This document shows positions 1-64,000 of a DNA stretch of 64,000 nucleotides, piece after piece. A model generated the notes under the pieces. It was not told where the DNA came from, searched no databases, and worked only from the letters and a program-made list of their open reading frames with translations. The stretch comes from Nostoc sp. RI_552. GTDB lineage: Bacteria; Cyanobacteriota; Cyanobacteriia; Cyanobacteriales; Nostocaceae. The translations under genes and the position numbers were made by a program. Every line of letters begins with the position of its first letter. The first letter of the stretch is position 1. The DNA lies in contig WGNO01000031.1 in NCBI GenBank assembly GCA_016124525.1, positions 1 to 64,000 on the forward strand. The letters run 5' to 3'.

Positions 1-1
1 A

Positions 2-124
2 GCCAATATTATTCGTAAAGTAGCGATGATGTTTAAGTTTGACTTAACCGGAATCAGTAGAGGTTGTTTAAGTCAACCTAAGAAAGTTCTTTTATGGAAT
101 ATTCAGAAATCCCCGTGTCTTTAG
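2..124 (+). CDS. TnpB 3' end, partial (IS200/IS605-type)
   Basis: The frame is open from the window edge and ends at the TAG at 122-124, giving 40 residues that begin ANIIRKVA and continue through GISRGCLSQPKK. This is the usual C-terminal tail that follows the last RuvC motif (DxNGAANI) of TnpB, the RNA-guided nuclease of IS200/IS605 elements. The catalytic part would lie upstream of the window, so whether the gene is intact cannot be judged. The coding end runs straight into a GC-rich hairpin (111-131) of the kind that forms the right end of such elements and the 3' part of their guide (omega) RNA. A second, degraded copy of the same tail lies at 14030-14223. Confidence 0.7.
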   Translation, partial: ANIIRKVAMMFKFDLTGISRGCLSQPKKVLLWNIQKSPCL

Positions 125-139
125 ACCGGGGAAGCTTAA
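53..139 (+). repeat. TnpB right-end repeat, copy 1
   Basis: These 87 bases recur with scattered changes at 14138-14223. Both copies share the block GTAGAGGTTGTTTAAGTC, a second block CCTAAGAAAGTTC, and a terminal hairpin whose arms are CCCCG and CGGGG, followed by GAAGCTTAA. Coding sequence and hairpin are conserved together, as expected for an IS200/IS605 right end that doubles as the 3' end of an omega RNA. The RNA role is inference from the family. Confidence 0.65.
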
Positions 140-390
140 ATCTGTCACATGATTTTCGTTAATTGACATCAGTATTTTGAGACAAAGACTTTTCTTTGTC
201 ATCTTGATTAGTTTATTCAAGATGTATTACGCTAGTTGGGAAATGATGTCAATCATAATCATTAATACCTTGTGTTTGCTATCACATTAATTGCTCAATA
301 CATCTGGAGATAAAAATCCCACAAGCTTGATTTCTGGAAACCAGTTACCTTGCTAAGGCAAGGTTAGCAATTTCTACGGAGGAAGTCAGT

Positions 391-894
391 ATGTTAAAGC
401 AACTTTTGAAAGGTAGCTCTGTTTTGGTTTTGTTGCTAGCAAGCAATGTTTCTGCTTTAGCAGAAGCTCCAGAATCAAAACTTCAAATTCACGCACAATT
501 TCAACAACCTCAAGCACAAAGTGTCAGTCCGGAAGAACTACAACAATTTGCCAGCCTGATACCGGCGTTGCAGGAAATTGGTCAAACAGCTCAACAAAGA
601 ACTACACAAGCTCTTGAGCAATCAGGGATAAGCTTAGAACGATTTCAAGAGCTTTCCCAGGCACAGGACTCACCTGAACCTCAACTATCTTCACCACCAA
701 CTCCAGAAGAGCAACAGTCTTTTAACCAAGTCAAATCACAGATTCAGTTAATCCAAGAGGAAACTTTATCTCAACATGAGCAAGTGGTGAGGTCTGTGGG
801 ATTAGAACCAAACCGCTTCAATGAAATATTTGGCGCCATTCAACAAGAGGAAGCTTTGCAACAACAGCTACGGCAGATCCTGCAAAACAATTAA
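391..894 (+). CDS. DUF4168-type secreted protein
   Basis: The 167-residue product starts with a Lys-rich n-region and a hydrophobic stretch (about residues 10-24) ending near ALAEA, a plausible signal peptide, so it is probably periplasmic or secreted. The mature part is rich in Gln and Glu, with a QSVSPEELQQFA segment and helical repeats around EIGQTAQQRTTQALEQSGIS, matching the DUF4168 family common in cyanobacteria. The function is unknown. The start is supported by a strong Shine-Dalgarno GGAGGA 9 bases upstream of the ATG. It stands alone, convergent with the WD40 gene. The family call rests on recognition of the motif, not a search. Confidence 0.7.
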   Translation: MLKQLLKGSSVLVLLLASNVSALAEAPESKLQIHAQFQQPQAQSVSPEELQQFASLIPALQEIGQTAQQRTTQALEQSGISLERFQELSQAQDSPEPQLSSPPTPEEQQSFNQVKSQIQLIQEETLSQHEQVVRSVGLEPNRFNEIFGAIQQEEALQQQLRQILQNN

Positions 895-943
895 AGTTAC
901 CAATGTATTTTTATCTTTTGGAGTTTTTGAATAATTGGGAAAT

Positions 944-2017
944 TTAATTTTGGTTTTTTGATGCAATTCCCCAGATGTTTACTCTACCATCAAAACTACC
1001 ACTGGCCAGGGTTTTTCCATTAGGACTAAAGGCGATGGCATTTACCCAATCTGAATGTCCCACAAGTCTATTTACTAACTCGCCTGTGGTTAGATTCCAC
1101 AGCTTCACTCCATCTCTACCCCCACTGGCTAAAGTTTGTCCATCGGGATTAATAGCGATGGTATTTACCCAATTATTCCCTCCTCTTAGGATGCGGACTG
1201 GCTTGGTAGAATTAGGTTGCCAAATTTTAATTTGCCCATCGCCACTAGCGGTGATAAAACTTGACCCGTCAGGGGTGAAAGCTAAAGCAGTTACCATCTG
1301 GGAATGTGCCGTAAATTCACGGATTAATTTACCAGTATTCAAGTTCCACAGCTTAATCACTCCTTTGTGATCACCACTAACTAAGGTCTGACCATTAGGA
1401 CTTATTGCTAGGGTATGTATAGAATTATCAAACTGCACTAAGGTAGCCAGGGGACGCTGCTGCAATAAATCCCACATCCTAATTCCGTCTAAACCACCAC
1501 TTACCAAAACTCGGCTATCGGGAGATACAGCTAAAGACATGACATTACTGTTATGTCCCACAAAAGAGCGACTAAAACGATTATTGCTGAGGTTCCAAAG
1601 ATTAATTTTGCTATCGTTGCTAGAGCTAATTAAAGTTTGACCGTCTGGGGAAATCACCAAAGACCTCACCCCAGTTGTGTGTGCTTTGCTGATGTGTCCC
1701 AATTTTTCACCAGATACGGGATTCCACAATTGAATTATGCCGTCATTATCAGCACCACCACTGGCTAAAAGTTGGCTATCGGGACTAAAAGCCAGAGATT
1801 TAACTTTTCCTTTATGTCCTAAAAAAGAGTAAAGCAGTTGGGGATTGGCAATTGTGGTTTTGACTTGAGAGTTAGGTCTAAATTCAACAGCAGCATCAGC
1901 AGTGTGAATGTTCAACCCTTGGCGAAGGGGTATTGGCACAGCGATGGCTGCCATCAATGCTGTAATAAGATACCGGTGGAGTACAGAATTATCTCCACTT
2001 TTTTCCTCACTCCTCAC
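944..2017 (-). CDS. WD40 repeat protein with N-terminal export signal
   Basis: This 357-residue protein carries seven consecutive WD40 repeats from about residue 62 to 350. Each has the [A/V/I]xSPDGQ/S-LxSG-x-D-G-x-[I/V]-[K/N]-[L/I/M]W pattern, the last ending VNIWGI, so a single closed seven-bladed propeller is expected. Residues 14-35 are hydrophobic (YLITALMAAIAVPIPL), suggesting a signal peptide or membrane anchor and a periplasmic or membrane-bound scaffold. Such proteins are abundant in filamentous cyanobacteria and usually act as protein-interaction platforms. The gene lies 56 bp downstream of the small membrane protein gene on the same strand and may be cotranscribed. The partner is unknown. 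Confidence 0.85.
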   Translation of the reverse strand: MRSEEKSGDNSVLHRYLITALMAAIAVPIPLRQGLNIHTADAAVEFRPNSQVKTTIANPQLLYSFLGHKGKVKSLAFSPDSQLLASGGADNDGIIQLWNPVSGEKLGHISKAHTTGVRSLVISPDGQTLISSSNDSKINLWNLSNNRFSRSFVGHNSNVMSLAVSPDSRVLVSGGLDGIRMWDLLQQRPLATLVQFDNSIHTLAISPNGQTLVSGDHKGVIKLWNLNTGKLIREFTAHSQMVTALAFTPDGSSFITASGDGQIKIWQPNSTKPVRILRGGNNWVNTIAINPDGQTLASGGRDGVKLWNLTTGELVNRLVGHSDWVNAIAFSPNGKTLASGSFDGRVNIWGIASKNQN

Positions 2018-2072
2018 TATTTTTGCTTCCTTTCAAAATAGTTACGCCCATGAAATTTACCGATTTATGTGC

Positions 2073-2366
2073 TTATCGGCGTGGTTTTTTCTTAGCCGTA
2101 GTCAGAATTGGTAGAGAAGGACTAGAAGATTGGGAGGGTAAATAATGTTGGACTACGGGATCATCTACTATGGGTCGTCGTTGCTGGATACGCCAGAACT
2201 TGAAAGCCAGGCTGATCCCTGCTGTTCCCAAACCCACGGCAAATAATGACCAAGTATCATTAAACCCCCCAATCAGAGTATCTACGAAGCCTACTGTCAT
2301 CAATACGCTGATGATTGGGTCTCTTCTGTAGGCTGATTTTAAAAAACGAGGTAATACAGCATTCAT
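2073..2366 (-). CDS. Small conserved membrane protein, function unknown
   Basis: The predicted product is 97 residues from the internal Met (MNAVLPRFLKSAYRRDP); the open frame extends 26 codons upstream, but that extension looks non-conserved. It has two hydrophobic stretches (about PIISVLMTVGFVDTLIGG and WSLFAVGLGTAGISLAF), then FWRIQQRRPIVDDP and a Ser/Pro/Lys-rich tail. This resembles cyanobacterial-only membrane proteins of unknown role. It precedes the WD40 gene on the same strand. I do not recognise a function. Confidence 0.6.
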   Translation of the reverse strand: MNAVLPRFLKSAYRRDPIISVLMTVGFVDTLIGGFNDTWSLFAVGLGTAGISLAFKFWRIQQRRPIVDDPVVQHYLPSQSSSPSLPILTTAKKKPRR

Positions 2367-2629
2367 CACAGATTGGTTTATCCAGATTACCTTAATGTAT
2401 AACTTGATTGACGATGCCTCACACATTAACTGCCATTTTGGCAATAGGCATATTGATGATTAAAACTTGATTGCAGCCAGCAAAAAAATAAGTAATTAAC
2501 TTTCTTGCAGGGTGTGGTTTACCAGCAAGTTTAAAATACCAACTTTTAATACCAACTTTTTGATCTGCCTTTTTAGCATCAACAGCAATTTGTGGGAAGA
2601 AGTTCGCCGTTAGATATGGATACTGTCAA

Positions 2630-2654
2630 AACCAGCTAGTTGTCCCAGCTGGTT
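2630..2654 (-). terminator. Hairpin downstream of hli
   Basis: A perfect 8-bp inverted repeat, AACCAGCT and AGCTGGTT, encloses a 9-base loop and lies 55 bases past the hli stop. No long U-tract follows, so it is only a possible terminator. Confidence 0.4.
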
Positions 2655-2708
2655 CAAACACTTCTAATTACTAGCTTACAACTTTAACACTAATGCTTTT
2701 TGCTGGCA

Positions 2709-2879
2709 CTATTTCAAACCTAGCCATGATAACACACCTTGGTCAGTGACGTACTCAATTACCACCATTAATAAAAAGCCAATCATTGCTGCTCGGCCGT
2801 TTAGCCGTTCAGCATATTCATTAAAACCAAATTTAGGCTCTTCTAATCTAGGTGTAATTGTTGGTTGTATTTGTGTCAT
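2709..2879 (-). CDS. hli: High-light-inducible protein (HLIP / Scp, CAB-like)
   Basis: This 56-residue ORF begins MTQIQPTITPRLEEPKFG and contains ERLNGRAAMIGF, the chlorophyll-binding signature of one-helix high-light-inducible proteins. A hydrophobic helix (LLMVVIEYVTDQGVLSWLGL) completes the single membrane span. HLIPs bind chlorophyll and carotenoid in thylakoids, dissipate excitation energy, and help photosystem II assembly and chlorophyll recycling. Size and motif fit the family exactly. The 340 bp upstream are non-coding and probably hold its promoter, as hli genes are normally stress-induced; I did not find a convincing HLR1 direct repeat. Confidence 0.9.
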   Translation of the reverse strand: MTQIQPTITPRLEEPKFGFNEYAERLNGRAAMIGFLLMVVIEYVTDQGVLSWLGLK

Positions 2880-3220
2880 TTTCCAGAAACCTCTTTTTCG
2901 TAAACGGGACTTGAAACATTAAACAATAAACAATGATCAAAGTTTCAGATGGCATTGACAACCAGTGAGAGGGTATAACTGCCGAGCAGTGCTACAATGC
3001 CAGCATCTCTTGCAGAATCTGCTACTGTTTTCTAACAGAAAACCATATCAACACTATTTTAACAATTTGTAATTATTTTTCACATAAGTCAGGGTTAGGA
3101 CTGTCATAGCTTGGCCAGTAGGGTTGAGAAAGTTGGGTTAGTAGTTAGCTATTTCTAATACCAAAGTGCAAGCGTGAAACTGGCAAGCTAAAGTTGAACA
3201 AAAATCATTAGAGGCGGGAA
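2880..3220. other. Divergent intergenic region hli / ald
   Basis: About 340 bp between the divergent hli and ald genes. It contains a perfect 7-bp inverted repeat with a 3-base loop at 3027-3043 (GTTTTCT-AAC-AGAAAAC), possibly in the hli leader. No ORF or RNA gene was recognised. Promoters for both genes presumably lie here. Confidence 0.4.
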
Positions 3221-4312
3221 ATGGAAATCGGCGTTCCTAAGGAGTTCAAGGATCAAGAGTTTCGGGTAGGGTTGAGTCCTTCTAGTGCGCGGGTGCTGAG
3301 GGAAAATGGTCATAGCATCTTTGTTCAGACTCAAGCAGGAAGTGGCGCAGGATTCACAGATGATGATTATCAAGCAGCAGGAGCAAACATTGTTTCTACA
3401 GCAGAAGCTGCTTGGAATCGGGAGTTAGTGGTCAAGGTCAAAGAGCCTCTAAGTGATGAGTATAAGTTCTTGCAAAAAGGACAAATATTGTTTACTTATC
3501 TACATTTAGCGGCTGACCGTAACTTGACCGAGCATTTAATTGATTGTGGCACTTGTGCTATCGCTTATGAAACGGTAGAACAACCCGGTAATAACAAATT
3601 ACCACTACTGGCCCCCATGAGCATTATTGCTGGTCGGCTAGCAGTACAATTTGGAGCCAGATTTCTAGAACGTCAACAAGGTGGTAGAGGAGTTCTCTTA
3701 GGCGGTGTCCCTGGAGTCAAAGCCGGAAAAGTGGTTATTTTAGGCGGTGGCGTTGTCGGTACAGAAGCAGCTAAAATTGCCGTGGGCATGGGTGCTGCCG
3801 TGCAAATTTTAGATGTGAATATTGAACGCTTATCTTACTTAGAGACTTTATTTGCTTCCAGAGTTGAATTACTGTACAGCAACTCCGCTCATATCGAAGC
3901 TGCTGTTAAACAAGCTGATTTACTTATTGGTGCAGTTTTAGTTCCAGGACGTAGAGCACCGATATTAGTATCCCGGGAATTTGTCAAACAAATGCATCCT
4001 GGTTCAGTAATCGTAGATGTTGCAGTTGACCAAGGCGGCTGTGTAGAAACTCTACATGTCACATCACACACTAATCCTGTATATGTTGAAGAAGGTGTAG
4101 TCCATTATGGTGTTCCCAATATGCCCGGTGCAGTACCTTGGACAGCAACTCAGGCACTTAATAACAGTACATTACCTTACGTTACCCAGTTAGCAAATCT
4201 AGGCATCAAAGCAATAGAAGTTAACCCAGCATTGGCTAAGGGTTTGAATGTCCATAATCATCGCTTAGTACATCCGGCAGTACAAGAGGTTTTCCCGGAT
4301 TTAGTAACTTAA
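3221..4312 (+). CDS. ald: Alanine dehydrogenase
   Basis: This 363-residue protein catalyses NAD-dependent reversible oxidative deamination of L-alanine to pyruvate and ammonium. Visible family features are the N-terminal MEIGVPKE, Arg15 (substrate carboxylate), Lys74 in KVKEP and His95 in TYLHLA (catalytic pair), the Rossmann motif GGGVVG at 175-180, and Asp270 in VDVAVDQGG. Length is normal. The start is supported by GAGGCGGGAA just upstream. It is monocistronic, with a hairpin after the stop. In nitrogen-fixing filaments Ald helps catabolise alanine; that role here is inference. Confidence 0.95.
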
Positions 4313-4359
4313 TATATCTCATCAATTCTTCAAACTCAAGTCTAAAGCAACGCCAAGCA

Positions 4360-4377
4360 AGCCTGCATGGGCAGGCT
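4360..4377 (+). terminator. Hairpin after ald
   Basis: A perfect 7-bp stem AGCCTGC / GCAGGCT with loop ATGG lies 48 bases after the ald stop, followed by CAAATTTTCT. It is a likely intrinsic terminator with a weak U-tract. Confidence 0.55.
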
Positions 4378-5087
4378 CAAATTTTCTAGTTAAGTAAGCT
4401 GCTATTATATGATTTACTGCTTTAACTTGCAGGAATATAGTTGTTTTTAAGTAAAAATAATTTGCTTGTCATAGTTAGTTAGTAAGATTGGCTAACAGAT
4501 ATGAAATTTGTATGTTCGCAAATAGCAAAACAGATAGAACTACCTTTACAATTAGTCACTTATCAAAATAAATTCACTTGTTGCACGAGTAGATAGAAGT
4601 TGCTTTTTACATTAATTTGCAGAAAATTAATTTTTACTAAAATTACCTATCATATGCAAACACCTATACTAAGATTCCCATGCCGCAATAGTAGGATTGG
4701 GAACTCAGTATAAATTACACAATTTCCATTTTTATGCTATTTTTTCAATCAGCATTTCTGGAAAAAGGGTTTTTCTAGAGAAATCGGTTTTATCTTGAGA
4801 ATAAAAACAAAAGACATTTTCTCAACAATCTTTGAAATTATCTGATGTTACAATTTCCAAGAAAACTAATTTACACAAGATATTAAATTATTTACCTGAG
4901 AATTGCGGATATTTTGCATAATTTTTTGCAGATATTTTTCACAATCAACAATTATGGTTTAACACAAAAAATAAATTTTTTATTACATTTTAACAAGATT
5001 TACAAAAAACCAATTAAAAGTATTTGGGTTATGAGAATTAGCCTTTATCCTAAATAGTGTAGTGTGGCTAACTAAAGGAGAAAATTC
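4378..5087. other. AT-rich intergenic region upstream of cydA
   Basis: About 700 bp, strongly AT-rich, with no ORF I would defend and no recognisable RNA. A good Shine-Dalgarno (AAAGGAGA) precedes the GTG start of cydA. The length suggests a long leader or multiple regulatory inputs for the oxidase genes, but no known operator could be identified by eye. Confidence 0.4.
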
Positions 5088-6533
5088 GTGGAATTTTTAT
5101 CCGATTCTGTAGTGTTATCACGGATGCAATTTGCACTGACTGCATTATTCCATATGCTGTGGCCTGTCCTAACTACCGGGATGGGTATTTATCTAGTTAT
5201 CGTTGAAGGACTATGGCTAAAAACTCGTAATCCTGATTACTATCTTCATGCTAGGTTTTGGTCAAAATTCTATGTCCTTAACTTTGGTATTGGTGTAGCA
5301 ACAGGTATCCCGATGGAATTTCAGTTTGGCACCAATTGGGGACCATTATCAGAAGCTATAGGTAACTTTTTTGGTAGCGTTATCGGTTTTGAAGCTTCTT
5401 GGGCTTTTATGCTAGAAGCTGCATTTTTAGGTACTATGTTATTTGGCTGGGAACGGGTCAATCCCGCCATTCACTATCTTTCCACCATCTTCGTAGCTGT
5501 AGGTGCTAACTTATCGACTCTCTGGATTTTAACAGCTAATTCCTGGTTACAAACTCCTGCTGGTGGAGAAATGGTGGCAGGTAAATTTGTTGTCAGCGAT
5601 TACTTTCAAGCAATTTTAAATCCCTTCATGGTTAATAGTGTGCTGCATATGTTTTTTGCCACACTGGAAACTTCTTTGTTTGTCATTGGTGGAATTAGTG
5701 CTTGGTACATCTTGCAGCAACGCCATCAAGCTTTTTTTGCTCGCTCTTTCAAAATTGCTTTAGCAGTGGCTATTGCAGTAGCTCCATTACAAATATACAT
5801 CGGTCACTTAAGCGGTGAACAAGTTTATCACTATCAACCGACCAAACTAGCGGCCATGGAAGCTCAATGGGAATCTTCACCAGCTGGACAACCTGCTGAT
5901 TGGAGTTTGCTGGCTATCCCCAACGAAAAAGACCAAAAAAACGACTGGGAAATCACCATCCCCAACGGACTAGGGTACATTCTGGAATTTAGAAAAAATC
6001 TATCGGAACCCTTACGAGGATTAAAAGAGTGGAAACCAGAAGATCGTCCCCACATGGTAGGTTTAATTTACTATTCTTTCCGCACCATGATCGCCATTGG
6101 CTTTTTTTTAGCCGGTTTAATGTTAGTCAGCACCCTACAATGGCTGGTTGGTAATCTCTCAGTAGAAAATATTACTCAGCAACGCTGGTTGATGGGGGCT
6201 TGGGTATTTGCTGCACCTTTGGGATACATTGCCATAGATTCAGGCTGGATAGTGCGTTGTGTGGGTAGACAGCCCTGGACACTTTACGGAGAAATCCGCA
6301 CTGTTGATGCTGCTTCTCGTATACCAGCTAGCAATGTTTTAGTTTCACTCACGGGCTTTGTCATTGTTTATACAGTGTTATTCATTGCGGCTTTATACTT
6401 CGGTAGTCGCATTATTCGTAGAGGTCCAAATCTCGAGTTACCCATCCCAGGAATAGAAATTAGTAAACCGGCAGTAGAAACTACCCCTGGGGAATTCATT
6501 CCCGACGAACGCCCTGTGGAAGCACAACAGTGA
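5088..6533 (+). CDS. cydA: Cytochrome bd quinol oxidase subunit I
   Basis: This 481-residue multi-span membrane protein is the catalytic subunit of the bd-type terminal oxidase. Haem ligands align as His22 (ALFHMLWP), His187 (NSVLHMF) and Met334 (SFRTM). The paired acids Glu102 and Glu110 in FEASWAFMLEAAF and the GRQPW loop are present. The quinol-binding loop is short, as in the cyanobacterial and cyanide-insensitive-oxidase branch, giving 481 residues against about 520 in E. coli. Translation starts at GTG, with AAAGGAGA 8 bases upstream. cydB follows after 200 bp. It reduces O2 to water with plastoquinol and does not pump protons. Confidence 0.95.
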   Translation: MEFLSDSVVLSRMQFALTALFHMLWPVLTTGMGIYLVIVEGLWLKTRNPDYYLHARFWSKFYVLNFGIGVATGIPMEFQFGTNWGPLSEAIGNFFGSVIGFEASWAFMLEAAFLGTMLFGWERVNPAIHYLSTIFVAVGANLSTLWILTANSWLQTPAGGEMVAGKFVVSDYFQAILNPFMVNSVLHMFFATLETSLFVIGGISAWYILQQRHQAFFARSFKIALAVAIAVAPLQIYIGHLSGEQVYHYQPTKLAAMEAQWESSPAGQPADWSLLAIPNEKDQKNDWEITIPNGLGYILEFRKNLSEPLRGLKEWKPEDRPHMVGLIYYSFRTMIAIGFFLAGLMLVSTLQWLVGNLSVENITQQRWLMGAWVFAAPLGYIAIDSGWIVRCVGRQPWTLYGEIRTVDAASRIPASNVLVSLTGFVIVYTVLFIAALYFGSRIIRRGPNLELPIPGIEISKPAVETTPGEFIPDERPVEAQQ

Positions 6534-6735
6534 AAAACAGTCAGAAAATTCTTGCTCTTTCTTCTTGGTCAGGAGAGGGTTGGGTTGAGGTTAAGTAATT
6601 TTTCATTGACAGATAAAGGGAACAGGGAATGGGGAACAGATAAATGGACAAAACTTGTGTAGCTTTTGTGTAGCAGATACCCCCTACTAATCAGAATTGA
6701 TTTATTTTCTGCAAACAATCCCCAGAGGAAATTCT

Positions 6736-7749
6736 ATGGAGACACTCAGGTATTTTCTCCCCCAAGTATGGTTTGTAATTTTGGCACTCTTTCTGTTTCT
6801 TTATGTAATCTTAGACGGATTTGATTTAGGAGTAGGGATATTATCTCTCACTTCCTCCGATGAAGAACGGCGGGGAATTTTAATGACGAGTTTGAGTAAC
6901 ATTTGGGATGCAAACGAAACATGGCTAGTTCTCATGGGAGGAGGACTGTTCGGTGCATTTCCCTTAGCTTATGGTACGATTTTCACTGCTTTGTATATTC
7001 CCTTATTGGTGATGGTGTTTGGGTTTATTTTTCGCGGTGTGGCTTTTGAATTTCGGGACTTATCTAACCGCAAATTTTTCTGGAATATAGCCTTTGGTGC
7101 TGGAAGTTTTAGCGCCGCACTCGGTCAAGGGTTCGCTTTAGGTGCGGTGTTAAAAGGAATTAATGTTGATGAAGCTGGACACTTTATTGGTAGTACTTGG
7201 GACTGGCTGAGTCTTCCCTCTGTGTTGGTAGCTTTAACCTTGATTCAAGGATATGTGCTCATTGGTTCTACCTATTTAATCTGGAAAACCACGGGGGAAT
7301 TACAAGCGACTCACTTTAAAACTGCCAAAATTGCTGCTTGGACAACTTTAATCGGTGCAATTTTCATCACTATTACCACACCAATCATTTATGAAAATGC
7401 CAGAGCCAGGTTATTTCAACAACCCCTAGTTTATATTTTTGCAGTCATTCCGGTATTAGGGGTGCTGTTAATTTGGCAATTACTGAGAAGTCTCAACTGT
7501 GGAGAAGAAAGAGCGCCCTTTGTCTGGACTATTCTGTTATTTGTGTTAACTTTTGTGGGTTTGGGATTAATTGTTTTTCCTTACATTATTCCTAATCAAA
7601 TCACAATTTATCAAGCTTCTGCTGATCCGAGTTCGCTGGTAATTATGATTATTTTTATCGGCTTTCTCATTCCCGTGATGTTGTTTTACAACCTTTACCA
7701 ATATATTGTTTTTCGCGGTAAGGTGACTGGGGGAGAATACGGCGAATAG
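6736..7749 (+). CDS. cydB: Cytochrome bd quinol oxidase subunit II
   Basis: The product is 337 residues from the ATG preceded by AGAGGAAATT; the frame is open 13 codons further upstream, but METLRYFLPQVWFV is the family-like start. The N-terminal helix carries the conserved FLYVILDGFDLGVGIL, and NIWDANETWLV and GVAFEFR are further CydB signatures. Eight or so hydrophobic helices are evident. It partners CydA to form the oxidase in the cytoplasmic and/or thylakoid membrane. The 200-bp gap from cydA contains no hairpin strong enough to call, so the pair is probably one transcript. Confidence 0.95.
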   Translation: METLRYFLPQVWFVILALFLFLYVILDGFDLGVGILSLTSSDEERRGILMTSLSNIWDANETWLVLMGGGLFGAFPLAYGTIFTALYIPLLVMVFGFIFRGVAFEFRDLSNRKFFWNIAFGAGSFSAALGQGFALGAVLKGINVDEAGHFIGSTWDWLSLPSVLVALTLIQGYVLIGSTYLIWKTTGELQATHFKTAKIAAWTTLIGAIFITITTPIIYENARARLFQQPLVYIFAVIPVLGVLLIWQLLRSLNCGEERAPFVWTILLFVLTFVGLGLIVFPYIIPNQITIYQASADPSSLVIMIIFIGFLIPVMLFYNLYQYIVFRGKVTGGEYGE

Positions 7750-7794
7750 TTAAGTTTTTCCAGGTAGTTTACTAACACTGCTAGGCTCACATCC

Positions 7795-7815
7795 CCGATT
7801 TCTTCAAGAAGTCGG
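7795..7815 (+). terminator. Hairpin after cydB
   Basis: An 8-bp stem (CCGATTTC paired with GAAGTCGG, one G-T pair) lies 46 bases after the cydB stop. It resembles dispersed CCCCGA...TCGG hairpins common in cyanobacterial spacers. No U-tract follows. Confidence 0.4.
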
Positions 7816-7817
7816 TG

Positions 7818-8057
7818 ACTTCCATTCCCTTGGGGGGAAGAGGTAGTCACCGATGATTCAGCAGAAGAGACATTCCGGCGGAAGGTCTCTTCTGTGTTTT
7901 CATCGCCTTAGGGCGGGTAAGCACGGACTACAGACTAAAGTGTATTTCCATCCCCTTGGGGGGAAGAGGTAGTCAGGGATTTTCGCCAATCTCAAGGCTT
8001 GTGCGAAACTTCCACACGCTAATGCGTTTCCATCCCCTTGGGGGGAAGAGGTAGTCA
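7818..8057 (-). CRISPR. Degenerate CRISPR-like repeat cluster, no cas genes
   Basis: A 30-base core recurs at 7820-7849, 7946-7975 and 8028-8057, with one mismatch in the first copy. A fourth, weaker copy (matching GTTT-CATC-CCTT-GGG) starts at 7896. The core is internally palindromic (CCCCTTGGGG flanked by TTCC and GGAA). On the minus strand it reads TGACTACCTCTTCC...GATGGAA, continuing to GGAAAC in the copy at 8026, like a CRISPR repeat end. Unit spacings (78, 48 and 82 bases by repeat starts) are irregular and no cas gene lies in the window. A relic array is my best reading; a dispersed repeat family is the alternative. Confidence 0.4.
7862..7894 (+). terminator. Strong 10-bp hairpin within the repeat cluster
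   Basis: CAGAAGAGAC and GTCTCTTCTG pair perfectly; the loop itself folds as TTCC-GGC-GGAA. TGTTTT follows directly, so it could be an intrinsic terminator, although it lies 113 bases past cydB and between two CRISPR-like repeats. Confidence 0.45.
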
Positions 8058-8565
8058 CAGACAGTACCCCTATGAAACTATTAGTATATGGGGAATAGGG
8101 AATGGGGAATATGGTTTTTAAGGTTCGGTTGCGCCAGGGCACGTAGATTCTAATGTAAGATTTAGTTTGCGTACACTTTTGCTAGCGGTAAATAGTTTAA
8201 AATTTACCTTTATCAAGACTAATAGACAAAACCATAGGGTGTCAACCAAAAAAAATATATTTTATTTTTGTTTACATAACATTCATCGCTGTGGCTGCCT
8301 CTAGGTCGGTGCGAAAAAATTATCAAAGATATTACAATGGGTTACAATGTTTCAAAACCTGACCTCATGTGGATTTAACCCCCATGGATTTCCTTGATTC
8401 ACCACATCGAGAGGTTACAAAACTTAAAATTTTAGTAAAGAAAACATCTTCAAAATCAAGCCACAAAATAACCTCATGTAACCAATCGATGGCCAGAGAT
8501 CATACTACTCAACTACAATAGAAATGTAATTTGTTGAGATTTGTATAGTTAGGGGTTAAGCTGTG
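8058..8565. other. Intergenic region upstream of the ABC exporter
   Basis: About 500 bp without a credible ORF. It includes a purine-rich GGGGAATAGGGAATGGGGAATA low-complexity tract at about 8090-8112 and an AT-rich stretch near 8240-8280. It presumably contains the exporter promoter; no motif could be assigned. Confidence 0.35.
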
Positions 8566-9585
8566 ATGGCTCCCGCCGTTTTAATTGAAAAACTACAAAA
8601 GAGCTACGGTAAAGTAGTCGCGGTCAAGGACGTGTCCTTTGAAATAGAACCGGGAGAAATCTTTGGTTTACTCGGACCTAACGGTGCTGGCAAAACCACG
8701 ACTCTGCGGGCTTTATGTACTCTGACTACACCCGATGCGGGCAAAATCGAAGTATCTGGTGTGTCTGTTGTACACCAGCCTAGAATTGCCAGACAAAAAC
8801 TCGGCTATGTAGCCCAAGAAGTGGCATTAGATAAGGTACTGACTGGCAAAGAATTACTGCAACTGCAAGCAGCTCTTTATCATATCCCAGGTGCAGTGGC
8901 TAAACAGCGTATTGATACCGTTCTGAATTTACTCGGTTTACAGGAATACGCTCATCAAAAAACTGGAACCTATTCAGGCGGTTTACGCAAGCGTCTGGAC
9001 TTAGCTGCTGGTTTACTCCACGCCCCAGATGTTTTGGTCTTAGATGAGCCAACAGTAGGTCTTGACATAGAAAGCCGTTTTGTAGTCTGGGATTTCTTGC
9101 GCCAACTACGGGCTGCTGGTACGACGGTACTGATTACCAGCCATTATTTAGAAGAAATTGATGCCCTTGCTGACCGTGTGGCAATTATTGACCGTGGTGT
9201 AGTGATTGCAGCTGGCACACCTTCACAATTAAAAGATAAGGTAGGCGGCGATCGCATTACCTTACGAATCCAAGAATTTTCTCCACTTGAAGAGGCAGAA
9301 AAAGCCAAACACTGCTTGGAAAATTTACCCTTTGTGCAAGAGGTAATTATTAACAGCGCTCAAGGTAATTCCCTCAACTTGGTAGTGACACCTCAAAGTG
9401 ATGCCCTCATTACCATACAGCAAACCCTGAACACCCTTGGCTTGCCCACCTTTGGCATTGCTCAATCTCGCCCTAGCTTAGATGACGTTTACCTCGCCGC
9501 CACTGGACGCACTTTAATGGATGCAGAACTGGCTGCAGTTAGCACTCGCGATCCCAAAGCCGAGAAAAAGCAAAATATGAGATAG
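8566..9585 (+). CDS. ABC-2 type exporter, ATP-binding protein
   Basis: A 339-residue ATPase of the DrrA/CcmA-like ABC-2 exporter class. Numbered from the alternative GTG one codon upstream, it shows Walker A GPNGAGKT at 38-45, the signature YSGGL near 137-141, Walker B VLVLDEP near 157-163 and the switch His in TSHYLEEID. The C-terminal extension (about 230-340) is typical of the daunorubicin/bacitracin exporter group. The permease gene follows 64 bp downstream, so the two form one transporter in the cytoplasmic membrane. The substrate is unknown. GTG and ATG starts are adjacent and cannot be told apart. Confidence 0.85.
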   Translation: MAPAVLIEKLQKSYGKVVAVKDVSFEIEPGEIFGLLGPNGAGKTTTLRALCTLTTPDAGKIEVSGVSVVHQPRIARQKLGYVAQEVALDKVLTGKELLQLQAALYHIPGAVAKQRIDTVLNLLGLQEYAHQKTGTYSGGLRKRLDLAAGLLHAPDVLVLDEPTVGLDIESRFVVWDFLRQLRAAGTTVLITSHYLEEIDALADRVAIIDRGVVIAAGTPSQLKDKVGGDRITLRIQEFSPLEEAEKAKHCLENLPFVQEVIINSAQGNSLNLVVTPQSDALITIQQTLNTLGLPTFGIAQSRPSLDDVYLAATGRTLMDAELAAVSTRDPKAEKKQNMR

Positions 9586-9649
9586 GGAATAGTCATTAGT
9601 CAAGAGTCATTACTTCCTAGTCCTGAATATCAATAGTTGCTAAATTACT

Positions 9650-10537
9650 ATGAGTGTTAGTCCTAAATCTGAAATCAACTGGCAGCAAGTAACATCACCC
9701 TCAGTAGATGTCAATGTAGCCTCGAACTTGTTTAGTGAATTAGTACAAGAGACTCTGGCCTTAACTCGGCGCTTGTTTATTCAATTACAACGCCGTCCCT
9801 CAACCTTAGTCGCCGGAATTATTCAGCCGGTTATGTGGTTAGTGCTATTTGGCGCATTATTCCAGAACGCCCCCAAAGGCTTATTTGGGAGTACGACAAA
9901 TTACGGTCAATTTTTAGCTGCTGGTGTCATTGTTTTTACAGCCTTTGCCGGAGCTTTGAATGCTGGTTTACCCGTGATGTTTGACCGTGAGTTCGGTTTT
10001 TTAAATCGGTTGCTGGTAGCACCTTTAGCATCACGGTTTTCTATAGTCTTTGCTTCTGCCATTTTTATTATTAGCCAAAGTTTGCTGCAAGCAGCTGTAA
10101 TTGTAGCAGCAGCAGCTTTTCTAGGGGCAGGGCTACCGGATGTACTAGGTCTGAGTGCCATTGGTTTAATCGTATTTCTTCTAGCATTAGGTGTAACAGC
10201 TATTTCCCTGGGTTTAGCTTTTGCCCTACCAGGTCACATTGAACTGATTGCCGTAATTTTTGTAACTAACTTACCTCTGTTGTTTGCGAGTACTGCCTTA
10301 GCTCCATTATCCTTTATGCCCCAGTGGTTACAAATTGTAGCCACTTTGAATCCTTTGAGCTATGCTATTGAACCAATACGCTATCTTTATGTTCACAGCC
10401 ACTGGGGACTAGATAGTATTGTCATGCAAGCCCCTTGGGGTAATGTTACCTTTGGAGGAGCGCTGCTTTTGTTGTTGGGCTTTGCTCTGATTGCTTTATT
10501 AAGCATTCAACCCCGACTACGACAGACTCTAGGCTAA
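9650..10537 (+). CDS. ABC-2 type exporter, permease
   Basis: A 295-residue membrane protein with about six hydrophobic helices and an ABC-2 layout. The cytoplasmic N-terminus is followed by RRPSTLVAGIIQPVMWLVLFGALF, a central FDREFGFLNRLLVAPLASR loop that contacts the ATPase, and the late PQWLQIVATLNPLSYAIEPIR signature. It pairs with the ATPase encoded immediately upstream. DrrB-type permeases export lipophilic compounds, polysaccharides or lipids; nothing here fixes the substrate. The gap between the two genes contains TCATTAGTCA-type heptamer repeats seen elsewhere in this window. Confidence 0.85.
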   Translation: MSVSPKSEINWQQVTSPSVDVNVASNLFSELVQETLALTRRLFIQLQRRPSTLVAGIIQPVMWLVLFGALFQNAPKGLFGSTTNYGQFLAAGVIVFTAFAGALNAGLPVMFDREFGFLNRLLVAPLASRFSIVFASAIFIISQSLLQAAVIVAAAAFLGAGLPDVLGLSAIGLIVFLLALGVTAISLGLAFALPGHIELIAVIFVTNLPLLFASTALAPLSFMPQWLQIVATLNPLSYAIEPIRYLYVHSHWGLDSIVMQAPWGNVTFGGALLLLLGFALIALLSIQPRLRQTLG

Positions 10538-10581
10538 GTTCACAACTGGATTCCTGATAGCAATTGAAGGATAAAAACTCC

Positions 10582-10932
10582 GTGAAAAAACCATTTTTAT
10601 CAGTTACTAAACTTTCAATAGTAACGTTGGCGGGAATTGGCTTTGCTTCTTTGTTCCCTCAACCCAGTTTGGCTCAATTTAACTCAGTAGATCGTGGTAC
10701 AAACCAGAATATTGATCCCTTCGCCTCTCCTAACTCCGGTGAAATTGATATGTTTGACATCATCCATCGGGTGAATATGGGCAATATAATCTGGAATGCT
10801 AATGAGCAGCAAGAAAAATTGGACTCAGCCGCATTGGAGTTTAGAGCTAGACAACAAAAAGCGATTCAACAACAGCAACAGTCAAACAGAAACTCAACAT
10901 CCACTTTACCTGAGGAAACTCAACTGCCTTAA
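10582..10932 (+). CDS. Small secreted protein, function unknown
   Basis: A 116-residue product from the GTG preceded by GAAGGA; a TTG six codons upstream is less likely. The N-terminus is a clear signal peptide (KKPFLSVTKLSIVTLAGIGFA, then PSLA cleavage region). The mature part is polar, with a helical Gln-rich segment (RARQQKAIQQQQQ) near the C-terminus. It lies 44 bp after the exporter permease on the same strand and could be cotranscribed, hinting at an envelope role. I do not recognise the family. Confidence 0.65.
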   Translation: MKKPFLSVTKLSIVTLAGIGFASLFPQPSLAQFNSVDRGTNQNIDPFASPNSGEIDMFDIIHRVNMGNIIWNANEQQEKLDSAALEFRARQQKAIQQQQQSNRNSTSTLPEETQLP

Positions 10933-11020
10933 TTTTTACCCTTGGTAGAAGTTTTGTCCGCTAGGAGTTTACCTCGGTGAAGTGAAATGCTCTGTGTTTC
11001 TTTATCTTTTGATTTTAAAG

Positions 11021-11055
11021 CCTCAACTTCCAACCTTAAACAGGTGGAGTTGAGG
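11021..11055. terminator. Bidirectional hairpin between convergent genes
   Basis: Perfect 8-bp arms CCTCAACT and AGTTGAGG, extended inward by partial pairing (CCaACCT with AGGTGG), lie between the convergent secreted-protein gene and the peroxiredoxin gene. It is a likely shared terminator. Confidence 0.55.
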
Positions 11056-11074
11056 TTAATTCAGGGTCTAAAAA

Positions 11075-11512
11075 CTACAGACCAAGTGCAGATAAAACAT
11101 CACTCGCATGGGTAGTGGTATTTACACTAGCATCAACGTGAATGATTTTGCCGTTACGGTCAATTACGTATGTAACACGCTTGGCGTAACCACCGCCATC
11201 AACATCATAAGCTTTGATTAAGGTTTGGTTTGTGTCCGCCAACAGTGGAAAATTGAGATTATATTTTTGGGTGAAGGCTTGATGAGAAGCTTCATCATCA
11301 GCGCTAACTCCCAGCACTACGACATTTTTATCGGTATATTCAGGTTGAGCATCCCGAAAGCTACAAGCTTGTTTAGTGCAGCCTGGAGTGTCATCTTTGG
11401 GGTAAAAATACAAAACAACTGTTTTTCCAGCAAAATCGGATAATGAAACGGTGTTACCGTTAGTATCTTTGACGGTAAATGCAGGTGCATCTGTACCAAC
11501 TGCTAGAGGCAT
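11075..11512 (-). CDS. bcp: Peroxiredoxin, BCP/PrxQ type
   Basis: A 145-residue thiol peroxidase that reduces hydrogen peroxide and alkyl hydroperoxides using thioredoxin. The active-site motif TPGCT places the peroxidatic Cys at 45, and Cys50 (KQACSF) five residues later is the resolving cysteine typical of atypical two-Cys PrxQ. YFYPKDDTPGCT and GVSADDEASHQAF are family signatures. Length is standard and there is no transit or signal peptide, so it is cytosolic. It is monocistronic and divergent from the next gene. Confidence 0.95.
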   Translation of the reverse strand: MPLAVGTDAPAFTVKDTNGNTVSLSDFAGKTVVLYFYPKDDTPGCTKQACSFRDAQPEYTDKNVVVLGVSADDEASHQAFTQKYNLNFPLLADTNQTLIKAYDVDGGGYAKRVTYVIDRNGKIIHVDASVNTTTHASDVLSALGL

Positions 11513-11597
11513 AATGAACCCTTCCTGTTTTAAATAGATGACTTAGAAATTTTACAATAATTTACAATACATCTGATTGAATAAAAACTAATAACCC

Positions 11598-11990
11598 ATG
11601 ACCAAAAATCAGAAAACATTTTTGTATACCCCAAGCACTGTAAAAAGGGCGAAAAGATCGCTGTTATGTTCTCCCTTCAATCTGGTTTTGTTTGCGTCCA
11701 TGGGTCATCAGAGTGTACCATTAGGGGCGATCGCTATGGAAAATGGTATTAAGCATGGTTATACCCAACGCCCCTTATCAGAATTAGCATGCGATAATGC
11801 TTTAAACTGGCTAATCCAAGTAGGTGTTTTACGCCGGGAAGTGGATGGTCAGGGAATTACAGATAGTTTTCGCCTAACTCCTTTAGGTCATCAATTAGTA
11901 GAACAATTCCAAGGCAAAAATTGGTCTCCTCCTTCTTGGAGCGATCGCCTGTATGATGCCATAACTTACTGGTTTAGACTGCCTTTTTAA
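11598..11990 (+). CDS. Conserved cyanobacterial protein (Npun_F0494-like)
   Basis: A 130-residue protein. Residues 20-110 look like a compact winged-helix-type fold (LACDNALNWLIQVGVLRREVDGQG and SFRLTPLGHQLVEQF), with alternating helices and a beta wing. This pattern resembles the cyanobacteria-restricted family named after Npun_F0494, whose function is unknown. The winged-helix idea is mine and would suggest DNA binding or protein interaction. A HIP1 octamer occurs within the gene. The family name is recalled, not searched. Confidence 0.6.
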   Translation: MTKNQKTFLYTPSTVKRAKRSLLCSPFNLVLFASMGHQSVPLGAIAMENGIKHGYTQRPLSELACDNALNWLIQVGVLRREVDGQGITDSFRLTPLGHQLVEQFQGKNWSPPSWSDRLYDAITYWFRLPF

Positions 11991-12231
11991 AAAAAAGTAT
12001 TAAAAAGTATTAAGTTTATATTCTGAGCAATCAAACTTATAACAAAAATGCGGAAAACCCTTGACAAACAGGCGTATAGCGCCGTATTTCGTACTTCGGG
12101 CAAGGGATGTTCGCGCAGCCTCTCCATTCCCTGTTCCCTCTTTTTGTTGAAGTAAATGTTCTACAACACCTTTTGTAAATATGTTACCAGCAGTGGAGAC
12201 AAAATAACTAGGAGTCTATAACGTAGGAATT

Positions 12232-13716
12232 ATGAAAGCAATGATGGTGGTGGGAACAACATCTCACGCAGGTAAATCACTGATGACCACAGCTATTTGC
12301 CGCATTTTATCCCGGAATTCTTGGCGAGTGGCTCCCTTTAAAGGTCAAAACATGGCTTTGAATGCTTATGTTACGGCTAATGGGGGAGAAATTGGCTATG
12401 CTCAAGCTGTACAAGCTTGGGCTGCTGGTGTTTTTCCTTGGGTAGAAATGAACCCGATTTTACTTAAACCCCAAGGAGATATGACATCCCAGGTCATTAT
12501 CAAAGGTAGAGTCTTAGGCAAAGTCAGAGCCGCAGATTATTACGAACAATACTTTGATATTGGTTGGCAAGCCATAGAAGAATCTCTTAAACACTTATCT
12601 ACAGAATTTGATTTTCTAGTTTGTGAAGGTGCAGGTAGTCCGGCGGAAATTAACCTCAAGCACCGTGACTTAACCAACATGAGGATAGCAAAATATTTGA
12701 ATGCACCGACTATGTTGGTAGTTGATATTGACCGTGGTGGTGCTTTTGCTCATGTGGTGGGTACTCTAGAGTTACTGGAACCAGAAGAGCGTCAATTAAT
12801 TAAAGGTATAGTAATTAACAAATTCCGGGGACAGCGATCGCTCCTGGAACCTGGGATAAAATGGTTAGAAGAATATACTGGCATTCCTGTTGTAGGTGTA
12901 ATTCCTTATTTTCAAGAAATATTTCCCGCAGAAGATTCTCTTGACCTACTAGAGCGTAGGTCATACAAAAATAACACAGACCTCAATATCACCGTCATCC
13001 GCTTACCGAGAATTTCCAACTTTACCGACTTTGACCCCTTGGAATCAGAACCAACAGTAACAGTCAAATTTATTAGCCCTAAGCAAGATTTAGGACATCC
13101 TGATGCGGTAATTATCCCGGGATCAAAGACCACAATCAATGACCTACTTCTACTGCAAAAAACTGGAATGGCACAAGCGATTCAAGACTATGCAGCCTCG
13201 GGTGGTACAGTATTAGGTATTTGTGGGGGCTACCAAATTTTGGGACAAATGCTAGCTGACCCAGAGGGATTAGAAGGACAAGCTGGTAGATTTCCAGGAT
13301 TAAACCTTTTACCCATTAGAACCGTAATTACAGGACAGAAAATAGCCCGCCAGCGCCAGGTTACCTCAAACTACCCGCAAACGGGGTTGCCGGTCAACGG
13401 TTTTGAAATTCACCAAGGGCGATCGCGCATAGAACAGCCAGAAAATAACCAACACTACCACCCTTTATTTGATGATGCTAATTTAGGGTTAGTAGATAGC
13501 TGTCAATCAATATGGGGTACATACCTCCACGGACTTTTTGACAACGGTCCTTGGCGACGTGCTTGGTTAAATCGTCTCCGTCAACAAAGAGGCTTACAGT
13601 CTTTACCCACCGGTGTTGCTAACTATCGGGAACATCGAGAACAAATACTAGACTCCCTAGCCACAGAAGTTGAAAACCATTTGAACTTAACACCTTTTTT
13701 AGCGCAATTAAACTAA
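12232..13716 (+). CDS. cobQ: Cobyric acid synthase
   Basis: A 494-residue enzyme of cobalamin synthesis that amidates four side chains of adenosyl-cobyrinic a,c-diamide using glutamine and ATP. The N-terminal dethiobiotin-synthetase-like domain has the P-loop GTTSHAGKS (8-16) and the PFKGQNMALN motif. The C-terminal class I-like glutamine amidotransferase domain has Cys331 in GICGGYQ and His433 in GTYLHGLF. Length is normal. A ferredoxin gene starts 6 bp after its stop, implying cotranscription. No cobalamin riboswitch was recognised in the 240 bp upstream. Confidence 0.95.
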   Translation: MKAMMVVGTTSHAGKSLMTTAICRILSRNSWRVAPFKGQNMALNAYVTANGGEIGYAQAVQAWAAGVFPWVEMNPILLKPQGDMTSQVIIKGRVLGKVRAADYYEQYFDIGWQAIEESLKHLSTEFDFLVCEGAGSPAEINLKHRDLTNMRIAKYLNAPTMLVVDIDRGGAFAHVVGTLELLEPEERQLIKGIVINKFRGQRSLLEPGIKWLEEYTGIPVVGVIPYFQEIFPAEDSLDLLERRSYKNNTDLNITVIRLPRISNFTDFDPLESEPTVTVKFISPKQDLGHPDAVIIPGSKTTINDLLLLQKTGMAQAIQDYAASGGTVLGICGGYQILGQMLADPEGLEGQAGRFPGLNLLPIRTVITGQKIARQRQVTSNYPQTGLPVNGFEIHQGRSRIEQPENNQHYHPLFDDANLGLVDSCQSIWGTYLHGLFDNGPWRRAWLNRLRQQRGLQSLPTGVANYREHREQILDSLATEVENHLNLTPFLAQLN

Positions 13717-13722
13717 CTATTT

Positions 13723-13962
13723 ATGACTATTCGTGTCCGCTTTTTGCCAGATGATATTACTATTAACGCTGAACCAGGAGAACCCTTGTTGGATGTAGCA
13801 GAACGGGCTGGAGTATTCATTCCCACAGGTTGTCTCATGGGTTCTTGTCACGCTTGCACGGTAGAACTAGAAAACAAGGATGTCATTCGCGCTTGTATTT
13901 CCTCAGTTTCCCCAGAGCACGAAGAAATGATTATTCATTTGTATAGTGACGCCACCTGGTAG
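13723..13962 (+). CDS. Small 2Fe-2S ferredoxin
   Basis: A 79-residue plant-type ferredoxin with cluster ligands Cys37, Cys42 and Cys45 (CLMGSCHAC) and Cys58 (RACIS). It is shorter than photosynthetic PetF and has a distinct, less acidic loop, so it is a specialised ferredoxin. It lies 6 bp downstream of cobQ, which suggests translational coupling and perhaps an electron-donor role in corrin or another oxidative pathway; that link is inference. The partner enzyme cannot be deduced from sequence. Confidence 0.85.
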   Translation: MTIRVRFLPDDITINAEPGEPLLDVAERAGVFIPTGCLMGSCHACTVELENKDVIRACISSVSPEHEEMIIHLYSDATW

Positions 13963-14029
13963 TTTTTGCAAGGATACTGTTGCTGCGGCTGGTTGTAGTA
14001 TTTGTAGTTTGTTGTAATAGCCAGAGGGT

Positions 14030-14223
14030 GACAAAACAGGGTTATAAAACTGGTGATGGGTTCAGAATTAACCCAGAGTGTCGGCTGTTAATTTTTTGAG
14101 AAAAGTAGCGGTGGTGCTAAGAGTTGAATTTAGGGATATCAGTAGAGGTTGTTTAAGTCGGCCTAAGAAAGTTCATTTTGGCCTCTTCAGAAATCCCCGA
14201 TTCAGAAGACCGGGGAAGCTTAA
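14030..14223 (+). pseudogene. Degraded TnpB C-terminus with right end
   Basis: Allowing frameshifts, the plus strand reads GL-(Y)-KTGDGFRIN, then a ruined RuvC-III block (expected DVNGAANI), then LRKVA and ISRGCLSRPKKV, which matches the TnpB tail at 2-124. The last 86 bases are the repeat shared with 53-139, ending in the CCCCG...CGGGG hairpin (14195-14215). The relic abuts the stop codon of the SRPBCC gene at 14224. It is clearly inactive as a nuclease. No tnpA is nearby. Confidence 0.65.
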
Positions 14224-14670
14224 CTAACTATGAGACTTGCTATTCACAGCATATTCCTTGAATCTCTCCAAGTCAGCTTGAATAGTGGACTCAACCACCC
14301 GACCCAAAAACAAATTATCCATAATTTTACCCAGAATCCCAGGAATAGCATAGGAAACGGTCATTTTGACGATAGTACTATCGTGGCGATCGTAAAAGCG
14401 AATTGCGCCCTGATTCGGCAAACCATCAACAGATTCCCATTGAATAATTTGCTGCTTGATAATCTTGATGATCCGGGATTTCCATTGAAAGTTCAGACCA
14501 CCAGTACTCAGCTTCCATACTGATATATCTGGATTCTCAGGGGAAATCTTAACTGAATCAATCCACTTCATCCAACGGGGCATTTGCTCTAAATCGGACC
14601 AAAGTCCCCATACCAACTCTATAGGAACTGGTACTTCAATTTGCACACTATGTTCTAACCAATCTGCCAT
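14224..14670 (-). CDS. SRPBCC-fold protein downstream of zds
   Basis: A 148-residue protein of the polyketide cyclase/START-like (SRPBCC) fold. It shows EHSVQIEVPVPIELVWGLWSDLEQMPRWMKWIDSV near the N-terminus, a central beta sheet, and a long C-terminal helix (VESTIQADLERFKEY). These proteins bind hydrophobic ligands. The gene follows zds by 42 bp on the same strand and the pairing is common in cyanobacteria, so carotenoid binding or a role in desaturase function is a reasonable inference. No catalytic residues can be named. Confidence 0.8.
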   Translation of the reverse strand: MADWLEHSVQIEVPVPIELVWGLWSDLEQMPRWMKWIDSVKISPENPDISVWKLSTGGLNFQWKSRIIKIIKQQIIQWESVDGLPNQGAIRFYDRHDSTIVKMTVSYAIPGILGKIMDNLFLGRVVESTIQADLERFKEYAVNSKSHS

Positions 14671-14712
14671 TTTCTTTTATTCCTCTGCTTCCTGTGTGCT
14701 GAGTGCGGTTGG

Positions 14713-16152
14713 TTATTTCTTGACGTTCTCTAAAATCACCTTTGCTGCACGTCTTCCCGAAATTGTTGCTCCTTCCATACTGTCGATATAATCTTGCTGA
14801 GTATAACTACCTGCTAAAAAGAAATTATGCACCGGGGTTTTTTGATTAGGACGGTAGGGGTCCATTCCTGGTGCTTCCCGGTAGAGAGACTTCGCCAGTT
14901 TCACAACGCTGTACCAGGTCATGTTCAGTTCTCGTGATGAAGGGAACAGATCATGGACTTGCTTGAGGACGTGTTGTGCGATGGCCTCATTACTTTGTTT
15001 AATAAAGGGATCTCCCGGTGTGAGTACCAGCTGTAACAATGAGCCTTGTCCTGGGCGATAATAATCACTGGGACTAGCCAAAGCCAAATCAGCGAAACAA
15101 GAAAAGTCAGCATCAGCAGTATAGAGCAAATTATCTATGCCGGCAGGATGATGGAGCTGATGACGTTTCTCTTGATTTTGTAGTTCTGTCACCCAGCCGT
15201 CGAATCGCAGCTGCACTGTTGCTACTGGTACGGCATCCAATTTATAAATATTGTCAAATTCTGACCACTTACGCCATTCTTGAGGTAATATGCGCTGAAT
15301 GCCTGGCACATCGCAAGCACAAACGTAAGCATCAGCAGTAATAATTTTTGTGTTTTCACCTTCAGCAACTACTATGCCAGTGACATGAGTTTGTTCTCCT
15401 GAATCGGTAAATTGAATTTCCCGCACCTGGCGACGAGTATAAACTTGTGCGCTTCTATCTGCTAAATATTTCAAAATCGGCTTGTGCAAATATTCATCCG
15501 GTGACCCTTCCAGCATTCGCATAATAGAAGCTTCGGTTTTACATGCAAAAAACTGAAAAATTGTCAACATACAACGAGCAGAAATATGCTCACAATCAAT
15601 AAATCCCAAGGCATAAGCGATGGGATTCCACATTCGTTTAATGCTACCCTCACTACCGCCGTGACTGCGGAACCATTGAGCAAAGCTAACTTTGTCTAAA
15701 TTGCGGATAGTTTTCATCGCTCCATTGAAATCTACCAACCCCCGAACTATGGGGCTAGTACCCAAGGCGATGGCATTTTGCAGTTTATCTTGTAATGACA
15801 GTTGAGAAGTAGTAAAAAATGCCTTTAATCCATTGAAGGGGGCACCTGTAAAAAAGCGAAAATCTAAACTACCAGTTTTTCCCCCCTGATTAATAAAAGT
15901 GTGTGTGTGTTCTTTCAGGCGCAAATTTGACAACGCCCCTACTTTTCCCATTAATTCAAATAGTTCGTAGTAGCAACCAAAAAAGACGTGCAAACCCATT
16001 TCAATATGGTTGCCATCTTGATCAACCCAACTGCTGACTTTACCACCAACAAATGGACGGGACTCAAAAATCTGGACTTCACAACCAGCATCGGCTAAAT
16101 CTACTGCGGTTGCTAGCCCAGCCAGTCCCGCACCCACTATTGCAACACGCAT
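14713..16152 (-). CDS. zds: 9,9'-di-cis-zeta-carotene desaturase
   Basis: A 479-residue FAD enzyme (also called CrtQ) that converts zeta-carotene through neurosporene to prolycopene with plastoquinone as acceptor. The N-terminal dinucleotide motif is GAGLAG (7-12), followed by the acidic ribose-binding [30 protein letters not shown] is characteristic of the plant/cyanobacterial desaturase class rather than CrtI. The C-terminal FAD-binding motif [19 protein letters not shown] is intact. Length is standard. It heads a two-gene unit with the SRPBCC gene. Confidence 0.95.
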
Positions 16153-16415
16153 TCCATCTTACCCTTTCAGTTTCTTTACAGATTGTAACTGGGTTGGTGT
16201 CGGAATTGGCTATTTATTCAAGTTCACCATGTCTTATGGGTTCTAGTAGTAAGTTTCCCTGGTAGTTTTGGCAACTCACCAAATAGACTTGTGCGAAAAC
16301 CTATTTACCGGGGAATAAGTTTTAGTCAGTAAATTTGGATTTAGCAAACATGGCAGGTCTTTTTGACATAGTAAAATTGGTGATGGACGGAGTTGTAAAA
16401 CTAGATTCCTATTTG

Positions 16416-16580
16416 TTAGCTTCCTTGATTAGCGTCTGATAGAGGTAGTCCTCTAATCAGTTCACGAATTACATCTGTTGCAGGTCTACCTGTTTGTTGA
16501 CAATATTGTTCTAGTTTCTCTGCTTCCTGTGTTGCTAAGTTCACAGTTATACGTTTTACGGCCCATTTTTTATTAGTCAT
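16416..16580 (-). CDS. Small ribbon-helix-helix (CopG/Arc-like) protein
   Basis: A 54-residue ORF beginning MTNKKWAVKRITVNL, with an alternative ATG two codons upstream. The pattern is a short beta strand (VKRITVNLA), helix A (TQEAEKLEQYCQQTG), then RPATDVIRELIRGL as helix B: the ribbon-helix-helix architecture of small DNA-binding repressors and antitoxins. No toxin gene accompanies it, so it may be an orphan antitoxin or a repressor. No good Shine-Dalgarno is visible. It sits at the edge of a gene-poor, transposon-scarred region. Confidence 0.65.
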   Translation of the reverse strand: MTNKKWAVKRITVNLATQEAEKLEQYCQQTGRPATDVIRELIRGLPLSDANQGS

Positions 16581-16586
16581 TATCAT

Positions 16587-17705
16587 GCTATTTGCTGTGT
16601 ATTTACATCATGAAAAAGGGAAGTAACTGAATATCAAGACGATAAGATTATCAGAATTTGTGTCAAGAAACAAGCAATGCTATTAGCAATAAAAAACTTA
16701 TCTTTGTCCAATACATTGATGATTGTTCACTAAAAGATAAAAATAGAATTACTATGGTGGGGGCAGAGATATCGCATAGTCTATGGTAAAGACAGCTGTA
16801 CCATAAATACTTTCATCCAAGCCTGACAATTGAATTCTATTCAATCCACTTCACACACCTACTGTTAACTTAATCAAGATACCCGCATTATTCTTGCTCA
16901 ATAGAATTTCAGTTTTTTTGTCCATCAAGGTAAGCAAATACTTTGACAAACAATATGTACTCCAAGACCAAAAACTGCTAGCATTGAGATATGCCTTGCT
17001 CTGCTTACGTCGATTTTATTGTGAATAACCACCTGACATTACTGGGACAAAAGCTATATTTGTCAATGTCAAAGAAGTTTTTTCCATCTGTTTAAGCTCA
17101 TAAAAGTCCATCCTTAATCAGTTAACTGCTAATTCTTAATCGCTAATTAAGAGCGAGCAGACTACCGCTAGTAATTGCAACCACAGATGAGGTACTTACT
17201 AGTGGAGTAGAACATTTTTATCAATCACGAACTACTATTATGACTCTTAACTAACAACGGTAGAATTACTATACTATTTTTCTACTGCAAGTAACTGTGA
17301 TCCTGACATTTTTGATAAATTGCCCCAGTATTTTTTTTAAATTTTGGGTCGTAAATTTTGGAACCTCAGCACTATGTTTACGTCAAGTTGGTAATTTACT
17401 TAAAACATTCTGTATAGAGTAAGTACAACAAGTTAAAGTATGATAGAGTTCTTTGTTTTGTAAGTTTTCTGATGAGGGTGGGCTAAATTTATTTTCATAG
17501 TACAGACATTATATGGGTGATTTTTATACTTTTAATAATCTGTATTCCCAAATAACTTAAGATTTTTTTATAGGGACATCAGGGATAAGTAAATTATTGA
17601 AAATTTTAGCTAATTCTATTAAAACATAGTGGGAGGTTGGGAAACTCTGGGCTTTAGGGAGGGTGTGAACCGGGACTCAAGGGGATTTATGGCGATTTTT
17701 CCTCA
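16587..17705. other. Long non-coding, degraded region
   Basis: About 1.1 kb of AT-rich sequence, dense in stops in all frames, with no RNA signature I recognise. It lies between a small RHH gene and an IS605-type relic, and is probably decayed mobile or accessory DNA. Nothing more can be supported by eye. Confidence 0.45.
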
Positions 17706-17710
17706 TTTCC

Positions 17711-18117
17711 TTCGTTGAATTTCAATATACCTTTTAACTACCTCAGTGCTTACCTGATTTGTTGACGCTGGAAAGTAAGTGAATGTTCACGTAGCAGGTA
17801 TTTTTTTTTAGTTCTGGAAACTCTTTTGTCAGGTGATGAGATGCTCTACCTTTAACTTACTTGGCAATATCTGCTGGTGACTCATGGGTAGGAGGGTTGA
17901 TAAATAAATGAACGTGGTCAGGTTGAACCATCAGGGTAATAAGTCGCCATCCATGGTCTGTTACTAGCTCAGAAATAATCTCTTGTCACCTTTTAGCAAG
18001 TTTGTTAATTAATACTGACTTTCTACGCTTTGGTACTGAAACAAAATGGTAATTAATTGAAGATACAGAGTTCTCAGTGCGCCTGTATTCACGGTCTTCC
18101 CTGGATAATTTAGCCAT
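17711..18117 (-). pseudogene. tnpA: tnpA (IS200/IS605 Y1 transposase), broken
   Basis: Reading the minus strand from the ATG at 18117 gives MAKLSREDREYRRTENSVSS, then INYHFVSVPKRR, IISELVTDHGWRL and VQPDHVHLFINPPTHESPA, the last carrying the HUH metal-binding motif. An in-frame stop follows LAKR, another follows DIAK, and the 3' third needs a frameshift to reach VVKRYIEIQ with the expected catalytic tyrosine. The protein would be a single-strand DNA transposase of about 135 residues. Two stops plus frameshifts make it a clear pseudogene. Confidence 0.8.
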
Positions 18118-18173
18118 ATTTCCTAAGAATATTGTTGTCAAATATTGTAGTAACTATTGGTATAGAACAGAGG

Positions 18174-18526
18174 AAGTTTTGTCCAGAATATGGCATAAAA
18201 ATAAGGATTACTGAAGAAGTATATACTTTAAAAGCGTCTTACCTGGATGGCGATTACCTCTACAAACATGGTAAAAAAACCAGCGGATGGAACTGTCAGG
18301 TCAAAGGGTAAAACCCGGGTTGTACAAAACTTCCCCTGGGATACTGGTAAACGCTCACTGTAACGGTGCTGGAAATATTTTAACGAAAGTAGCAGCACAG
18401 ATAGGTGTTAACCTAGCCAAGGTGGGTAGGGGAGCTTTGACAGTCCCAAGACGAGTTAATTTATTTAATGGATTAAGTAGTAAATCATGTCCTGAGGGTT
18501 GGGTTCCACGGCTTCAGCCTGGGTAG
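18174..18526 (+). pseudogene. tnpB: tnpB C-terminal fragment, frameshifted
   Basis: The first frame reads CPEYGIKIRITEEVYT, then LKASYLDGDYLYKHGKK, matching the RuvC-II region of TnpB (EESYTSKASFLDGD). A frameshift near 18287 leads into SGQRVKPGLYKTSPGILVNA, HCNGAGNILTKVA and GRGALTVPRRVNLF. The last RuvC Asp of NADxNGA is replaced by His, and the N-terminal two thirds are absent. The fragment is inactive. It belongs to a different TnpB subgroup from the 2-124 and 14030 relics, judging by its different tail. Confidence 0.75.
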
Positions 18527-18787
18527 CAACATCAGTTTAGAGTTTCCTGGGTTTCAATCAGGGAAGATGTTAAGGACAAACTACACAATAATTGCGATGG
18601 TAATTAAGTGCATATCCATAGAAAAGTCATGGTTATAAAAAATTACAACAGCACTTAGACAAAACCAGCCCAGGGGGAGTTTGTTGGTCCAGCTGCAAAA
18701 TTACATTCGCCCAGTTGTTTCTGATTTTTTCACGTTAGTGTAGTCTGTGACCAGGAATGAAAACCCATCACGTAAACAACCTACAGG

Positions 18788-20413
18788 TTAAACTTGGGGC
18801 ATAAGTTGGAGAGTACCGATACCTAAATTTTGAGGTGAAAGCGATCGCGTCTCAAACAAAGCCATCATATCCCGCAATTGCGGATTTCCACGGGAGGCTC
18901 CTGTTAGCCCTTTAGCAATAATTAAGCCACAGTAGCCTTTGGTGTTTTTACATCGCTGATTCCATTTCTTTCGGGCTTCTATATGACTGGGATCATCGTC
19001 TAAGAATTCACCAAACAGGAACAATTCATTATTTTCAGTTTGCAACAAACCCAAATCGTAGCGCTCGCCATCAAAAGGATCAGCACCCGGATTAAAGCAA
19101 ATTGCTTTGAGTCCGCCGGCAGCTAAAATATTTTCAATTACAGTTTTCGCCTTGGGTCTTGAAGTTTGAATTAAAACTACCGGGAATCCGTCACCAACTT
19201 TTGAAAGATCAGCAGCTTGATGAGTTTGCACTCCTTGACGCAAAGAATCTAGCATCTGCCAAGAAATTACCCCCAAAGTGAGAAAAGAATCTTCTGGGAT
19301 CAAGTCATCTCGCAAGGAATGAAAATCAGATAAATTTTCCTCTCCCGTTTCCAATTCTTCGCTTACTAAACCTGCCATTTCCTCTAATTCTGCTGCTAGC
19401 TGCGGCATAGTGGAGACAGTGACCGATAAAGATTTAATTGATTCTGACTTTGATTTAGGTAGAGAAATACGATAGCTTCGGCTCAGGCTAGGAAACATCT
19501 CACTACTGAGATGGCGCTGGTAATCACGGAAAAACTGCTTCAGGCTCTCCAGGGCTACAAAGGCCGCAAGGGCTTCTTCTTCATACAAAACGGAGCGTAA
19601 TCCCTCTAAGGGGTGTATATTACCAAAATTTGGCTCAATTTCCGATTTGGGTAAATCGGCTAAATCTTCATTTTGCCCCATTTCATCCTTACCCTCAAAG
19701 GTTACAAACAGGCAATCTTGTTTGAGGAAAGCTTCTTCTAAACGTCCTTCTGATTCATCATCTTGTAAAACCGCGGCGCGAAACTGCTTTAGAGAATTTT
19801 CTGAACGATAAAATAAAATTCCATATTCCATCCCTAGCATCCCCATCACTGAGGCGTAGAGTGTGCTAACATCCCAGTTGTTAATCTCTATGGATAAGAT
19901 TTGCTGTTCTTCTAAAAATTCCCAAGGAGCTGACTGCCAAAGAGCTAAGGCTTTATCATGTAAAACTTGTGCATACTGGGGAGGTAAGTCGGGAACTTGG
20001 TTATCCAAAATTTCCGTAAACCCACGAAACAGTTCATCGATTAAGGGCAATTCCGGGACGTAATCAATGGTAATATCTAAACCTTGTAGCACACCGCGCA
20101 GGTAAAACTGGATTTCCCGATCTTTGACCACAATCTTTTGGGGTCTACCCGGTTTACCAGGACTGTGGGGATGCTCCATTGCACGCATTAAAGTGCGAAC
20201 AATGGCTTCTGGTCCTGTTTCAGGAGATACTAAGTCCATTCCCCGCACAACACCTTGTGAGCCATCCACCCAAAGAATACATTCACCTTTGGCTTCTGAA
20301 TGTGAATCATGGATTGGCGATAATGACATCGGACGGCGATCGCCCTCCCATACAGAAGGAATTTGAGTTAATGTTTTCAACCGACGACTGGTAGAGCGAT
20401 TAAAATTTGTCAT
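18788..20413 (-). CDS. Conserved cyanobacterial protein (DUF6930-like)
   Basis: A 541-residue soluble protein without signal peptide or membrane segment. The N-terminal 240 residues include GECILWVDGSQGVVRGMDLV, GRPQKIVVKDREIQFYLRGVL and a segment about plant- and SEC-C-type hypothetical proteins (WQSAPWEFLEEQQILSIEI), consistent with the DUF6930-type architecture known mainly from cyanobacteria. The C-terminal 150 residues form a second mixed alpha/beta unit (PVVLIQTSRPKAKTVIENILAAGG). The function is unknown and the family name is from memory. It is monocistronic and divergent from the A-type Fe-S protein. Confidence 0.65.
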   Translation of the reverse strand: MTNFNRSTSRRLKTLTQIPSVWEGDRRPMSLSPIHDSHSEAKGECILWVDGSQGVVRGMDLVSPETGPEAIVRTLMRAMEHPHSPGKPGRPQKIVVKDREIQFYLRGVLQGLDITIDYVPELPLIDELFRGFTEILDNQVPDLPPQYAQVLHDKALALWQSAPWEFLEEQQILSIEINNWDVSTLYASVMGMLGMEYGILFYRSENSLKQFRAAVLQDDESEGRLEEAFLKQDCLFVTFEGKDEMGQNEDLADLPKSEIEPNFGNIHPLEGLRSVLYEEEALAAFVALESLKQFFRDYQRHLSSEMFPSLSRSYRISLPKSKSESIKSLSVTVSTMPQLAAELEEMAGLVSEELETGEENLSDFHSLRDDLIPEDSFLTLGVISWQMLDSLRQGVQTHQAADLSKVGDGFPVVLIQTSRPKAKTVIENILAAGGLKAICFNPGADPFDGERYDLGLLQTENNELFLFGEFLDDDPSHIEARKKWNQRCKNTKGYCGLIIAKGLTGASRGNPQLRDMMALFETRSLSPQNLGIGTLQLMPQV

Positions 20414-20740
20414 AAAGTAGATTAATCAAAAACAAGCAATTTGGCGGTAAACTATAGGAAATAACTGGACTTGGGTCAAATCTTTATGGCTACACCTGAA
20501 GAGTGGTTGCAACTCAGCTGCACAAGGCTTAAACTCGAAAAAATACCCAATTTCTAAATACACCTAATTTCCCAATTCTAGAATAAAAAGTTTTGCCTGC
20601 TTTGAACCGAGTGTTTACAATTTTGCAACTGATGATTTTAAGCCCGCTAGAATAAGAACAAAAACTCAAGGGTCATTTCAGGGATATCAAACACCAAGAC
20701 AGGTTAATTCTTATACTAATTAAGGAGTTGAAATAGCAAA
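20414..20740. other. Divergent promoter region
   Basis: About 330 bp between the DUF6930-like gene and the A-type Fe-S gene. It contains only a 23-codon ORF (20486-20557) that I do not consider real. A Shine-Dalgarno AAGGAGT precedes the Fe-S gene start. Confidence 0.4.
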
Positions 20741-21097
20741 ATGACACAAGCAACTCAGCCTCAAGAACGTGGAATACAACTGAGCCAATCGGCCTTGCGC
20801 CAGGTAAAGTCCTTGCAACAAAACCAAGGGGGAGAACTGTGCTTAAGAGTAGGGGTGCGCCAAGGCGGTTGTTCTGGTATGTCTTACATGATGGACTTTG
20901 AAGACACCAGCAAGGTCAATCCCCAGGATGAAGTTTTTGATTATGATGGCTTCAAAATTGTCTGTGACCGTAAAAGCTTATTATATCTCTATGGTCTGAT
21001 GCTCGATTATAGCGATGCCATGATTGGTGGCGGGTTTCAATTTACTAACCCCAATGCAGCCCAAACGTGTGGTTGCGGCAAGTCATTTGCAGTGTAA
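20741..21097 (+). CDS. A-type iron-sulfur cluster carrier (IscA/SufA family)
   Basis: A 118-residue protein with the three conserved cysteines of A-type carriers: Cys44 in [10 protein letters not shown] and Cys110 and Cys112 in QTCGCGKSF. These bind Fe or a 2Fe-2S/4Fe-4S cluster and deliver it to apoproteins. Length and spacing are normal. The start follows a Shine-Dalgarno AAGGAGT about 14 bases upstream. It stands alone 86 bp before a TPR gene. Whether it is functionally IscA or SufA cannot be told from sequence, so no symbol is given. Confidence 0.9.
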
Positions 21098-21183
21098 GAT
21101 GATCAGTGGTCGGTGGTCAGTTGTTAATTGGTATTGACGACTGACTGCTAACTATTGACTAAATAACAATTAACTGATTTGGT

Positions 21184-21603
21184 ATGGCTCAAACAGTTGA
21201 ATTCTTGTTTGATACAGGTTTGGAACGGTATAAAGCAGGTGAATCGGCAGAGTCTTTAATACCTGTGTTTAAAGAAGTGTGCGATCGCGCTCCTAAAACA
21301 AGTTCAGCCTGGATTTGTTTAGCTTGGTTGTATTTGCTAGACAACAAACCCAATTTGGCTTACAAAGCTGCACAGAAGGCAGTAAAGTTAAATCCACAAG
21401 ACCCACAAGCCAGGGTTAATTTGGCGGTGTCAATGCTGGAAACAGGGGAAAAAGGCTTGCGAGAGCATATTGACTTTGTTAAACAGTTAATTTTTGTTAA
21501 TCCAGAATGGGAGGCAGATATTAAGGAATCTATTGCCGATGGTTTAACTCGAAAACCAGATTGGAAGAGTTTGGCAAAGGTCAAAAACTGGATATTTGAG
21601 TAA
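21184..21603 (+). CDS. TPR-repeat protein
   Basis: A 139-residue soluble protein made of tetratricopeptide-like helix pairs: LFDTGLERYKAGESAESLIPVFKEVCDRAP, SSAWICLAWLYLLDNKPNLAYKAAQKAVKLNP and QARVNLAVSMLETGEKG. The C-terminal tail KPDWKSLAKVKNWIFE is conserved in short cyanobacterial TPR proteins. It is likely an adaptor. Its position after the Fe-S carrier, separated by repeats of the GACTG/TGACTAA kind, might be coincidental. The partner is unknown. Confidence 0.8.
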   Translation: MAQTVEFLFDTGLERYKAGESAESLIPVFKEVCDRAPKTSSAWICLAWLYLLDNKPNLAYKAAQKAVKLNPQDPQARVNLAVSMLETGEKGLREHIDFVKQLIFVNPEWEADIKESIADGLTRKPDWKSLAKVKNWIFE

Positions 21604-21637
21604 TGGAGCCTGGGGGTTAGTCAATAGCTAGTTATTT

Positions 21638-21858
21638 GCCAACAATGGATTGAAGCACAAGGCTTTTGAGACTAATAAAGTAGTTATGGATGTCAACGAA
21701 GCATACACATCAAAAACGGTCAGTTGGAGTGGCGAAATCATCTCCAACTTTGGTGATGCTAAATTCCTTAAGTCTCCATCTCACCGGCGGGTAATGAGCT
21801 GGGACATAAGTAATGAATGGTGCGCGAGGGATTTTCCTATGGGCTATCCCCCACCCTA
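21638..21858 (+). pseudogene. TnpB relic, third subtype
   Basis: The open frame contains LKHKAFETNKVVMDVNEAYTSKT, then VSWSGEI and FGDAKFLKS. This matches the region of TnpB just before and over its zinc finger (typically VNEAYTSKTCSWCGEI). The zinc-finger Cys residues are gone (Val and Ser instead), the following DRDINGAR block is scrambled to WDISNEWCARD, and the rest of the gene is missing. It is an inactive fragment, not a small gene. It derives from yet another TnpB lineage than the other relics. Confidence 0.65.
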
Positions 21859-22049
21859 GGCCAACGTGCATTGGTTGGTAGGCCCTCTCTTAGAGAGTGT
21901 ATTTGTTAGTGAATATTAGCAAACAAGTATCGGCTAGTGCTGCTGCCCAAAGGTCAAAAGTCAAACTTTTGATTTTGGGTCTTTACAAATTTTGCACTTG
22001 TGGTGTGCTAGTGTGTGTTCCAGCCAGAATTAACAATCAAATCCATTTG

Positions 22050-22295
22050 ATGATGAAAGAAAAATTATTAAACTGGCTAAACCTAATTTTGGTTGCCGAT
22101 GTATTCTTAGTTTTGTTTGGCTTTGGCTGGTTGGCCATGGCTGCCATTGGTGATGCTGCGGGAGTAAACTTAGGTTTAGATTTATGGCATCAGCTTTGGC
22201 AACCAGTATTTAACCCGGCAATTGGTATTCTCATGGGCGGAGCTATTCTTAGCGGTTTACTCAGTTGGGTTTCTCGCAAGTTTCAAGCTGATTAA
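22050..22295 (+). CDS. Small two-span membrane protein, unknown
   Basis: An 81-residue protein from tandem ATGs (MMKEKLLNWLNLI); the frame is open 51 codons upstream, but that stretch has no family character. It has two hydrophobic helices, LILVADVFLVLFGFGWLAMAAIG and PAIGILMGGAILSGLLSWV, with a short loop rich in Gly and Leu. It is convergent with the epimerase gene, only 14 bp apart. The family is conserved-looking but not recognised. Confidence 0.6.
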   Translation: MMKEKLLNWLNLILVADVFLVLFGFGWLAMAAIGDAAGVNLGLDLWHQLWQPVFNPAIGILMGGAILSGLLSWVSRKFQAD

Positions 22296-22309
22296 CGGTT
22301 TGGACTCAG

Positions 22310-23230
22310 TTAGCGAATAATTTGCGTCAAAGCCGGCAGCAAATTAGGGTATTCATACTTAAAACCAGTTTCCAAAGTCCGTTTAGGTATGACTCGTTGA
22401 CCTTCTAAAATTACTTTCGCTCCATCTCCTAAAAGAGCTTCAAGAGCAAACCCAGGAACAGGTAACCAAGAAGGACGTTGCATCACTTGCCCTAAAATCT
22501 GGCTGAACTGTGCCATTCGCACAGGATGAGGCGCGGTGGCGTTGTATACGCCTTCCATTGCTGGGTTAGCTAAAGCTTCTACAATTAGGCTGACTAAATC
22601 ATCTAAGTGAATCCATGATAACCACTGCCGACCATTGCCAAGGGGTCCGCCTGCAAAAAGTTTAAAAGGTGTAATCATTTTCCCCAAAGCACCACCATTG
22701 CCCAACACAATGCCGAAACGCAAAATCACAAGGCGCACATGAGCATCTTTGACTTTTTGTGCTTCTGTTTCCCATGCTTGACAAACTTGAGCCAAAAAAT
22801 CACTACCAGATGAACTTGTTTCATCAAAGGTAGCTGTTTCACTTGTGCCATAGTAGCCAACAGCAGAAGTATTCACTAACACAGAGGGTTTAGGATTGGC
22901 TTTAGCTATTGCTTCCACTATTTTCTGTGTACCCAATTCCCGACTATTCAAAATTTTCTGTTTTTCTACCGATGTCCAGCGTTCCTCACTAATCGGTTCT
23001 CCTGCTAGATGAACTACACCATCACAACCAGCGATGGCATCTTGCCAAGGACCAGATGTTGTTGGTGTATAGGCAACAATTTTTACATGAGGAAAGGCCT
23101 CTGGTGGAAAAACTTTTTCAGCTGAAGAGCTGTTACGACTTAACACCACTATTTGATTATTCTTTTGGTGCAGTCGTTCCACCAAACGACTGCCAACAAA
23201 TCCCGTTGCTCCAGTAATCGCTACTTTCAT
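22310..23230 (-). CDS. SDR-family epimerase (TIGR01777 / YfcH-like)
   Basis: A 306-residue protein of the extended short-chain dehydrogenase type. It has the nucleotide motif GATGFVG (7-13), followed by HLAGEPISEERWT, SAVGYYG and RFGIVLGNGGALGKM, all typical of the TIGR01777 group. The C-terminal KRTLETGFKYEYPNL is the usual end. It binds NAD(P) and is cytosolic; plant relatives act at the chloroplast division ring, but the substrate is unknown. It lies 81 bp downstream of the P1B ATPase gene on the same strand. Confidence 0.9.
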   Translation of the reverse strand: MKVAITGATGFVGSRLVERLHQKNNQIVVLSRNSSSAEKVFPPEAFPHVKIVAYTPTTSGPWQDAIAGCDGVVHLAGEPISEERWTSVEKQKILNSRELGTQKIVEAIAKANPKPSVLVNTSAVGYYGTSETATFDETSSSGSDFLAQVCQAWETEAQKVKDAHVRLVILRFGIVLGNGGALGKMITPFKLFAGGPLGNGRQWLSWIHLDDLVSLIVEALANPAMEGVYNATAPHPVRMAQFSQILGQVMQRPSWLPVPGFALEALLGDGAKVILEGQRVIPKRTLETGFKYEYPNLLPALTQIIR

Positions 23231-23311
23231 TATGGAAATATGCCTTAATCAGACCTTTATTTTAACCTGGGTTCCCGTGATTATCCTCATATTGATCCAT
23301 ACTCGGGTTGA

Positions 23312-25717
23312 TTACAGGCGGTCAGCTATTTTCCTTAATAAAAGTGAGTTAGTCACAACACTAACAGAGCTAAAAGCCATCAATGCAGCTGCCCCAGAGG
23401 GACTGAGGACAAAGCCAAAATCGGGTAATAATACACCTGCTGCCAAAGGAATACCGATAGTGTTATATGCAAATGCCCAAAATAAATTTTGGCGGATTTT
23501 GTTGAAGGTGGCACGGCTCAGTTCAATTGATGCCACAACATCACTTAAGCGATCGCGCATCAATACGATTTCGGCAGTTTCCATTGCTACATCTGTTCCA
23601 GAATGTACAGCAATTCCCACATCTGCTTGTGATAAAGCCGGAGCATCATTAATACCATCTCCAACCATTGCCACTTTAGATGCGGATTTTCCTTGTAACT
23701 TTTGGATAATGGCGGCTTTTTTGCTGGGGATCACTCCAGCGATGGTATCAGCGCTATCTAAGCCTAGTTGTTTAGCTATGGCCTGAGCTGCTTCTAATCT
23801 ATCCCCAGTGAGAAGCATTACCCGTAAACCCATCTCAGCTAATTTATGGACTGTAGCTTTTGCATCGGGTCTGAGGGTATCTTGAACACCAATGAGTCCG
23901 GCTAAATTTCCCCCGACGGCTATGCCAACTACGGTCTTTCCATCTTCTGCCAGCTGGTGGGTCATTTGTTGTGCGGCGTCACTGACAAAAATTCCATGGT
24001 TGGTCAAAAAGGTACAATTACCCAAAAGCACCGGCAATCCCTCGACAATGGCAGACACACCCAATCCGGCTTCTGTGTGAAAATCCACAGCATCGGGAAT
24101 AGATAAATTTTGCTCTTGTGCAGCTTGCTGGATTGCTTTGGCTAGAGGATGGTAAGTGCCACTTTCTACGGCTGCTGCTAGTTGAAGAAGAGAATAAGGT
24201 TTGTCATCAGGTAATTCTGCAATTGTTAAACAGTCGGTCAGGGTGGGATGACCAGTAGTCAGAGTACCTGTTTTATCAAATACAACTATATCTAACTGGT
24301 GTACTCTTTCTAATACATCACCGCCTTTAATTAACAAACCTCGTTCAGCACCTATGGCAGTTCCTACCAAAATTGCTGTTGGTGTAGCTAGTCCCAAAGC
24401 ACAAGGACAAGCCACAACCATAACTGCGATCGCTAATTTTAAGCTAGTCATCAGGGGAGAGTGACCATAAACCCGATTCATACCCCCAGGACTATGGTTC
24501 ATCATTTCCATCCCACTAGAGATGGTGATATCACTCCAGATGTGAGTACCGAAAAAGAACCAAAACACAAATGTCAACATAGAGGCTGTCAAAACACCAT
24601 AAGTAAAATAACCTGCTATTGTGTCGGCTAATTTTTGCACTGGGGCTTTACGGGTTTGGGCGGTTTCCACTAAAGTGACAATTTGTGCCAAAGTAGTATC
24701 TTCACCAGTACGAGTAGCGACTATAGCAATGGCTCCTGACTCGTTGAGGGTTCCTGCGGCTACCACATCTCCTGGCTGCTTAATTACTGCTACTGCTTCC
24801 CCGGTGAGCATGGACTCATTTACTGTGGTTTGCCCAAAGCGAACTTCTCCATCAACAGGAATTTTATCTCCTGGTAGTACCTGTAACCATTCACCAACAC
24901 GCACTTTTTCTGCGGGAATCTCGACAATATTTGACCCAAGACCTAATTTTTCCGGGTCTGGGTTGGGAATCAATCGTGCTACTTGTGGTTGCAGTGTCAG
25001 CAATTCTCTAAAAGCGGCTGAGGCTTGACCTCTGGCTTGTTGCTCTAAAGTCCTACCCAAAAGAATAAAACCCAGCATCATCACTGGTTCGTCAAAGAAA
25101 CATTCCCAACCCATTTGAGGAAACAGTAGCGCTATTAAACTAGCAGTGTAGGCTGTCAGTGTTCCTAATCCTACTAGGGTATTCATGTTAGGAGCATTTC
25201 GTTGCCATCCCCGCCAGCCATCTACTAAAATTGGGCTACCGGGAATTAGTATTGCAACTGTTGCCAATCCACAATGAAACCAGATGTTGTTTAATATTGG
25301 CAGTATCTCACCACCCATGCTGCCAAAATGTCCAATTACTGACAGTAGCAGCAATACTCCAGCAATACTCAATTGCTGAAATGAAGAACGCATTTCTCGG
25401 CGCTTTCGTTCTTCGGGATTTTGTAGAGTAGCTTCCCCTGCTACTTTTTCTCTAGCTTGACGGGGTTGAGAAGGAAATCCAGCTGATGTCAATCGCTGTG
25501 CTAGTGCTTCTGGGTCTACTTCACCAGTTTCTATCTCTATCACTGCTAGTTCTGTAGCCAGATTCACCCAGGCGTTTTTGACTCCTGGATATTGGGTTAG
25601 CTGTCGTTCTACGGCGCTTACACATCCAGCACATTTCATTCCCCCAACATCAAGAATAATTTTCTCGCAAGTAGGAGCTGGTTCTGGAGTAAGCTGAGTT
25701 TTCGGGGCAAGTTGCAT
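23312..25717 (-). CDS. Heavy-metal (copper-type) P1B ATPase
   Basis: An 801-residue cation pump. The N-terminal metal-binding domain has GMKCAGC (Cys29, Cys32). The transport motif CPC is at 437-439, the phosphorylated Asp481 is in DKTGTLT, and the P1B His-Pro motif lies in [18 protein letters not shown] and eight hydrophobic helices complete the family layout. CPC plus an MxCxxC domain indicate Cu(I), as in PacS, CtaA or CopA of cyanobacteria; which one, and in which membrane, is not fixed by sequence. A Met/His-rich loop (GMEMMNHSPGGMNRVYGHSP) between two helices may bind copper. Confidence 0.9.
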   Translation of the reverse strand: MQLAPKTQLTPEPAPTCEKIILDVGGMKCAGCVSAVERQLTQYPGVKNAWVNLATELAVIEIETGEVDPEALAQRLTSAGFPSQPRQAREKVAGEATLQNPEERKRREMRSSFQQLSIAGVLLLLSVIGHFGSMGGEILPILNNIWFHCGLATVAILIPGSPILVDGWRGWQRNAPNMNTLVGLGTLTAYTASLIALLFPQMGWECFFDEPVMMLGFILLGRTLEQQARGQASAAFRELLTLQPQVARLIPNPDPEKLGLGSNIVEIPAEKVRVGEWLQVLPGDKIPVDGEVRFGQTTVNESMLTGEAVAVIKQPGDVVAAGTLNESGAIAIVATRTGEDTTLAQIVTLVETAQTRKAPVQKLADTIAGYFTYGVLTASMLTFVFWFFFGTHIWSDITISSGMEMMNHSPGGMNRVYGHSPLMTSLKLAIAVMVVACPCALGLATPTAILVGTAIGAERGLLIKGGDVLERVHQLDIVVFDKTGTLTTGHPTLTDCLTIAELPDDKPYSLLQLAAAVESGTYHPLAKAIQQAAQEQNLSIPDAVDFHTEAGLGVSAIVEGLPVLLGNCTFLTNHGIFVSDAAQQMTHQLAEDGKTVVGIAVGGNLAGLIGVQDTLRPDAKATVHKLAEMGLRVMLLTGDRLEAAQAIAKQLGLDSADTIAGVIPSKKAAIIQKLQGKSASKVAMVGDGINDAPALSQADVGIAVHSGTDVAMETAEIVLMRDRLSDVVASIELSRATFNKIRQNLFWAFAYNTIGIPLAAGVLLPDFGFVLSPSGAAALMAFSSVSVVTNSLLLRKIADRL

Positions 25718-25873
25718 GACAAGTGTTGGGTTCGCTACGAAAGTTCAACGTCTTAATAAAAGCGTCTCTATTTTGAGCGTAGGCGAAATTGGGAAATATG
25801 ACAGAAGGTCAATGATATTAATTTTTTCAAATTGGCATAAATAGCAGTAACCATTGTGCTTTATGGCTAATTC

Positions 25874-26062
25874 TTAATTTTGTTTCCATCGAAGATAACT
25901 TATATGTATCACAGATACTACTTGTATGGGCATGATGGCAATTATACTTTTCCAGAGATAGTTGATTTCTAAACTAGACATAGCGCTGAAATAGCCCACA
26001 CCTAACAGTAACAACATCACCCTTGTCAGATACTTTCCTTTAATTGTTAGCATATACATCAA
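25874..26062 (-). CDS. Possible small membrane protein
   Basis: A 62-residue ORF with two hydrophobic stretches (VMLLLLGVGYFSAMSS and IIAIMPIQVVSVIHISYL). It lies 50 bp after the TM2 gene on the same strand, which makes cotranscription possible. No family is recognised and no clear Shine-Dalgarno is seen, so it may be spurious. Confidence 0.35.
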   Translation of the reverse strand: MMYMLTIKGKYLTRVMLLLLGVGYFSAMSSLEINYLWKSIIAIMPIQVVSVIHISYLRWKQN

Positions 26063-26111
26063 AATAAATTATCAGCATGTACTTAGAAATCATTGTGAAT
26101 AAGCACAAGTT

Positions 26112-26387
26112 CTAAAACCAACTTTGCTTATTCACAAAGTAGGTATTAACGAATTCTTCAGGTGATTTATTTAAGTAGATCATGCCTTCAATTAAACCCA
26201 CAATTTGCATAATTAACAAAGTAATTCCATAGGTGAAAAAACCTCCAACTACACCTATAACGATGATAATAAAGCCTTCTGGGATATATCCTAAAACAAA
26301 TTTATGAACTCCAAATCCTCCAAAAATAATCCCGCTGTAACCAGCAATAAGTTGTTTGGTTGGTTGACTAGGATTGAAATTTGCCAT
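26112..26387 (-). CDS. TM2-domain protein
   Basis: A 91-residue membrane protein with the TM2 pattern. A KQLIAGYSGIIFGGFGVHKFVLG segment gives the first helix with the conserved Gly-Gly-x-G-x-H-x-F turn. The second helix (TYGITLLIMQIVGLIEGMIYL) ends in the typical acidic Leu-Ile-Glu-Gly segment. TM2 proteins are small integral membrane proteins of unclear function. The usual DRFYLG-like turn is here HKFVLG. Confidence 0.8.
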   Translation of the reverse strand: MANFNPSQPTKQLIAGYSGIIFGGFGVHKFVLGYIPEGFIIIVIGVVGGFFTYGITLLIMQIVGLIEGMIYLNKSPEEFVNTYFVNKQSWF

Positions 26388-26900
26388 ATTAGTTCTACTC
26401 CTCTAAAGGTGACTATAAAACCACGATTATCGTTGAAGTTCCAAGTTTAAGATATATTTATTTAGTAAATATATCCTTAATTTTTGGTTAGGAAGATTAA
26501 GCCCCAGGATCAATGAGTGGGTAAATTAACAATATGATACGGACGAAGTGTTACCGATATTTTTGGCGTTACTGTGCTATTTACTAACTCTTCAGCACTG
26601 TAAACGGAAAAATTTAGTTACTTTTTGTAAAGATTTTCACTTAATTTATATCTTGCACTTAGCGGTGGTAATGGGAAATAACACACGCCTTGCTCACAAC
26701 TAAGGCACTTTTTAGGTGCAATTGCCTGTGTTATTTGTAGATGCAGTTTCCTCACTAACTAGTCAGGAAAGAATTATTCACAGGTACAGTGGTGTTTTGC
26801 ACTGGTGTTTGCTAGCAGCATATTAATGCTTGACATAGCATTTGCATATGTAAATGAAACCAAATAGTTTTTCAATTGGCAACCGTGTTATCACGTTTGA
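26388..26900. other. Intergenic region with long imperfect hairpin
   Basis: About 510 bp downstream of the CPBP protease gene and upstream of the TM2 gene. At 26676-26736 the arms AAATAACACA and TGTGTTATTT pair perfectly, and inner segments (GGCA...TGCC, GCAC...GTGC) can pair too. It may be a terminator for the protease gene, a small non-autonomous element or a structured RNA. No ORF is present. Confidence 0.45.
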
Positions 26901-28469
26901 TTAATTACCACTACCCAAAATGAATAGACTCAATAAAGTTCCACTATTCCAAAGACTATGGAGCAACATGGGAGCCAACAGATTGCGCGATCGCGTGTAA
27001 ACTATTCCTAAAACAATTCCTAGGGCTGTCAGGGGCAGAATTTCTGATAAACTCAGGTGAGCGATGGCAAACAACAAACTACTCAAAATAATTGCTCCCC
27101 ATACAGATATATAACGAGTCAGAGAGGGCAATAAAAAGCCGCGAAACAACAATTCTTCAAAAATTGGGGCAGCAATTGCAGCTGTAAAGAAAAACATCGC
27201 CAAAGCCACAGTATCTTGACCTTCTAGGGCTAGTTGTAACAGAGGATTACTACCACCTTGACCCTGCCATAATTGTTGATTAATTAACGACACCAGCACC
27301 ACTATGGGTAAAGCGGCGCAATAACCACCCAATCCCCACCACAACCATGCCCCTTGGTAACGGAAACGAAACCAGTTTTCTGGTAGTGGAAAAAAGCGCT
27401 TGATTGATAAATAAAGCACCAATAGCGCACCTGATGCCACCATGATATAGCTCACTAACACAGACAAAGCCTGAAGTCGGACATCCACAATAGGGCGCGG
27501 GATTGGCAGGAGAAATATCAAGACAGGCACAAAAATTTGCCCCATAAAGAAAAATCCCACCACAAAAACCTGTAAAATCGCTTCTGCACCCCAAGGTGTT
27601 GACCAAGGCAAATCAGCATTTTGAGCCAACAAAGCAGCTTTTCCTTTCAGCCAACGCTGACCAATTAAGAAAACCAGTAAGATAAAACCAATTAATGCTG
27701 TGAAGGTGGGAATTGTGGCAATTATGGCTAATTTCATCACAGCTTCACCAGCGGCTTCTTGTTGTTCGGCTTTAAGCTTTGATATAGCTTCTTGTCGTTG
27801 TTGGAGTTCGTACAATTCAATTAAAGAAGTAGAGCTAAACCAACCGTCTAAATTTTTGTTAATCAGCTGTTGGGCATTAGGTAGGAGTCGGGGAGTAACA
27901 CTCCATATTCCCATCAACACAGCCGCAGTTTCCCGAAGTTCGGGTTTAATTTGGGGTCGTTGCTCTAATTCGCCCCAAATGTTCATAGCTACATCAGTGT
28001 TTCCTTGCTTTGCTTGTAAAATTCCCAGACGTAAATCTAACTCAGCTAGTAAATTTTCCAGTTCTTTTATGGACTGCTGCAAATTTTTCTGCTTTTGTTC
28101 AGGAGAAGGGTTTGTCTCAGGAGGAGCATTCGGTAAAGGTTTAGGGGGTAAGGGTATAGTTTGAGATTGAGCAAGTTTTTTTTGCGCTTTGTCCAAATTA
28201 GTTTTCACTAACTCACGCGCCTGCTGATATTGCTGTGTGGCAGTTTCTAGGGGTTGGTCTCCCACTATTGCTGTTTTAACAGCCGAGAAATTATCTTCAT
28301 CATTATCTTGTGGCTTGTAGGCTTGTGCTTGTAAAGCAATATTAGTTTGATACAGTTCCAGACGACTTTGGAACTGGGGCTCTTGCAAACTACCGAACAA
28401 AGACGAAACTGACAACAATATTGCTATCGGTGTCAAGAAAAAAAATAAAATTAACCGCTTAATCGTCAT
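26901..28469 (-). CDS. CPBP-family intramembrane metalloprotease
   Basis: A 522-residue membrane protein. After an N-terminal helix comes a long soluble, helical domain (about 30-240) with a Pro-rich linker (PLPPKPLPNAPPETNPSP). About eight helices follow, ending in the CPBP/Abi domain. Catalytic motifs are EELLFR (Glu438, Glu439, Arg443), a His in FAIAHLS and a last LHSLWN. These match Rce1/CAAX-like glutamate proteases. The large N-terminal soluble region is typical of a cyanobacterial subgroup. The substrate is unknown. Confidence 0.9.
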   Translation of the reverse strand: MTIKRLILFFFLTPIAILLSVSSLFGSLQEPQFQSRLELYQTNIALQAQAYKPQDNDEDNFSAVKTAIVGDQPLETATQQYQQARELVKTNLDKAQKKLAQSQTIPLPPKPLPNAPPETNPSPEQKQKNLQQSIKELENLLAELDLRLGILQAKQGNTDVAMNIWGELEQRPQIKPELRETAAVLMGIWSVTPRLLPNAQQLINKNLDGWFSSTSLIELYELQQRQEAISKLKAEQQEAAGEAVMKLAIIATIPTFTALIGFILLVFLIGQRWLKGKAALLAQNADLPWSTPWGAEAILQVFVVGFFFMGQIFVPVLIFLLPIPRPIVDVRLQALSVLVSYIMVASGALLVLYLSIKRFFPLPENWFRFRYQGAWLWWGLGGYCAALPIVVLVSLINQQLWQGQGGSNPLLQLALEGQDTVALAMFFFTAAIAAPIFEELLFRGFLLPSLTRYISVWGAIILSSLLFAIAHLSLSEILPLTALGIVLGIVYTRSRNLLAPMLLHSLWNSGTLLSLFILGSGN

Positions 28470-28705
28470 CTATTTCCCTTGAAACAGTCACAGGGCAAAG
28501 GGTTCCCTTTGCAAATTATCGCAAGAAAAACGCGAAGGTTGATCAATATATCAATAATATTGAGTTTGTCAGTTGTCAATCACAATTGGCACTCAGTCCA
28601 TCGCTATTTCAATAGATACAATGGTAATATCAAAACTCAGTAAGCAATAGCGCCATAGATGATTGATATCAAACATCTGGTGCTAACCCCTAAATCCCGG
28701 TTTTC

Positions 28706-29386
28706 ATGAGCAGCGACATTCAACTCAACCTCTTTGATGACCCTATCTCCCGCCAGCGAGATTTAATTCCCACAGACGCAAAAATTCCCATTGAACCTGG
28801 AGCCTACAACAACATCATTGAGTTGGCGCACCATTGTCATCAGTGTCATCGTTGTGCTTTAGGAGACAATCGTACTCATGCTGTTGTTGGGCGGGGTAAT
28901 CTTCAAGCACCAGTTATGGTCATAGGCGAAGCCCCAGGTCAAACCGAAGATGAAACTGGTTTACCATTTGTAGGCAGATCAGGACAGTTACTAGAGAAAA
29001 TATTAGCATCTGTAAACCTGAGTACCGAACATGATGTGTACATTTCCAACATCAATAAATGTCGTCCACCAAATAACCGAGTCCCCACCCCTGATGAAAT
29101 GGCGGCTTGCAAACCCTACTTGTTAGAACAAATTCGCCTTGTTGACCCGAAAATACTTTTACTCACAGGTGCAACTGCGGTCAAAGGCATCATTGGCGAT
29201 AAGCGAGGCATTACTAAAATTCGGGGTCAGTGGCTAGAGTGGGAAGGGCGTTTATGTATGCCAATTTTTCATCCCTCCTACTTGCTGCGGAACCCTTCTA
29301 AAGAAGTAGGTAAGCCTAAATGGTTAATGTGGCAGGATATCCAAGCGGTGCGTGCCAAGTTGGATCAAATTAACAAAAATAGTTGA
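28706..29386 (+). CDS. Uracil-DNA glycosylase, family 4
   Basis: A 226-residue base-excision enzyme. Four cysteines place a 4Fe-4S cluster: Cys47 and Cys50 (CHRC), Cys119 (INKC) and Cys135 (AACK). Active-site motif 1 is GEAPGQTEDETG (74-85) and motif 2 is HPSYLLRN (189-196), as in family 4 UDGs. It removes uracil arising by cytosine deamination. Its 3' end overlaps that of the convergent hypothetical gene by 22 bp. Confidence 0.93.
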   Translation: MSSDIQLNLFDDPISRQRDLIPTDAKIPIEPGAYNNIIELAHHCHQCHRCALGDNRTHAVVGRGNLQAPVMVIGEAPGQTEDETGLPFVGRSGQLLEKILASVNLSTEHDVYISNINKCRPPNNRVPTPDEMAACKPYLLEQIRLVDPKILLLTGATAVKGIIGDKRGITKIRGQWLEWEGRLCMPIFHPSYLLRNPSKEVGKPKWLMWQDIQAVRAKLDQINKNS

Positions 29387-30012
29387 AGCCGCACACTTCC
29401 GGCTTGACAATCTCGCAACCAAGCCTTGACTGCTTGGGCAATTACACCGCTAGTACTGTCCCTAGGGGGGGATATTACCTTTTCTTGAGGAGCAGCGGCC
29501 ATTTGGGTAAACATCATGACCAAACGCCAACCAGTGTTAGTTTTTGTCAGCAACAGCCAGTGAAATTGTTGTAATTCAACAATTTTTCCACTTATATACT
29601 GCCGTTCTAAAGTAGTGAAAAAAACTTGTTCAACCCCTGTTGGTGTACTTTTGTGCCCATCTGCGTCATGTTCACCGGAGTTGATGGGTAGGGGCTGAAA
29701 CTCTGGTTTTCCTGCTACTAGTACATAGCTGTAAATATCACTGTTTCTAGTGCGACGGCGGGCGCGTTGACTAACGCGGTTGGCATAACTGGGCAAATCA
29801 TACAATAGCTGAGTAGTTAACAATTTTAAACTTTGTTCAGAACAAATCAGCTTGACTTTACCACTCTCTTGTTTTGTCTCTCTTAACCCCCAAGGGCTAG
29901 GAGCTAAATTATGAGAGAATGCCGAATTATTAACGCTATTTGCTGTTAGAAGGGATAAGGCGAAAGCCACAAGCCACAAGCCATAATTTTTGTTTTTGAC
30001 TTTTGCCTTCAT
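29365..30012 (-). CDS. Conserved hypothetical protein coupled to pyrF
   Basis: A 215-residue protein with an N-terminal hydrophobic segment ([18 protein letters not shown]) that is probably a signal peptide or anchor. The remainder is a mixed alpha/beta domain with [29 protein letters not shown] and [10 protein letters not shown]. Its ATG overlaps the pyrF TGA (ATGA), so translation is probably coupled. The family looks cyanobacterial and has no function I can name. There is no obvious link to pyrimidine metabolism beyond position. Confidence 0.7.
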
Positions 30013-30725
30013 TTCACTGTATTTAATTCTGCAACAATTTTTTGCCAGGCTAATTCCGGTTCAGGTGCAGCGGTAATGGGACGACCAATGACGAGGTAAT
30101 TTGCACCAGCAAGTATAGCTTGAGCAGGAGTAAGCGATCGCTTTTGATCTGCCTGATGTGACCAAATTGGGCGCACACCAGGACAAACCAGTAAAAAATC
30201 ATCTCCACAAACTTGTCGCAAGTGAGTCACCTCCTGAGGTGAACAAACAGCCCCCTTGAACCCAGATTCTTGGGCCATCAGTGCCATTGTCAAAGCATAT
30301 TCTGGTAATTCTAGGGGAACTTTCAAATCTTTTGCTAGCTGCAAAGAAGAAATACTAGTCAGTAAAGTAATAGCAATTAATTTCGGTGGTTGAACACCAG
30401 CTTGCAATGCTCCCACCTGTACGGCATCAGTTGCGGCTTTTAAGGCATCTTTCCCGGCACTGGCGTGAACTGTCAGTAAGTCCACCCCGTAACTAGCAGC
30501 ACCACGACAAGCGCCGGCAACAGTATTAGGGATATCGTGAAACTTTAAATCTAAAAAAATCCGCTTTTGCCGAGATTTTAACACTTCCAGGATTGTAGGG
30601 CCAGAACTGGTGAATAATTCTAAACCCACCTTCCAAAAATTAACTTGTGGTAATCGATCTAACAGCGTGATGGCCCTCTGTAGATCCGGTACATCCAAAG
30701 GTACAATTATTCGTTCATTAGTCAT
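30009..30725 (-). CDS. pyrF: Orotidine 5'-phosphate decarboxylase
   Basis: A 238-residue TIM-barrel enzyme that converts OMP to UMP. The catalytic signature [11 protein letters not shown] is intact, as are the early IVPLDVPD and the phosphate-binding LVIGRPI near the C-terminus. Length is standard. The start ATG lies inside an array of CTAATGA-type heptamers that fills the 13-bp gap from tyrS, so no ordinary Shine-Dalgarno is present. It forms an operon tyrS-pyrF-hypothetical. Confidence 0.95.
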
Positions 30726-30748
30726 TGGTCATTAGTCATTAGTTATTT
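30723..30748 (-). repeat. CTAATGA heptamer array at the tyrS/pyrF junction
   Basis: Read on the minus strand, heptamers CTAATGA, CTAATGA-like and CCAATGA follow each other. The first supplies the tyrS TAA and the last the pyrF ATG. Confidence 0.6.
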
Positions 30749-31932
30749 AACAGCCGGACAAACTTATTTTTACCGACTTGCAGCACACGCCCGTGTAAAT
30801 CACTTTTGCACTCAAACATCGTATCAACATCAGTAATGCGATGGCCATCCAGACGTACACCGCCTTCTTGAATTTTCCGTTTACCTTCCCCACTACTTTT
30901 GCACAAACCACTCAAATTGAGAAGGTGGAATAACTTGACAGGAAACTCTGACACCTCAGCCAGAGAAAACTCTGGAACTGCGCCTTCCTTACCACCGGTT
31001 TTTGCAGCTTCCTTAGCCTCATTAGCTGCGGTTTCACCGTTGTAGTGTTTAACCACTTCCCATGCTAAAAGCATTTGGCAAGCACGAGGATTTTCTGGCA
31101 GTTGATCCAAAGGTAAATCCGTAAGCAGTTCAAAATACTGAGGTAACAAATGATCAGGAACAGCTTGCAACTTCTGATACTTTTGGGCAGGATGTTCCGA
31201 TAACCCCACATAATTACCGAGAGACTTAGACATTTTTTGCACACCATCCGTACCAATTAAAATCGGTAGCAGCACCCCAAATTGGGGCTTTTGTCGAAAA
31301 TAGCGTTGCAAATCTCGCCCTACAGCAATATTAAATTTCTGGTCGGTTCCCCCTAACTCTACATCGGCATCAACGGCCACCGAATCATAGCCCTGCATTA
31401 ATGGATATAGGAACTCATGGAGGAAAATTGGATTCTCTTTCTTATAACGTTCAGCAAATCCCTCTTTTGCTAACATCTGCCCTACAGTCATGGTAGAGAG
31501 TAACTCCAGAATTTTCCCTAAATTCAGGTGGGAGAGCCATTCAGAGTTATAACGAACCTCCAATCTCCCTGGTGTGTCAAAGTCCAAAATAGGGCGCACT
31601 TGGTCAAGATAGGTTTGAGCATTTAGTGCCACATCTGCCTCTGTCAACTGACGACGCACCTCAGATTTACCTGTAGGATCGCCAATACGAGCTGTAAAAT
31701 CACCAATAATGAGAACTGCTGTATGACCTGCATCTTGAAAAGCCCGTAGTTTACGTACTGGTATGCTATGACCCAAGTGAATATCAGATCCCGTAGGATC
31801 AATTCCTAATTTAACCCTCAAAGCTCGGTCTGTAGTTGCCAAGCGCTTCTCTAAACTATCACTTTCACTATCCGTTGATTGGGGGAAAATTTCTACTATT
31901 CCACGATGTAGCCAAGAAAAATTTTGTGTCAT
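30739..31932 (-). CDS. tyrS: Tyrosyl-tRNA synthetase
   Basis: A class I synthetase of 397 residues from the second in-frame ATG ([11 protein letters not shown]); a start 21 codons earlier is possible but atypical. The HIGH motif is HLGH in GSDIHLGHS and the KMSKS motif is intact in VQKMSKSLG. The C-terminal S4 RNA-binding domain ([14 protein letters not shown]) is present. It charges tRNA-Tyr. Its stop codon falls in the heptamer array preceding pyrF. Confidence 0.95.
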
Positions 31933-32108
31933 ACCCGGATATTCGCTACTAACTACGCTTTTACTATAAGTTAGGTTGGTTATATTCATTGGCAATTTGT
32001 TTGTACTTTAATCTACCGAATTAATATAATTGCAAACAATTAACCGCCAAGCTTCATTGAATATGAATAAACTACAGTTATATTTATAAATGAGGAATTA
32101 AGAACGCC

Positions 32109-34031
32109 GTGTCGTCTTCTAGGACTTTTACAAATAAGCAGCCACAAGGTCGCGCTTCATCAGGTTTTGAATTTTTGAAAGCAGTAGGTCAAATCACTGG
32201 CGGTACTCTGCTGTCAGTCACGATGCTGGCAAGCTCTATTGTAGCGGGAGGCTTGGTAGGTCTAGCTATTAGTTTTCGTAACTTGCCAGATGTTAGACAG
32301 ATGCGTAACTTTCTGCCCACAGAAACCACTTATATTTATGACATTAAGGGCAAACTGTTAACTAGTATCCACGGGGAAGCAAACCGCGAAGTCGTACCTC
32401 TAGATAGAATTTCCCCTCATCTCAAACGAGCAGTACTAGCCAGCGAAGATAGTCATTTTTACGACCATCACGGTATCAATCCCAGTGGTATCGGACGTGC
32501 TTTGATAGTTAACTTGGCAGCGGGTAGAGTGCGAGAGGGCGGTTCTACCATCACCATGCAGTTGGTGAAAAATTTGTTTTTAACTCAAAAACGTGCCTTT
32601 ACTCGCAAGTTAGCTGAGGGAGTACTGGCAATTAGGTTAGAGCAAATTCTCAGCAAAGACCAAATTTTGGAAATGTACCTCAATCAAGTTTATTGGGGTC
32701 ATAATAACTATGGCGTACAAACGGCAGCACGCAGTTACTTCGACAAATCAGCACAAATCTTAAACTTGGCAGAGTCAGCAATGATGGCGGGTTTAATCCA
32801 AGCCCCGGAGGAATTTAGCCCCTTTGTGAATCGGAAGCTCGCAAAAGTAAAACAAGGGGAAGTTTTGGGGCGGATGCTCGACTTGAATTGGATTACCCGG
32901 CAAGAATACGATGAAGCCATCAACCAAGAACTTAAATTCGGTAGAATTAAGTCGTTTCAAGGTAGTGCCTTACCTTATGTAACCAATACGGTAGCTCAAG
33001 AACTAGTACAAAAATTTGGGCGTGAGACCTTGTTAAAAGCGGGAATGCGCGTACAAACCACTATTGATGCTGAGTTCCAAAAGATGGCGGAAGAAACAGT
33101 TAGCAAGTGGAGTAAATCATTGATTAGTCAAGGCTTGCGTGGTAATCAGATTGCCTTGGTAGCTGTGGACCCCCGCACCCATTTTGTCAAGGCACTGGTG
33201 GGTGGTGTAGACTCTAAAGCTAGCGAATTTAACCGTGCAACCCAAGCCCAGCGTCAACCAGGCTCCGCTTTTAAACCATTGGTATATTATGCTGCGTTTG
33301 CTACTGGTAAGTATACGCCAGAAACCGCAGTACAGGATACACCAATCAGCTATCGAGATGGTAGCGGTTGGTACAGACCAAGAAACTATGATGGCGGCTT
33401 TCAAGGATCAATGACGATACGTTCAGCCTTAGCTCAGTCTCGCAATATCCCGGTGATCAGGCTCGGTATGTCTGTAGGTATGAATAAAGTGGTAGATGTT
33501 GCTCGTACTTTGGGAATCAAAAGTCCCATGGCACCAGTGACTTCTTTACCCCTAGGAGCTATAGGCATTACACCTCTGGAACTAGCTAGTGCTTACGCTA
33601 CCTTTGCCAATTATGGCTGGCAATCGCCACCAACAGTTATAGCGCGTGTTACTGATAGTAGTGGCAATATAATGCTAGATAATACACCTAAACCACAGTT
33701 AGTTTTAGATCCATGGGCATCAGCAGCAACTATCGATATCATGCGTTCAGTAGTAACCATGGGTACTGGTAAAGCAGCAGACATAGGCAGGCCCAGTGCT
33801 GGTAAGACTGGAACAACCTCCTCAGAAAGAGATATTTGGTATGTGGGGACTGTGCCACAGTTAACAACTGCTGTCTGGGTAGGTAGAGACGACAACAGAC
33901 CGTTATCTCGAGGTGCAACAGGAGGCGGTATGGTAGCCCCCATTTGGAAAGATTTTATGCAGCAAGCTCTCAAAGGTGTGCCCTTGGAGAACTTTAAACC
34001 TATTTCTCAGTTTCAGCGCCCTAAATCATAA
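32109..34031 (+). CDS. Class A penicillin-binding protein (PBP1A-like)
   Basis: A 640-residue bifunctional peptidoglycan synthase. After an N-terminal membrane anchor (about 28-58), the GT51 transglycosylase domain shows Glu113 in SEDSHFYDHHGI and GGSTITMQLVKN. The transpeptidase domain has Ser386 in GSAFK, SRN in AQSRNIP and Lys566 in GKTGTT. All catalytic motifs are intact. It starts at GTG, close after an AGGAATTAAGA stretch. Cyanobacteria carry several PBP1 paralogues, so no specific gene name is given. Confidence 0.92.
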   Translation: MSSSRTFTNKQPQGRASSGFEFLKAVGQITGGTLLSVTMLASSIVAGGLVGLAISFRNLPDVRQMRNFLPTETTYIYDIKGKLLTSIHGEANREVVPLDRISPHLKRAVLASEDSHFYDHHGINPSGIGRALIVNLAAGRVREGGSTITMQLVKNLFLTQKRAFTRKLAEGVLAIRLEQILSKDQILEMYLNQVYWGHNNYGVQTAARSYFDKSAQILNLAESAMMAGLIQAPEEFSPFVNRKLAKVKQGEVLGRMLDLNWITRQEYDEAINQELKFGRIKSFQGSALPYVTNTVAQELVQKFGRETLLKAGMRVQTTIDAEFQKMAEETVSKWSKSLISQGLRGNQIALVAVDPRTHFVKALVGGVDSKASEFNRATQAQRQPGSAFKPLVYYAAFATGKYTPETAVQDTPISYRDGSGWYRPRNYDGGFQGSMTIRSALAQSRNIPVIRLGMSVGMNKVVDVARTLGIKSPMAPVTSLPLGAIGITPLELASAYATFANYGWQSPPTVIARVTDSSGNIMLDNTPKPQLVLDPWASAATIDIMRSVVTMGTGKAADIGRPSAGKTGTTSSERDIWYVGTVPQLTTAVWVGRDDNRPLSRGATGGGMVAPIWKDFMQQALKGVPLENFKPISQFQRPKS

Positions 34032-34038
34032 GTGGATG

Positions 34039-34071
34039 GGGATTTTGGAGAGGTGGTTCATCCAAAATCCC
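34039..34071. terminator. Bidirectional terminator hairpin
   Basis: A perfect 11-bp inverted repeat GGGATTTTGGA / TCCAAAATCCC with an 11-base loop lies between the convergent PBP1 and DUF1825 genes, 8 bases after the PBP1 stop. Confidence 0.7.
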
Positions 34072-34098
34072 TGATCAAAAATTCAAAATTCACTATTG

Positions 34099-34416
34099 TT
34101 ATTTTTCTAGTTCGCTTTTCATCCGCTGTAAGGTAAAATTCATTTGCTCAAACATCTGTTGCGGGGTCATGCCAAATTGACCTAGCTGAGTCTTGAGCTG
34201 CTGCACGGTCATCTGTGCCATGAAATCTTCTGAGAGCTCGAATCGCTTCATAAAAACGCGATATCGATCCATAATGGCTTCCATTTGCTCAATAAACAGC
34301 TTTTTACCCTCACGATCAAACTTGCCGTAGTTGCTGCCAAGGCTGATCATTGCTTGATAATCTTCAAACAGCTGTTTTGCTTCTTGCTGAACTATATCAG
34401 AGTCAAAGAATCCCAT
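34099..34416 (-). CDS. DUF1825 family protein
   Basis: A 105-residue, highly helical soluble protein from the Met of MGFFDSDIVQQEAKQLFEDYQ, five codons inside the longest frame. The sequence (AMISLGSNYGKFDREGKKLF, MEAIMDRYRVFMKRFELSEDF and a Met/Gln-rich C-terminal helix) matches the cyanobacterial and plastid-lineage DUF1825 family, which is nearly universal in cyanobacteria and of unknown function. It is monocistronic. The short length is typical. Confidence 0.85.
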   Translation of the reverse strand: MGFFDSDIVQQEAKQLFEDYQAMISLGSNYGKFDREGKKLFIEQMEAIMDRYRVFMKRFELSEDFMAQMTVQQLKTQLGQFGMTPQQMFEQMNFTLQRMKSELEK

Positions 34417-34601
34417 TTTGCTTATATCCAACTGAGTATTGAGACTCAGTAGCTTATATTTTTGCCTCTACCACTATTGTAGTTTAGGGAATTCGTCTAA
34501 GGAACAAGTTTCGGTTTAAGTACGGTTTTTTACCCGAATTTCAACACTTGACTATGTGGACAGTGCAGAAAAACTATTAACCAGTGATCAACAATTGGTG
34601 A

Positions 34602-35027
34602 CTAATGACCAATGAAATCCAACATAATTCTTTGATGTATGGGGCCTAAAGGCCTGATTTCATCAGCAATTGATGAATAACACTTTCCTGTGCGAATATC
34701 TTCAGGTGTTAATAATTTCATATCCCAGCCTTCATTTAAATTCAGTTGACTTAATTCTGCTAACAGTGGTGCATGAAAAACGTGACGAACAGCAGCTTCA
34801 TCTTGATAACAACCGAATTTAAAAAATTCTGGTAGTTTATAGCCGATTTCTTCTATAATCTCTCGCTTCACTGCTATATCTGGCGTTTCATCCACTTCTA
34901 GATGTCCACCGAATAGCCCCCAGTAACCCGGGTAGAGAATATCAGGGATATTATCTCGCAGTTGCATGAGAAATTTGTCTTCTTGGTAAAGAATTGCGAT
35001 TGCTACATGGACTGGTTGATTAGTCAT
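34602..35027 (-). CDS. Nudix hydrolase
   Basis: A 141-residue enzyme with a full Nudix box: Gly41, five residues, Glu47, seven residues, then REIIEEIG at 55-62. It hydrolyses nucleoside diphosphates linked to another moiety; the substrate is not predictable. The gene is bracketed by CTAATGA-type heptamers, which provide its ATG (ATGACTAATCA) and flank its TAG. It lies 30 bp after a lipoprotein gene on the same strand. Confidence 0.9.
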   Translation of the reverse strand: MTNQPVHVAIAILYQEDKFLMQLRDNIPDILYPGYWGLFGGHLEVDETPDIAVKREIIEEIGYKLPEFFKFGCYQDEAAVRHVFHAPLLAELSQLNLNEGWDMKLLTPEDIRTGKCYSSIADEIRPLGPIHQRIMLDFIGH

Positions 35028-35057
35028 TAGTTGTAACTGGATATTTTCCTAAGAATC

Positions 35058-35462
35058 CTAACTTTCCTCAATATAAGTTTCCCCAAATTCTTGGTCAGCT
35101 AAGGGAATACTTTTATAGCGAACTTTACCCCTAATTACTACTGGGTCTCCCTCTTTGAGATTGGGTTGATGAGTAATCACCCAAATTTTGCCGGTGGAGT
35201 CACCAATTTGATATGCCCATTGCTTAATTAAAGGAACTTGCTTTTCTACTTTACCTTGGATATAAACTATGGACTGCTGGTCTGTTTCGGCTTTAATATC
35301 CCGAATGAAAGTCACATTGCTACCAATGCCCAAGTTTCCAGTGTTTAAGGTGGATTTTGTGAAAGAACCACAACTAGAAAGACCAGCTACAAGTAACAAA
35401 GCAACTCCCAGGCGGTAATAAGGAATAATACTGCCAAGGTGAAATTTTTTTGTTCGTTGCAT
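35058..35462 (-). CDS. Lipoprotein with OB-fold-like domain, unknown
   Basis: A 134-residue product from MQRTKKFHLG; longer starts are open. A lipobox follows the hydrophobic stretch (VALLLVAGLSSC), so the mature protein would be a membrane-anchored lipoprotein. The domain reads SIVYIQGKVEKQVPLIKQWAYQIGDSTGKIWVI and GDPVVIRGKVRYKSI, a five-strand OB-fold pattern like the BOF/tOB families. The role is unknown. It sits in tandem upstream of the Nudix gene. Confidence 0.75.
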   Translation of the reverse strand: MQRTKKFHLGSIIPYYRLGVALLLVAGLSSCGSFTKSTLNTGNLGIGSNVTFIRDIKAETDQQSIVYIQGKVEKQVPLIKQWAYQIGDSTGKIWVITHQPNLKEGDPVVIRGKVRYKSIPLADQEFGETYIEES

Positions 35463-35694
35463 GAAGTGAATTCCCATGAGTAAACTTGCCAAGCAGAGGG
35501 GGATTATTGCCCATTTCTCATTAACCTCTATATTTGATTGCTTTATTGTTCAGTTGAGGCAGTTGATCTGAGAATATAGACAATATGAGTATAGTCTTGC
35601 GGATCAAAAGACGCTACGCCATTACGCAACAACACCTTAATAGTTAAGGAAAGGATTGAAATATGGACTCAAGGCGAGTCTTGTGGGGATTCTA

Positions 35695-36570
35695 ATGGAA
35701 ACAAAAACTGCCAAAATTCTGGATGGTAAAGCTTTAGCTGAAAAAATTCATCAAGAAATTTCAGCTATCACTAAAAAAACACAAACAAAAATGGGGCGAC
35801 CTCCCGGTTTAGCCGTACTAATGGTCGGTGATAACCCAGCATCAGCCGCTTATGTACGCAACAAAGAACGAGCTTGTACTAAAGTCGGTATTGCTTCTTT
35901 TGGCCAGCATTTTCCGACAGAAACTAGCCAAGGGGAAATAGAACAAGTAATTGCTGCACTCAACGAAGATGAACGGGTAGACGGTATTCTCGTGCAGTTA
36001 CCTCTACCCAGCCACTTGGATGCTGTAGCCATGCTCAATACAATAGACCCGGACAAAGATGCTGATGGACTGCATCCAGTTAACTTAGGGCGGTTAGTCC
36101 GGGGAGAAGCTGGTTTACGCAGTTGTACCCCAGCCGGTGTGATGCGACTATTGGAGGAATATGAAATTTCTTTGCCAGGAAAACAAGCTGTGGTGGTGGG
36201 GCGCAGTATTTTAGTCGGTAAACCCATGGCCTTGATGCTCTTGGAAGCCGATGCTACCGTGACTATTGCTCACTCGCGATCGCTGGATCTTGGTACTATC
36301 ACTAAGAATGCTGATATGATTATTGCTGCTGTGGGTCGCCCAGGATTAATTACTGGTGAAATGGTCAAACCTGGTTCTCTTGTGGTAGATGTGGGGATGA
36401 ATCGTGTCACAGATGCCAGTGGCAAAAGCCGATTAGTTGGCGATGTTCAATGGGAATCAACTGCTGGCGTGGCCGAATATATCACTCCAGTTCCCGGTGG
36501 TGTTGGTCCCATGACCGTGGCTATGTTGCTGCAAAACACAGTCACCAGTTATTTGAAAAAGGCAAGGTAG
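35695..36570 (+). CDS. folD: Methylenetetrahydrofolate dehydrogenase / cyclohydrolase
   Basis: A 291-residue bifunctional enzyme interconverting 5,10-methylene-, methenyl- and 10-formyl-THF. The start [15 protein letters not shown] is preferred over an upstream TTG frame. Visible signatures are [14 protein letters not shown] with the catalytic Lys, [11 protein letters not shown], and the NADP-binding [29 protein letters not shown] closes the family pattern. Length is standard. crtE lies 151 bp downstream, separated by an AT octamer repeat. Confidence 0.95.
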
Positions 36571-36595
36571 TTGTGAGTGGTCAGTTATTAATTTT

Positions 36596-36626
36596 AAATT
36601 TTTAAATTTTTAAATTTTTAAATTTT
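36596..36626 (+). repeat. AT-rich octamer tandem repeat
   Basis: The octamer AAATTTTT is repeated 3.9 times between folD and crtE. It is self-complementary in part and could act as an UP-like element or a slippage-prone spacer; either role is inference. Confidence 0.7.
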
Positions 36627-36721
36627 CACTCCTCAATCATGACTTTTTCCGCGCCAGAGCATCTTAGAATTGTGACGGATAGGACAAACAGCCAACAGCC
36701 CAAAATCAAAGGAATTTAAGA

Positions 36722-37651
36722 ATGGTAGCAGCTGACAACCTCCAGACAATGCATCAGGAAGCCACCTTTAACCTCGCCGCCTATCTCAATGAGCGGCAAA
36801 AACTTTGTGAAACTGCTCTGGATCAAGCTATTCCCGTAGTCTATCCAGAAAAGATTTATGAATCCATGCGCTATTCGCTATTGGCTGGAGGTAAGCGTCT
36901 ACGCCCCATTCTCTGCCTTGCTGCCTGCGAAATGATTGGTGGAACCATTGAAATGGCTATGCCAACGGCCTGTGCTATGGAAATGATCCATACAATGTCC
37001 TTGATTCACGACGACCTGCCAGCAATGGATAATGATGATTATCGTCGTGGCAGATTGACAAATCACAAAGTATATGGCGAGAATATAGCAATTTTAGCTG
37101 GTGATGGCTTGTTGGCTTATGCTTTTGAGTTTGTGGCTACTCAAACTCCTGATATCGTTTCCAGAGAACGAGTTTTGCAGGTGATTGCTCGTGTAGGCAA
37201 AGCTGTGGGGGCGGCTGGGTTGGTGGGGGGTCAAGTGGTTGATTTAGATTCAGAAGGTAAATCTGATATTTCTCTGGAAACCCTGAATTTTATTCATAAC
37301 CACAAAACGGCTGCCCTTTTAGAAGCTAGTGTTGTTTGCGGGGGAATTGTAGCGGGAGCATCTTCAGAAGATGTAGAACGACTATCTCGCTATTCCCAAA
37401 ACATCGGTCTGGCATTTCAGATCATAGATGATATTCTGGACATAACTGCTACTCAGGAGCAATTAGGTAAGACTGCTGGTAAAGACCTAATAGCTAAAAA
37501 AATTACTTATCCCAGCCTTTGGGGACTTGAAGAATCACGTTCCAAAGCTCAAAAGCTAGTGGAAGCAGCCTGTGAAGAATTAGAAACATTCGGAAAGTTG
37601 GCACAGCCACTCCAAGCACTGGCTCACTTTATCACAAGTCGCAATCACTAG
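36722..37651 (+). CDS. crtE: Geranylgeranyl diphosphate synthase
   Basis: A 309-residue trans-prenyltransferase that builds GGPP from IPP and allylic diphosphates, feeding carotenoid, phytol and plastoquinone synthesis. The first Asp-rich motif is DDLPAMD (97-103) and the second DDILD (236-240). The upstream GGKRLRP and TAALLEAS are family signatures. Small or aromatic residues before the first motif fit a C20 product. Length is normal. It supplies precursor for zds, elsewhere in this window. Confidence 0.93.
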
Positions 37652-37739
37652 GTCAATTTGGGATTGAGGATTTTGGGTTGTATTAAAATGTTTCCTCAGA
37701 AAAAATTGCTGCTAAATTTACTAACCGAACCAAAATACC

Positions 37740-38195
37740 ATGCAGGACATAGGAAATATTTTAGATAACCGCGTGCTGCTGGTTGCTCTGGTAGCTTGTT
37801 TAGTTGCTCAAGTACTGAAGCTGGTAGTTGAGGTGGTCAAACATCGCAAACTGAATGTACGTGTTTTAGTCACAACTGGAGGTATGCCTAGTGCCCATTC
37901 AGCTTTTGTTACAGCTCTAGCAGCTGGGGTAGGGCAAAGCCTTGGTTGGTCATCTCCTGAGTTTGCTTTAGCTACGGTTTTTGCCATTATTGTCATGTAT
38001 GATGCAGCCGGAGTCCGTCAAGCTGCTGGCAAGCAAGCTCGGATTCTCAATCAAATGATTGATGAACTGTTCCACGAAAAACCAGACTTTAGCCAAGACC
38101 GTCTCAAAGAATTACTAGGGCATACACCGGTGCAAGTCATAGTTGGGTCGGTTTTGGGGATAACCATTTATTGGTTAGCTCGATTTGCTTATTAG
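37740..38195 (+). CDS. Divergent PAP2-family membrane protein (DUF212)
   Basis: A 151-residue membrane protein. Conserved features are VAQVLKLVVEVVKHRKLN, TTGGMPSAHSAFVTALA with a phosphatase-like SAHS core, MYDAAGVRQAAGKQARILNQM and LKELLGHTPVQVIVGSVLGI. Three to four membrane helices are expected. These match the divergent PAP2 (YuiD/DUF212) group. It may dephosphorylate lipid or isoprenoid phosphates; its position 88 bp after crtE fits a polyprenyl-phosphate link, but that is inference. Confidence 0.85.
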   Translation: MQDIGNILDNRVLLVALVACLVAQVLKLVVEVVKHRKLNVRVLVTTGGMPSAHSAFVTALAAGVGQSLGWSSPEFALATVFAIIVMYDAAGVRQAAGKQARILNQMIDELFHEKPDFSQDRLKELLGHTPVQVIVGSVLGITIYWLARFAY

Positions 38196-38333
38196 TTTAT
38201 CAGACAATTAGCTTCTGATTTTAATGTTTCATGATAAAACCAGACACTTTGCCCTGTTAGCAGTTGGCATCGCCCTGTTGTGTAACGACGAGTCTGTGAA
38301 TGTAGAATGCTTACGCCTTTGGGCCTAGCAGTG

Positions 38334-38993
38334 TCACAAACGCACAGATGAGCGCAGTAACATGACTTTACTTCCATCTACTATGACGGCAAAAAAACCG
38401 CGTTGGTTGAGTTTTTCCAGTGTGCGGTATGCTTCTCGTTGGTTGCTAGTGTAAGCTGCTAGCAAATAAGGGCGTTGTCCGTAGGAAGCAAAGCCTATGT
38501 TACCACCCATCACTTCTTGTACACTATTTGCCAGTTGCGGTTGGTTGAAATAATCTACCAATACAGCATAACCATCTCCTAATACTTGGGGATTAAAGCT
38601 GATTGTCTGAGTTTGAGTTCGTGGTGCTTGTGTGATACCTGCTACTGTCGGTGTTGTAGTAATGATGGCAGATAAACCAACAATATTATTTACATATCTT
38701 GCCCAACGATTAGCATCCTCCATTTTTTTAAACCCGCCGATGCGCGTCACTGTATCAGTAAGATATTGGCAAGTTGTAGCTTGAATTTCACTGGGTAATA
38801 CACTACGTAGCTGTTTCTGACTATTTGCTGTGGGACTAACTACTAGCAAAAGATACTCCCCAGGGCGGGGTGGTTGACAAATAGGAACATTTTGTTGGGC
38901 AATGACAGAAGTCATGCTACCTATCAAGCCTGTTGCTGCAATTGCTAATGTATTGAATAAAGTATTAAGTTGGTGCACAAAGCTGTAACGCAT
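38334..38993 (-). CDS. Secreted protein with SPOR-like repeats, unknown
   Basis: A 219-residue protein with a signal peptide (about 1-32, LAIAATGLIGSMTSVIAQ). Two similar halves follow. Each ends in a pattern like GFKKMEDANRWARYVNNI or AYRTLEKLNQRGFFAVIVDG, resembling SPOR-type peptidoglycan-binding folds; the likeness is structural guesswork. A conserved Pro-rich CQPPRPGEYLLLVVSP starts the mature part. Probably periplasmic. The family seems restricted to cyanobacteria. Confidence 0.65.
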   Translation of the reverse strand: MRYSFVHQLNTLFNTLAIAATGLIGSMTSVIAQQNVPICQPPRPGEYLLLVVSPTANSQKQLRSVLPSEIQATTCQYLTDTVTRIGGFKKMEDANRWARYVNNIVGLSAIITTTPTVAGITQAPRTQTQTISFNPQVLGDGYAVLVDYFNQPQLANSVQEVMGGNIGFASYGQRPYLLAAYTSNQREAYRTLEKLNQRGFFAVIVDGSKVMLLRSSVRL

Positions 38994-39046
38994 AAACCAG
39001 ATTCTCTACCAAAATTTCCAAAATATTTTTTGTTTAGCTAATTTTA

Positions 39047-39067
39047 GGGCAGGTTTTTTAGCTGCCC
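39047..39067 (-). terminator. Hairpin after ycf54
   Basis: The 6-bp stem GGGCAG / CTGCCC with a 9-base loop lies 53 bases past the ycf54 stop on the minus strand. No strong U-tract is present. Confidence 0.4.
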
Positions 39068-39119
39068 CATGTTGTTCTCGCTGGCGAAGGTAAGGGGGAC
39101 GTGGCCGGGAACCAATGGA

Positions 39120-39449
39120 CTAAGACAGGGCAGCGAGGGATGCCAAAGGATTTGAAATTGTCTCAGAAGGAGCCTGAAATTCTCCTGTAATCACATACTC
39201 TAACCGCAGTTTCAGCCAGGTAATAAATTGGGAATTGGTAGAAATAATGGCGGCGGCTGGTTTAGGACACTTAGCTTTGATGTCTGCCATTTGAGGTGAT
39301 TCTAAGAACGCTGGCTGCTTGATTAACCAAAAATCAATTTCTTTTTCTTGCTCATGGTAATAACGAGTGCGTTCTTTTAGCACTTCTGCCATTGGTTCTT
39401 CTTCTATCAGGAACTTTTGACTTGCCAAAACGTAATAGTATGTTTGCAT
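39120..39449 (-). CDS. ycf54: Ycf54 (Mg-protoporphyrin ME cyclase partner)
   Basis: A 109-residue soluble protein starting MQTYYYVLASQKFLIEEEP, followed by KERTRYYHEQEKEIDFWLIK and PKPAAAIISTNSQFITWLKLRLEYV. This is the Ycf54/DUF2488 family of cyanobacteria, algae and plants. Ycf54 binds and stabilises the aerobic Mg-protoporphyrin IX monomethyl ester cyclase (AcsF), which forms ring E of chlorophyll. Length and conserved core are normal. No cyclase gene is in the window, but chlH is 13 kb away. Confidence 0.9.
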   Translation of the reverse strand: MQTYYYVLASQKFLIEEEPMAEVLKERTRYYHEQEKEIDFWLIKQPAFLESPQMADIKAKCPKPAAAIISTNSQFITWLKLRLEYVITGEFQAPSETISNPLASLAALS

Positions 39450-39528
39450 TTTTTTACCTTTGCTTGCTATCTCATAGTTCAGGGTACAGTATCTAGCACT
39501 GTACCCCTAAAAAATAATTGAACCGGAA

Positions 39529-40311
39529 TTACTTCTTCAAAGCACTAAAGGGACAAGTACTGGTTTTTCCTTGAGCAGTGGTTGATTTTTTTTTCCCATG
39601 CCAGAAGTGTTGCAAAAAACTCCAAAAATTTGTTTGTTTGTGCTGTTGTTCAGCAGTTTCTTGTGGTCCACTTGCTGTTAGCTTCTCTAAGAACTTGGTG
39701 TTGTCATAATAGTGTTCCAAGGACAAGATTTTCAAGTCATCGGTAACCCGGGCAATGCTCATACCGATAACTTCTATTGTCTCTCCTGTGGGTGCATAGT
39801 CTTTGTATGTGCCCTGAAAATGTCCCCAATGCCGCCATTTAAATGCAATGGTGGGTGGAGCTGAGAATACTTCTAGCACTTCCCAGAGAAATCCTTCGGG
39901 AAATGCTGTATGAAAGAGGTTTGTGGATGTTTCAAAGTTTTCTTCAGCAGCTTTGTAATGTTGTGTATTACCGATTAAGAGTTTGTAAGTCCCCGACTCT
40001 ACCACATCTGATACTGTATAGCTAGGTCCTCCATTGGTACTCATGGAGAACTGGTCATGGACAACGGATATCCACTGCTGGGGGTTAGTTTTGAAGTTAG
40101 CTTCTACATCGAAGGTTCTCACCAAGTTTTGAACTATCGCTTCTAGTGAACCTTGGGGATGATTACGTGTACTTTCTTTGGCCAGATTTTCGTTGGAACG
40201 GCTATAGTCAGGAAACTTGCCATAGCGCCATTGGATATCAGTACTCTGTTCTAGTACTTTATCTCTGTGCTGTACCCAAAGCGGCAGATTGTTCGACTTT
40301 GTTGAGGTCAT
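39529..40311 (-). CDS. SnoaL-like / pathogen-related-type protein
   Basis: A 260-residue soluble protein. The core WISVVHDQFSMSTNGGPSYTV, FPEGFLWEVLEVFSAPPTIAFKWRHWGHFQG and GETIEVIGMSIARV fits an NTF2-like SnoaL fold. The architecture resembles plant pathogen-related proteins with an N-terminal helical part (WVQHRDKVLEQS, WRYGKFPDYSRSNENLAKEST). The C-terminal 45 residues are polar and end CPFSALKK. Ligand and role are unknown. Confidence 0.75.
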   Translation of the reverse strand: MTSTKSNNLPLWVQHRDKVLEQSTDIQWRYGKFPDYSRSNENLAKESTRNHPQGSLEAIVQNLVRTFDVEANFKTNPQQWISVVHDQFSMSTNGGPSYTVSDVVESGTYKLLIGNTQHYKAAEENFETSTNLFHTAFPEGFLWEVLEVFSAPPTIAFKWRHWGHFQGTYKDYAPTGETIEVIGMSIARVTDDLKILSLEHYYDNTKFLEKLTASGPQETAEQQHKQTNFWSFLQHFWHGKKKSTTAQGKTSTCPFSALKK

Positions 40312-40416
40312 AGAAGTTTTTGCTGAAAATTTAACTCCAAATTGCTGGATTTCGCAGTTACAACCCCTCTAGTTTGGAAATCTTAAGACCCTATGCATCG
40401 CTGCAATGACTGATAA

Positions 40417-41136
40417 CTACAATCCCTGTATAGCTTGTTTCATTTCGCGGACTGCTCTTTCTATTCCTACTAATGCTGCTCGACTGATAATAGTATGACC
40501 AATATTCAGTTCTTCCATTCCTGGTAGTGCAGCTACGGGATAAACGTTCCAGTAGGTAAGTCCATGACCAGCATTGACCCGCAATCCGCTTTGAATTGCT
40601 TGCTCACATCCTTGAGCCAATATAGCTAATTCTTGCTGGCGACTTTTTTCATCTTTAGCCTCAGCGTATTGACCGGTGTGGAGTTCAACAAATTGCGCTT
40701 TTACCTTGACAGATGCTTCAATTTGTGATGGCTCTGCATCGATAAATAAACTGACTGGAATACCGACGCTTTGCAATTTATCCACTATCTCACCTATTCT
40801 AGCAATTTGCCCGACGATATCTAATCCGCCTTCTGTGGTGACTTCTTCCCGCTTTTCGGGGACTAGAGTTACGTAATCAGGTTTAATATCTAGAGCGATA
40901 CCCAGCATTTCATCGGTGGCAACCATTTCTAAATTGAGGTGTGTTCGCACCGTCTGGCGTAGCAGTCGCACATCTCTATCTTGGATATGTCGGCGATCTT
41001 CTCGCAGATGGACGGTAATACCGTCTGCACCCCCTAATTCTGCTAGTACTGCCGCCGCTACGGGGTCTGGTTCCACTGTCCGCCGGGCTTGGCGGATGGT
41101 GGCGATATGGTCAATGTTAACGCCAAGTGTAGGCAC
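40417..41136 (-). CDS. pdxJ: Pyridoxine 5'-phosphate synthase
   Basis: A 239-residue TIM-barrel enzyme that condenses 1-deoxyxylulose 5-phosphate with 3-amino-2-oxopropyl phosphate. I place the start at the GTG of [19 protein letters not shown], preceded by GAGGGAGA, which gives the standard family length; the longer frame adds 57 non-conserved residues. Signatures are [42 protein letters not shown] and the late NAGHGL. It catalyses the last de novo step to vitamin B6. Confidence 0.95.
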
Positions 41137-41257
41137 CCTTGTATCTCCCTCTTCATATTCCCTAAGTCCTGATTTTACCGAAAAAATGGGTTTACAGCCC
41201 GGTGTTTCTGGGACGGCTTTGATGTTATGGTGTTTTGTGTAGAAGTTTTCCGTGATC

Positions 41258-42040
41258 CTAACTCGAAGCACTAGTATAAAAGCGCAAAGCAAATCGCCAA
41301 AATCCACTGGAAACCCAAAATAACACCACTGCTAACACTCCTGCACCTATTAACCAGTTGATTTGACCCCGACCTAGCATCACTTCTGCTGGTATAGTTG
41401 TCAAAAATGCTACTGGTACTACAAAAGTAAAGAAAAAGCGGTAAGCGGTGGGATAAGCTACCATAGGGTATCTGCCAGCTTCTAGTAAACCCCGTAAAAC
41501 TTCAGTAGCATTGTATATTTTGACAAACCAAATACTAGTTGCTCCCAACATAAACCATAAACTATAAAGGATTGCCAAACCGAATAACAATGGCACTGCA
41601 CTCAGAAGATAATTGCTGATTCCCAAACCCAGGCTTTTACCTGCATAGCCAATGATAATACTGCCAAAAATTAAATCTGGTAGTCCCCAAGGTGATAGGG
41701 TATGTGTAGAAAGCCAAAACTGACTGCGGATAGGTTTTAGGAGCACAAAATCTAATGTACCTTCCTGGACATGGCGGACAATGCGATTTAAGTTTGGGGC
41801 GAGAAGGGTGGCGGCAAAGCCTTGTAGCAAGGTAAAAATTCCCAGAACCAGTAATGCTGCTTCCCATGACCAACCAGTAAAGGTGTAGCCAGTACGGTAA
41901 AACAAGAATAATCCAAACAGACTACCTGCAAGACTACCCAAACTGCTGAGGGCAGCTATCAAAAAGTTGAGGCGATACTCCATCTCAGCGGCGATAGCAG
42001 TACTCCAAAATAGCCTTAGCACTTGCCAATATCTTTTCAT
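41258..42040 (-). CDS. ABC-2 type permease (DUF990-like)
   Basis: A 260-residue membrane protein with six hydrophobic helices. The start [28 protein letters not shown], the [22 protein letters not shown] loop and the late [11 protein letters not shown] are typical of ABC-2 permeases of the DUF990 group. No ATPase gene is adjacent, so the partner is encoded elsewhere. It precedes pdxJ on the same strand, 121 bp away. The substrate is unknown. Confidence 0.8.
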
Positions 42041-42155
42041 ATTGCACCCTTAACCCAATATTTTGAAGCATAGCGAATCACCGACAGTCTTAGCCACAGG
42101 ATGAAGTATTCAACGTAAAATAGAATTATTGTGCAAGATAAATTACCTAGATTAG

Positions 42156-42338
42156 ATGATTAAACTAGACCAGTTTTTAAAGTTTATGGGGGTAGCCTCA
42201 ACAGGAGGACAAGCTAAATTGATAATTATTGATGGTGGTGTAAAAGTAAATGGCGTAGTTGAAACTCGACGGGGAAGAAAATTAGTGGTAGGCGACAAAG
42301 TAACAGTATATGGGCAAACTTTTGAGGTTAATCTATAA
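42156..42338 (+). CDS. S4-domain RNA-binding protein (YaaA/YbcJ-like)
   Basis: A 60-residue protein consisting of a single S4 domain: IKLDQFLKFMGVASTGGQAK, then IIDGGVKVNGVVETRRGRKL and GDKVTVYGQTFEV. Such proteins bind structured RNA, probably ribosomal. Length is normal. A terminator-like hairpin follows about 100 bp downstream. Confidence 0.9.
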   Translation: MIKLDQFLKFMGVASTGGQAKLIIIDGGVKVNGVVETRRGRKLVVGDKVTVYGQTFEVNL

Positions 42339-42433
42339 TTTATCTTCTCAGTTCACAAAATATGTCTTTAACACTTTTTCTCCACAAGGCTTTTAGACAA
42401 GCTATATAGCAGTGCTGATAAGTTAAGAACATA

Positions 42434-42468
42434 AAGATCCCTAACTTCTTGAATCAGTGGGGATTCTT
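42434..42468 (+). terminator. Terminator after the S4 gene
   Basis: The arms AAGATCCC and GGGATTCTT pair with one bulge, with inner ACT/AGT pairing, followed by AGCTTTTTGG. It has the stem plus T-run of an intrinsic terminator. Confidence 0.55.
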
Positions 42469-43010
42469 AGCTTTTTGGTTTTGGCAAATCAAATAGAATT
42501 GGTACATTTAATTTCTGAAGATGACTAATAGTTAGTAATTTAAATCACAAATTAATAATTCCTAAATGTTACATATTTACATTTAAATATTTTAATCTAT
42601 GCAATATATTTTAAATAGCAAAAGAATTTACATTATCAAAATATTGATTTGAAAAATATAAGCAGTTTAAAAAAAAATCTGATAATTTTGACAATTACTA
42701 AAAAAATCTTTAAGCTAAAGTATAGGTTGCACAAAGAAAAGAGAACACATCTGTTTTGTTAGATAAATTAAAAATTGTTGTTGTAAATTATCGGCATGAA
42801 CAAATGAATTGACGTTAATCATTAATGATTGATAGTAATTGCATTTCGTTAGACTAAAACTAGAGACTTAGAACTGCTTTGTCTTGACAAAAACCGGATT
42901 TCGCCCGCATATCTGAACAAACTCCGGTCAGTTGCAACTAACTAATGTAGTGGTGTGCGGGCTGTGAATATTAACTATTCAGGAGAAATAGATATGTCCA
43001 GGAGAACACA
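42469..43010. other. AT-rich region upstream of the DUF2231-cox operon
   Basis: About 540 bp, AT-rich, with no ORF I would defend. AGGAGAA-type purine runs occur twice just before the operon start (about 42980 and 43001). The promoter of the oxidase operon should lie here; no NtcA or other known site was convincing by eye. Confidence 0.4.
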
Positions 43011-43511
43011 ATGCTTGAGAATCTGATATCTTTGAATGACCATAATCTGCCTTATCCAGATACGATGCACCCCATCGTTGTCCACTTTATAATTGCGATG
43101 GTTTTGTTTGCATTCTTCTGCGATATAATAGGCTACTTTACTGGTAGAACTCATCTATTTGAGGTGAGTTGGTGGAATATGTGTGTAGCGACCATTGCTA
43201 TCTTCGTTGCTATTATTTTTGGGCAATTTGAAGCAGGTCTAGCACAACCTTACGACCTAGCTAAATCAGTATTGAATGTACATACATTGATTGGTTGGTC
43301 ACTGTCTGGAATTATCGTATCAATTACAGCTTGGCGCTATGTAATTCGTATCCGCAACCCTTACAAATTGCCGTTTCATTATATGTTAACTGGGTTGTTA
43401 TTGACTGTTATTGTTGGCGTGCAAGTATATCTCGGAGATCAACTGGTTTGGGTATATGGACTGCACACGGTACCAGTGGTTGAAGCAGTGAAGGAAGGTA
43501 TCTTGCCATGA
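43011..43511 (+). CDS. DUF2231 membrane protein, first of oxidase operon
   Basis: A 166-residue protein with four hydrophobic helices. TMHPIVVHFIIAMVLFAFF contains the HP-x3-H pair (His20, His25) typical of DUF2231. Further histidines sit at the ends of helices (NVHTLIGW, FHYMLTG, YGLHTVP). Their placement at membrane edges would suit haem or quinone binding, which is inference. An AGGAGAACACA Shine-Dalgarno precedes the ATG. Its TGA overlaps the next ATG (ATGA), so translation is coupled to its paralogue. Confidence 0.85.
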   Translation: MLENLISLNDHNLPYPDTMHPIVVHFIIAMVLFAFFCDIIGYFTGRTHLFEVSWWNMCVATIAIFVAIIFGQFEAGLAQPYDLAKSVLNVHTLIGWSLSGIIVSITAWRYVIRIRNPYKLPFHYMLTGLLLTVIVGVQVYLGDQLVWVYGLHTVPVVEAVKEGILP

Positions 43512-44113
43512 ACTCTGAACTCATTGATCAGTTAAGGGCACAATTGGGCGCAAATGGATTACCTTACTCTATTCCCATACATCCCAACTTAGTTCATTTG
43601 ACTTTGGGTCTGTTCATCATTGGTATTACTTTTGATATTGTGGGTATGCTGTTGCCGTTGCAAAAACGAGTCTTGAAGTTTTTGGCGATTCCGGCACAAC
43701 CTGCCAACTTCTTTGATGTGGGCTGGTACAATATGCTAGGCTCTACCGTCGTTACTATCTTCACTGTAGCGGCAGGCTTTTATGAAATGCTGCTGGCAAC
43801 ACCCCCAGCTGATGTCAAGAGTGCCTGGGGAATGCAGGCTATGGAAACTATGCTTTGGCATGGGGTTGGTGGGGTATTATTATTCGGGTTGATTGTGGGT
43901 CTGACCATGTGGAGAGGATGGCAGCGTTTTGTTTGGAGTAAGTACCCAGATCAACAAGTGCAGTGGGGTTATCTCGCCACGGGTATGGCAGTGATTTTGC
44001 TTATGTACTTCCACGGTACATTAGGAGCGCAAATGGCAGCTGAATTTGGCATACATAATACTGCCGATAGCTTACTGCGATTGGGCGAAGACCTTAACAC
44101 AATGCTGAAGTAA
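43508..44113 (+). CDS. DUF2231 membrane protein, second
   Basis: A 201-residue paralogue of the preceding protein. SIPIHPNLVHLTLGLFIIG repeats the HP-x3-H motif (His25, His30), and MLWHGVGGVLLFG, MYFHGTLGAQM and FGIHNTAD give further helix-edge histidines. It has four predicted helices plus a loop about 35 residues longer than the partner. It overlaps the first gene by 4 bp and is followed after 57 bp by coxB. The pair probably forms a heterodimer serving the oxidase; that is inference. Confidence 0.85.
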   Translation: MNSELIDQLRAQLGANGLPYSIPIHPNLVHLTLGLFIIGITFDIVGMLLPLQKRVLKFLAIPAQPANFFDVGWYNMLGSTVVTIFTVAAGFYEMLLATPPADVKSAWGMQAMETMLWHGVGGVLLFGLIVGLTMWRGWQRFVWSKYPDQQVQWGYLATGMAVILLMYFHGTLGAQMAAEFGIHNTADSLLRLGEDLNTMLK

Positions 44114-44170
44114 CCAATGTTGGTCATTTTTTACTAATGACTGATGACTAACAAATAAAGACTAAGAATT

Positions 44171-45118
44171 ATGAACGTGCGGAAGATTTTCAATATTTTC
44201 AGAGTGTTTGTGGGTGCAACCATTGTGGCTGTGATTAGTCTCTGGATAGGACAGCAGGCTTATGGGTGGCTTCCCCCTCAAGCAGCAGCAGAATCTCAGC
44301 TAATCGATAATTTAATTAGCTTCTTAGTGACCCTCGGTGGGTTCATTTTCTTGGGCGTAACCGGCACTCTGATGTATTCCATTATTTTCCATCGAGCAGA
44401 AGAAGGGGACTTGACAGATGGCCCACACATTGAAGGTAATGTCACCTTAGAAATTGTTTGGACAGCCATCCCCATTATGTTAGTGCTGTGGATTGCTGGC
44501 TATAGCTACCAAGTCTACGAGCAAATGGGAATTCAAGGGCCGATGGAAATCGTGCATTTCCATAATCCTATAGGCATGGAATCGGCTTATGCAGCAGCAA
44601 AAGAAGAACCGCCTGAGGCTGAAGCCTCAGCCGTAGAAAAAATTGATGTAGTGGCTCAACAATGGGCGTGGATCTTTCATTACCCTGAAAAAAATATTAC
44701 CAGTACGGAACTGCATTTACCAAGCGATCGCCGGGTACGTTTGGCACTAACATCGCAAGATGTGCTGCACGGCTTCTATATTCCTGCATTTCGCCTCAAG
44801 CAGGATATTGTACCCAACCACATCATTCACTTTGAATTTACTCCCATGCGGGTAGGACAGTATAGGCTCACTGATTCCCAATATAGCGGTACATACTTCG
44901 CGACGATGCAGGCCAATGTCGTCGTTGAATCTTTACAAGATTACCATCAATGGCTGTCTCGAGTTGCGACCCAAAAGCCAACCCCGGCGAACAATCAAGC
45001 AGCTTCTGAGTATGCCCAAGCAACCAGTCAGTCAGTCAAAACTGGTTGGACTACGGTAGCGCCGGCGGCATCTCCCCTAGTGAATTATGCTGGGGGAAGC
45101 AATTTTCCTAATGACTAA
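44171..45118 (+). CDS. coxB: Terminal oxidase subunit II lacking CuA (ARTO type)
   Basis: A 315-residue subunit II with two N-terminal membrane helices and a periplasmic/luminal cupredoxin domain. The expected CuA binding set is missing: the loop reads Asp235-Ser-Gln-Tyr-Ser239-Gly-Thr-Tyr-Phe243, where a CuA subunit has Cys-Ser-Glu-x-Cys-Gly-x-x-His. The upstream His200 and Met246 positions remain. This is the arrangement of quinol oxidases such as CyoA and of the cyanobacterial alternative respiratory terminal oxidase. An insert (about 140-155, rich in Ala/Glu) precedes QWAWIFHYPE. The stop codon lies in a CTAATGA heptamer array. Confidence 0.92.
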   Translation: MNVRKIFNIFRVFVGATIVAVISLWIGQQAYGWLPPQAAAESQLIDNLISFLVTLGGFIFLGVTGTLMYSIIFHRAEEGDLTDGPHIEGNVTLEIVWTAIPIMLVLWIAGYSYQVYEQMGIQGPMEIVHFHNPIGMESAYAAAKEEPPEAEASAVEKIDVVAQQWAWIFHYPEKNITSTELHLPSDRRVRLALTSQDVLHGFYIPAFRLKQDIVPNHIIHFEFTPMRVGQYRLTDSQYSGTYFATMQANVVVESLQDYHQWLSRVATQKPTPANNQAASEYAQATSQSVKTGWTTVAPAASPLVNYAGGSNFPND

Positions 45119-45135
45119 TGACTAATGATTAATGA
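45108..45135 (+). repeat. CTAATGA heptamer array at the coxB/coxA junction
   Basis: Four heptamers in a row (three CTAATGA, one TTAATGA). The array begins inside coxB, encoding its last residues Asn-Asp and stop, and ends 18 bases before the coxA ATG. A variant run (CTAATGA-CTGATGA-CTAACAA) precedes coxB at about 44136-44156. Confidence 0.75.
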
Positions 45136-45153
45136 TTAAAAGGAAACTTACCG

Positions 45154-46815
45154 ATGACAAATATCCCTCTTGTAGGCATCAGGGACACTAGTGAACAACC
45201 TGGTGACTGGAAGAAATACTTTAGCTTCAGCACCGACCATAAGGTTATAGGTATTCAGTACCTTGTCACCTCATTCATCTTCTTTCTGGTAGGCGGTATC
45301 TTCGCCATGGTGATTAGGGGAGAACTAATTACACCCCCATCTGACTTAATTGACCGCACCGTTTATAACGGAATGTTCACGATGCACGGCACTGTCATGC
45401 TGTTTTTGTGGACATTTCCCTCCCTAGTGGGTTTTGCTAACTATTTAGTACCTCTGATGATTGGGGCGCGAGATATGGCATTTCCCAGACTCAACGCCGT
45501 TGCCTTTTGGATGGTACCGATAGTTGGGATTCTCCTCATGGCCAGTTTCTTTGTCCCTGGAGGTCCGGCCCAAGCTGGTTGGTGGGCTTACCCGCCAGTC
45601 AGTCTGCAAAACCCCACAGGTCACTTAATCAATGGTCAAGTGCTTTGGTTAGTGGCAGTAGCTGTATCCGGGGTATCCTCAATTATGGGGGCAGTGAACT
45701 TTGTTACCACAATTGTCAAAATGCGCGCTCCTGGTATGGGATTTTTTCGGATGCCCTTATTTGTTTGGGCAGTATTTAGCGCTCAGATTATCCAATTGTT
45801 TGGATTACCTGCACTGACAGCAGGTGCGGTCATGCTGCTGCTAGACCTGACGGCTGGTACTGCCTTTTTCAACCCCAGCCACGGAGGTAATCCAGTTCTG
45901 TTTCAGCACTACTTCTGGTTTTACTCCCACCCGGCAGTTTACGTGATCATTCTGCCTATTTTTGGTATTTTCTCAGAAATTTTCCCGGTCTATGCCCGCA
46001 AACCACTATTTGGCTACAAAGTAGTTGCGATTTCCTCTATGTTAATTGCTGTAGTCAGTGGTATAGTTTGGGTACACCACATGTACGTTAGTGGTACACC
46101 TGCCTGGATGCGGCTAATATTCATGCTCACAACCATGTTTGTTTCTGTGCCCACAGGCATTAAAGTATTTGCTTGGGTAGCGACCATTTGGGGCGGGAAA
46201 CTACGACTAGATACACCGATGCTGTTTTCCCTGGGTGCTTTAGTGATGTTTGTCTTTGCAGGTATAACGGGAATTATGCTTTCCTCCGTACCTGTAGATG
46301 TACACGTCAATAATACTTACTTTGTAGTTGGTCATTTTCACTATGTTCTCTTTGGCACAGTGACGATGGGTTTATATGCTGCCATCTACCACTGGTTTCC
46401 CAAAATGACGGGGAGAATGTACTACGAAGGCTGGGGTAAATTACACTTTTGGTTAACATTCATTGGCACTAACCTGAACTTTTGGCCGATGCACCCATTG
46501 GGACTCCAAGGAATGTTACGCCGAGTTTCTTCCTACCCGCCAGAGTACGAATTTTGGAACATAATTGCTAGCTTAGGCGGATTTCTGCTGGGAATGTCCA
46601 CTTTACCGTTTATCTTCAATATCATAGCTTCCTGGATGCAGGGGGAAAAAGCACTGGATAATCCCTGGCGTGCCATAGGCTTAGAGTGGATGGTTTCTTC
46701 TCCCCCGCCGGTAGAAAATTTTGAAGAAATTCCCATCATCATCTCCGCACCCTACGGCTACGGCAAATCAGAACCTTTAACAGCCAACAACCCTGCATTC
46801 AAAAACGCAGACTAA
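45154..46815 (+). CDS. coxA: Terminal oxidase subunit I (haem-copper, A2-like)
   Basis: The 553-residue catalytic subunit with twelve or more helices. Haem and CuB ligands are His78 (FTMHGT), His259 with cross-linked Tyr263 (HPAVY), His308-His309 (VHHMY), His394 and His396 (GHFHY). Position 261 is Ala rather than Glu, and Tyr257-Ser258 precede it, the YS pattern of A2-type oxidases. The D-channel Asp107 and K-channel Lys337 are retained. Together with CuA-less CoxB it should oxidise plastoquinol and pump protons. AAAGGAAAC lies before the ATG. Confidence 0.94.
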   Translation: MTNIPLVGIRDTSEQPGDWKKYFSFSTDHKVIGIQYLVTSFIFFLVGGIFAMVIRGELITPPSDLIDRTVYNGMFTMHGTVMLFLWTFPSLVGFANYLVPLMIGARDMAFPRLNAVAFWMVPIVGILLMASFFVPGGPAQAGWWAYPPVSLQNPTGHLINGQVLWLVAVAVSGVSSIMGAVNFVTTIVKMRAPGMGFFRMPLFVWAVFSAQIIQLFGLPALTAGAVMLLLDLTAGTAFFNPSHGGNPVLFQHYFWFYSHPAVYVIILPIFGIFSEIFPVYARKPLFGYKVVAISSMLIAVVSGIVWVHHMYVSGTPAWMRLIFMLTTMFVSVPTGIKVFAWVATIWGGKLRLDTPMLFSLGALVMFVFAGITGIMLSSVPVDVHVNNTYFVVGHFHYVLFGTVTMGLYAAIYHWFPKMTGRMYYEGWGKLHFWLTFIGTNLNFWPMHPLGLQGMLRRVSSYPPEYEFWNIIASLGGFLLGMSTLPFIFNIIASWMQGEKALDNPWRAIGLEWMVSSPPPVENFEEIPIIISAPYGYGKSEPLTANNPAFKNAD

Positions 46816-46885
46816 CCTTTCCCTCGGGGCACTTTTGGGCTTTCCTTGGCGTTTTTCTGGGTTTAAAAAAGGAGAATTCTCATCA

Positions 46886-47500
46886 ATGGACAGTTCCATC
46901 AACTCAAAGGAGTTGCAATTGCCAAAGTATCACACAGGGGTTGAACACGAACACGACGAAGAAGGTAACAAAATGTTTGGCTTCGTAGTCTTCCTTCTGT
47001 CCGAAAGTGTGATCTTCCTCAGTTTCTTTGCTGGATATATCGTCTACAAAACCACAACTCCTAACTGGCTACCAGCCGGAGTTTCCGGACTAGAAATCAA
47101 AGAACCTGCAATCAACACAGTTATTCTTGTTTCCAGTAGCTTTGTGATTTACCTAGCAGAACGCGCGTTGCAAAACCACAATTTAAATGGGTTTCGCTTT
47201 TATCTCGGCGCAACAATGGGAATGGGTAGCTACTTTTTAGTGGGACAAGCTATTGAATGGAGTAACTTGGAATTTGGCTTTACCTCCGGGGTATTCGGTG
47301 GTATGTTCTACCTGCTAACTGGTTTTCACGGTTTGCACGTTCTCACTGGTATTATATTGCAGTTGATTATCTTTGTCCGTTCTTTTATTCCAGACAACTA
47401 CGAATCAGGTCACTATGGCGTAAATGCCACTTCTTTGTTTTGGCACTTCGTAGATGTAATTTGGATTGTTTTGTTTATCCTCATTTATTTGTGGCAATAG
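46886..47500 (+). CDS. coxC: Terminal oxidase subunit III
   Basis: A 204-residue membrane protein from the ATG preceded by AAAAAAGGAG; an upstream TTG frame is less likely. After a polar N-terminus (KYHTGVEHEHDEEGNKMFGF) there are five helices with the conserved FVVFLLSESVIFLSFFAGYI, FGGMFYLLTGFHGLHVLTGI and FWHFVDVIWIVLFILIYLW signatures. It is the five-helix bacterial form. It completes coxBAC. Confidence 0.93.
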   Translation: MDSSINSKELQLPKYHTGVEHEHDEEGNKMFGFVVFLLSESVIFLSFFAGYIVYKTTTPNWLPAGVSGLEIKEPAINTVILVSSSFVIYLAERALQNHNLNGFRFYLGATMGMGSYFLVGQAIEWSNLEFGFTSGVFGGMFYLLTGFHGLHVLTGIILQLIIFVRSFIPDNYESGHYGVNATSLFWHFVDVIWIVLFILIYLWQ

Positions 47501-47530
47501 GGCTTGGAGTAGACATCTTCGCCCAAAAAT

Positions 47531-47558
47531 GTAGAGACGTTCTATGGAACGTTTCTAC
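47531..47558. terminator. Long hairpin between coxC and the propeller gene
   Basis: A 12-bp stem (GTAGAGACGTTC with GAACGTTTCTAC, one G-T pair) and a TATG loop lie between convergent genes and could end both transcripts. The sequence belongs to the GTAGAGACG...CTCTAC dispersed repeat type; a relative lies at 52670-52695. Confidence 0.6.
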
Positions 47559-47615
47559 AACAGTGATGAGAATGAACGCCAAGTTAAATATCAAAAAACT
47601 TAAATATCAAAAAAC

Positions 47616-48659
47616 TTATTCACCCCAGCGATACCACTGACGAAAATTGGCTCCAGCGCTCACAGCCAAACCAATTTGATGCTGTAATGATAGTTCGTCG
47701 TGACCGCCTTCGTTAGCACCGATGTAATACATCCGGAAACTACCATCATCCATTGGTACCACACAAGGGGTACCCACTGCTCGTGCATCCCAATAACCAG
47801 AACCTTTTTCAGCATGACTAAATATGGGGACATCTGTATCTTTTTGCCAGTGAATACCATCATCAGAAATGGCTAAACCAATAGAGTGGTAACCACTGTT
47901 ATTAACACCTTCATAAAACATTAAGTATTGTTTGTTGATTTTCAAGACATGGCGAGTGCCAATACCTCTCTCATCAAAACTTCCAGATTCCCCCGGACCT
48001 AAAATCTGACCCACTTTTTCCCAATGCAAACCGTCAGTTGATACTGCTAGACCAACTAAAAAACCTTTTTCTGGGTTTAAGGTGTGGTAGTATAATTTCC
48101 AACTTTGACCATCACGCAAGACTTGGGGCCAGGCACAAAACAGGGCATCAAATTCGCCTGCTTGACCGACATCGAGAATTGCCCCTTGGTAAGCACCTTC
48201 TAACCGTACCCAATTTATACCATCACGGGAAATAGCGCAGCCGGGGCGCATCTTTAACCCCTTGGCTGAAAATTTGCCAATATCAACAATTGTGTGGTTA
48301 CCGCCAAAGTACCACATCCAATAAAGATTATCGTCAAAGTTAACATTACTAACACCAACATGGGCTGAATCAAAGCGATGAGCGTCTGGGTGAGGCTCTA
48401 ATACAGATCCCATTGTCAGTGGGCCTTTGAGCCGTTGCCAATTCACACCGTCAGGAGAAATGGCCAAGCCACAGCGACCAGTAGGTAAATTAATTTGCTG
48501 ATCAAAAGAAGCATCCCGACCGTAGTACCACATCTTCCAGGTACCATCAGGACAGTGCATTACCTGTGGTGCAGAAACCCGCTCGGAGTCCCACCAGCCT
48601 TCTGTTCCTGGTGCTAAAATTAGACCGGGTTGATTCATTTGTGTTAATTGATTACTCAT
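47616..48659 (-). CDS. GH43/GH32-like five-bladed beta-propeller protein
   Basis: A 347-residue soluble protein with at least four repeats of the type GLAISxDGxxWxxx (CGLAISPDGVNWQRL, GCAISRDGINWVRL, VGLAVSTDGLHWEKV, IGLAISDDGIHWQKD). Each is preceded by WKMWYYGR-like strands, the hallmark of glycosidase-type five-bladed propellers. Asp in GWWDSERVSAPQVM could match the catalytic base position of clan F/J glycosidases, but no activity can be assigned. The start overlaps the stop of the FAD monooxygenase gene (ATGA). No signal peptide is visible, so cytosolic. Confidence 0.75.
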   Translation of the reverse strand: MSNQLTQMNQPGLILAPGTEGWWDSERVSAPQVMHCPDGTWKMWYYGRDASFDQQINLPTGRCGLAISPDGVNWQRLKGPLTMGSVLEPHPDAHRFDSAHVGVSNVNFDDNLYWMWYFGGNHTIVDIGKFSAKGLKMRPGCAISRDGINWVRLEGAYQGAILDVGQAGEFDALFCAWPQVLRDGQSWKLYYHTLNPEKGFLVGLAVSTDGLHWEKVGQILGPGESGSFDERGIGTRHVLKINKQYLMFYEGVNNSGYHSIGLAISDDGIHWQKDTDVPIFSHAEKGSGYWDARAVGTPCVVPMDDGSFRMYYIGANEGGHDELSLQHQIGLAVSAGANFRQWYRWGE

Positions 48660-49810
48660 GAAGTTAGAAGATAACTATAGAGCCACTGTTCAAACTTAGC
48701 ATCACTCACTTGTGCTTGCCGCATCATTTTTCCTAAATAGATTTCGCTATCAGCTTTATAGGCATCCTTGGCCCCCACTGCATTACGAACCTGTATAATG
48801 TGGGTGCGGGGTTTACGACTATTTTCATAATTAGCTAAGGCTGCGTTAATATCGGCCCCGTTGCGAAGGTATTGGGCAAGTTCCCAAGCATCTTCAAAGG
48901 CTGTATTGGCTCCTTGTCCTAGTAATGGCACCATTGGATGAGCAGCATCTCCTAAGAGTGTGACTCTGCCTTGACTCCAGTTTTTTAGGGGGGGTCTGTG
49001 ACATATGGGGCGCTCCACAATGTCTTGAGGATTTGTTGCTGCCAATATTTCTTGTACTGGTTCTGCCCAACCAGCAAAGTTTTCTTGGATACGAGATTTT
49101 ACATCAGCAGGACTTTGAGCAATAGATCCATGGGGACATAGAGAAGCTGCACTCCAAAATACATATCCACTACCTAGGTCAAAGAAGCCAAATATTTTGC
49201 CATCGGATGCTGTGATAGACATAACTTGATGAGGAAGTAGTTTTTCGTGGCTGTATTTGAGAACAGCTCGCCAAGACATACGACCGGCATAAGTGGGATC
49301 TCCGTCACCAATTAATGTTTGTCTAACTGCGGAGTTTAATCCATCGGCACCAATTAATAAATCTGCCTGCACGGTTTTTCCACCTTCAAAGCATACTTCC
49401 ACCTGTTGCTGATTTTGCTGAAAGCCAATGCACCTATGGTCAAGGTGAATGATATCAGGTGGAAGTTGAGCCGCGAGGATTTCTTGGAGACGTGACCAGC
49501 GAATTTGTAACATTGGTTGTTTGTATTTTTCCAAGAGTGTTACCGATTTCTCCCCAATTAACTCGCCGTTACTTTTATACAGTTTCAGCTTGTGAGTTTC
49601 GCTACCTTCTGCTTTTAATAAGTCAGTGATACCAGGTGTAATTGCCTCTAGACTATGCAAACCGTTGGGCACAAGACTTAAAGCAGCACCCACTGGGCGC
49701 AAAAGACGGGCTTTTTCGTAGACATGGGCATTGATACCTTGTTTACGGAGTGCCTGAGCCACGGATAAACCACCAAGTCCCGCACCAATAATTGCTACTT
49801 TGTTAACCAT
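48656..49810 (-). CDS. FAD-dependent monooxygenase (group A), second of cluster
   Basis: A 384-residue single-component flavin hydroxylase. The dinucleotide motif is GAGLGG (9-14), the DG motif lies in LIGADGLNSAVR, and the GD motif in LLGDAAHPMVPLLGQGAN. The salicylate-hydroxylase/zeaxanthin-epoxidase-like group matches in length and motif order. It probably hydroxylates or epoxidises a small hydrophobic compound with NAD(P)H and O2. It overlaps the propeller gene by 4 bp and follows another monooxygenase gene by 30 bp. Confidence 0.85.
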   Translation of the reverse strand: MVNKVAIIGAGLGGLSVAQALRKQGINAHVYEKARLLRPVGAALSLVPNGLHSLEAITPGITDLLKAEGSETHKLKLYKSNGELIGEKSVTLLEKYKQPMLQIRWSRLQEILAAQLPPDIIHLDHRCIGFQQNQQQVEVCFEGGKTVQADLLIGADGLNSAVRQTLIGDGDPTYAGRMSWRAVLKYSHEKLLPHQVMSITASDGKIFGFFDLGSGYVFWSAASLCPHGSIAQSPADVKSRIQENFAGWAEPVQEILAATNPQDIVERPICHRPPLKNWSQGRVTLLGDAAHPMVPLLGQGANTAFEDAWELAQYLRNGADINAALANYENSRKPRTHIIQVRNAVGAKDAYKADSEIYLGKMMRQAQVSDAKFEQWLYSYLLTS

Positions 49811-49840
49811 GGGTTAAGTATTATTCTGTAATATAGCTAG

Positions 49841-51127
49841 TCATTTATCGTTGGATTTTTTCACTTTGGATATCCAGGGTTGATATAAATTCAAAATTTC
49901 TGAGTAGGGAACTGAGGTTTCAAATATCAGGTCGATTAGTGAAGGTGGAAAAAACTGTGGTAAAAATCGGTGCATAGTTTTGGCAATATGTTCTCTCAAA
50001 ATAAACTCAATAAATAATTTGGTTGATTTGGGAAAAGCATAATCTCCTAATTCCACTAAGGCGTAACCATCTGGTTGACGGCGGGTAGTAAATTGTGGCA
50101 GAGTCTCAGCTAAATTGTCAGCATATTCGTTTAAAATCTGATTAAAAACTGCTACATCTTCCAATGCTGCATTACAACCTTGACCAATGGAAGATGAGAC
50201 TGCATGGGCTGCGTCTCCCATAATTATTACGCTATCATCTAGATGATAATGGTTACAGCGAACGGTTAAAATTTTAGCAGTTGGTCTTTCGAGAAAAGCT
50301 TTGGCTGCTTCTAATGTCATCATCTGACCAATTTCTGGAAAGTTTTGTTGAAAAAATTGCATTACTTCTTGTGCGCTAGACAGATTAACTATTTGATTTT
50401 TTTGATGGGGAAAATTGATTGCACCACTCATTGTCCCATCGGCTTGATGCAGTGCTACCATCAGTGTGCCGTCTTCTAATCTCCAAGTGTGAATATTATC
50501 TGATTTGAGGCAAGAACTTGAGTTTTTGGTATTTTCTAAAAAAATTGATTTGTAATCAGTAGGGTAATACTTTTGCTCGCAGTAAAAATCTTCCGCACCC
50601 AGGAAACCTTCTCTGACGACGGAATTTGCTCCATCTGTGCCAACTAACAAATCATAATTAACAGTGAAATCATCTTTTGCCCCAATATTTTTAAATTTGA
50701 CAATTTTAGCTGCAAAATCTACAGAAGTACATTCAGAATCAAAGTGAATTTTTAGACGACTTTCATCGTACTTTTGCGTTAATTGTTTTAACAGTACAAT
50801 TACTAAATTAGTACGGTCAAGAGTAACCAGGGGTTTTTTCCTGGGTGTGAATCTGGACTTACGATTTTTTTGGTGAAAAAGCGTTCCTGTCATCTCTACA
50901 CTTACTGCTTTGACTGCTGCTTCTAAACCCTCAATTTGTGTCAAAACACTCATTCCCCTTGGGTTTAGAGAGATGGGAAAGGTGCGGGATTTTGAGAAGG
51001 AGACAATGCGAGGATCGCTGCGACGTTCGTAAATGTTGATATTGTATTTGTTATCACGACGTAAAAGATACTCGGCTAGCAGAATTCCGCTGGGTCCAGC
51101 ACCGATAATTGCTACTTTTTTGACCAT
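49841..51127 (-). CDS. FAD-dependent monooxygenase, KMO-like, first of cluster
   Basis: A 428-residue flavin hydroxylase with GAGPSG (9-14), the DG motif in LLVGTDGANSVVR and the GD motif in IIMGDAAHAVSSSIGQGCNAALED. The early IVSFSKSRTFPISLNPRGMSVL resembles kynurenine 3-monooxygenase and plant plastid relatives. The C-terminal helical part (LFIEFILREHIAKTMHRFLPQFFP) is long and amphipathic and could touch membranes. It heads a three-gene unit with the second monooxygenase and the propeller protein. The substrate is unknown. Confidence 0.85.
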   Translation of the reverse strand: MVKKVAIIGAGPSGILLAEYLLRRDNKYNINIYERRSDPRIVSFSKSRTFPISLNPRGMSVLTQIEGLEAAVKAVSVEMTGTLFHQKNRKSRFTPRKKPLVTLDRTNLVIVLLKQLTQKYDESRLKIHFDSECTSVDFAAKIVKFKNIGAKDDFTVNYDLLVGTDGANSVVREGFLGAEDFYCEQKYYPTDYKSIFLENTKNSSSCLKSDNIHTWRLEDGTLMVALHQADGTMSGAINFPHQKNQIVNLSSAQEVMQFFQQNFPEIGQMMTLEAAKAFLERPTAKILTVRCNHYHLDDSVIIMGDAAHAVSSSIGQGCNAALEDVAVFNQILNEYADNLAETLPQFTTRRQPDGYALVELGDYAFPKSTKLFIEFILREHIAKTMHRFLPQFFPPSLIDLIFETSVPYSEILNLYQPWISKVKKSNDK

Positions 51128-51727
51128 GCTTCTAGGTCTTACGCATTGATAGAGGAAGAAAAATACTTAATGGTGGAACTTGAATATTAAATTCCTATAA
51201 AAAAGTTTTTCATGAATCTTGAGGAGGATTTAGTAATAAGTGTAAAATGTCATAGGAAAGTGTCACAAATCTTATGGTTGCTCTGTATTTAATTTAACTA
51301 AATTATTAGTATTCATTACTTGCATTGCAAAAAAAATTGACCATTAAAGCAGTGTAAATGTTTTAACTCCAGGGTTATTAATCCCAATATTTTGATTAAA
51401 GACAATTTCTTGATTTTGAATATTAAACCATAATTTTTATAAAAAAGAGGGATATTTAAAGTTAGTCATAAAATATATATGTATAATATTTCCCTTACTC
51501 ATCTTTGGTAGTTATGTATCAAATAAACAGCCCTTGGTATTGCTGTTCATAAGTGATTTTTTCTCTGGTGATAAATCTGGGTTAATAGTTACGCAACGCT
51601 AACTATCACAATTCAGATTAAATTGCTGTAAAATGCGATATTGTGAAATTTGCATTATCAGTTTATTTTATAAATAGTTATCTTGGTTTATTAAATATAC
51701 AAGCAAAATTTGTTAATGGTAAAGACT
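51128..51727. other. Intergenic region, divergent
   Basis: About 600 bp, very AT-rich, between the monooxygenase cluster and the toxin-antitoxin pair. No ORF, RNA or strong repeat was seen. It should contain both promoters. Confidence 0.4.
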
Positions 51728-51961
51728 ATGTTGAAATCAATTGAAGGAATTTACAAATACGGTAAAGTAGAACTTACAGAATTACCAGAAGATATTTCAG
51801 AAAGTCGTGTGATTGTGACTTTTTTAGATGCTAAAAAAAATCAACGGAAAAAGCAGATGATGCAGTTTGGGATTTTTGCGGGAAAGAAACAATCAACAGC
51901 AGCAGATTTTAAAATTGCTGAATTTTATGGGGATATTGAGGATAGCTTAGACTGGTTATAA
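51728..51961 (+). CDS. Antitoxin, DUF104/AbrB-like
   Basis: A 77-residue protein from MLKSIEGIYKYGKVELTELP; the frame is open six codons upstream. The N-terminal beta-rich half (GIYKYGKVELTELPEDISESRVIVTFLD) resembles DUF104-type antitoxins found with PIN toxins. The C-terminal part (STAADFKIAEFYGDIEDSLDWL) is the likely toxin-binding tail. The toxin gene starts 6 bp later, so the pair is an operon, presumably autoregulated. Confidence 0.75.
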   Translation: MLKSIEGIYKYGKVELTELPEDISESRVIVTFLDAKKNQRKKQMMQFGIFAGKKQSTAADFKIAEFYGDIEDSLDWL

Positions 51962-51967
51962 GTAGTT

Positions 51968-52366
51968 ATGAAATACGTTATAGACACTCATGCTTTAATT
52001 TGGTTTCTGGAAGGTAATTCACGGTTAAGTACAAAAGCTAAAGTTATTTTGTCTCAACCAGATTCTCAGTTAATTATTCCTACAACTACTTTAGCTGAGG
52101 CTGTTTGGATTGTGGAAAGAGGTAGAACATCTATTCCTGATCCTAAAGATATAATTTCTATAGTAGAAGCTGACCCCCGTGTGGTAATTTACCCATTTGA
52201 TCAAGATGTACTGCACATGACTATGAGGTTATCTGGGATTGATGAAATGCACAATAGACAAATTGTAGCAACTGCGCTAATTATAGGAAGTAAAGGTGAA
52301 TATGTGCAGTTATTAACTTGCGAGGAAAATTTAACTGCGTCGGGTTTAGTTGCTACTGTTTGGTAG
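51968..52366 (+). CDS. vapC: PIN-domain toxin (VapC family)
   Basis: A 132-residue PIN nuclease. Asp6 is in VIDTHALIW and Glu44 in TTLAEAVW. The third acidic position, normally Asp in EMHDRxI, is Asn96 here (EMHNRQIVATAL). A further acid (Glu119 or Glu120) lies in LLTCEEN. VapC toxins cleave RNA, often tRNA or 23S rRNA. With an Asn at the third position, metal binding could be weakened. It forms a TA pair with the upstream gene. Confidence 0.85.
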   Translation: MKYVIDTHALIWFLEGNSRLSTKAKVILSQPDSQLIIPTTTLAEAVWIVERGRTSIPDPKDIISIVEADPRVVIYPFDQDVLHMTMRLSGIDEMHNRQIVATALIIGSKGEYVQLLTCEENLTASGLVATVW

Positions 52367-52704
52367 TTGGTAAATCAAGGGGATGGCACTACATTATGCT
52401 TTTTTCTTGCTTTCTGTTTCTTATCCTAAACAAAAACTTCCCAAATCTTTGAGGGAAATTCTAAAGCCACCCATACCAGAAAGAAGATATAAGAATGTAA
52501 ATTTTGCTTGATGGTTTATAATTTTTACAGGTTGAGATAATTGAAATAATTCAAGTTGTTAATCATGACCATGAGGTTTTATATAGTGTTTTCAATTAAG
52601 GGATTATTCTGTTAATTGTCTCATCAAAGCACACTGAAATCCTTATGGGATATCGTCCTTGAGGATCAGTAGAGACGCTCTTGAGAGCGCCTCTATCTTA
52701 AAGA
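52367..52704. other. Intergenic region between vapC and chlH
   Basis: About 340 bp between convergent genes. Apart from the hairpin at 52670-52695 only a 42-codon ORF (52383-52511) of doubtful reality is seen. Confidence 0.4.
52670..52695 (-). terminator. Hairpin after chlH
   Basis: TAGAGACGCTCT and AGAGCGCCTCTA form a 12-bp stem with one mismatch and a TG loop, starting 10 bases after the chlH stop. It is the same repeat type as 47531-47558 and is well placed as a terminator. Confidence 0.6.
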
Positions 52705-55700
52705 TTATTCTATTCCTTCGATGCGGTCTTCAACCTCTTGGTACAACTGGCGGAGGCGGTCTAAATTCTCCTCGCTAGTTTCCCAATAACCCCGACCATT
52801 CACCTCCAACAAAGTTGAGACAATCTTGCGGAAAGAATGGGGGTTGAGATTCATCAACCGTTTCTGCATGGCTTCATCTTTGATGAAGGTTTCGTTGGTT
52901 TCTTCATAAATCCAGTTATCCACAGCACCGGCTGTGGCACTCCAACCGGTAGTGTTTACCAACCGCTTGGAAAGTTCGCGCACACCTTCGTAACCGTGAG
53001 ATAACATCCCCTCATACCATTTGGGGTTTAACAACTTGGTACGGGCGTCTAAACGCACGGTTTCCGATAATGTCCGCACTTGTGCATTAGCTGTGGTGGT
53101 GTCTGCAATGTAGGATGCTGGCTTCTTACCATCACCACGCAGATTTGCGACTAACTTAGTAGGATCTGAGTCGAAGTAGTGGGAAACATCAGTTAAGCTA
53201 ATTTCGGAGGAGTCGAGATTTTGGAAAGTTGCATCGGCAGTTTTTAAGGTGCTTTCAAACAACTGCCGGGATTCATCCATCATGCCGGGGTTATCGGAAT
53301 TGAAGGAGAATGATTTCCGTTTTAGATACATTTCCTGTAACTCGGCTTCACTATCCCAAGTGCTGTTTTCTACTGCCAAGTTAATGTTTGACGAGTAGGA
53401 ACCAGAAGCGTTAGAGAAGACGCGGGTTGCTGCTTGTCTGAGGTTAATTCCCATTTCCTCTGCTTGTTGCAAAGCGTGTTTGCGAACAAAGTTCATTTCC
53501 AAAGGTTCGTCGGCTTCAGCAGCCATTTTCACACCTTGGTCTAGCAGGTTCATTTGGTTGATGAACAAGTCGCGGAATACACCAGAACAGTTGATGACCA
53601 CATCTATTCTGGGTCGTCCCAACTCTTCTAAAGGTATCAATTCTAACTTATTCACGCGTCCCAAGGCATCAGGGAGGGGACGTACACCAATCATCCACAT
53701 GATTTGTGCTAGGGATTCACCGTAAGTTTTGATGTTATCGGTTCCCCAGAGTACACAGGCAATGGTTTCTGGCCATTGGTTGCCATTTTCTGCTTTGTTA
53801 CGTGCCAAGAGCCGATCTACAACGATTTTGGCTGATTGGACTGCGGCTGTGGTTGGGATAGCTTGGGGATCAAGTGCGTGGATATTTTTACCTGTGGGTA
53901 ATACATCTGGGTTACGGATGGGATCGCCACCAGGACCGGGTAGAATGTACTCTCCTTCTAAGCCTTGGAGTAATGCGCCGAGTTCGTTATCTGCACAAAC
54001 TTGTTGTAAGCAGAATTCCAAATACTCAAACAGTGGTTTTAAAGCAGCAGTGTCAACTTGGGGATAACCAGCTTGATGCAGTACTTCTACCCAAGGTTGC
54101 TTTTTACCCATGTTGAAAAAGTTCAATCGGGAAACCAGAGACACACGCCCTTGAGCGTCGGTTTGGGCTTTGACCAATGCACCCACTGCTTCACGGGTGA
54201 TTAAGGTAATGTCTTGTAATAGTTGGACGTCTTCTAAAACGCCTAAATCGCTGTTTTGGTAGATATCGTCTATGTTACGCCCGATACTGTTGGCAATGAT
54301 GCGGGGTAAGCTGAGAATTTCTTCTTCTTGACGGTCTAAACTAGCGATGTTGACTAGGGTGGCTACTGCTTCTTCCGCAGTGGGTGGTTTACCAATAATG
54401 TGTAAGCCACAAGGTAACAACCTAGATTCAATTTCCATTAACTTGCGGTAGACGCTACCAACAATGACATCGCGCTCATCGGCGGTCATATGTTTGGCAT
54501 CAATTTCTGGCAAGTTAATATCTTTGTCTAGGTTGACGATGCGGCATTTATCCATAATAGTGTTGACAATGGGAACACTGCGGCCACTATCTTTTAAAGT
54601 TTGGTAAGAACCAATTAGTTCGCTGAGTTCTTTCAAACCTTTGTATAAACCTGCATTTTCTGCGGGTGGTGTCAGGTAAGAAATTGTTTCTGCATAACTG
54701 CGCCGCTTGGCAATGGTGGCTTCACTCGGGTTGTTAGCTGCGTAGTAATACAGATTGGGAATTGTGCCAATTAAGTTGTCTGGGTAACAGTCACCAGACA
54801 TCCCCATTTGCTTACCTGGCATGAATTCCAAGGAACCATGAGTGCCGAAGTGGAGGACTGCATCTGCGCCCCAAATGCGTTCTAGGTAGGTGTAGTATGC
54901 AGCAAAACCGTGGTGCGGGCTGGCGGAACGGGAGAACAATAGACGCATGGGGTCACCTTCATAACCAAAGGTGGGCTGTACGCCAATGAAGACGTTACCG
55001 AAATGTTTACCGTAAATCAGTAGGTTTTGCCCATCGCTATTCAGGTTTCCTGGAGGTGGTCCCCAGTTTTCTTCTAGGCGTTGAGAGTAGGGAGTGAGTG
55101 ACTCATACTCTGGTACTGACATCTTATAGGCGATGTTCAGTTCTGGGCTAGCATACTGGGCTTGGGCATCGTGAATGACTTGTTCCATTAACACTTGGGG
55201 GTTTTCGGGAATGTCTTGCACGTCGTAGCCGTTATTTCTTAGCCCTTTCAATACTTCATATATGGAACCGAATACATCTAGGTAGGCTGCGGTTCCCACG
55301 TTGCCTTTATCTGGGGGGAAGCTGAAAACAGTGATGGCAACTTTTTTCTCTAGTTTTGGCTTGCGGCGCAGGTTAGCCCATTTTAATGCCCGTTGGGCTA
55401 CTGCTTCTACTCGATCTTGTAACGCGTGAGCTTTACCTGTGGCCCCATCTCTGCCTGATAGGATTATCGGCTCAATGGCTCCATCTAATTCTGGAATGGC
55501 AATTTGTAAAGCTACTTGAATGGGATGTAAGCCTAAATCGCTATCTAACCACTCTTCGGTGGTTTGGAATACCAACGGCAATGCCACCATGTAAGGACGA
55601 TTTAAGCGTTTGAGTGCTTCAATTGCTTTGGGATGGTCTTGTCTAGCTGGGCCTCCTACTAAGGCAAAACCGGTTAGAGAAACAACCGCATCTACTAACG

Positions 55701-56691
55701 GTGTCTTACTTGTGGGTTCATAAAAGTAAGCATGTACGGGTTTGGAAAAATCCAAGCCGCCTGCAAATACAGGAATTACTTTGGCACCAAGACATTCTAA
55801 TTCTTGGACGATGGCTACATAATGAGCATCATCACCTGTGACTAGGTGGGTGCGTTGTAATACTAATCCTACACAAGGCGCTAGGGGATCTTTTAGATCG
55901 CTGGAAATATCCTTGCGGGCAGTATACCAATTCAGGTATTCTTTGATGTCTTCAAACATTGTCGTCGCCAAAGGATGCCAAATTCCCATGTCGGGATAGA
56001 CAACTGGCGCTTCATATGTTGAAGATGCAAAGTTTTGTTTGTCTATGTCTTTTAATACATATTTATCAGCTAGCATCAGCAAGAAGTTTTCCAGGTTTTC
56101 TGGTGAACCTCCAAGCCAATACTGAAAACTGAGCATGAAATTTCGTGCGTCCTGTGCCTTTTCCATGGGCAAGAATTTTAATACTTGCGGCAGAGTTCGC
56201 AGCAGTTTGAGCATTCCATCTTGGAAGCTTGCCCCGGATTTCTCCTTGCGTTTGCGCATGAATTGGGCGATCGCACTTTTCGATTGTCCTAACTGTGCCA
56301 AGGAAAAGCTACCCATTTTATTGAGGCGCATTACTTCTGGCATGGATGGGAAGACAACTGAAACATCCAGGCGATCTCGGTATGGTTCGACGGCAGTAAC
56401 TACTTTTTGTGCTAAGTCTTCTATGAAAATAAGTGAGGCGATAAAGATATTAGCATTTGCGATGTCCCGTTTGAAATCTTCATAATTCTCCGGGTCTCGC
56501 AGTTCCTCGATCAAATACCCACTAATTTCAATGGCTAGGTTGGGATTGTTCGAGTTAATTGTGCTAACAGCTTGCGACAATGCACTTTGATACTGGGACT
56601 CAAGCACGACATAGACCACCTTGATTAAATTACGTCCGCGTAAGTCATCAGGCGCAATATGTCTAATGGTGGACTTGACGTGTGTGAACAT
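52705..56691 (-). CDS. chlH: Magnesium chelatase subunit H
   Basis: The large porphyrin-binding subunit of Mg-chelatase (with ChlI, ChlD), which inserts Mg2+ into protoporphyrin IX at the first committed step of chlorophyll synthesis. The start is set at [19 protein letters not shown], preceded by AAAGGAG at good spacing, giving 1328 residues, the usual ChlH length; the frame runs 17 codons further. Signatures include [36 protein letters not shown] and HFGTHGS. The C-terminus ([10 protein letters not shown]) is complete. It is monocistronic. ChlI, ChlD and GUN4 are not in the window. Confidence 0.96.
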
Positions 56692-56987
56692 GCAGATAGG
56701 CTCCTTTGATGCGTGTTCTCTAACAGAAGTTCTCAACGACATCTGCCGCTAGAGTTACTTCTTTATTTTCGGCAATATTAATTTTTTATCAGAAAAACTT
56801 TAACCTTTGAGCATTTTTTGGGTTGTTTGACACAAATCGATATAAAAAAATAAATATTTATTTATAAAACTTGACAAATTATAAAAGTGTTTACTCATTT
56901 CGTGTAACGAAATAGTAACAATTGATGATTGGGGACTGAGAAGGCAAAAATATGGGAATATGACCAATGAACAATCACCGATGACCA

Positions 56988-58244
56988 ATGACTAAGCCGG
57001 TTGATATTGTGATTCTCTCTAATGGCCCGGGTGAGGTAACAACCTGGGTGCGCCCAGTGGTGAAAGCTTTGCGCCAACAACTGGGGGATGATCGTTGTGT
57101 GGTGAGGATTTCTGTAGTTTTGTCGCCATGTCCAAACGCTAGTGGGAAAGAAGCTGCGATGGCTATTTCCTACCCAGAAGTTGATAGAGTACAAGCATCT
57201 GAGCATTTTTGGCGGTTTTTGTTATGGGGTAAAACATTTGACAATTGGGACTGGCGGGATAGGGGTGTGGTACTTTTCTTAGGTGGAGATCAAGTTTTTT
57301 CTGTAGTCATTGGCAGAAAATTAGGATATCGCACAGTTGTTTATGCAGAATGGGAAGCACGTTGGCATAACTTGATTGATCGTTTTGGGGTGATGCAGGC
57401 AAAAGTTGCTGAAAAAGTTTCGCCAAAATATGCTCACAAATTCACGGTTGTGGGAGATTTGATGGTAGAGGCGCAAAAATTTGAGCAAGTTTTAACTCCT
57501 GAGTCCTCATTGAGGAATGAACTGATTGGTTTGCTTCCTGGCTCGAAAGCGGCAAAATTATCCCAAGGAGTGCCATTATCGTTGGCTATTGCCGAATATA
57601 TTTATGGAAAAAGACCTGAAACCAGATTTGTGATTTTCGTTGCGCCGACATTAGATTTAGCAACTTTAGCGAATTTTGCTGATGGTGAAAAAAACCCTTT
57701 TGTCAAGGTATTTGGCGGTGTTTCAGCTAGTTTAGTGCAATGTGATCATCTGGTTTTGAAAACTGAAAAGGGTTTGTGTTTGGAATTGTGCACAGAAAAT
57801 CCCGCCCATGAATTATTATCTCAATGTAGTATCTGCTTAACCACAGTAGGAGCAAACACAGCTGAACTTGGTGCTTTGGCCGTACCGATGATTGTTTTAA
57901 TACCTACACAACAACTTGATGCTATGCGTTCTTGGGATGGTTTACCGGGATTATTAGCTAATTTACCGGGGGTGGGTTCTAGCTTTGCGAAGGTGATTAA
58001 CTGGTTGGTATTAAGTCAAAAAGGTTTATTAGCATGGCCGAATATCTGGGCTAAAGAGGAGATAGTACCAGAACTAGTAGGCAAACTCCAGCCTGTGGAA
58101 GTGGGAGAAATGGTTTTAGAGTTTTTAGCTCATCCAGAAAAGCTAGATCAGATGAGAAATCAGCTTCGCAGTGTCAGGGGAGAAAGTCTGGCAGCCCAGA
58201 AAATAGCAGGGATTGTCTTGGATGAAATTGCCAATTATACTTAA
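56988..58244 (+). CDS. LpxB-like glycosyltransferase (lipid-A-disaccharide synthase-related)
   Basis: A 418-residue GT-B-fold protein. VDIVILSNGPGEVTTWVRPVVKAL is the N-terminal Rossmann signature, VVGDLMVEA and LIGLLPGSKAAKLSQGVPL match the LpxB core, and LTTVGANTAELGALAVPMIVLIPTQQ matches the nucleotide-sugar site. Cyanobacterial members form a distinct family; classical lipid A is not expected, so substrates are unknown. The start ATG is in a run of CCAATGA/CTAATGA-like heptamers. The SDR-PhyH gene follows after 43 bp. Confidence 0.85.
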   Translation: MTKPVDIVILSNGPGEVTTWVRPVVKALRQQLGDDRCVVRISVVLSPCPNASGKEAAMAISYPEVDRVQASEHFWRFLLWGKTFDNWDWRDRGVVLFLGGDQVFSVVIGRKLGYRTVVYAEWEARWHNLIDRFGVMQAKVAEKVSPKYAHKFTVVGDLMVEAQKFEQVLTPESSLRNELIGLLPGSKAAKLSQGVPLSLAIAEYIYGKRPETRFVIFVAPTLDLATLANFADGEKNPFVKVFGGVSASLVQCDHLVLKTEKGLCLELCTENPAHELLSQCSICLTTVGANTAELGALAVPMIVLIPTQQLDAMRSWDGLPGLLANLPGVGSSFAKVINWLVLSQKGLLAWPNIWAKEEIVPELVGKLQPVEVGEMVLEFLAHPEKLDQMRNQLRSVRGESLAAQKIAGIVLDEIANYT

Positions 58245-58287
58245 TAAGCGAGGAGTATAATTATTCATCAGCAATATTGTTTAATTT

Positions 58288-59895
58288 ATGAATAGCGACC
58301 TAGAGAAAGTATGTATTGTGACTGGCGGTAATTCTGGTGTTGGTTTGATGACTGCCTTGGGTCTGGCTGAAAAGGGATATCATGTATTTATTGGCTGTCG
58401 TTCTATGACTAAGGCTACTAAAGCCTTAAAATATATTCGTGACAATAGTGGAAATAACAAAGTTGAGTTTTTGCCCCTTAATTTAGCTTCTTTAAAATCG
58501 GTTCGTCAATTTGTGGATTTATTTACAGCTAGACAACTTCCCCTACACATCTTAGTGAACAATGCGGGGATTTTCCATCACAGAGGTACAACAGAAGAGG
58601 GATTTGAATTAATTTGGGGGACTAACTATTTAGGACATTTTTTACTTACATATCTATTGTTAGAGAAACTTGAAGTTTCAGCCCCTAGTAGAATTGTGAT
58701 GGTGAGTTCTGACTTGGCATTAGGTCCGCAACATATTCCTTGGGATTTGTTAGTGAAAAAAACACCATTGAATTTTCTAGAGCTTTACTCTGTTTCTAAA
58801 TTATGTTTATTATTATTGACAAGTAAACTTGCAAAACATTTAGCTCATGGCCATGTAACTGTTAACGCAGTTCATCCCGGATTTGTCCAGTCAAATATTA
58901 CAATTGGGCATCGTCTCAGTAAATATTTAGGTTTGGGCATTACTCCAGAGCAGGGGGCAAATAGCAGCTTATTTTGTGCAACTTCTAGGGAACTAGAACA
59001 GGTAAGTGGAAAATTCTTTAATCCTAAATGTCAGGAAATTACCTTACCGAAAATAGTTACAGATGTTAGAACAGTTAACCAACTTTGGGAGAGAAGTTTA
59101 ATTTGGACTGGGTATCAGCAACACCGGGAAAGCGTTGTTAATAATTATGATAATTTTACAGAAATTTCAGGACCTTATAGGCTGAAGTTAGATAGTAAAG
59201 AAATTGCTGATATTACTAAAACTATTTTCGCGGATGTATTACCAAAACCACCCCATAAATTATTGTTTTTACATCTTTTAGGTTTTTTAGTTAAGTTCAA
59301 ATTTGGTTCATTTTTACTCTTACTATTGCAATTAAAAAAACAGCAATTTAATATGGAAAGACATATAGATTCACCAGAGGTGTGGAAATTATGCTGTGAT
59401 GAAAATCTTTTAGTTAAGTTGCAAGAATATTTGGGTCAAGAAATAGTATTATGGCGTTCTGAAATATGGGCTAATTATCCCGCCGAAGAATTAATTCCAT
59501 TTTGGCATCAAGATTCTTATCCTAAGTTACTTGTGGGCGAAGGTAAAACAATTAATATTTATATTGCCCTGACTGAAGTAAATCAGTTTAATGGTTTTGA
59601 GTTCATCCCCACTAATGAGATTACAGATACACTAGCGGTGAAAGTCACAGATCCTTTTAGCGGGAATAATTTTTTTGAAATTAAGGATGAATTGGCAAAA
59701 AAGGCGGTAAAAGTGGTGTTAAAACCTGGTGAATTTATTATGTTTACTGATAATCTTATTCACCGTTCTGTCTGTAATACAAGTGGTCAAACTAGATTAT
59801 CCCTAACTTTAAGGTTAACTCAACCGAGTAAGTATATTAATTCTGGTTATAATCCTAATTTTCAAAGGCCTGTGTTGTTAGTTTGTATGAATTAG
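58288..59895 (+). CDS. SDR oxidoreductase fused to PhyH-type 2-oxoglutarate dioxygenase
   Basis: A 535-residue two-domain protein. Residues 1-280 are a short-chain dehydrogenase of the POR/retinol-dehydrogenase type: TGGNSGVG (12-19), NNAG (91-94), Ser140/141, and Tyr167-x3-Lys171. Residues about 295-535 form a phytanoyl-CoA dioxygenase-like domain with the Fe(II) triad His407-x-Asp409 (FWHQDSYP) and His492 (DNLIHRS), and the 2-oxoglutarate-binding Arg503. Both active sites look intact. A hydrophobic patch (LLFLHLLGFL, FLLLLLQL) near 325-348 may touch membranes. It probably forms an operon with the LpxB-like gene. The substrate is unknown; a long-chain or isoprenoid lipid is a guess. Confidence 0.88.
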   Translation: MNSDLEKVCIVTGGNSGVGLMTALGLAEKGYHVFIGCRSMTKATKALKYIRDNSGNNKVEFLPLNLASLKSVRQFVDLFTARQLPLHILVNNAGIFHHRGTTEEGFELIWGTNYLGHFLLTYLLLEKLEVSAPSRIVMVSSDLALGPQHIPWDLLVKKTPLNFLELYSVSKLCLLLLTSKLAKHLAHGHVTVNAVHPGFVQSNITIGHRLSKYLGLGITPEQGANSSLFCATSRELEQVSGKFFNPKCQEITLPKIVTDVRTVNQLWERSLIWTGYQQHRESVVNNYDNFTEISGPYRLKLDSKEIADITKTIFADVLPKPPHKLLFLHLLGFLVKFKFGSFLLLLLQLKKQQFNMERHIDSPEVWKLCCDENLLVKLQEYLGQEIVLWRSEIWANYPAEELIPFWHQDSYPKLLVGEGKTINIYIALTEVNQFNGFEFIPTNEITDTLAVKVTDPFSGNNFFEIKDELAKKAVKVVLKPGEFIMFTDNLIHRSVCNTSGQTRLSLTLRLTQPSKYINSGYNPNFQRPVLLVCMN

Positions 59896-60276
59896 GGATT
59901 TTTGTTTGTAATGCTAAAATAATCGGTTAAAGTATTACTATACAACGTTATATTATATAGTGTTAAGTATGATTTTTTGAATGTCAGATCAGCTGTTATT
60001 GAGATAATTACAAAAATCCTTAGACCGATTATGAATGGGCCGAAAAGCATTGTAAGATTGGTTGATAATTTTGGTCAGCAAATAGAATTGTTTTTTTGCA
60101 CATTTGTGAAGATAGGGGAATTGAAATTTATGAACAGTTATTAAATTTGTTAAAGTGGAACAAATGTTGTTTGTGCATGAATAAGTAAATCAATGTCAAA
60201 CTCCGTAGCTAAAAGAAGAATTCAACAACAAAGAATTAACAGATGGGTAAATAGCTATGGTGTGGGGTTTATGAAG
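59896..60276. other. Intergenic region between convergent genes
   Basis: About 380 bp, AT-rich. A 31-codon ORF (60194-60289) is present but I could not support it. No RNA gene or clear terminator was recognised. Confidence 0.35.
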
Positions 60277-60660
60277 TTATTCTTCTGATTGTTCGCTTTG
60301 ACGAGCTAGCTCATAAATAGCAGAAATCATAGAAGCCATAATCCCCATGCTAATGCCCCAGCTGCGTCCTAGGCTAATATCTATGAGCCAGTTGGATAAA
60401 GCACCAAATATGAGGAAAGGCACGATACTAAATAGTGAAGCATAAAAAGCATTTTGGGATTCTCTGGCTTGGCGTGTCTTTTCAAATTCTGTTTGGCTGG
60501 TATAAAGAGATCGCTCGGCAAAATTAAACCAGCGATTGAGCAACTCAATAATCTTGTCCCGGAGTGGCGAAAAAGCTAAATATAGGGCCAATGACCACAA
60601 ACTCGCGCCGGCGATCGCTGCCGTGTTTACCTCAAAATGGAAAGGAAAAATTTCAGTCAT
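60277..60660 (-). CDS. Small membrane protein, unknown
   Basis: A 127-residue protein with three hydrophobic helices (VNTAAIAGASLWSLALYLAF, AFYASLFSIVPFLIFGALSNW, GISMGIMASMISAIYELA). A charged helical linker (EFEKTRQARESQNA) separates the first from the others. It ends in a polar QSEQSEE tail. It resembles cyanobacterial-only membrane proteins; no function is recognised. It is monocistronic. Confidence 0.65.
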   Translation of the reverse strand: MTEIFPFHFEVNTAAIAGASLWSLALYLAFSPLRDKIIELLNRWFNFAERSLYTSQTEFEKTRQARESQNAFYASLFSIVPFLIFGALSNWLIDISLGRSWGISMGIMASMISAIYELARQSEQSEE

Positions 60661-60999
60661 AATAGCTTGGGGATATGGTGCAAGTGGCCAAGTTAACTAT
60701 AAATTTAACTTTTAAGTAATTTTAAGCTGAAAACCTAGTAGAATTTTCATGAAATACAAAAATTCACCGCCAAAACTTGTTTTGAAGGAAGATGGAAGAG
60801 TTGAAAGCAAGTCATAGAGGGGTTTTGTAAATTCTGATGAAAAGATTTAGGGCAAATGGGGGGCTTGCCACTGCAATCATTAATTACCAAAAGCGAATTA
60901 CAATCTTCATGATCGATTCCTGTGGCTAGGGATTAATCAACAACGCGATCGCCGTGCGGAATTATACGGAACTGCGATCGCTTCTCTGTTCAAGATTGA
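60661..60999. other. Intergenic region with two HIP1 octamers
   Basis: About 340 bp between two same-strand genes. GCGATCGC octamers occur near 60946 and 60976, within 30 bases of each other. No ORF is evident. Confidence 0.4.
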
Positions 61000-61236
61000 T
61001 TATTGTTCTTTGCCATTGGTTTGTCGTGGCGATTTACTGAACAGAAACCACCATAGCTCTAGTGTAATTAACCCTAGACCGCCAATAGTCACACCAAGTT
61101 TCAATGCTAAAGGTTGCTCAATGGGTTGAAATTGCGTAACTTCCAGGGATGAAGAAGTTGGCACTGCTGGTGGTGTAGTTCCCACAGACAGGCCTAAAGC
61201 AGTAAGGCTAGCCAAAAGTATATTTTTGCTCAACAT
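61000..61236 (-). CDS. Small membrane protein after the copper ATPase
   Basis: A 78-residue product from ATG (MLSKNILLASLTALGLSVG); an upstream TTG would overlap the ATPase stop. It has an N-terminal hydrophobic segment (signal-like), a Ser/Thr/Pro stretch, then a second helix (LGVTIGGLGLITLELWWFLF) and a short basic tail. It lies 20 bp after the ATPase gene and is probably cotranscribed. It may be a copper-related accessory protein by position; no metal motif is visible. Confidence 0.6.
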   Translation of the reverse strand: MLSKNILLASLTALGLSVGTTPPAVPTSSSLEVTQFQPIEQPLALKLGVTIGGLGLITLELWWFLFSKSPRQTNGKEQ

Positions 61237-61256
61237 TCGCTCAATGCTTGTACAGT

Positions 61257-63539
61257 TCAAAAGGTGATTTTTGGTTTAAATTTACGCAATCTTAGAGCAT
61301 TTGTGACCACAGACACCGAAGATAAAGCCATTGCAGCACCGGCGAGAATAGGATTGAGGAACCAACCTAAAAAAGGGAAAAGAATTCCCGCAGCTACAGG
61401 AATACCGATGACATTGTAAATGAAAGCAAAGAAAAGATTTTGGCGAATATTGCGAATAGTAGCCCGGCTGAGTTGAATTGCTGTCACAATTCCTTGCAAG
61501 TCCCCAGAAATCAGAGTAATATCACTAGCGGCTATGGCCACATCTGTTCCTGTGCCAATGGCAATTCCCACGTTTGCTTGTGCTAGTGCAGGTGCATCGT
61601 TAATGCCATCACCTACCATAGCGACAATTTTGGATTGGGGATGGGACACTTTTGTGGTCTCTGCTTGCAAAGATTGAATCATAGCTGCTTTTTGGTGTGG
61701 GCGCACTTCGGCAAAAATTCGCTGGATGCCAACTTCTTGAGCGATGGCTTCTGCGGTTTGGCGATTATCTCCAGTGAGCATTACTACCTCTAAACCTAAC
61801 TTTTGTAGTGCTTTTACCGCTGCTGCTGAGGAAGGTTTCAAGGCATCGGCAATACCCATTATTCCTTGTATATTGCTATCTACAGCGATTAAAATTACAG
61901 TTTTACCCGCGTCTTCCCAAGCTTGTTTATATTCCTGGAGGGTGTCAGTATTAACTTTTAGTTCTGACATCCAACGTTGTGTACCAATTTGTACTAAGCG
62001 GCCTGAAACTACAGCTTGAACACCACTACCTGGCACAGCTGCAAAGTTATCGGTGTGAGTTAAACTCACTGCCTGGGACTGGGTATATTTTACCACTGCC
62101 TCAGCTAAGGGATGCTCAGAATTCCGTTCTACAGAACCAACCAACTGTAAAAGCTTGAGTTCATTTTCATGGGCTGTACCGTTAACAGAGACAAAATCTG
62201 TAACTGTGGGATTTCCTTGAGTTAAAGTGCCGGTTTTATCGAGAACAATGGTTTGGATTTTGTGTGCTAATTCTAAGCTTTGGGCATCCTTAATTAATAT
62301 GCCATTTTCCGCACCTTTGCCAGTACCGACTATAATTGAAGTGGGAGTGGCTAAACCCAAGGCACAGGGACAGGCAATAATTAGTACACCTACTGTTGTC
62401 ATGATTGCCAAGGTCAAGTTACCTATGAAGTTAAACCAAATAACAAAAGTGGCGATGGCGATGGCAATGACAACAGGTACAAACCATTCTGTAACTTGGT
62501 CTGCTAATCTTTGAATTGGTGCTTTAGAACCCTGTGCTTGCTGCACGAGTTTGACGATTTGGGACAAAAATGTATCTTTTCCCACTCGTGTGGCCCGAAA
62601 CTGAAAACTACCGGTTTTGTTGAGCGTTGCCCCAATGACTTCATGCCCTGGTTGCTTCTGCACTGGTAAACTTTCACCAGTCACCATTGCCTCATCTACT
62701 GTAGAACTACCTGAAATCACTTCCCCATCTACAGGAATCTTTTCTCCAGGACGCACTAAAATCACATCATTGATTCTGACTTGAGTGATGGGAATATCCA
62801 TTTCCATGCCATCGCGAATGACTCTGGCATTTTTGGGTTGTAGTCCAATGAGTTTATGAATGGCTTCGGAAGTTTTTCCCCTAGCGCGATATTCCAATAA
62901 TCGGCCCAACAAAATTAAAGCAATCACAATCACAGAAACTTCATAATACACATAAGGCATCAAGCCCTGAGCAATGAAAAATCCAGGGAAGAGAGTAACA
63001 AACACAGAATATAAAAATGCCGCACTAGTACCCACCGCCATCAGAGTATCCATGGTTGCCGTATGGTGTTTTAGGGCTTTCCATCCATTGATGTAAAAAG
63101 TCCAACCACACCAGAATTGCACTGGTGTAGTTAACAGTAACTGCACCCAAGAGTTATGGAGAAATGCTGGAATAAAGGGTAGGTGTAGCCCGGTCATCAT
63201 GGGTATGGATCCGACAAACATAATGATGCTGATTACACCAGCTACTATCACCTTGCGGGTAATTTGCCTTTCTTGTGCTAATTTACTTGCTGTCTCAAGC
63301 TCATCTTCCAGGGAAAGAATATCTTCTTGAAGTAAGTAAGAGGAGTATCCCGCAGCGGCAATAGCGGCTTGAATGGTCTTTAGGTCAGTGCTTTTTTGGT
63401 CATAATTGATGGTGACCTCCTCAACACCAAAGTTAACGTTGCAGTCAATCACCCCTGGAACTAAGCGAATTGCTTGGTGGATATTGTTCGCACAGGAGGC
63501 GCAACTCATGCCTCGGAGTTTGAGTCTGAGAGTATCCAT
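61257..63539 (-). CDS. Copper-type P1B ATPase, second copy
   Basis: A 760-residue metal pump with one N-terminal HMA domain (GMSCASC, Cys13 and Cys16), CPC at 390-392, phosphorylated Asp434 in DKTGTLT, the His-Pro motif in SEHPLAE and [12 protein letters not shown]. Eight helices are evident. It differs from the ATPase at 23312-25717 by lacking the Met/His-rich loop. The Atx1-like chaperone gene lies 76 bp upstream on the same strand, and a small membrane protein downstream, so this is a copper operon. It resembles CopA/PacS. Confidence 0.92.
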
Positions 63540-63615
63540 GCTAAGTAAACCATTTTTACTTATGTAGAGTTATCCAGCAGAATTTGCATCTCAAGGATGC
63601 AACTTGATGTCAGGT

Positions 63616-63810
63616 TTAAGCAACTGGATAGCCAGCAGCAGCTAAAGCATCCTTAATTGCTGTTTCTGAGGCTTGAGTTTCTACGCTCACAAATTTGGTT
63701 TGTGGATCAGCCTGAACAATGGCATTGGCATCAACTGTTTTAACGGCATTGGTAATATTGTTTGCACAAGCAGAACAGGCCATATTGGGAACTGTGAGTT
63801 GAAGTGTCAT
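63616..63810 (-). CDS. Copper chaperone, Atx1-like
   Basis: A 64-residue single HMA domain from MTLQLTVPNMACSACANNI, with Cys12 and Cys15 forming the metal site. The frame is open 13 codons upstream. It should carry Cu(I) in the cytosol to the HMA domains of P1B ATPases and thence to plastocyanin and oxidases. Length is typical of ScAtx1. It sits 76 bp upstream of its likely client. Confidence 0.9.
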   Translation of the reverse strand: MTLQLTVPNMACSACANNITNAVKTVDANAIVQADPQTKFVSVETQASETAIKDALAAAGYPVA

Positions 63811-64000
63811 AGATTTTACGGTATGAAATAAAAGAACGATAAAGACCAAGCTTATATCTGCTAACTTGCAGCCTACAAAGCTGACTAAGCCATCTGAAAT
63901 TTTTGTGGTGAATCCTCATTTTCATGGCTGTAGTGAGTCCTTTCTACCATAGTCAGCTATTAAGTTGGGCTTTTATTGGCTTCTGGTAGAAATTTACATT

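Follow-up and report, generated by a model that had tools for sequence, protein, structure and literature searches.

Introduction

Several described enzymes bear on the protein reported here. On the oxygenase side are SyrB2, CytC3 and phytanoyl-CoA hydroxylase, whose substrates are acyl or aminoacyl groups bound as thioesters. SyrB2 and CytC3 are halogenases: they have no iron-binding carboxylate, and a small residue takes the place of the Asp. On the dehydrogenase side are two kinds of classical SDR, the RDH/PRK06197-type enzymes and those that resemble protochlorophyllide reductases (POR-like).

Here we analyse a gene of Nostoc sp. RI_552 that joins an SDR to a PhyH-fold Fe(II)/2-oxoglutarate (2OG) oxygenase in a single protein. 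It lies in a stretch of 64,000 nucleotides of contig WGNO01000031.1, called the window below, just downstream of a glycosyltransferase-like (GT-like) gene. A first-pass annotation took the upstream gene to be LpxB-like and joined the two in a functional pair. Is the fusion itself more than an accident of one genome? And does the neighbouring gene say anything about what the fusion does?

Results

Two complete active sites in one protein

The features of the locus are collected in Table 1. The boundaries of the fusion gene, its length of 535 residues and the positions of its motifs are as first annotated: TGGNSGVG begins at residue 12, followed by Tyr167/Lys171 and by His407/Asp409/His492/Arg503. 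The distance from the upstream ORF, whose stop ends at 58244, was again measured as 43 bp. Pfam assigns residues 7-205 to adh_short (99.3 bits) and residues 358-503 to PhyH (PF05721; 39.8 bits, cut-off 22). It is the sole PhyH match of the source genome at E<=0.001, in an assembly that is 89% complete.

Table 1. Features of the fusion locus and its borders; positions are those of the window
Feature	Position	Strand	Basis
GT-like gene, 418 aa, near-universal, judged to lie outside the system	56988..58244	+	
SDR-PhyH fusion gene, 535 aa	58288..59895	+	Pfam cut-offs exceeded by both domains; identity of 52-88% to 24 aligned relatives
SDR half, about residues 5-271, RDH/POR-like classical SDR	58300..59100	+	TGGNSGVG, Arg38, N113-S141-Y167-K171
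Hydrophobic double-helix segment between the domains, about residues 320-357	59245..59358	+	Model, hydropathy
PhyH-fold Fe(II)/2OG oxygenase half; H407, D409, H492, R503	59359..59892	+	Pfam, profile, fold, alignment
Scar of a type IIG (Eco57I-like) restriction-modification gene: start, middle and end pieces	60031..60268	+	tblastn and nucleotide alignment

A structure model of the whole protein is of moderate quality (pLDDT 78.9, pTM 0.59). It renders the stretch between the domains, at low confidence, as two helices. Hydropathy over 19 residues reaches its maximum of 1.75 here, in the windows that start at residues 328 and 329. This segment may possibly be a membrane or lid element, and the substrate of the fusion is possibly hydrophobic. 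In four divergent relatives the hydropathy of residues 320-352 is close to zero, and we count this weakness of the segment against the explanation favoured below.

The C-terminal half contains a full His-X-Asp...His iron site and the Arg that binds 2OG. With a PF05721 score above the cut-off and a matching fold, it belongs to the PhyH Fe(II)/2OG family and shares these features with phytanoyl-CoA hydroxylase. It differs from human PHYH in that the fusion has an SDR in front, and identity in structural alignments is 13%. In a profile search of the PDB the best matches were SyrB2 (E 9.1e-10) and CytC3 (6.2e-9), followed by SnoK (5.3e-5); the stretches RHLD and WR-x-E are common to the oxygenase half and SyrB2/CytC3. 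The fold agrees: when the half was modelled alone (pLDDT 82.0, pTM 0.80), its matches included SyrB2, ThoJ, SnoN, MysH and human PHYH. DALI-like Z scores nearly tie, at 17.7-19.1, for proline hydroxylase, ThoJ, GriE, SnoN, CytC3 and SyrB2. VIA-align likewise puts proline hydroxylase, ThoJ, GriE, SnoN, MysH, CytC3, SyrB2 and PHYH, together with EctD, within about 2 Z units. Because the scores are so nearly tied, structure singles out no substrate class for this half.

Could the oxygenase half be a halogenase of the SyrB2 type? SyrB2 and CytC3 do without the iron-binding carboxylate, whereas Asp409 is present in all 25 aligned copies of the fusion, and we rejected this assignment. Since the residue is kept, the sequence leads us to expect that the half should hydroxylate or otherwise oxidise its substrate, not halogenate it.

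In the N-terminal half the N-S-Y-K catalytic set is complete, and Arg38 stands at the end of beta-2, which we take to be the usual mark of NADP(H). A classical SDR is marked by TGxxxGxG and by YxxxK with its N and S partners; the half has these motifs, and G13, G19, N113, S141, Y167 and K171 do not vary in 25 of 25 aligned copies, so we place it in that superfamily. By sequence and by fold alike, the closest PDB entries are protochlorophyllide reductases; PDB comparisons also reveal similarity to ketoreductases. Among NCBIfam models the PRK06197-type SDRs come closest (152.4 bits against a cut-off of 268). The protochlorophyllide reductase (LPOR) assignment was rejected, at 95.6 bits against an equivalog cut-off of 331.35. 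The fusion thus shares with RDH/PRK06197-type and POR-like SDRs the Rossmann motif, NAG, N-S-Y-K and the Arg after beta-2; unlike them, it falls below the LPOR and PRK06197 cut-offs and carries an oxygenase.

Spread and conservation of the fusion

A survey of relatives confirmed that the fusion recurs across cyanobacteria. Full-length matches at 57% identity or more were found in 20 of 192 family genomes, the window's included; one of these copies (in G178) is interrupted by a stop. Two further family genomes (G084 and G105) hold fragments. Single halves also survive: in G019 the oxygenase half retains its motifs and the contig carries no SDR (L057, 5989-6705), and G302 has the SDR half with a truncated oxygenase (L107, 8781-10157). 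Non-fusion SDRs among the family matches listed reach at most 48% identity over part of the SDR half, except for one contig-edge fragment at 67%.

In the phylum sample, 13 of 386 genomes have both halves, counting G302 with its truncated oxygenase; five of the 13 also belong to the family sample. The remaining matches listed there consist of an SDR alone and do not exceed 43% identity. Searched by itself (E<=1e-5), the oxygenase half returned the same 13 genomes, a decayed remnant of the fusion with many stops (G477) and two genomes with weak paralogues (24-34% identity). A scan of genome_contigs, limited to close relatives, gave three loci whose titles all name cyanobacteria: Chrysosporum bergii at 88%, an Oscillatoriales MAG at 62% and Anabaena sp. 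FACHB-1237 at 59%. The first and third probably duplicate the copies of G016 and G034. Among the 328 plasmid records that matched, one, a 1.04-Mb Nostoc plasmid, covers at least 80% of the fusion.

We aligned 25 of 30 copies (29 and the window's own). G13, G19, R38, N92, N113, S141, Y167, K171, H407, D409, H492 and R503 are invariant in all 25. Outside the alignment stand the copy with the internal stop (L042), the oxygenase half of L057, the truncated L107 and two intact copies (L049 and L053), both of which keep the catalytic residues. The first-pass annotation had described a fusion of an SDR and a 2OG dioxygenase with both active sites intact, and the catalytic residues of both halves are indeed kept in all 27 intact copies examined. 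Between the window and its congener G016, dN is 0.057 and dS 0.221 (NG86); when the gene is split at residue 275, dN/dS of the SDR half comes to about 0.16 and that of the oxygenase half to about 0.40. Because 25 copies share the architecture and the catalytic residues, two more agree and the codons show constraint, the fusion is not a product of chance.

The upstream gene

The label 'LpxB-like' fared less well. LpxB is the lipid A disaccharide synthase, and the similarity of the GT-like protein to its family, PF02684, is local and weak, scoring 14.4 bits, or 10.5 bits in the search of the genome, where the cut-off is 22.6. The protein matched no NCBIfam model at E<=0.1, and a profile built from it and nine relatives matched no PDB chain at the same threshold. 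The source genome has an LpxB of its own (329 bits, C1:29653), on a contig other than the window's. By eye, the neighbours at that locus (L127, 4597-7977, on G000:C1) look like LpxA, FabZ and part of LpxC. These surroundings are much like the cyanobacterial arrangement given in PMC3087551. That paper reports that lpxA/C/D/B are present in cyanobacteria and that the LPS is without Kdo, heptose and phosphate. With these genes reported and an LpxB in this genome, the remark that cyanobacteria generally lack classical lipid A holds only in part.

The GT-like gene is far more widespread than the fusion. It was matched in 189 of 192 family genomes and, at E<=1e-20, in 105 of 194 genomes across the phylum, of which 89 share the class of the source genome or a closer rank and 16 belong to other classes. 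Among the misses listed (20 of 89), every genome without a match belongs to another class.

A variable slot behind the GT-like gene

Why, then, do the two genes adjoin? We fetched the GT-like locus from 14 relatives. In five, a same-strand ORF of 1012-1018 aa comes after the GT-like gene; one of these was scanned and proved to encode an Eco57I-type restriction-modification enzyme, and by eye all five begin alike. In five others the slot is empty, so that the window's next conserved gene (127 aa, at 60277) stands directly after the GT-like gene. The remaining four are arranged differently. The order in the congener G016 is GT-like gene, fusion, and the start of a restriction-modification gene (375 residues, 90% identical), the match stopping 137 bases short of the contig end. 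In the window the restriction-modification gene is reduced to a scar. Against a relative's 1018-aa enzyme, tblastn recovered its pieces at residues 1-21 (E 6e-4), 233-258 (E 1e-8) and 965-1018 (E 0.054), and the nucleotide alignment with G016 reveals an internal deletion. From this comparison we infer that the fusion was inserted between the GT-like and restriction-modification genes in an ancestor of the genus.

The two genes adjoin in only two of the 20 family carriers, both of one genus (the window genome and one sampled congener), where the gap is 43 bp in the window and 196 bp in G016. The GT-like gene is absent among the fetched neighbours of the other 18 (stretches of 4.7-19.9 kb, the shortest from G007). 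Adjacency conserved across carriers, by which we judged a possible operon, was not found, and co-occurrence of the two genes is not conserved in relatives. Most likely the GT-like gene is an unrelated core gene, probably a chance neighbour of the fusion.

The slot comparison bears on one further idea. The divergent ChlH gene and the POR-like score of the SDR half might together suggest a link to chlorophyll synthesis. ChlH lies inside the fetched stretch at 12 of the 14 GT-like loci, and because relatives with no fusion in the slot also have it close to the GT-like gene, the link is unsupported.

Other neighbourhoods and descent

Clustering covered 467 proteins predicted at 31 loci, namely 29 copies, the window and the remnant in G477. 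No protein group directly flanks the fusion in two different genera. A scan of ten near neighbours gave families for nine, with no shared theme: an HlyD-type protein, GMP synthase, a phosphonate-binding protein, MurT, a hydrolase, cytochrome b561, a helicase, RuvB and the restriction-modification start, the tenth being without a family. In the wider surroundings, ten groups besides the fusion recur in more than one genus, and five members of four groups were scanned. The largest group (nine members, five genera) keeps at least 3.7 kb from the fusion; its two scanned members are a Ser/Thr kinase and a WD40 protein. The others scanned were XisI, TPR and a family-4-type glycosyltransferase. The last group, found in genus g27 and at one g7 locus (two of 18 genera) and separated from the fusion by other genes, slightly favours a sugar context; its family is not that of the window's GT-like gene. 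With these recurrent groups around it, the fusion may belong to a pathway whose other genes lie farther off than its direct neighbours, a point that we count against the favoured explanation.

How did the fusion reach so scattered a set of genomes? The fusion of G128 is 91% identical to that of G143 and 61% to the window's; the GT-like gene of G128 is 83% identical to the window's. The fusion tree joins G128 with G143 at support 100/98, and six of its forks are drawn open. The patchy spread and the tree suggest that the fusion has spread horizontally; differential loss of old copies is a possible alternative. Within some genera descent looks vertical, since g27 and g30 carriers share fusion neighbours and those of g61 and g79 have neighbours of like size. 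We count the single plasmid-borne copy in favour of a mobile, stand-alone gene. A phage origin was rejected: the oxygenase half had no match in phage records at E<=1e-5, and a short-pattern search of viral contigs, which may miss distant relatives, gave none for the fusion.

Elsewhere in the window, two tandem, mutually similar FAD_binding_3 monooxygenase genes (48659-51127, minus strand) adjoin a gene (47619-48653) whose product matches GH32 at a low score. At 51710-52366 (plus strand), a small ORF with no Pfam match precedes a PIN-domain protein; the two resemble a VapBC-type toxin-antitoxin pair.

Discussion

We consider it probable that a stand-alone gene, itself probably moving horizontally, produces one bifunctional oxidoreductase, and that the GT-like neighbour is unrelated to it. 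With O2 and 2-oxoglutarate as cosubstrates, the C-terminal half would hydroxylate a C-H bond of a small, probably hydrophobic molecule or oxidise it in another way. The N-terminal half would turn carbonyl into alcohol, or the reverse, on that molecule with the help of NADP(H). The likeliest order would be an oxygenation that leaves a carbonyl or hydroxyl group, followed by NADPH-dependent reduction. Such an enzyme would require no partner encoded beside it, and it would have landed next to the GT-like core gene in the ancestor of the source genus. Nor does such an enzyme have to couple its two steps strictly, because G019 and G302 keep one half each. More tentatively, the fusion may represent an undescribed class of self-sufficient, bifunctional tailoring enzymes. 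One chain would then unite a SyrB2-like iron oxygenase with an NADPH-dependent SDR for successive steps on one molecule, and this accessory pathway of a single gene would have spread horizontally among cyanobacteria.

Might the substrate instead be a thioester? The fusion could act on an acyl or aminoacyl group bound to a carrier protein or CoA, with the oxygenase hydroxylating it and the SDR as a ketoreductase-like partner. The closest sequence relatives of the oxygenase half, SyrB2 and CytC3, with which it shares RHLD and WR-x-E, point this way, as does the ketoreductase resemblance of the SDR half. Set against this, the ten neighbour proteins scanned include no carrier-protein, NRPS/PKS or acyl-CoA gene, and enzymes of free substrates (proline hydroxylase, GriE, SnoN) score equally in structure. 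We regard a thioester substrate as rather unlikely. Less probable again is that only one half is still functional, with the other surviving as a structural or regulatory remnant: survivors with a single half do exist, but both active sites are complete in every intact copy examined, and against the congener dN/dS is about 0.16 and 0.40 in the SDR and oxygenase halves. A functional pair of GT-like gene and fusion, building a modified lipid or isoprenoid glycoconjugate, is highly improbable, for the common strand, the short gap and the order retained in one congener are outweighed by the unequal counts (189 against 20 of 192 genomes), the 18 carriers whose fetched neighbours do not include the GT-like gene, the longer gap in the congener and the position of the fusion between the GT-like and restriction-modification genes.

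What remains of the undescribed pathway that the first-pass annotation saw here? Its route to a lipid or isoprenoid glycoconjugate through the glycosyltransferase falls away. The conserved fusion of an SDR and a 2OG oxygenase stands, and it is a new combination of known kinds of enzyme. No published description of an SDR-PhyH fusion appeared among the papers listed, judged by title and the start of the abstract, in a collection with few subscription papers.

For annotators, adjacency to the GT-like gene is no basis for predicting the substrate of the fusion. If our reading is true, the SyrB2/CytC3 halogenases would gain a close relative that bears the Asp and presumably hydroxylates. Should the two halves act in sequence, a single transferable gene would supply a complete two-step oxidation and reduction without a gene cluster, and genome mining that looks for clusters would miss a pathway of this kind, carried by a single fused gene.
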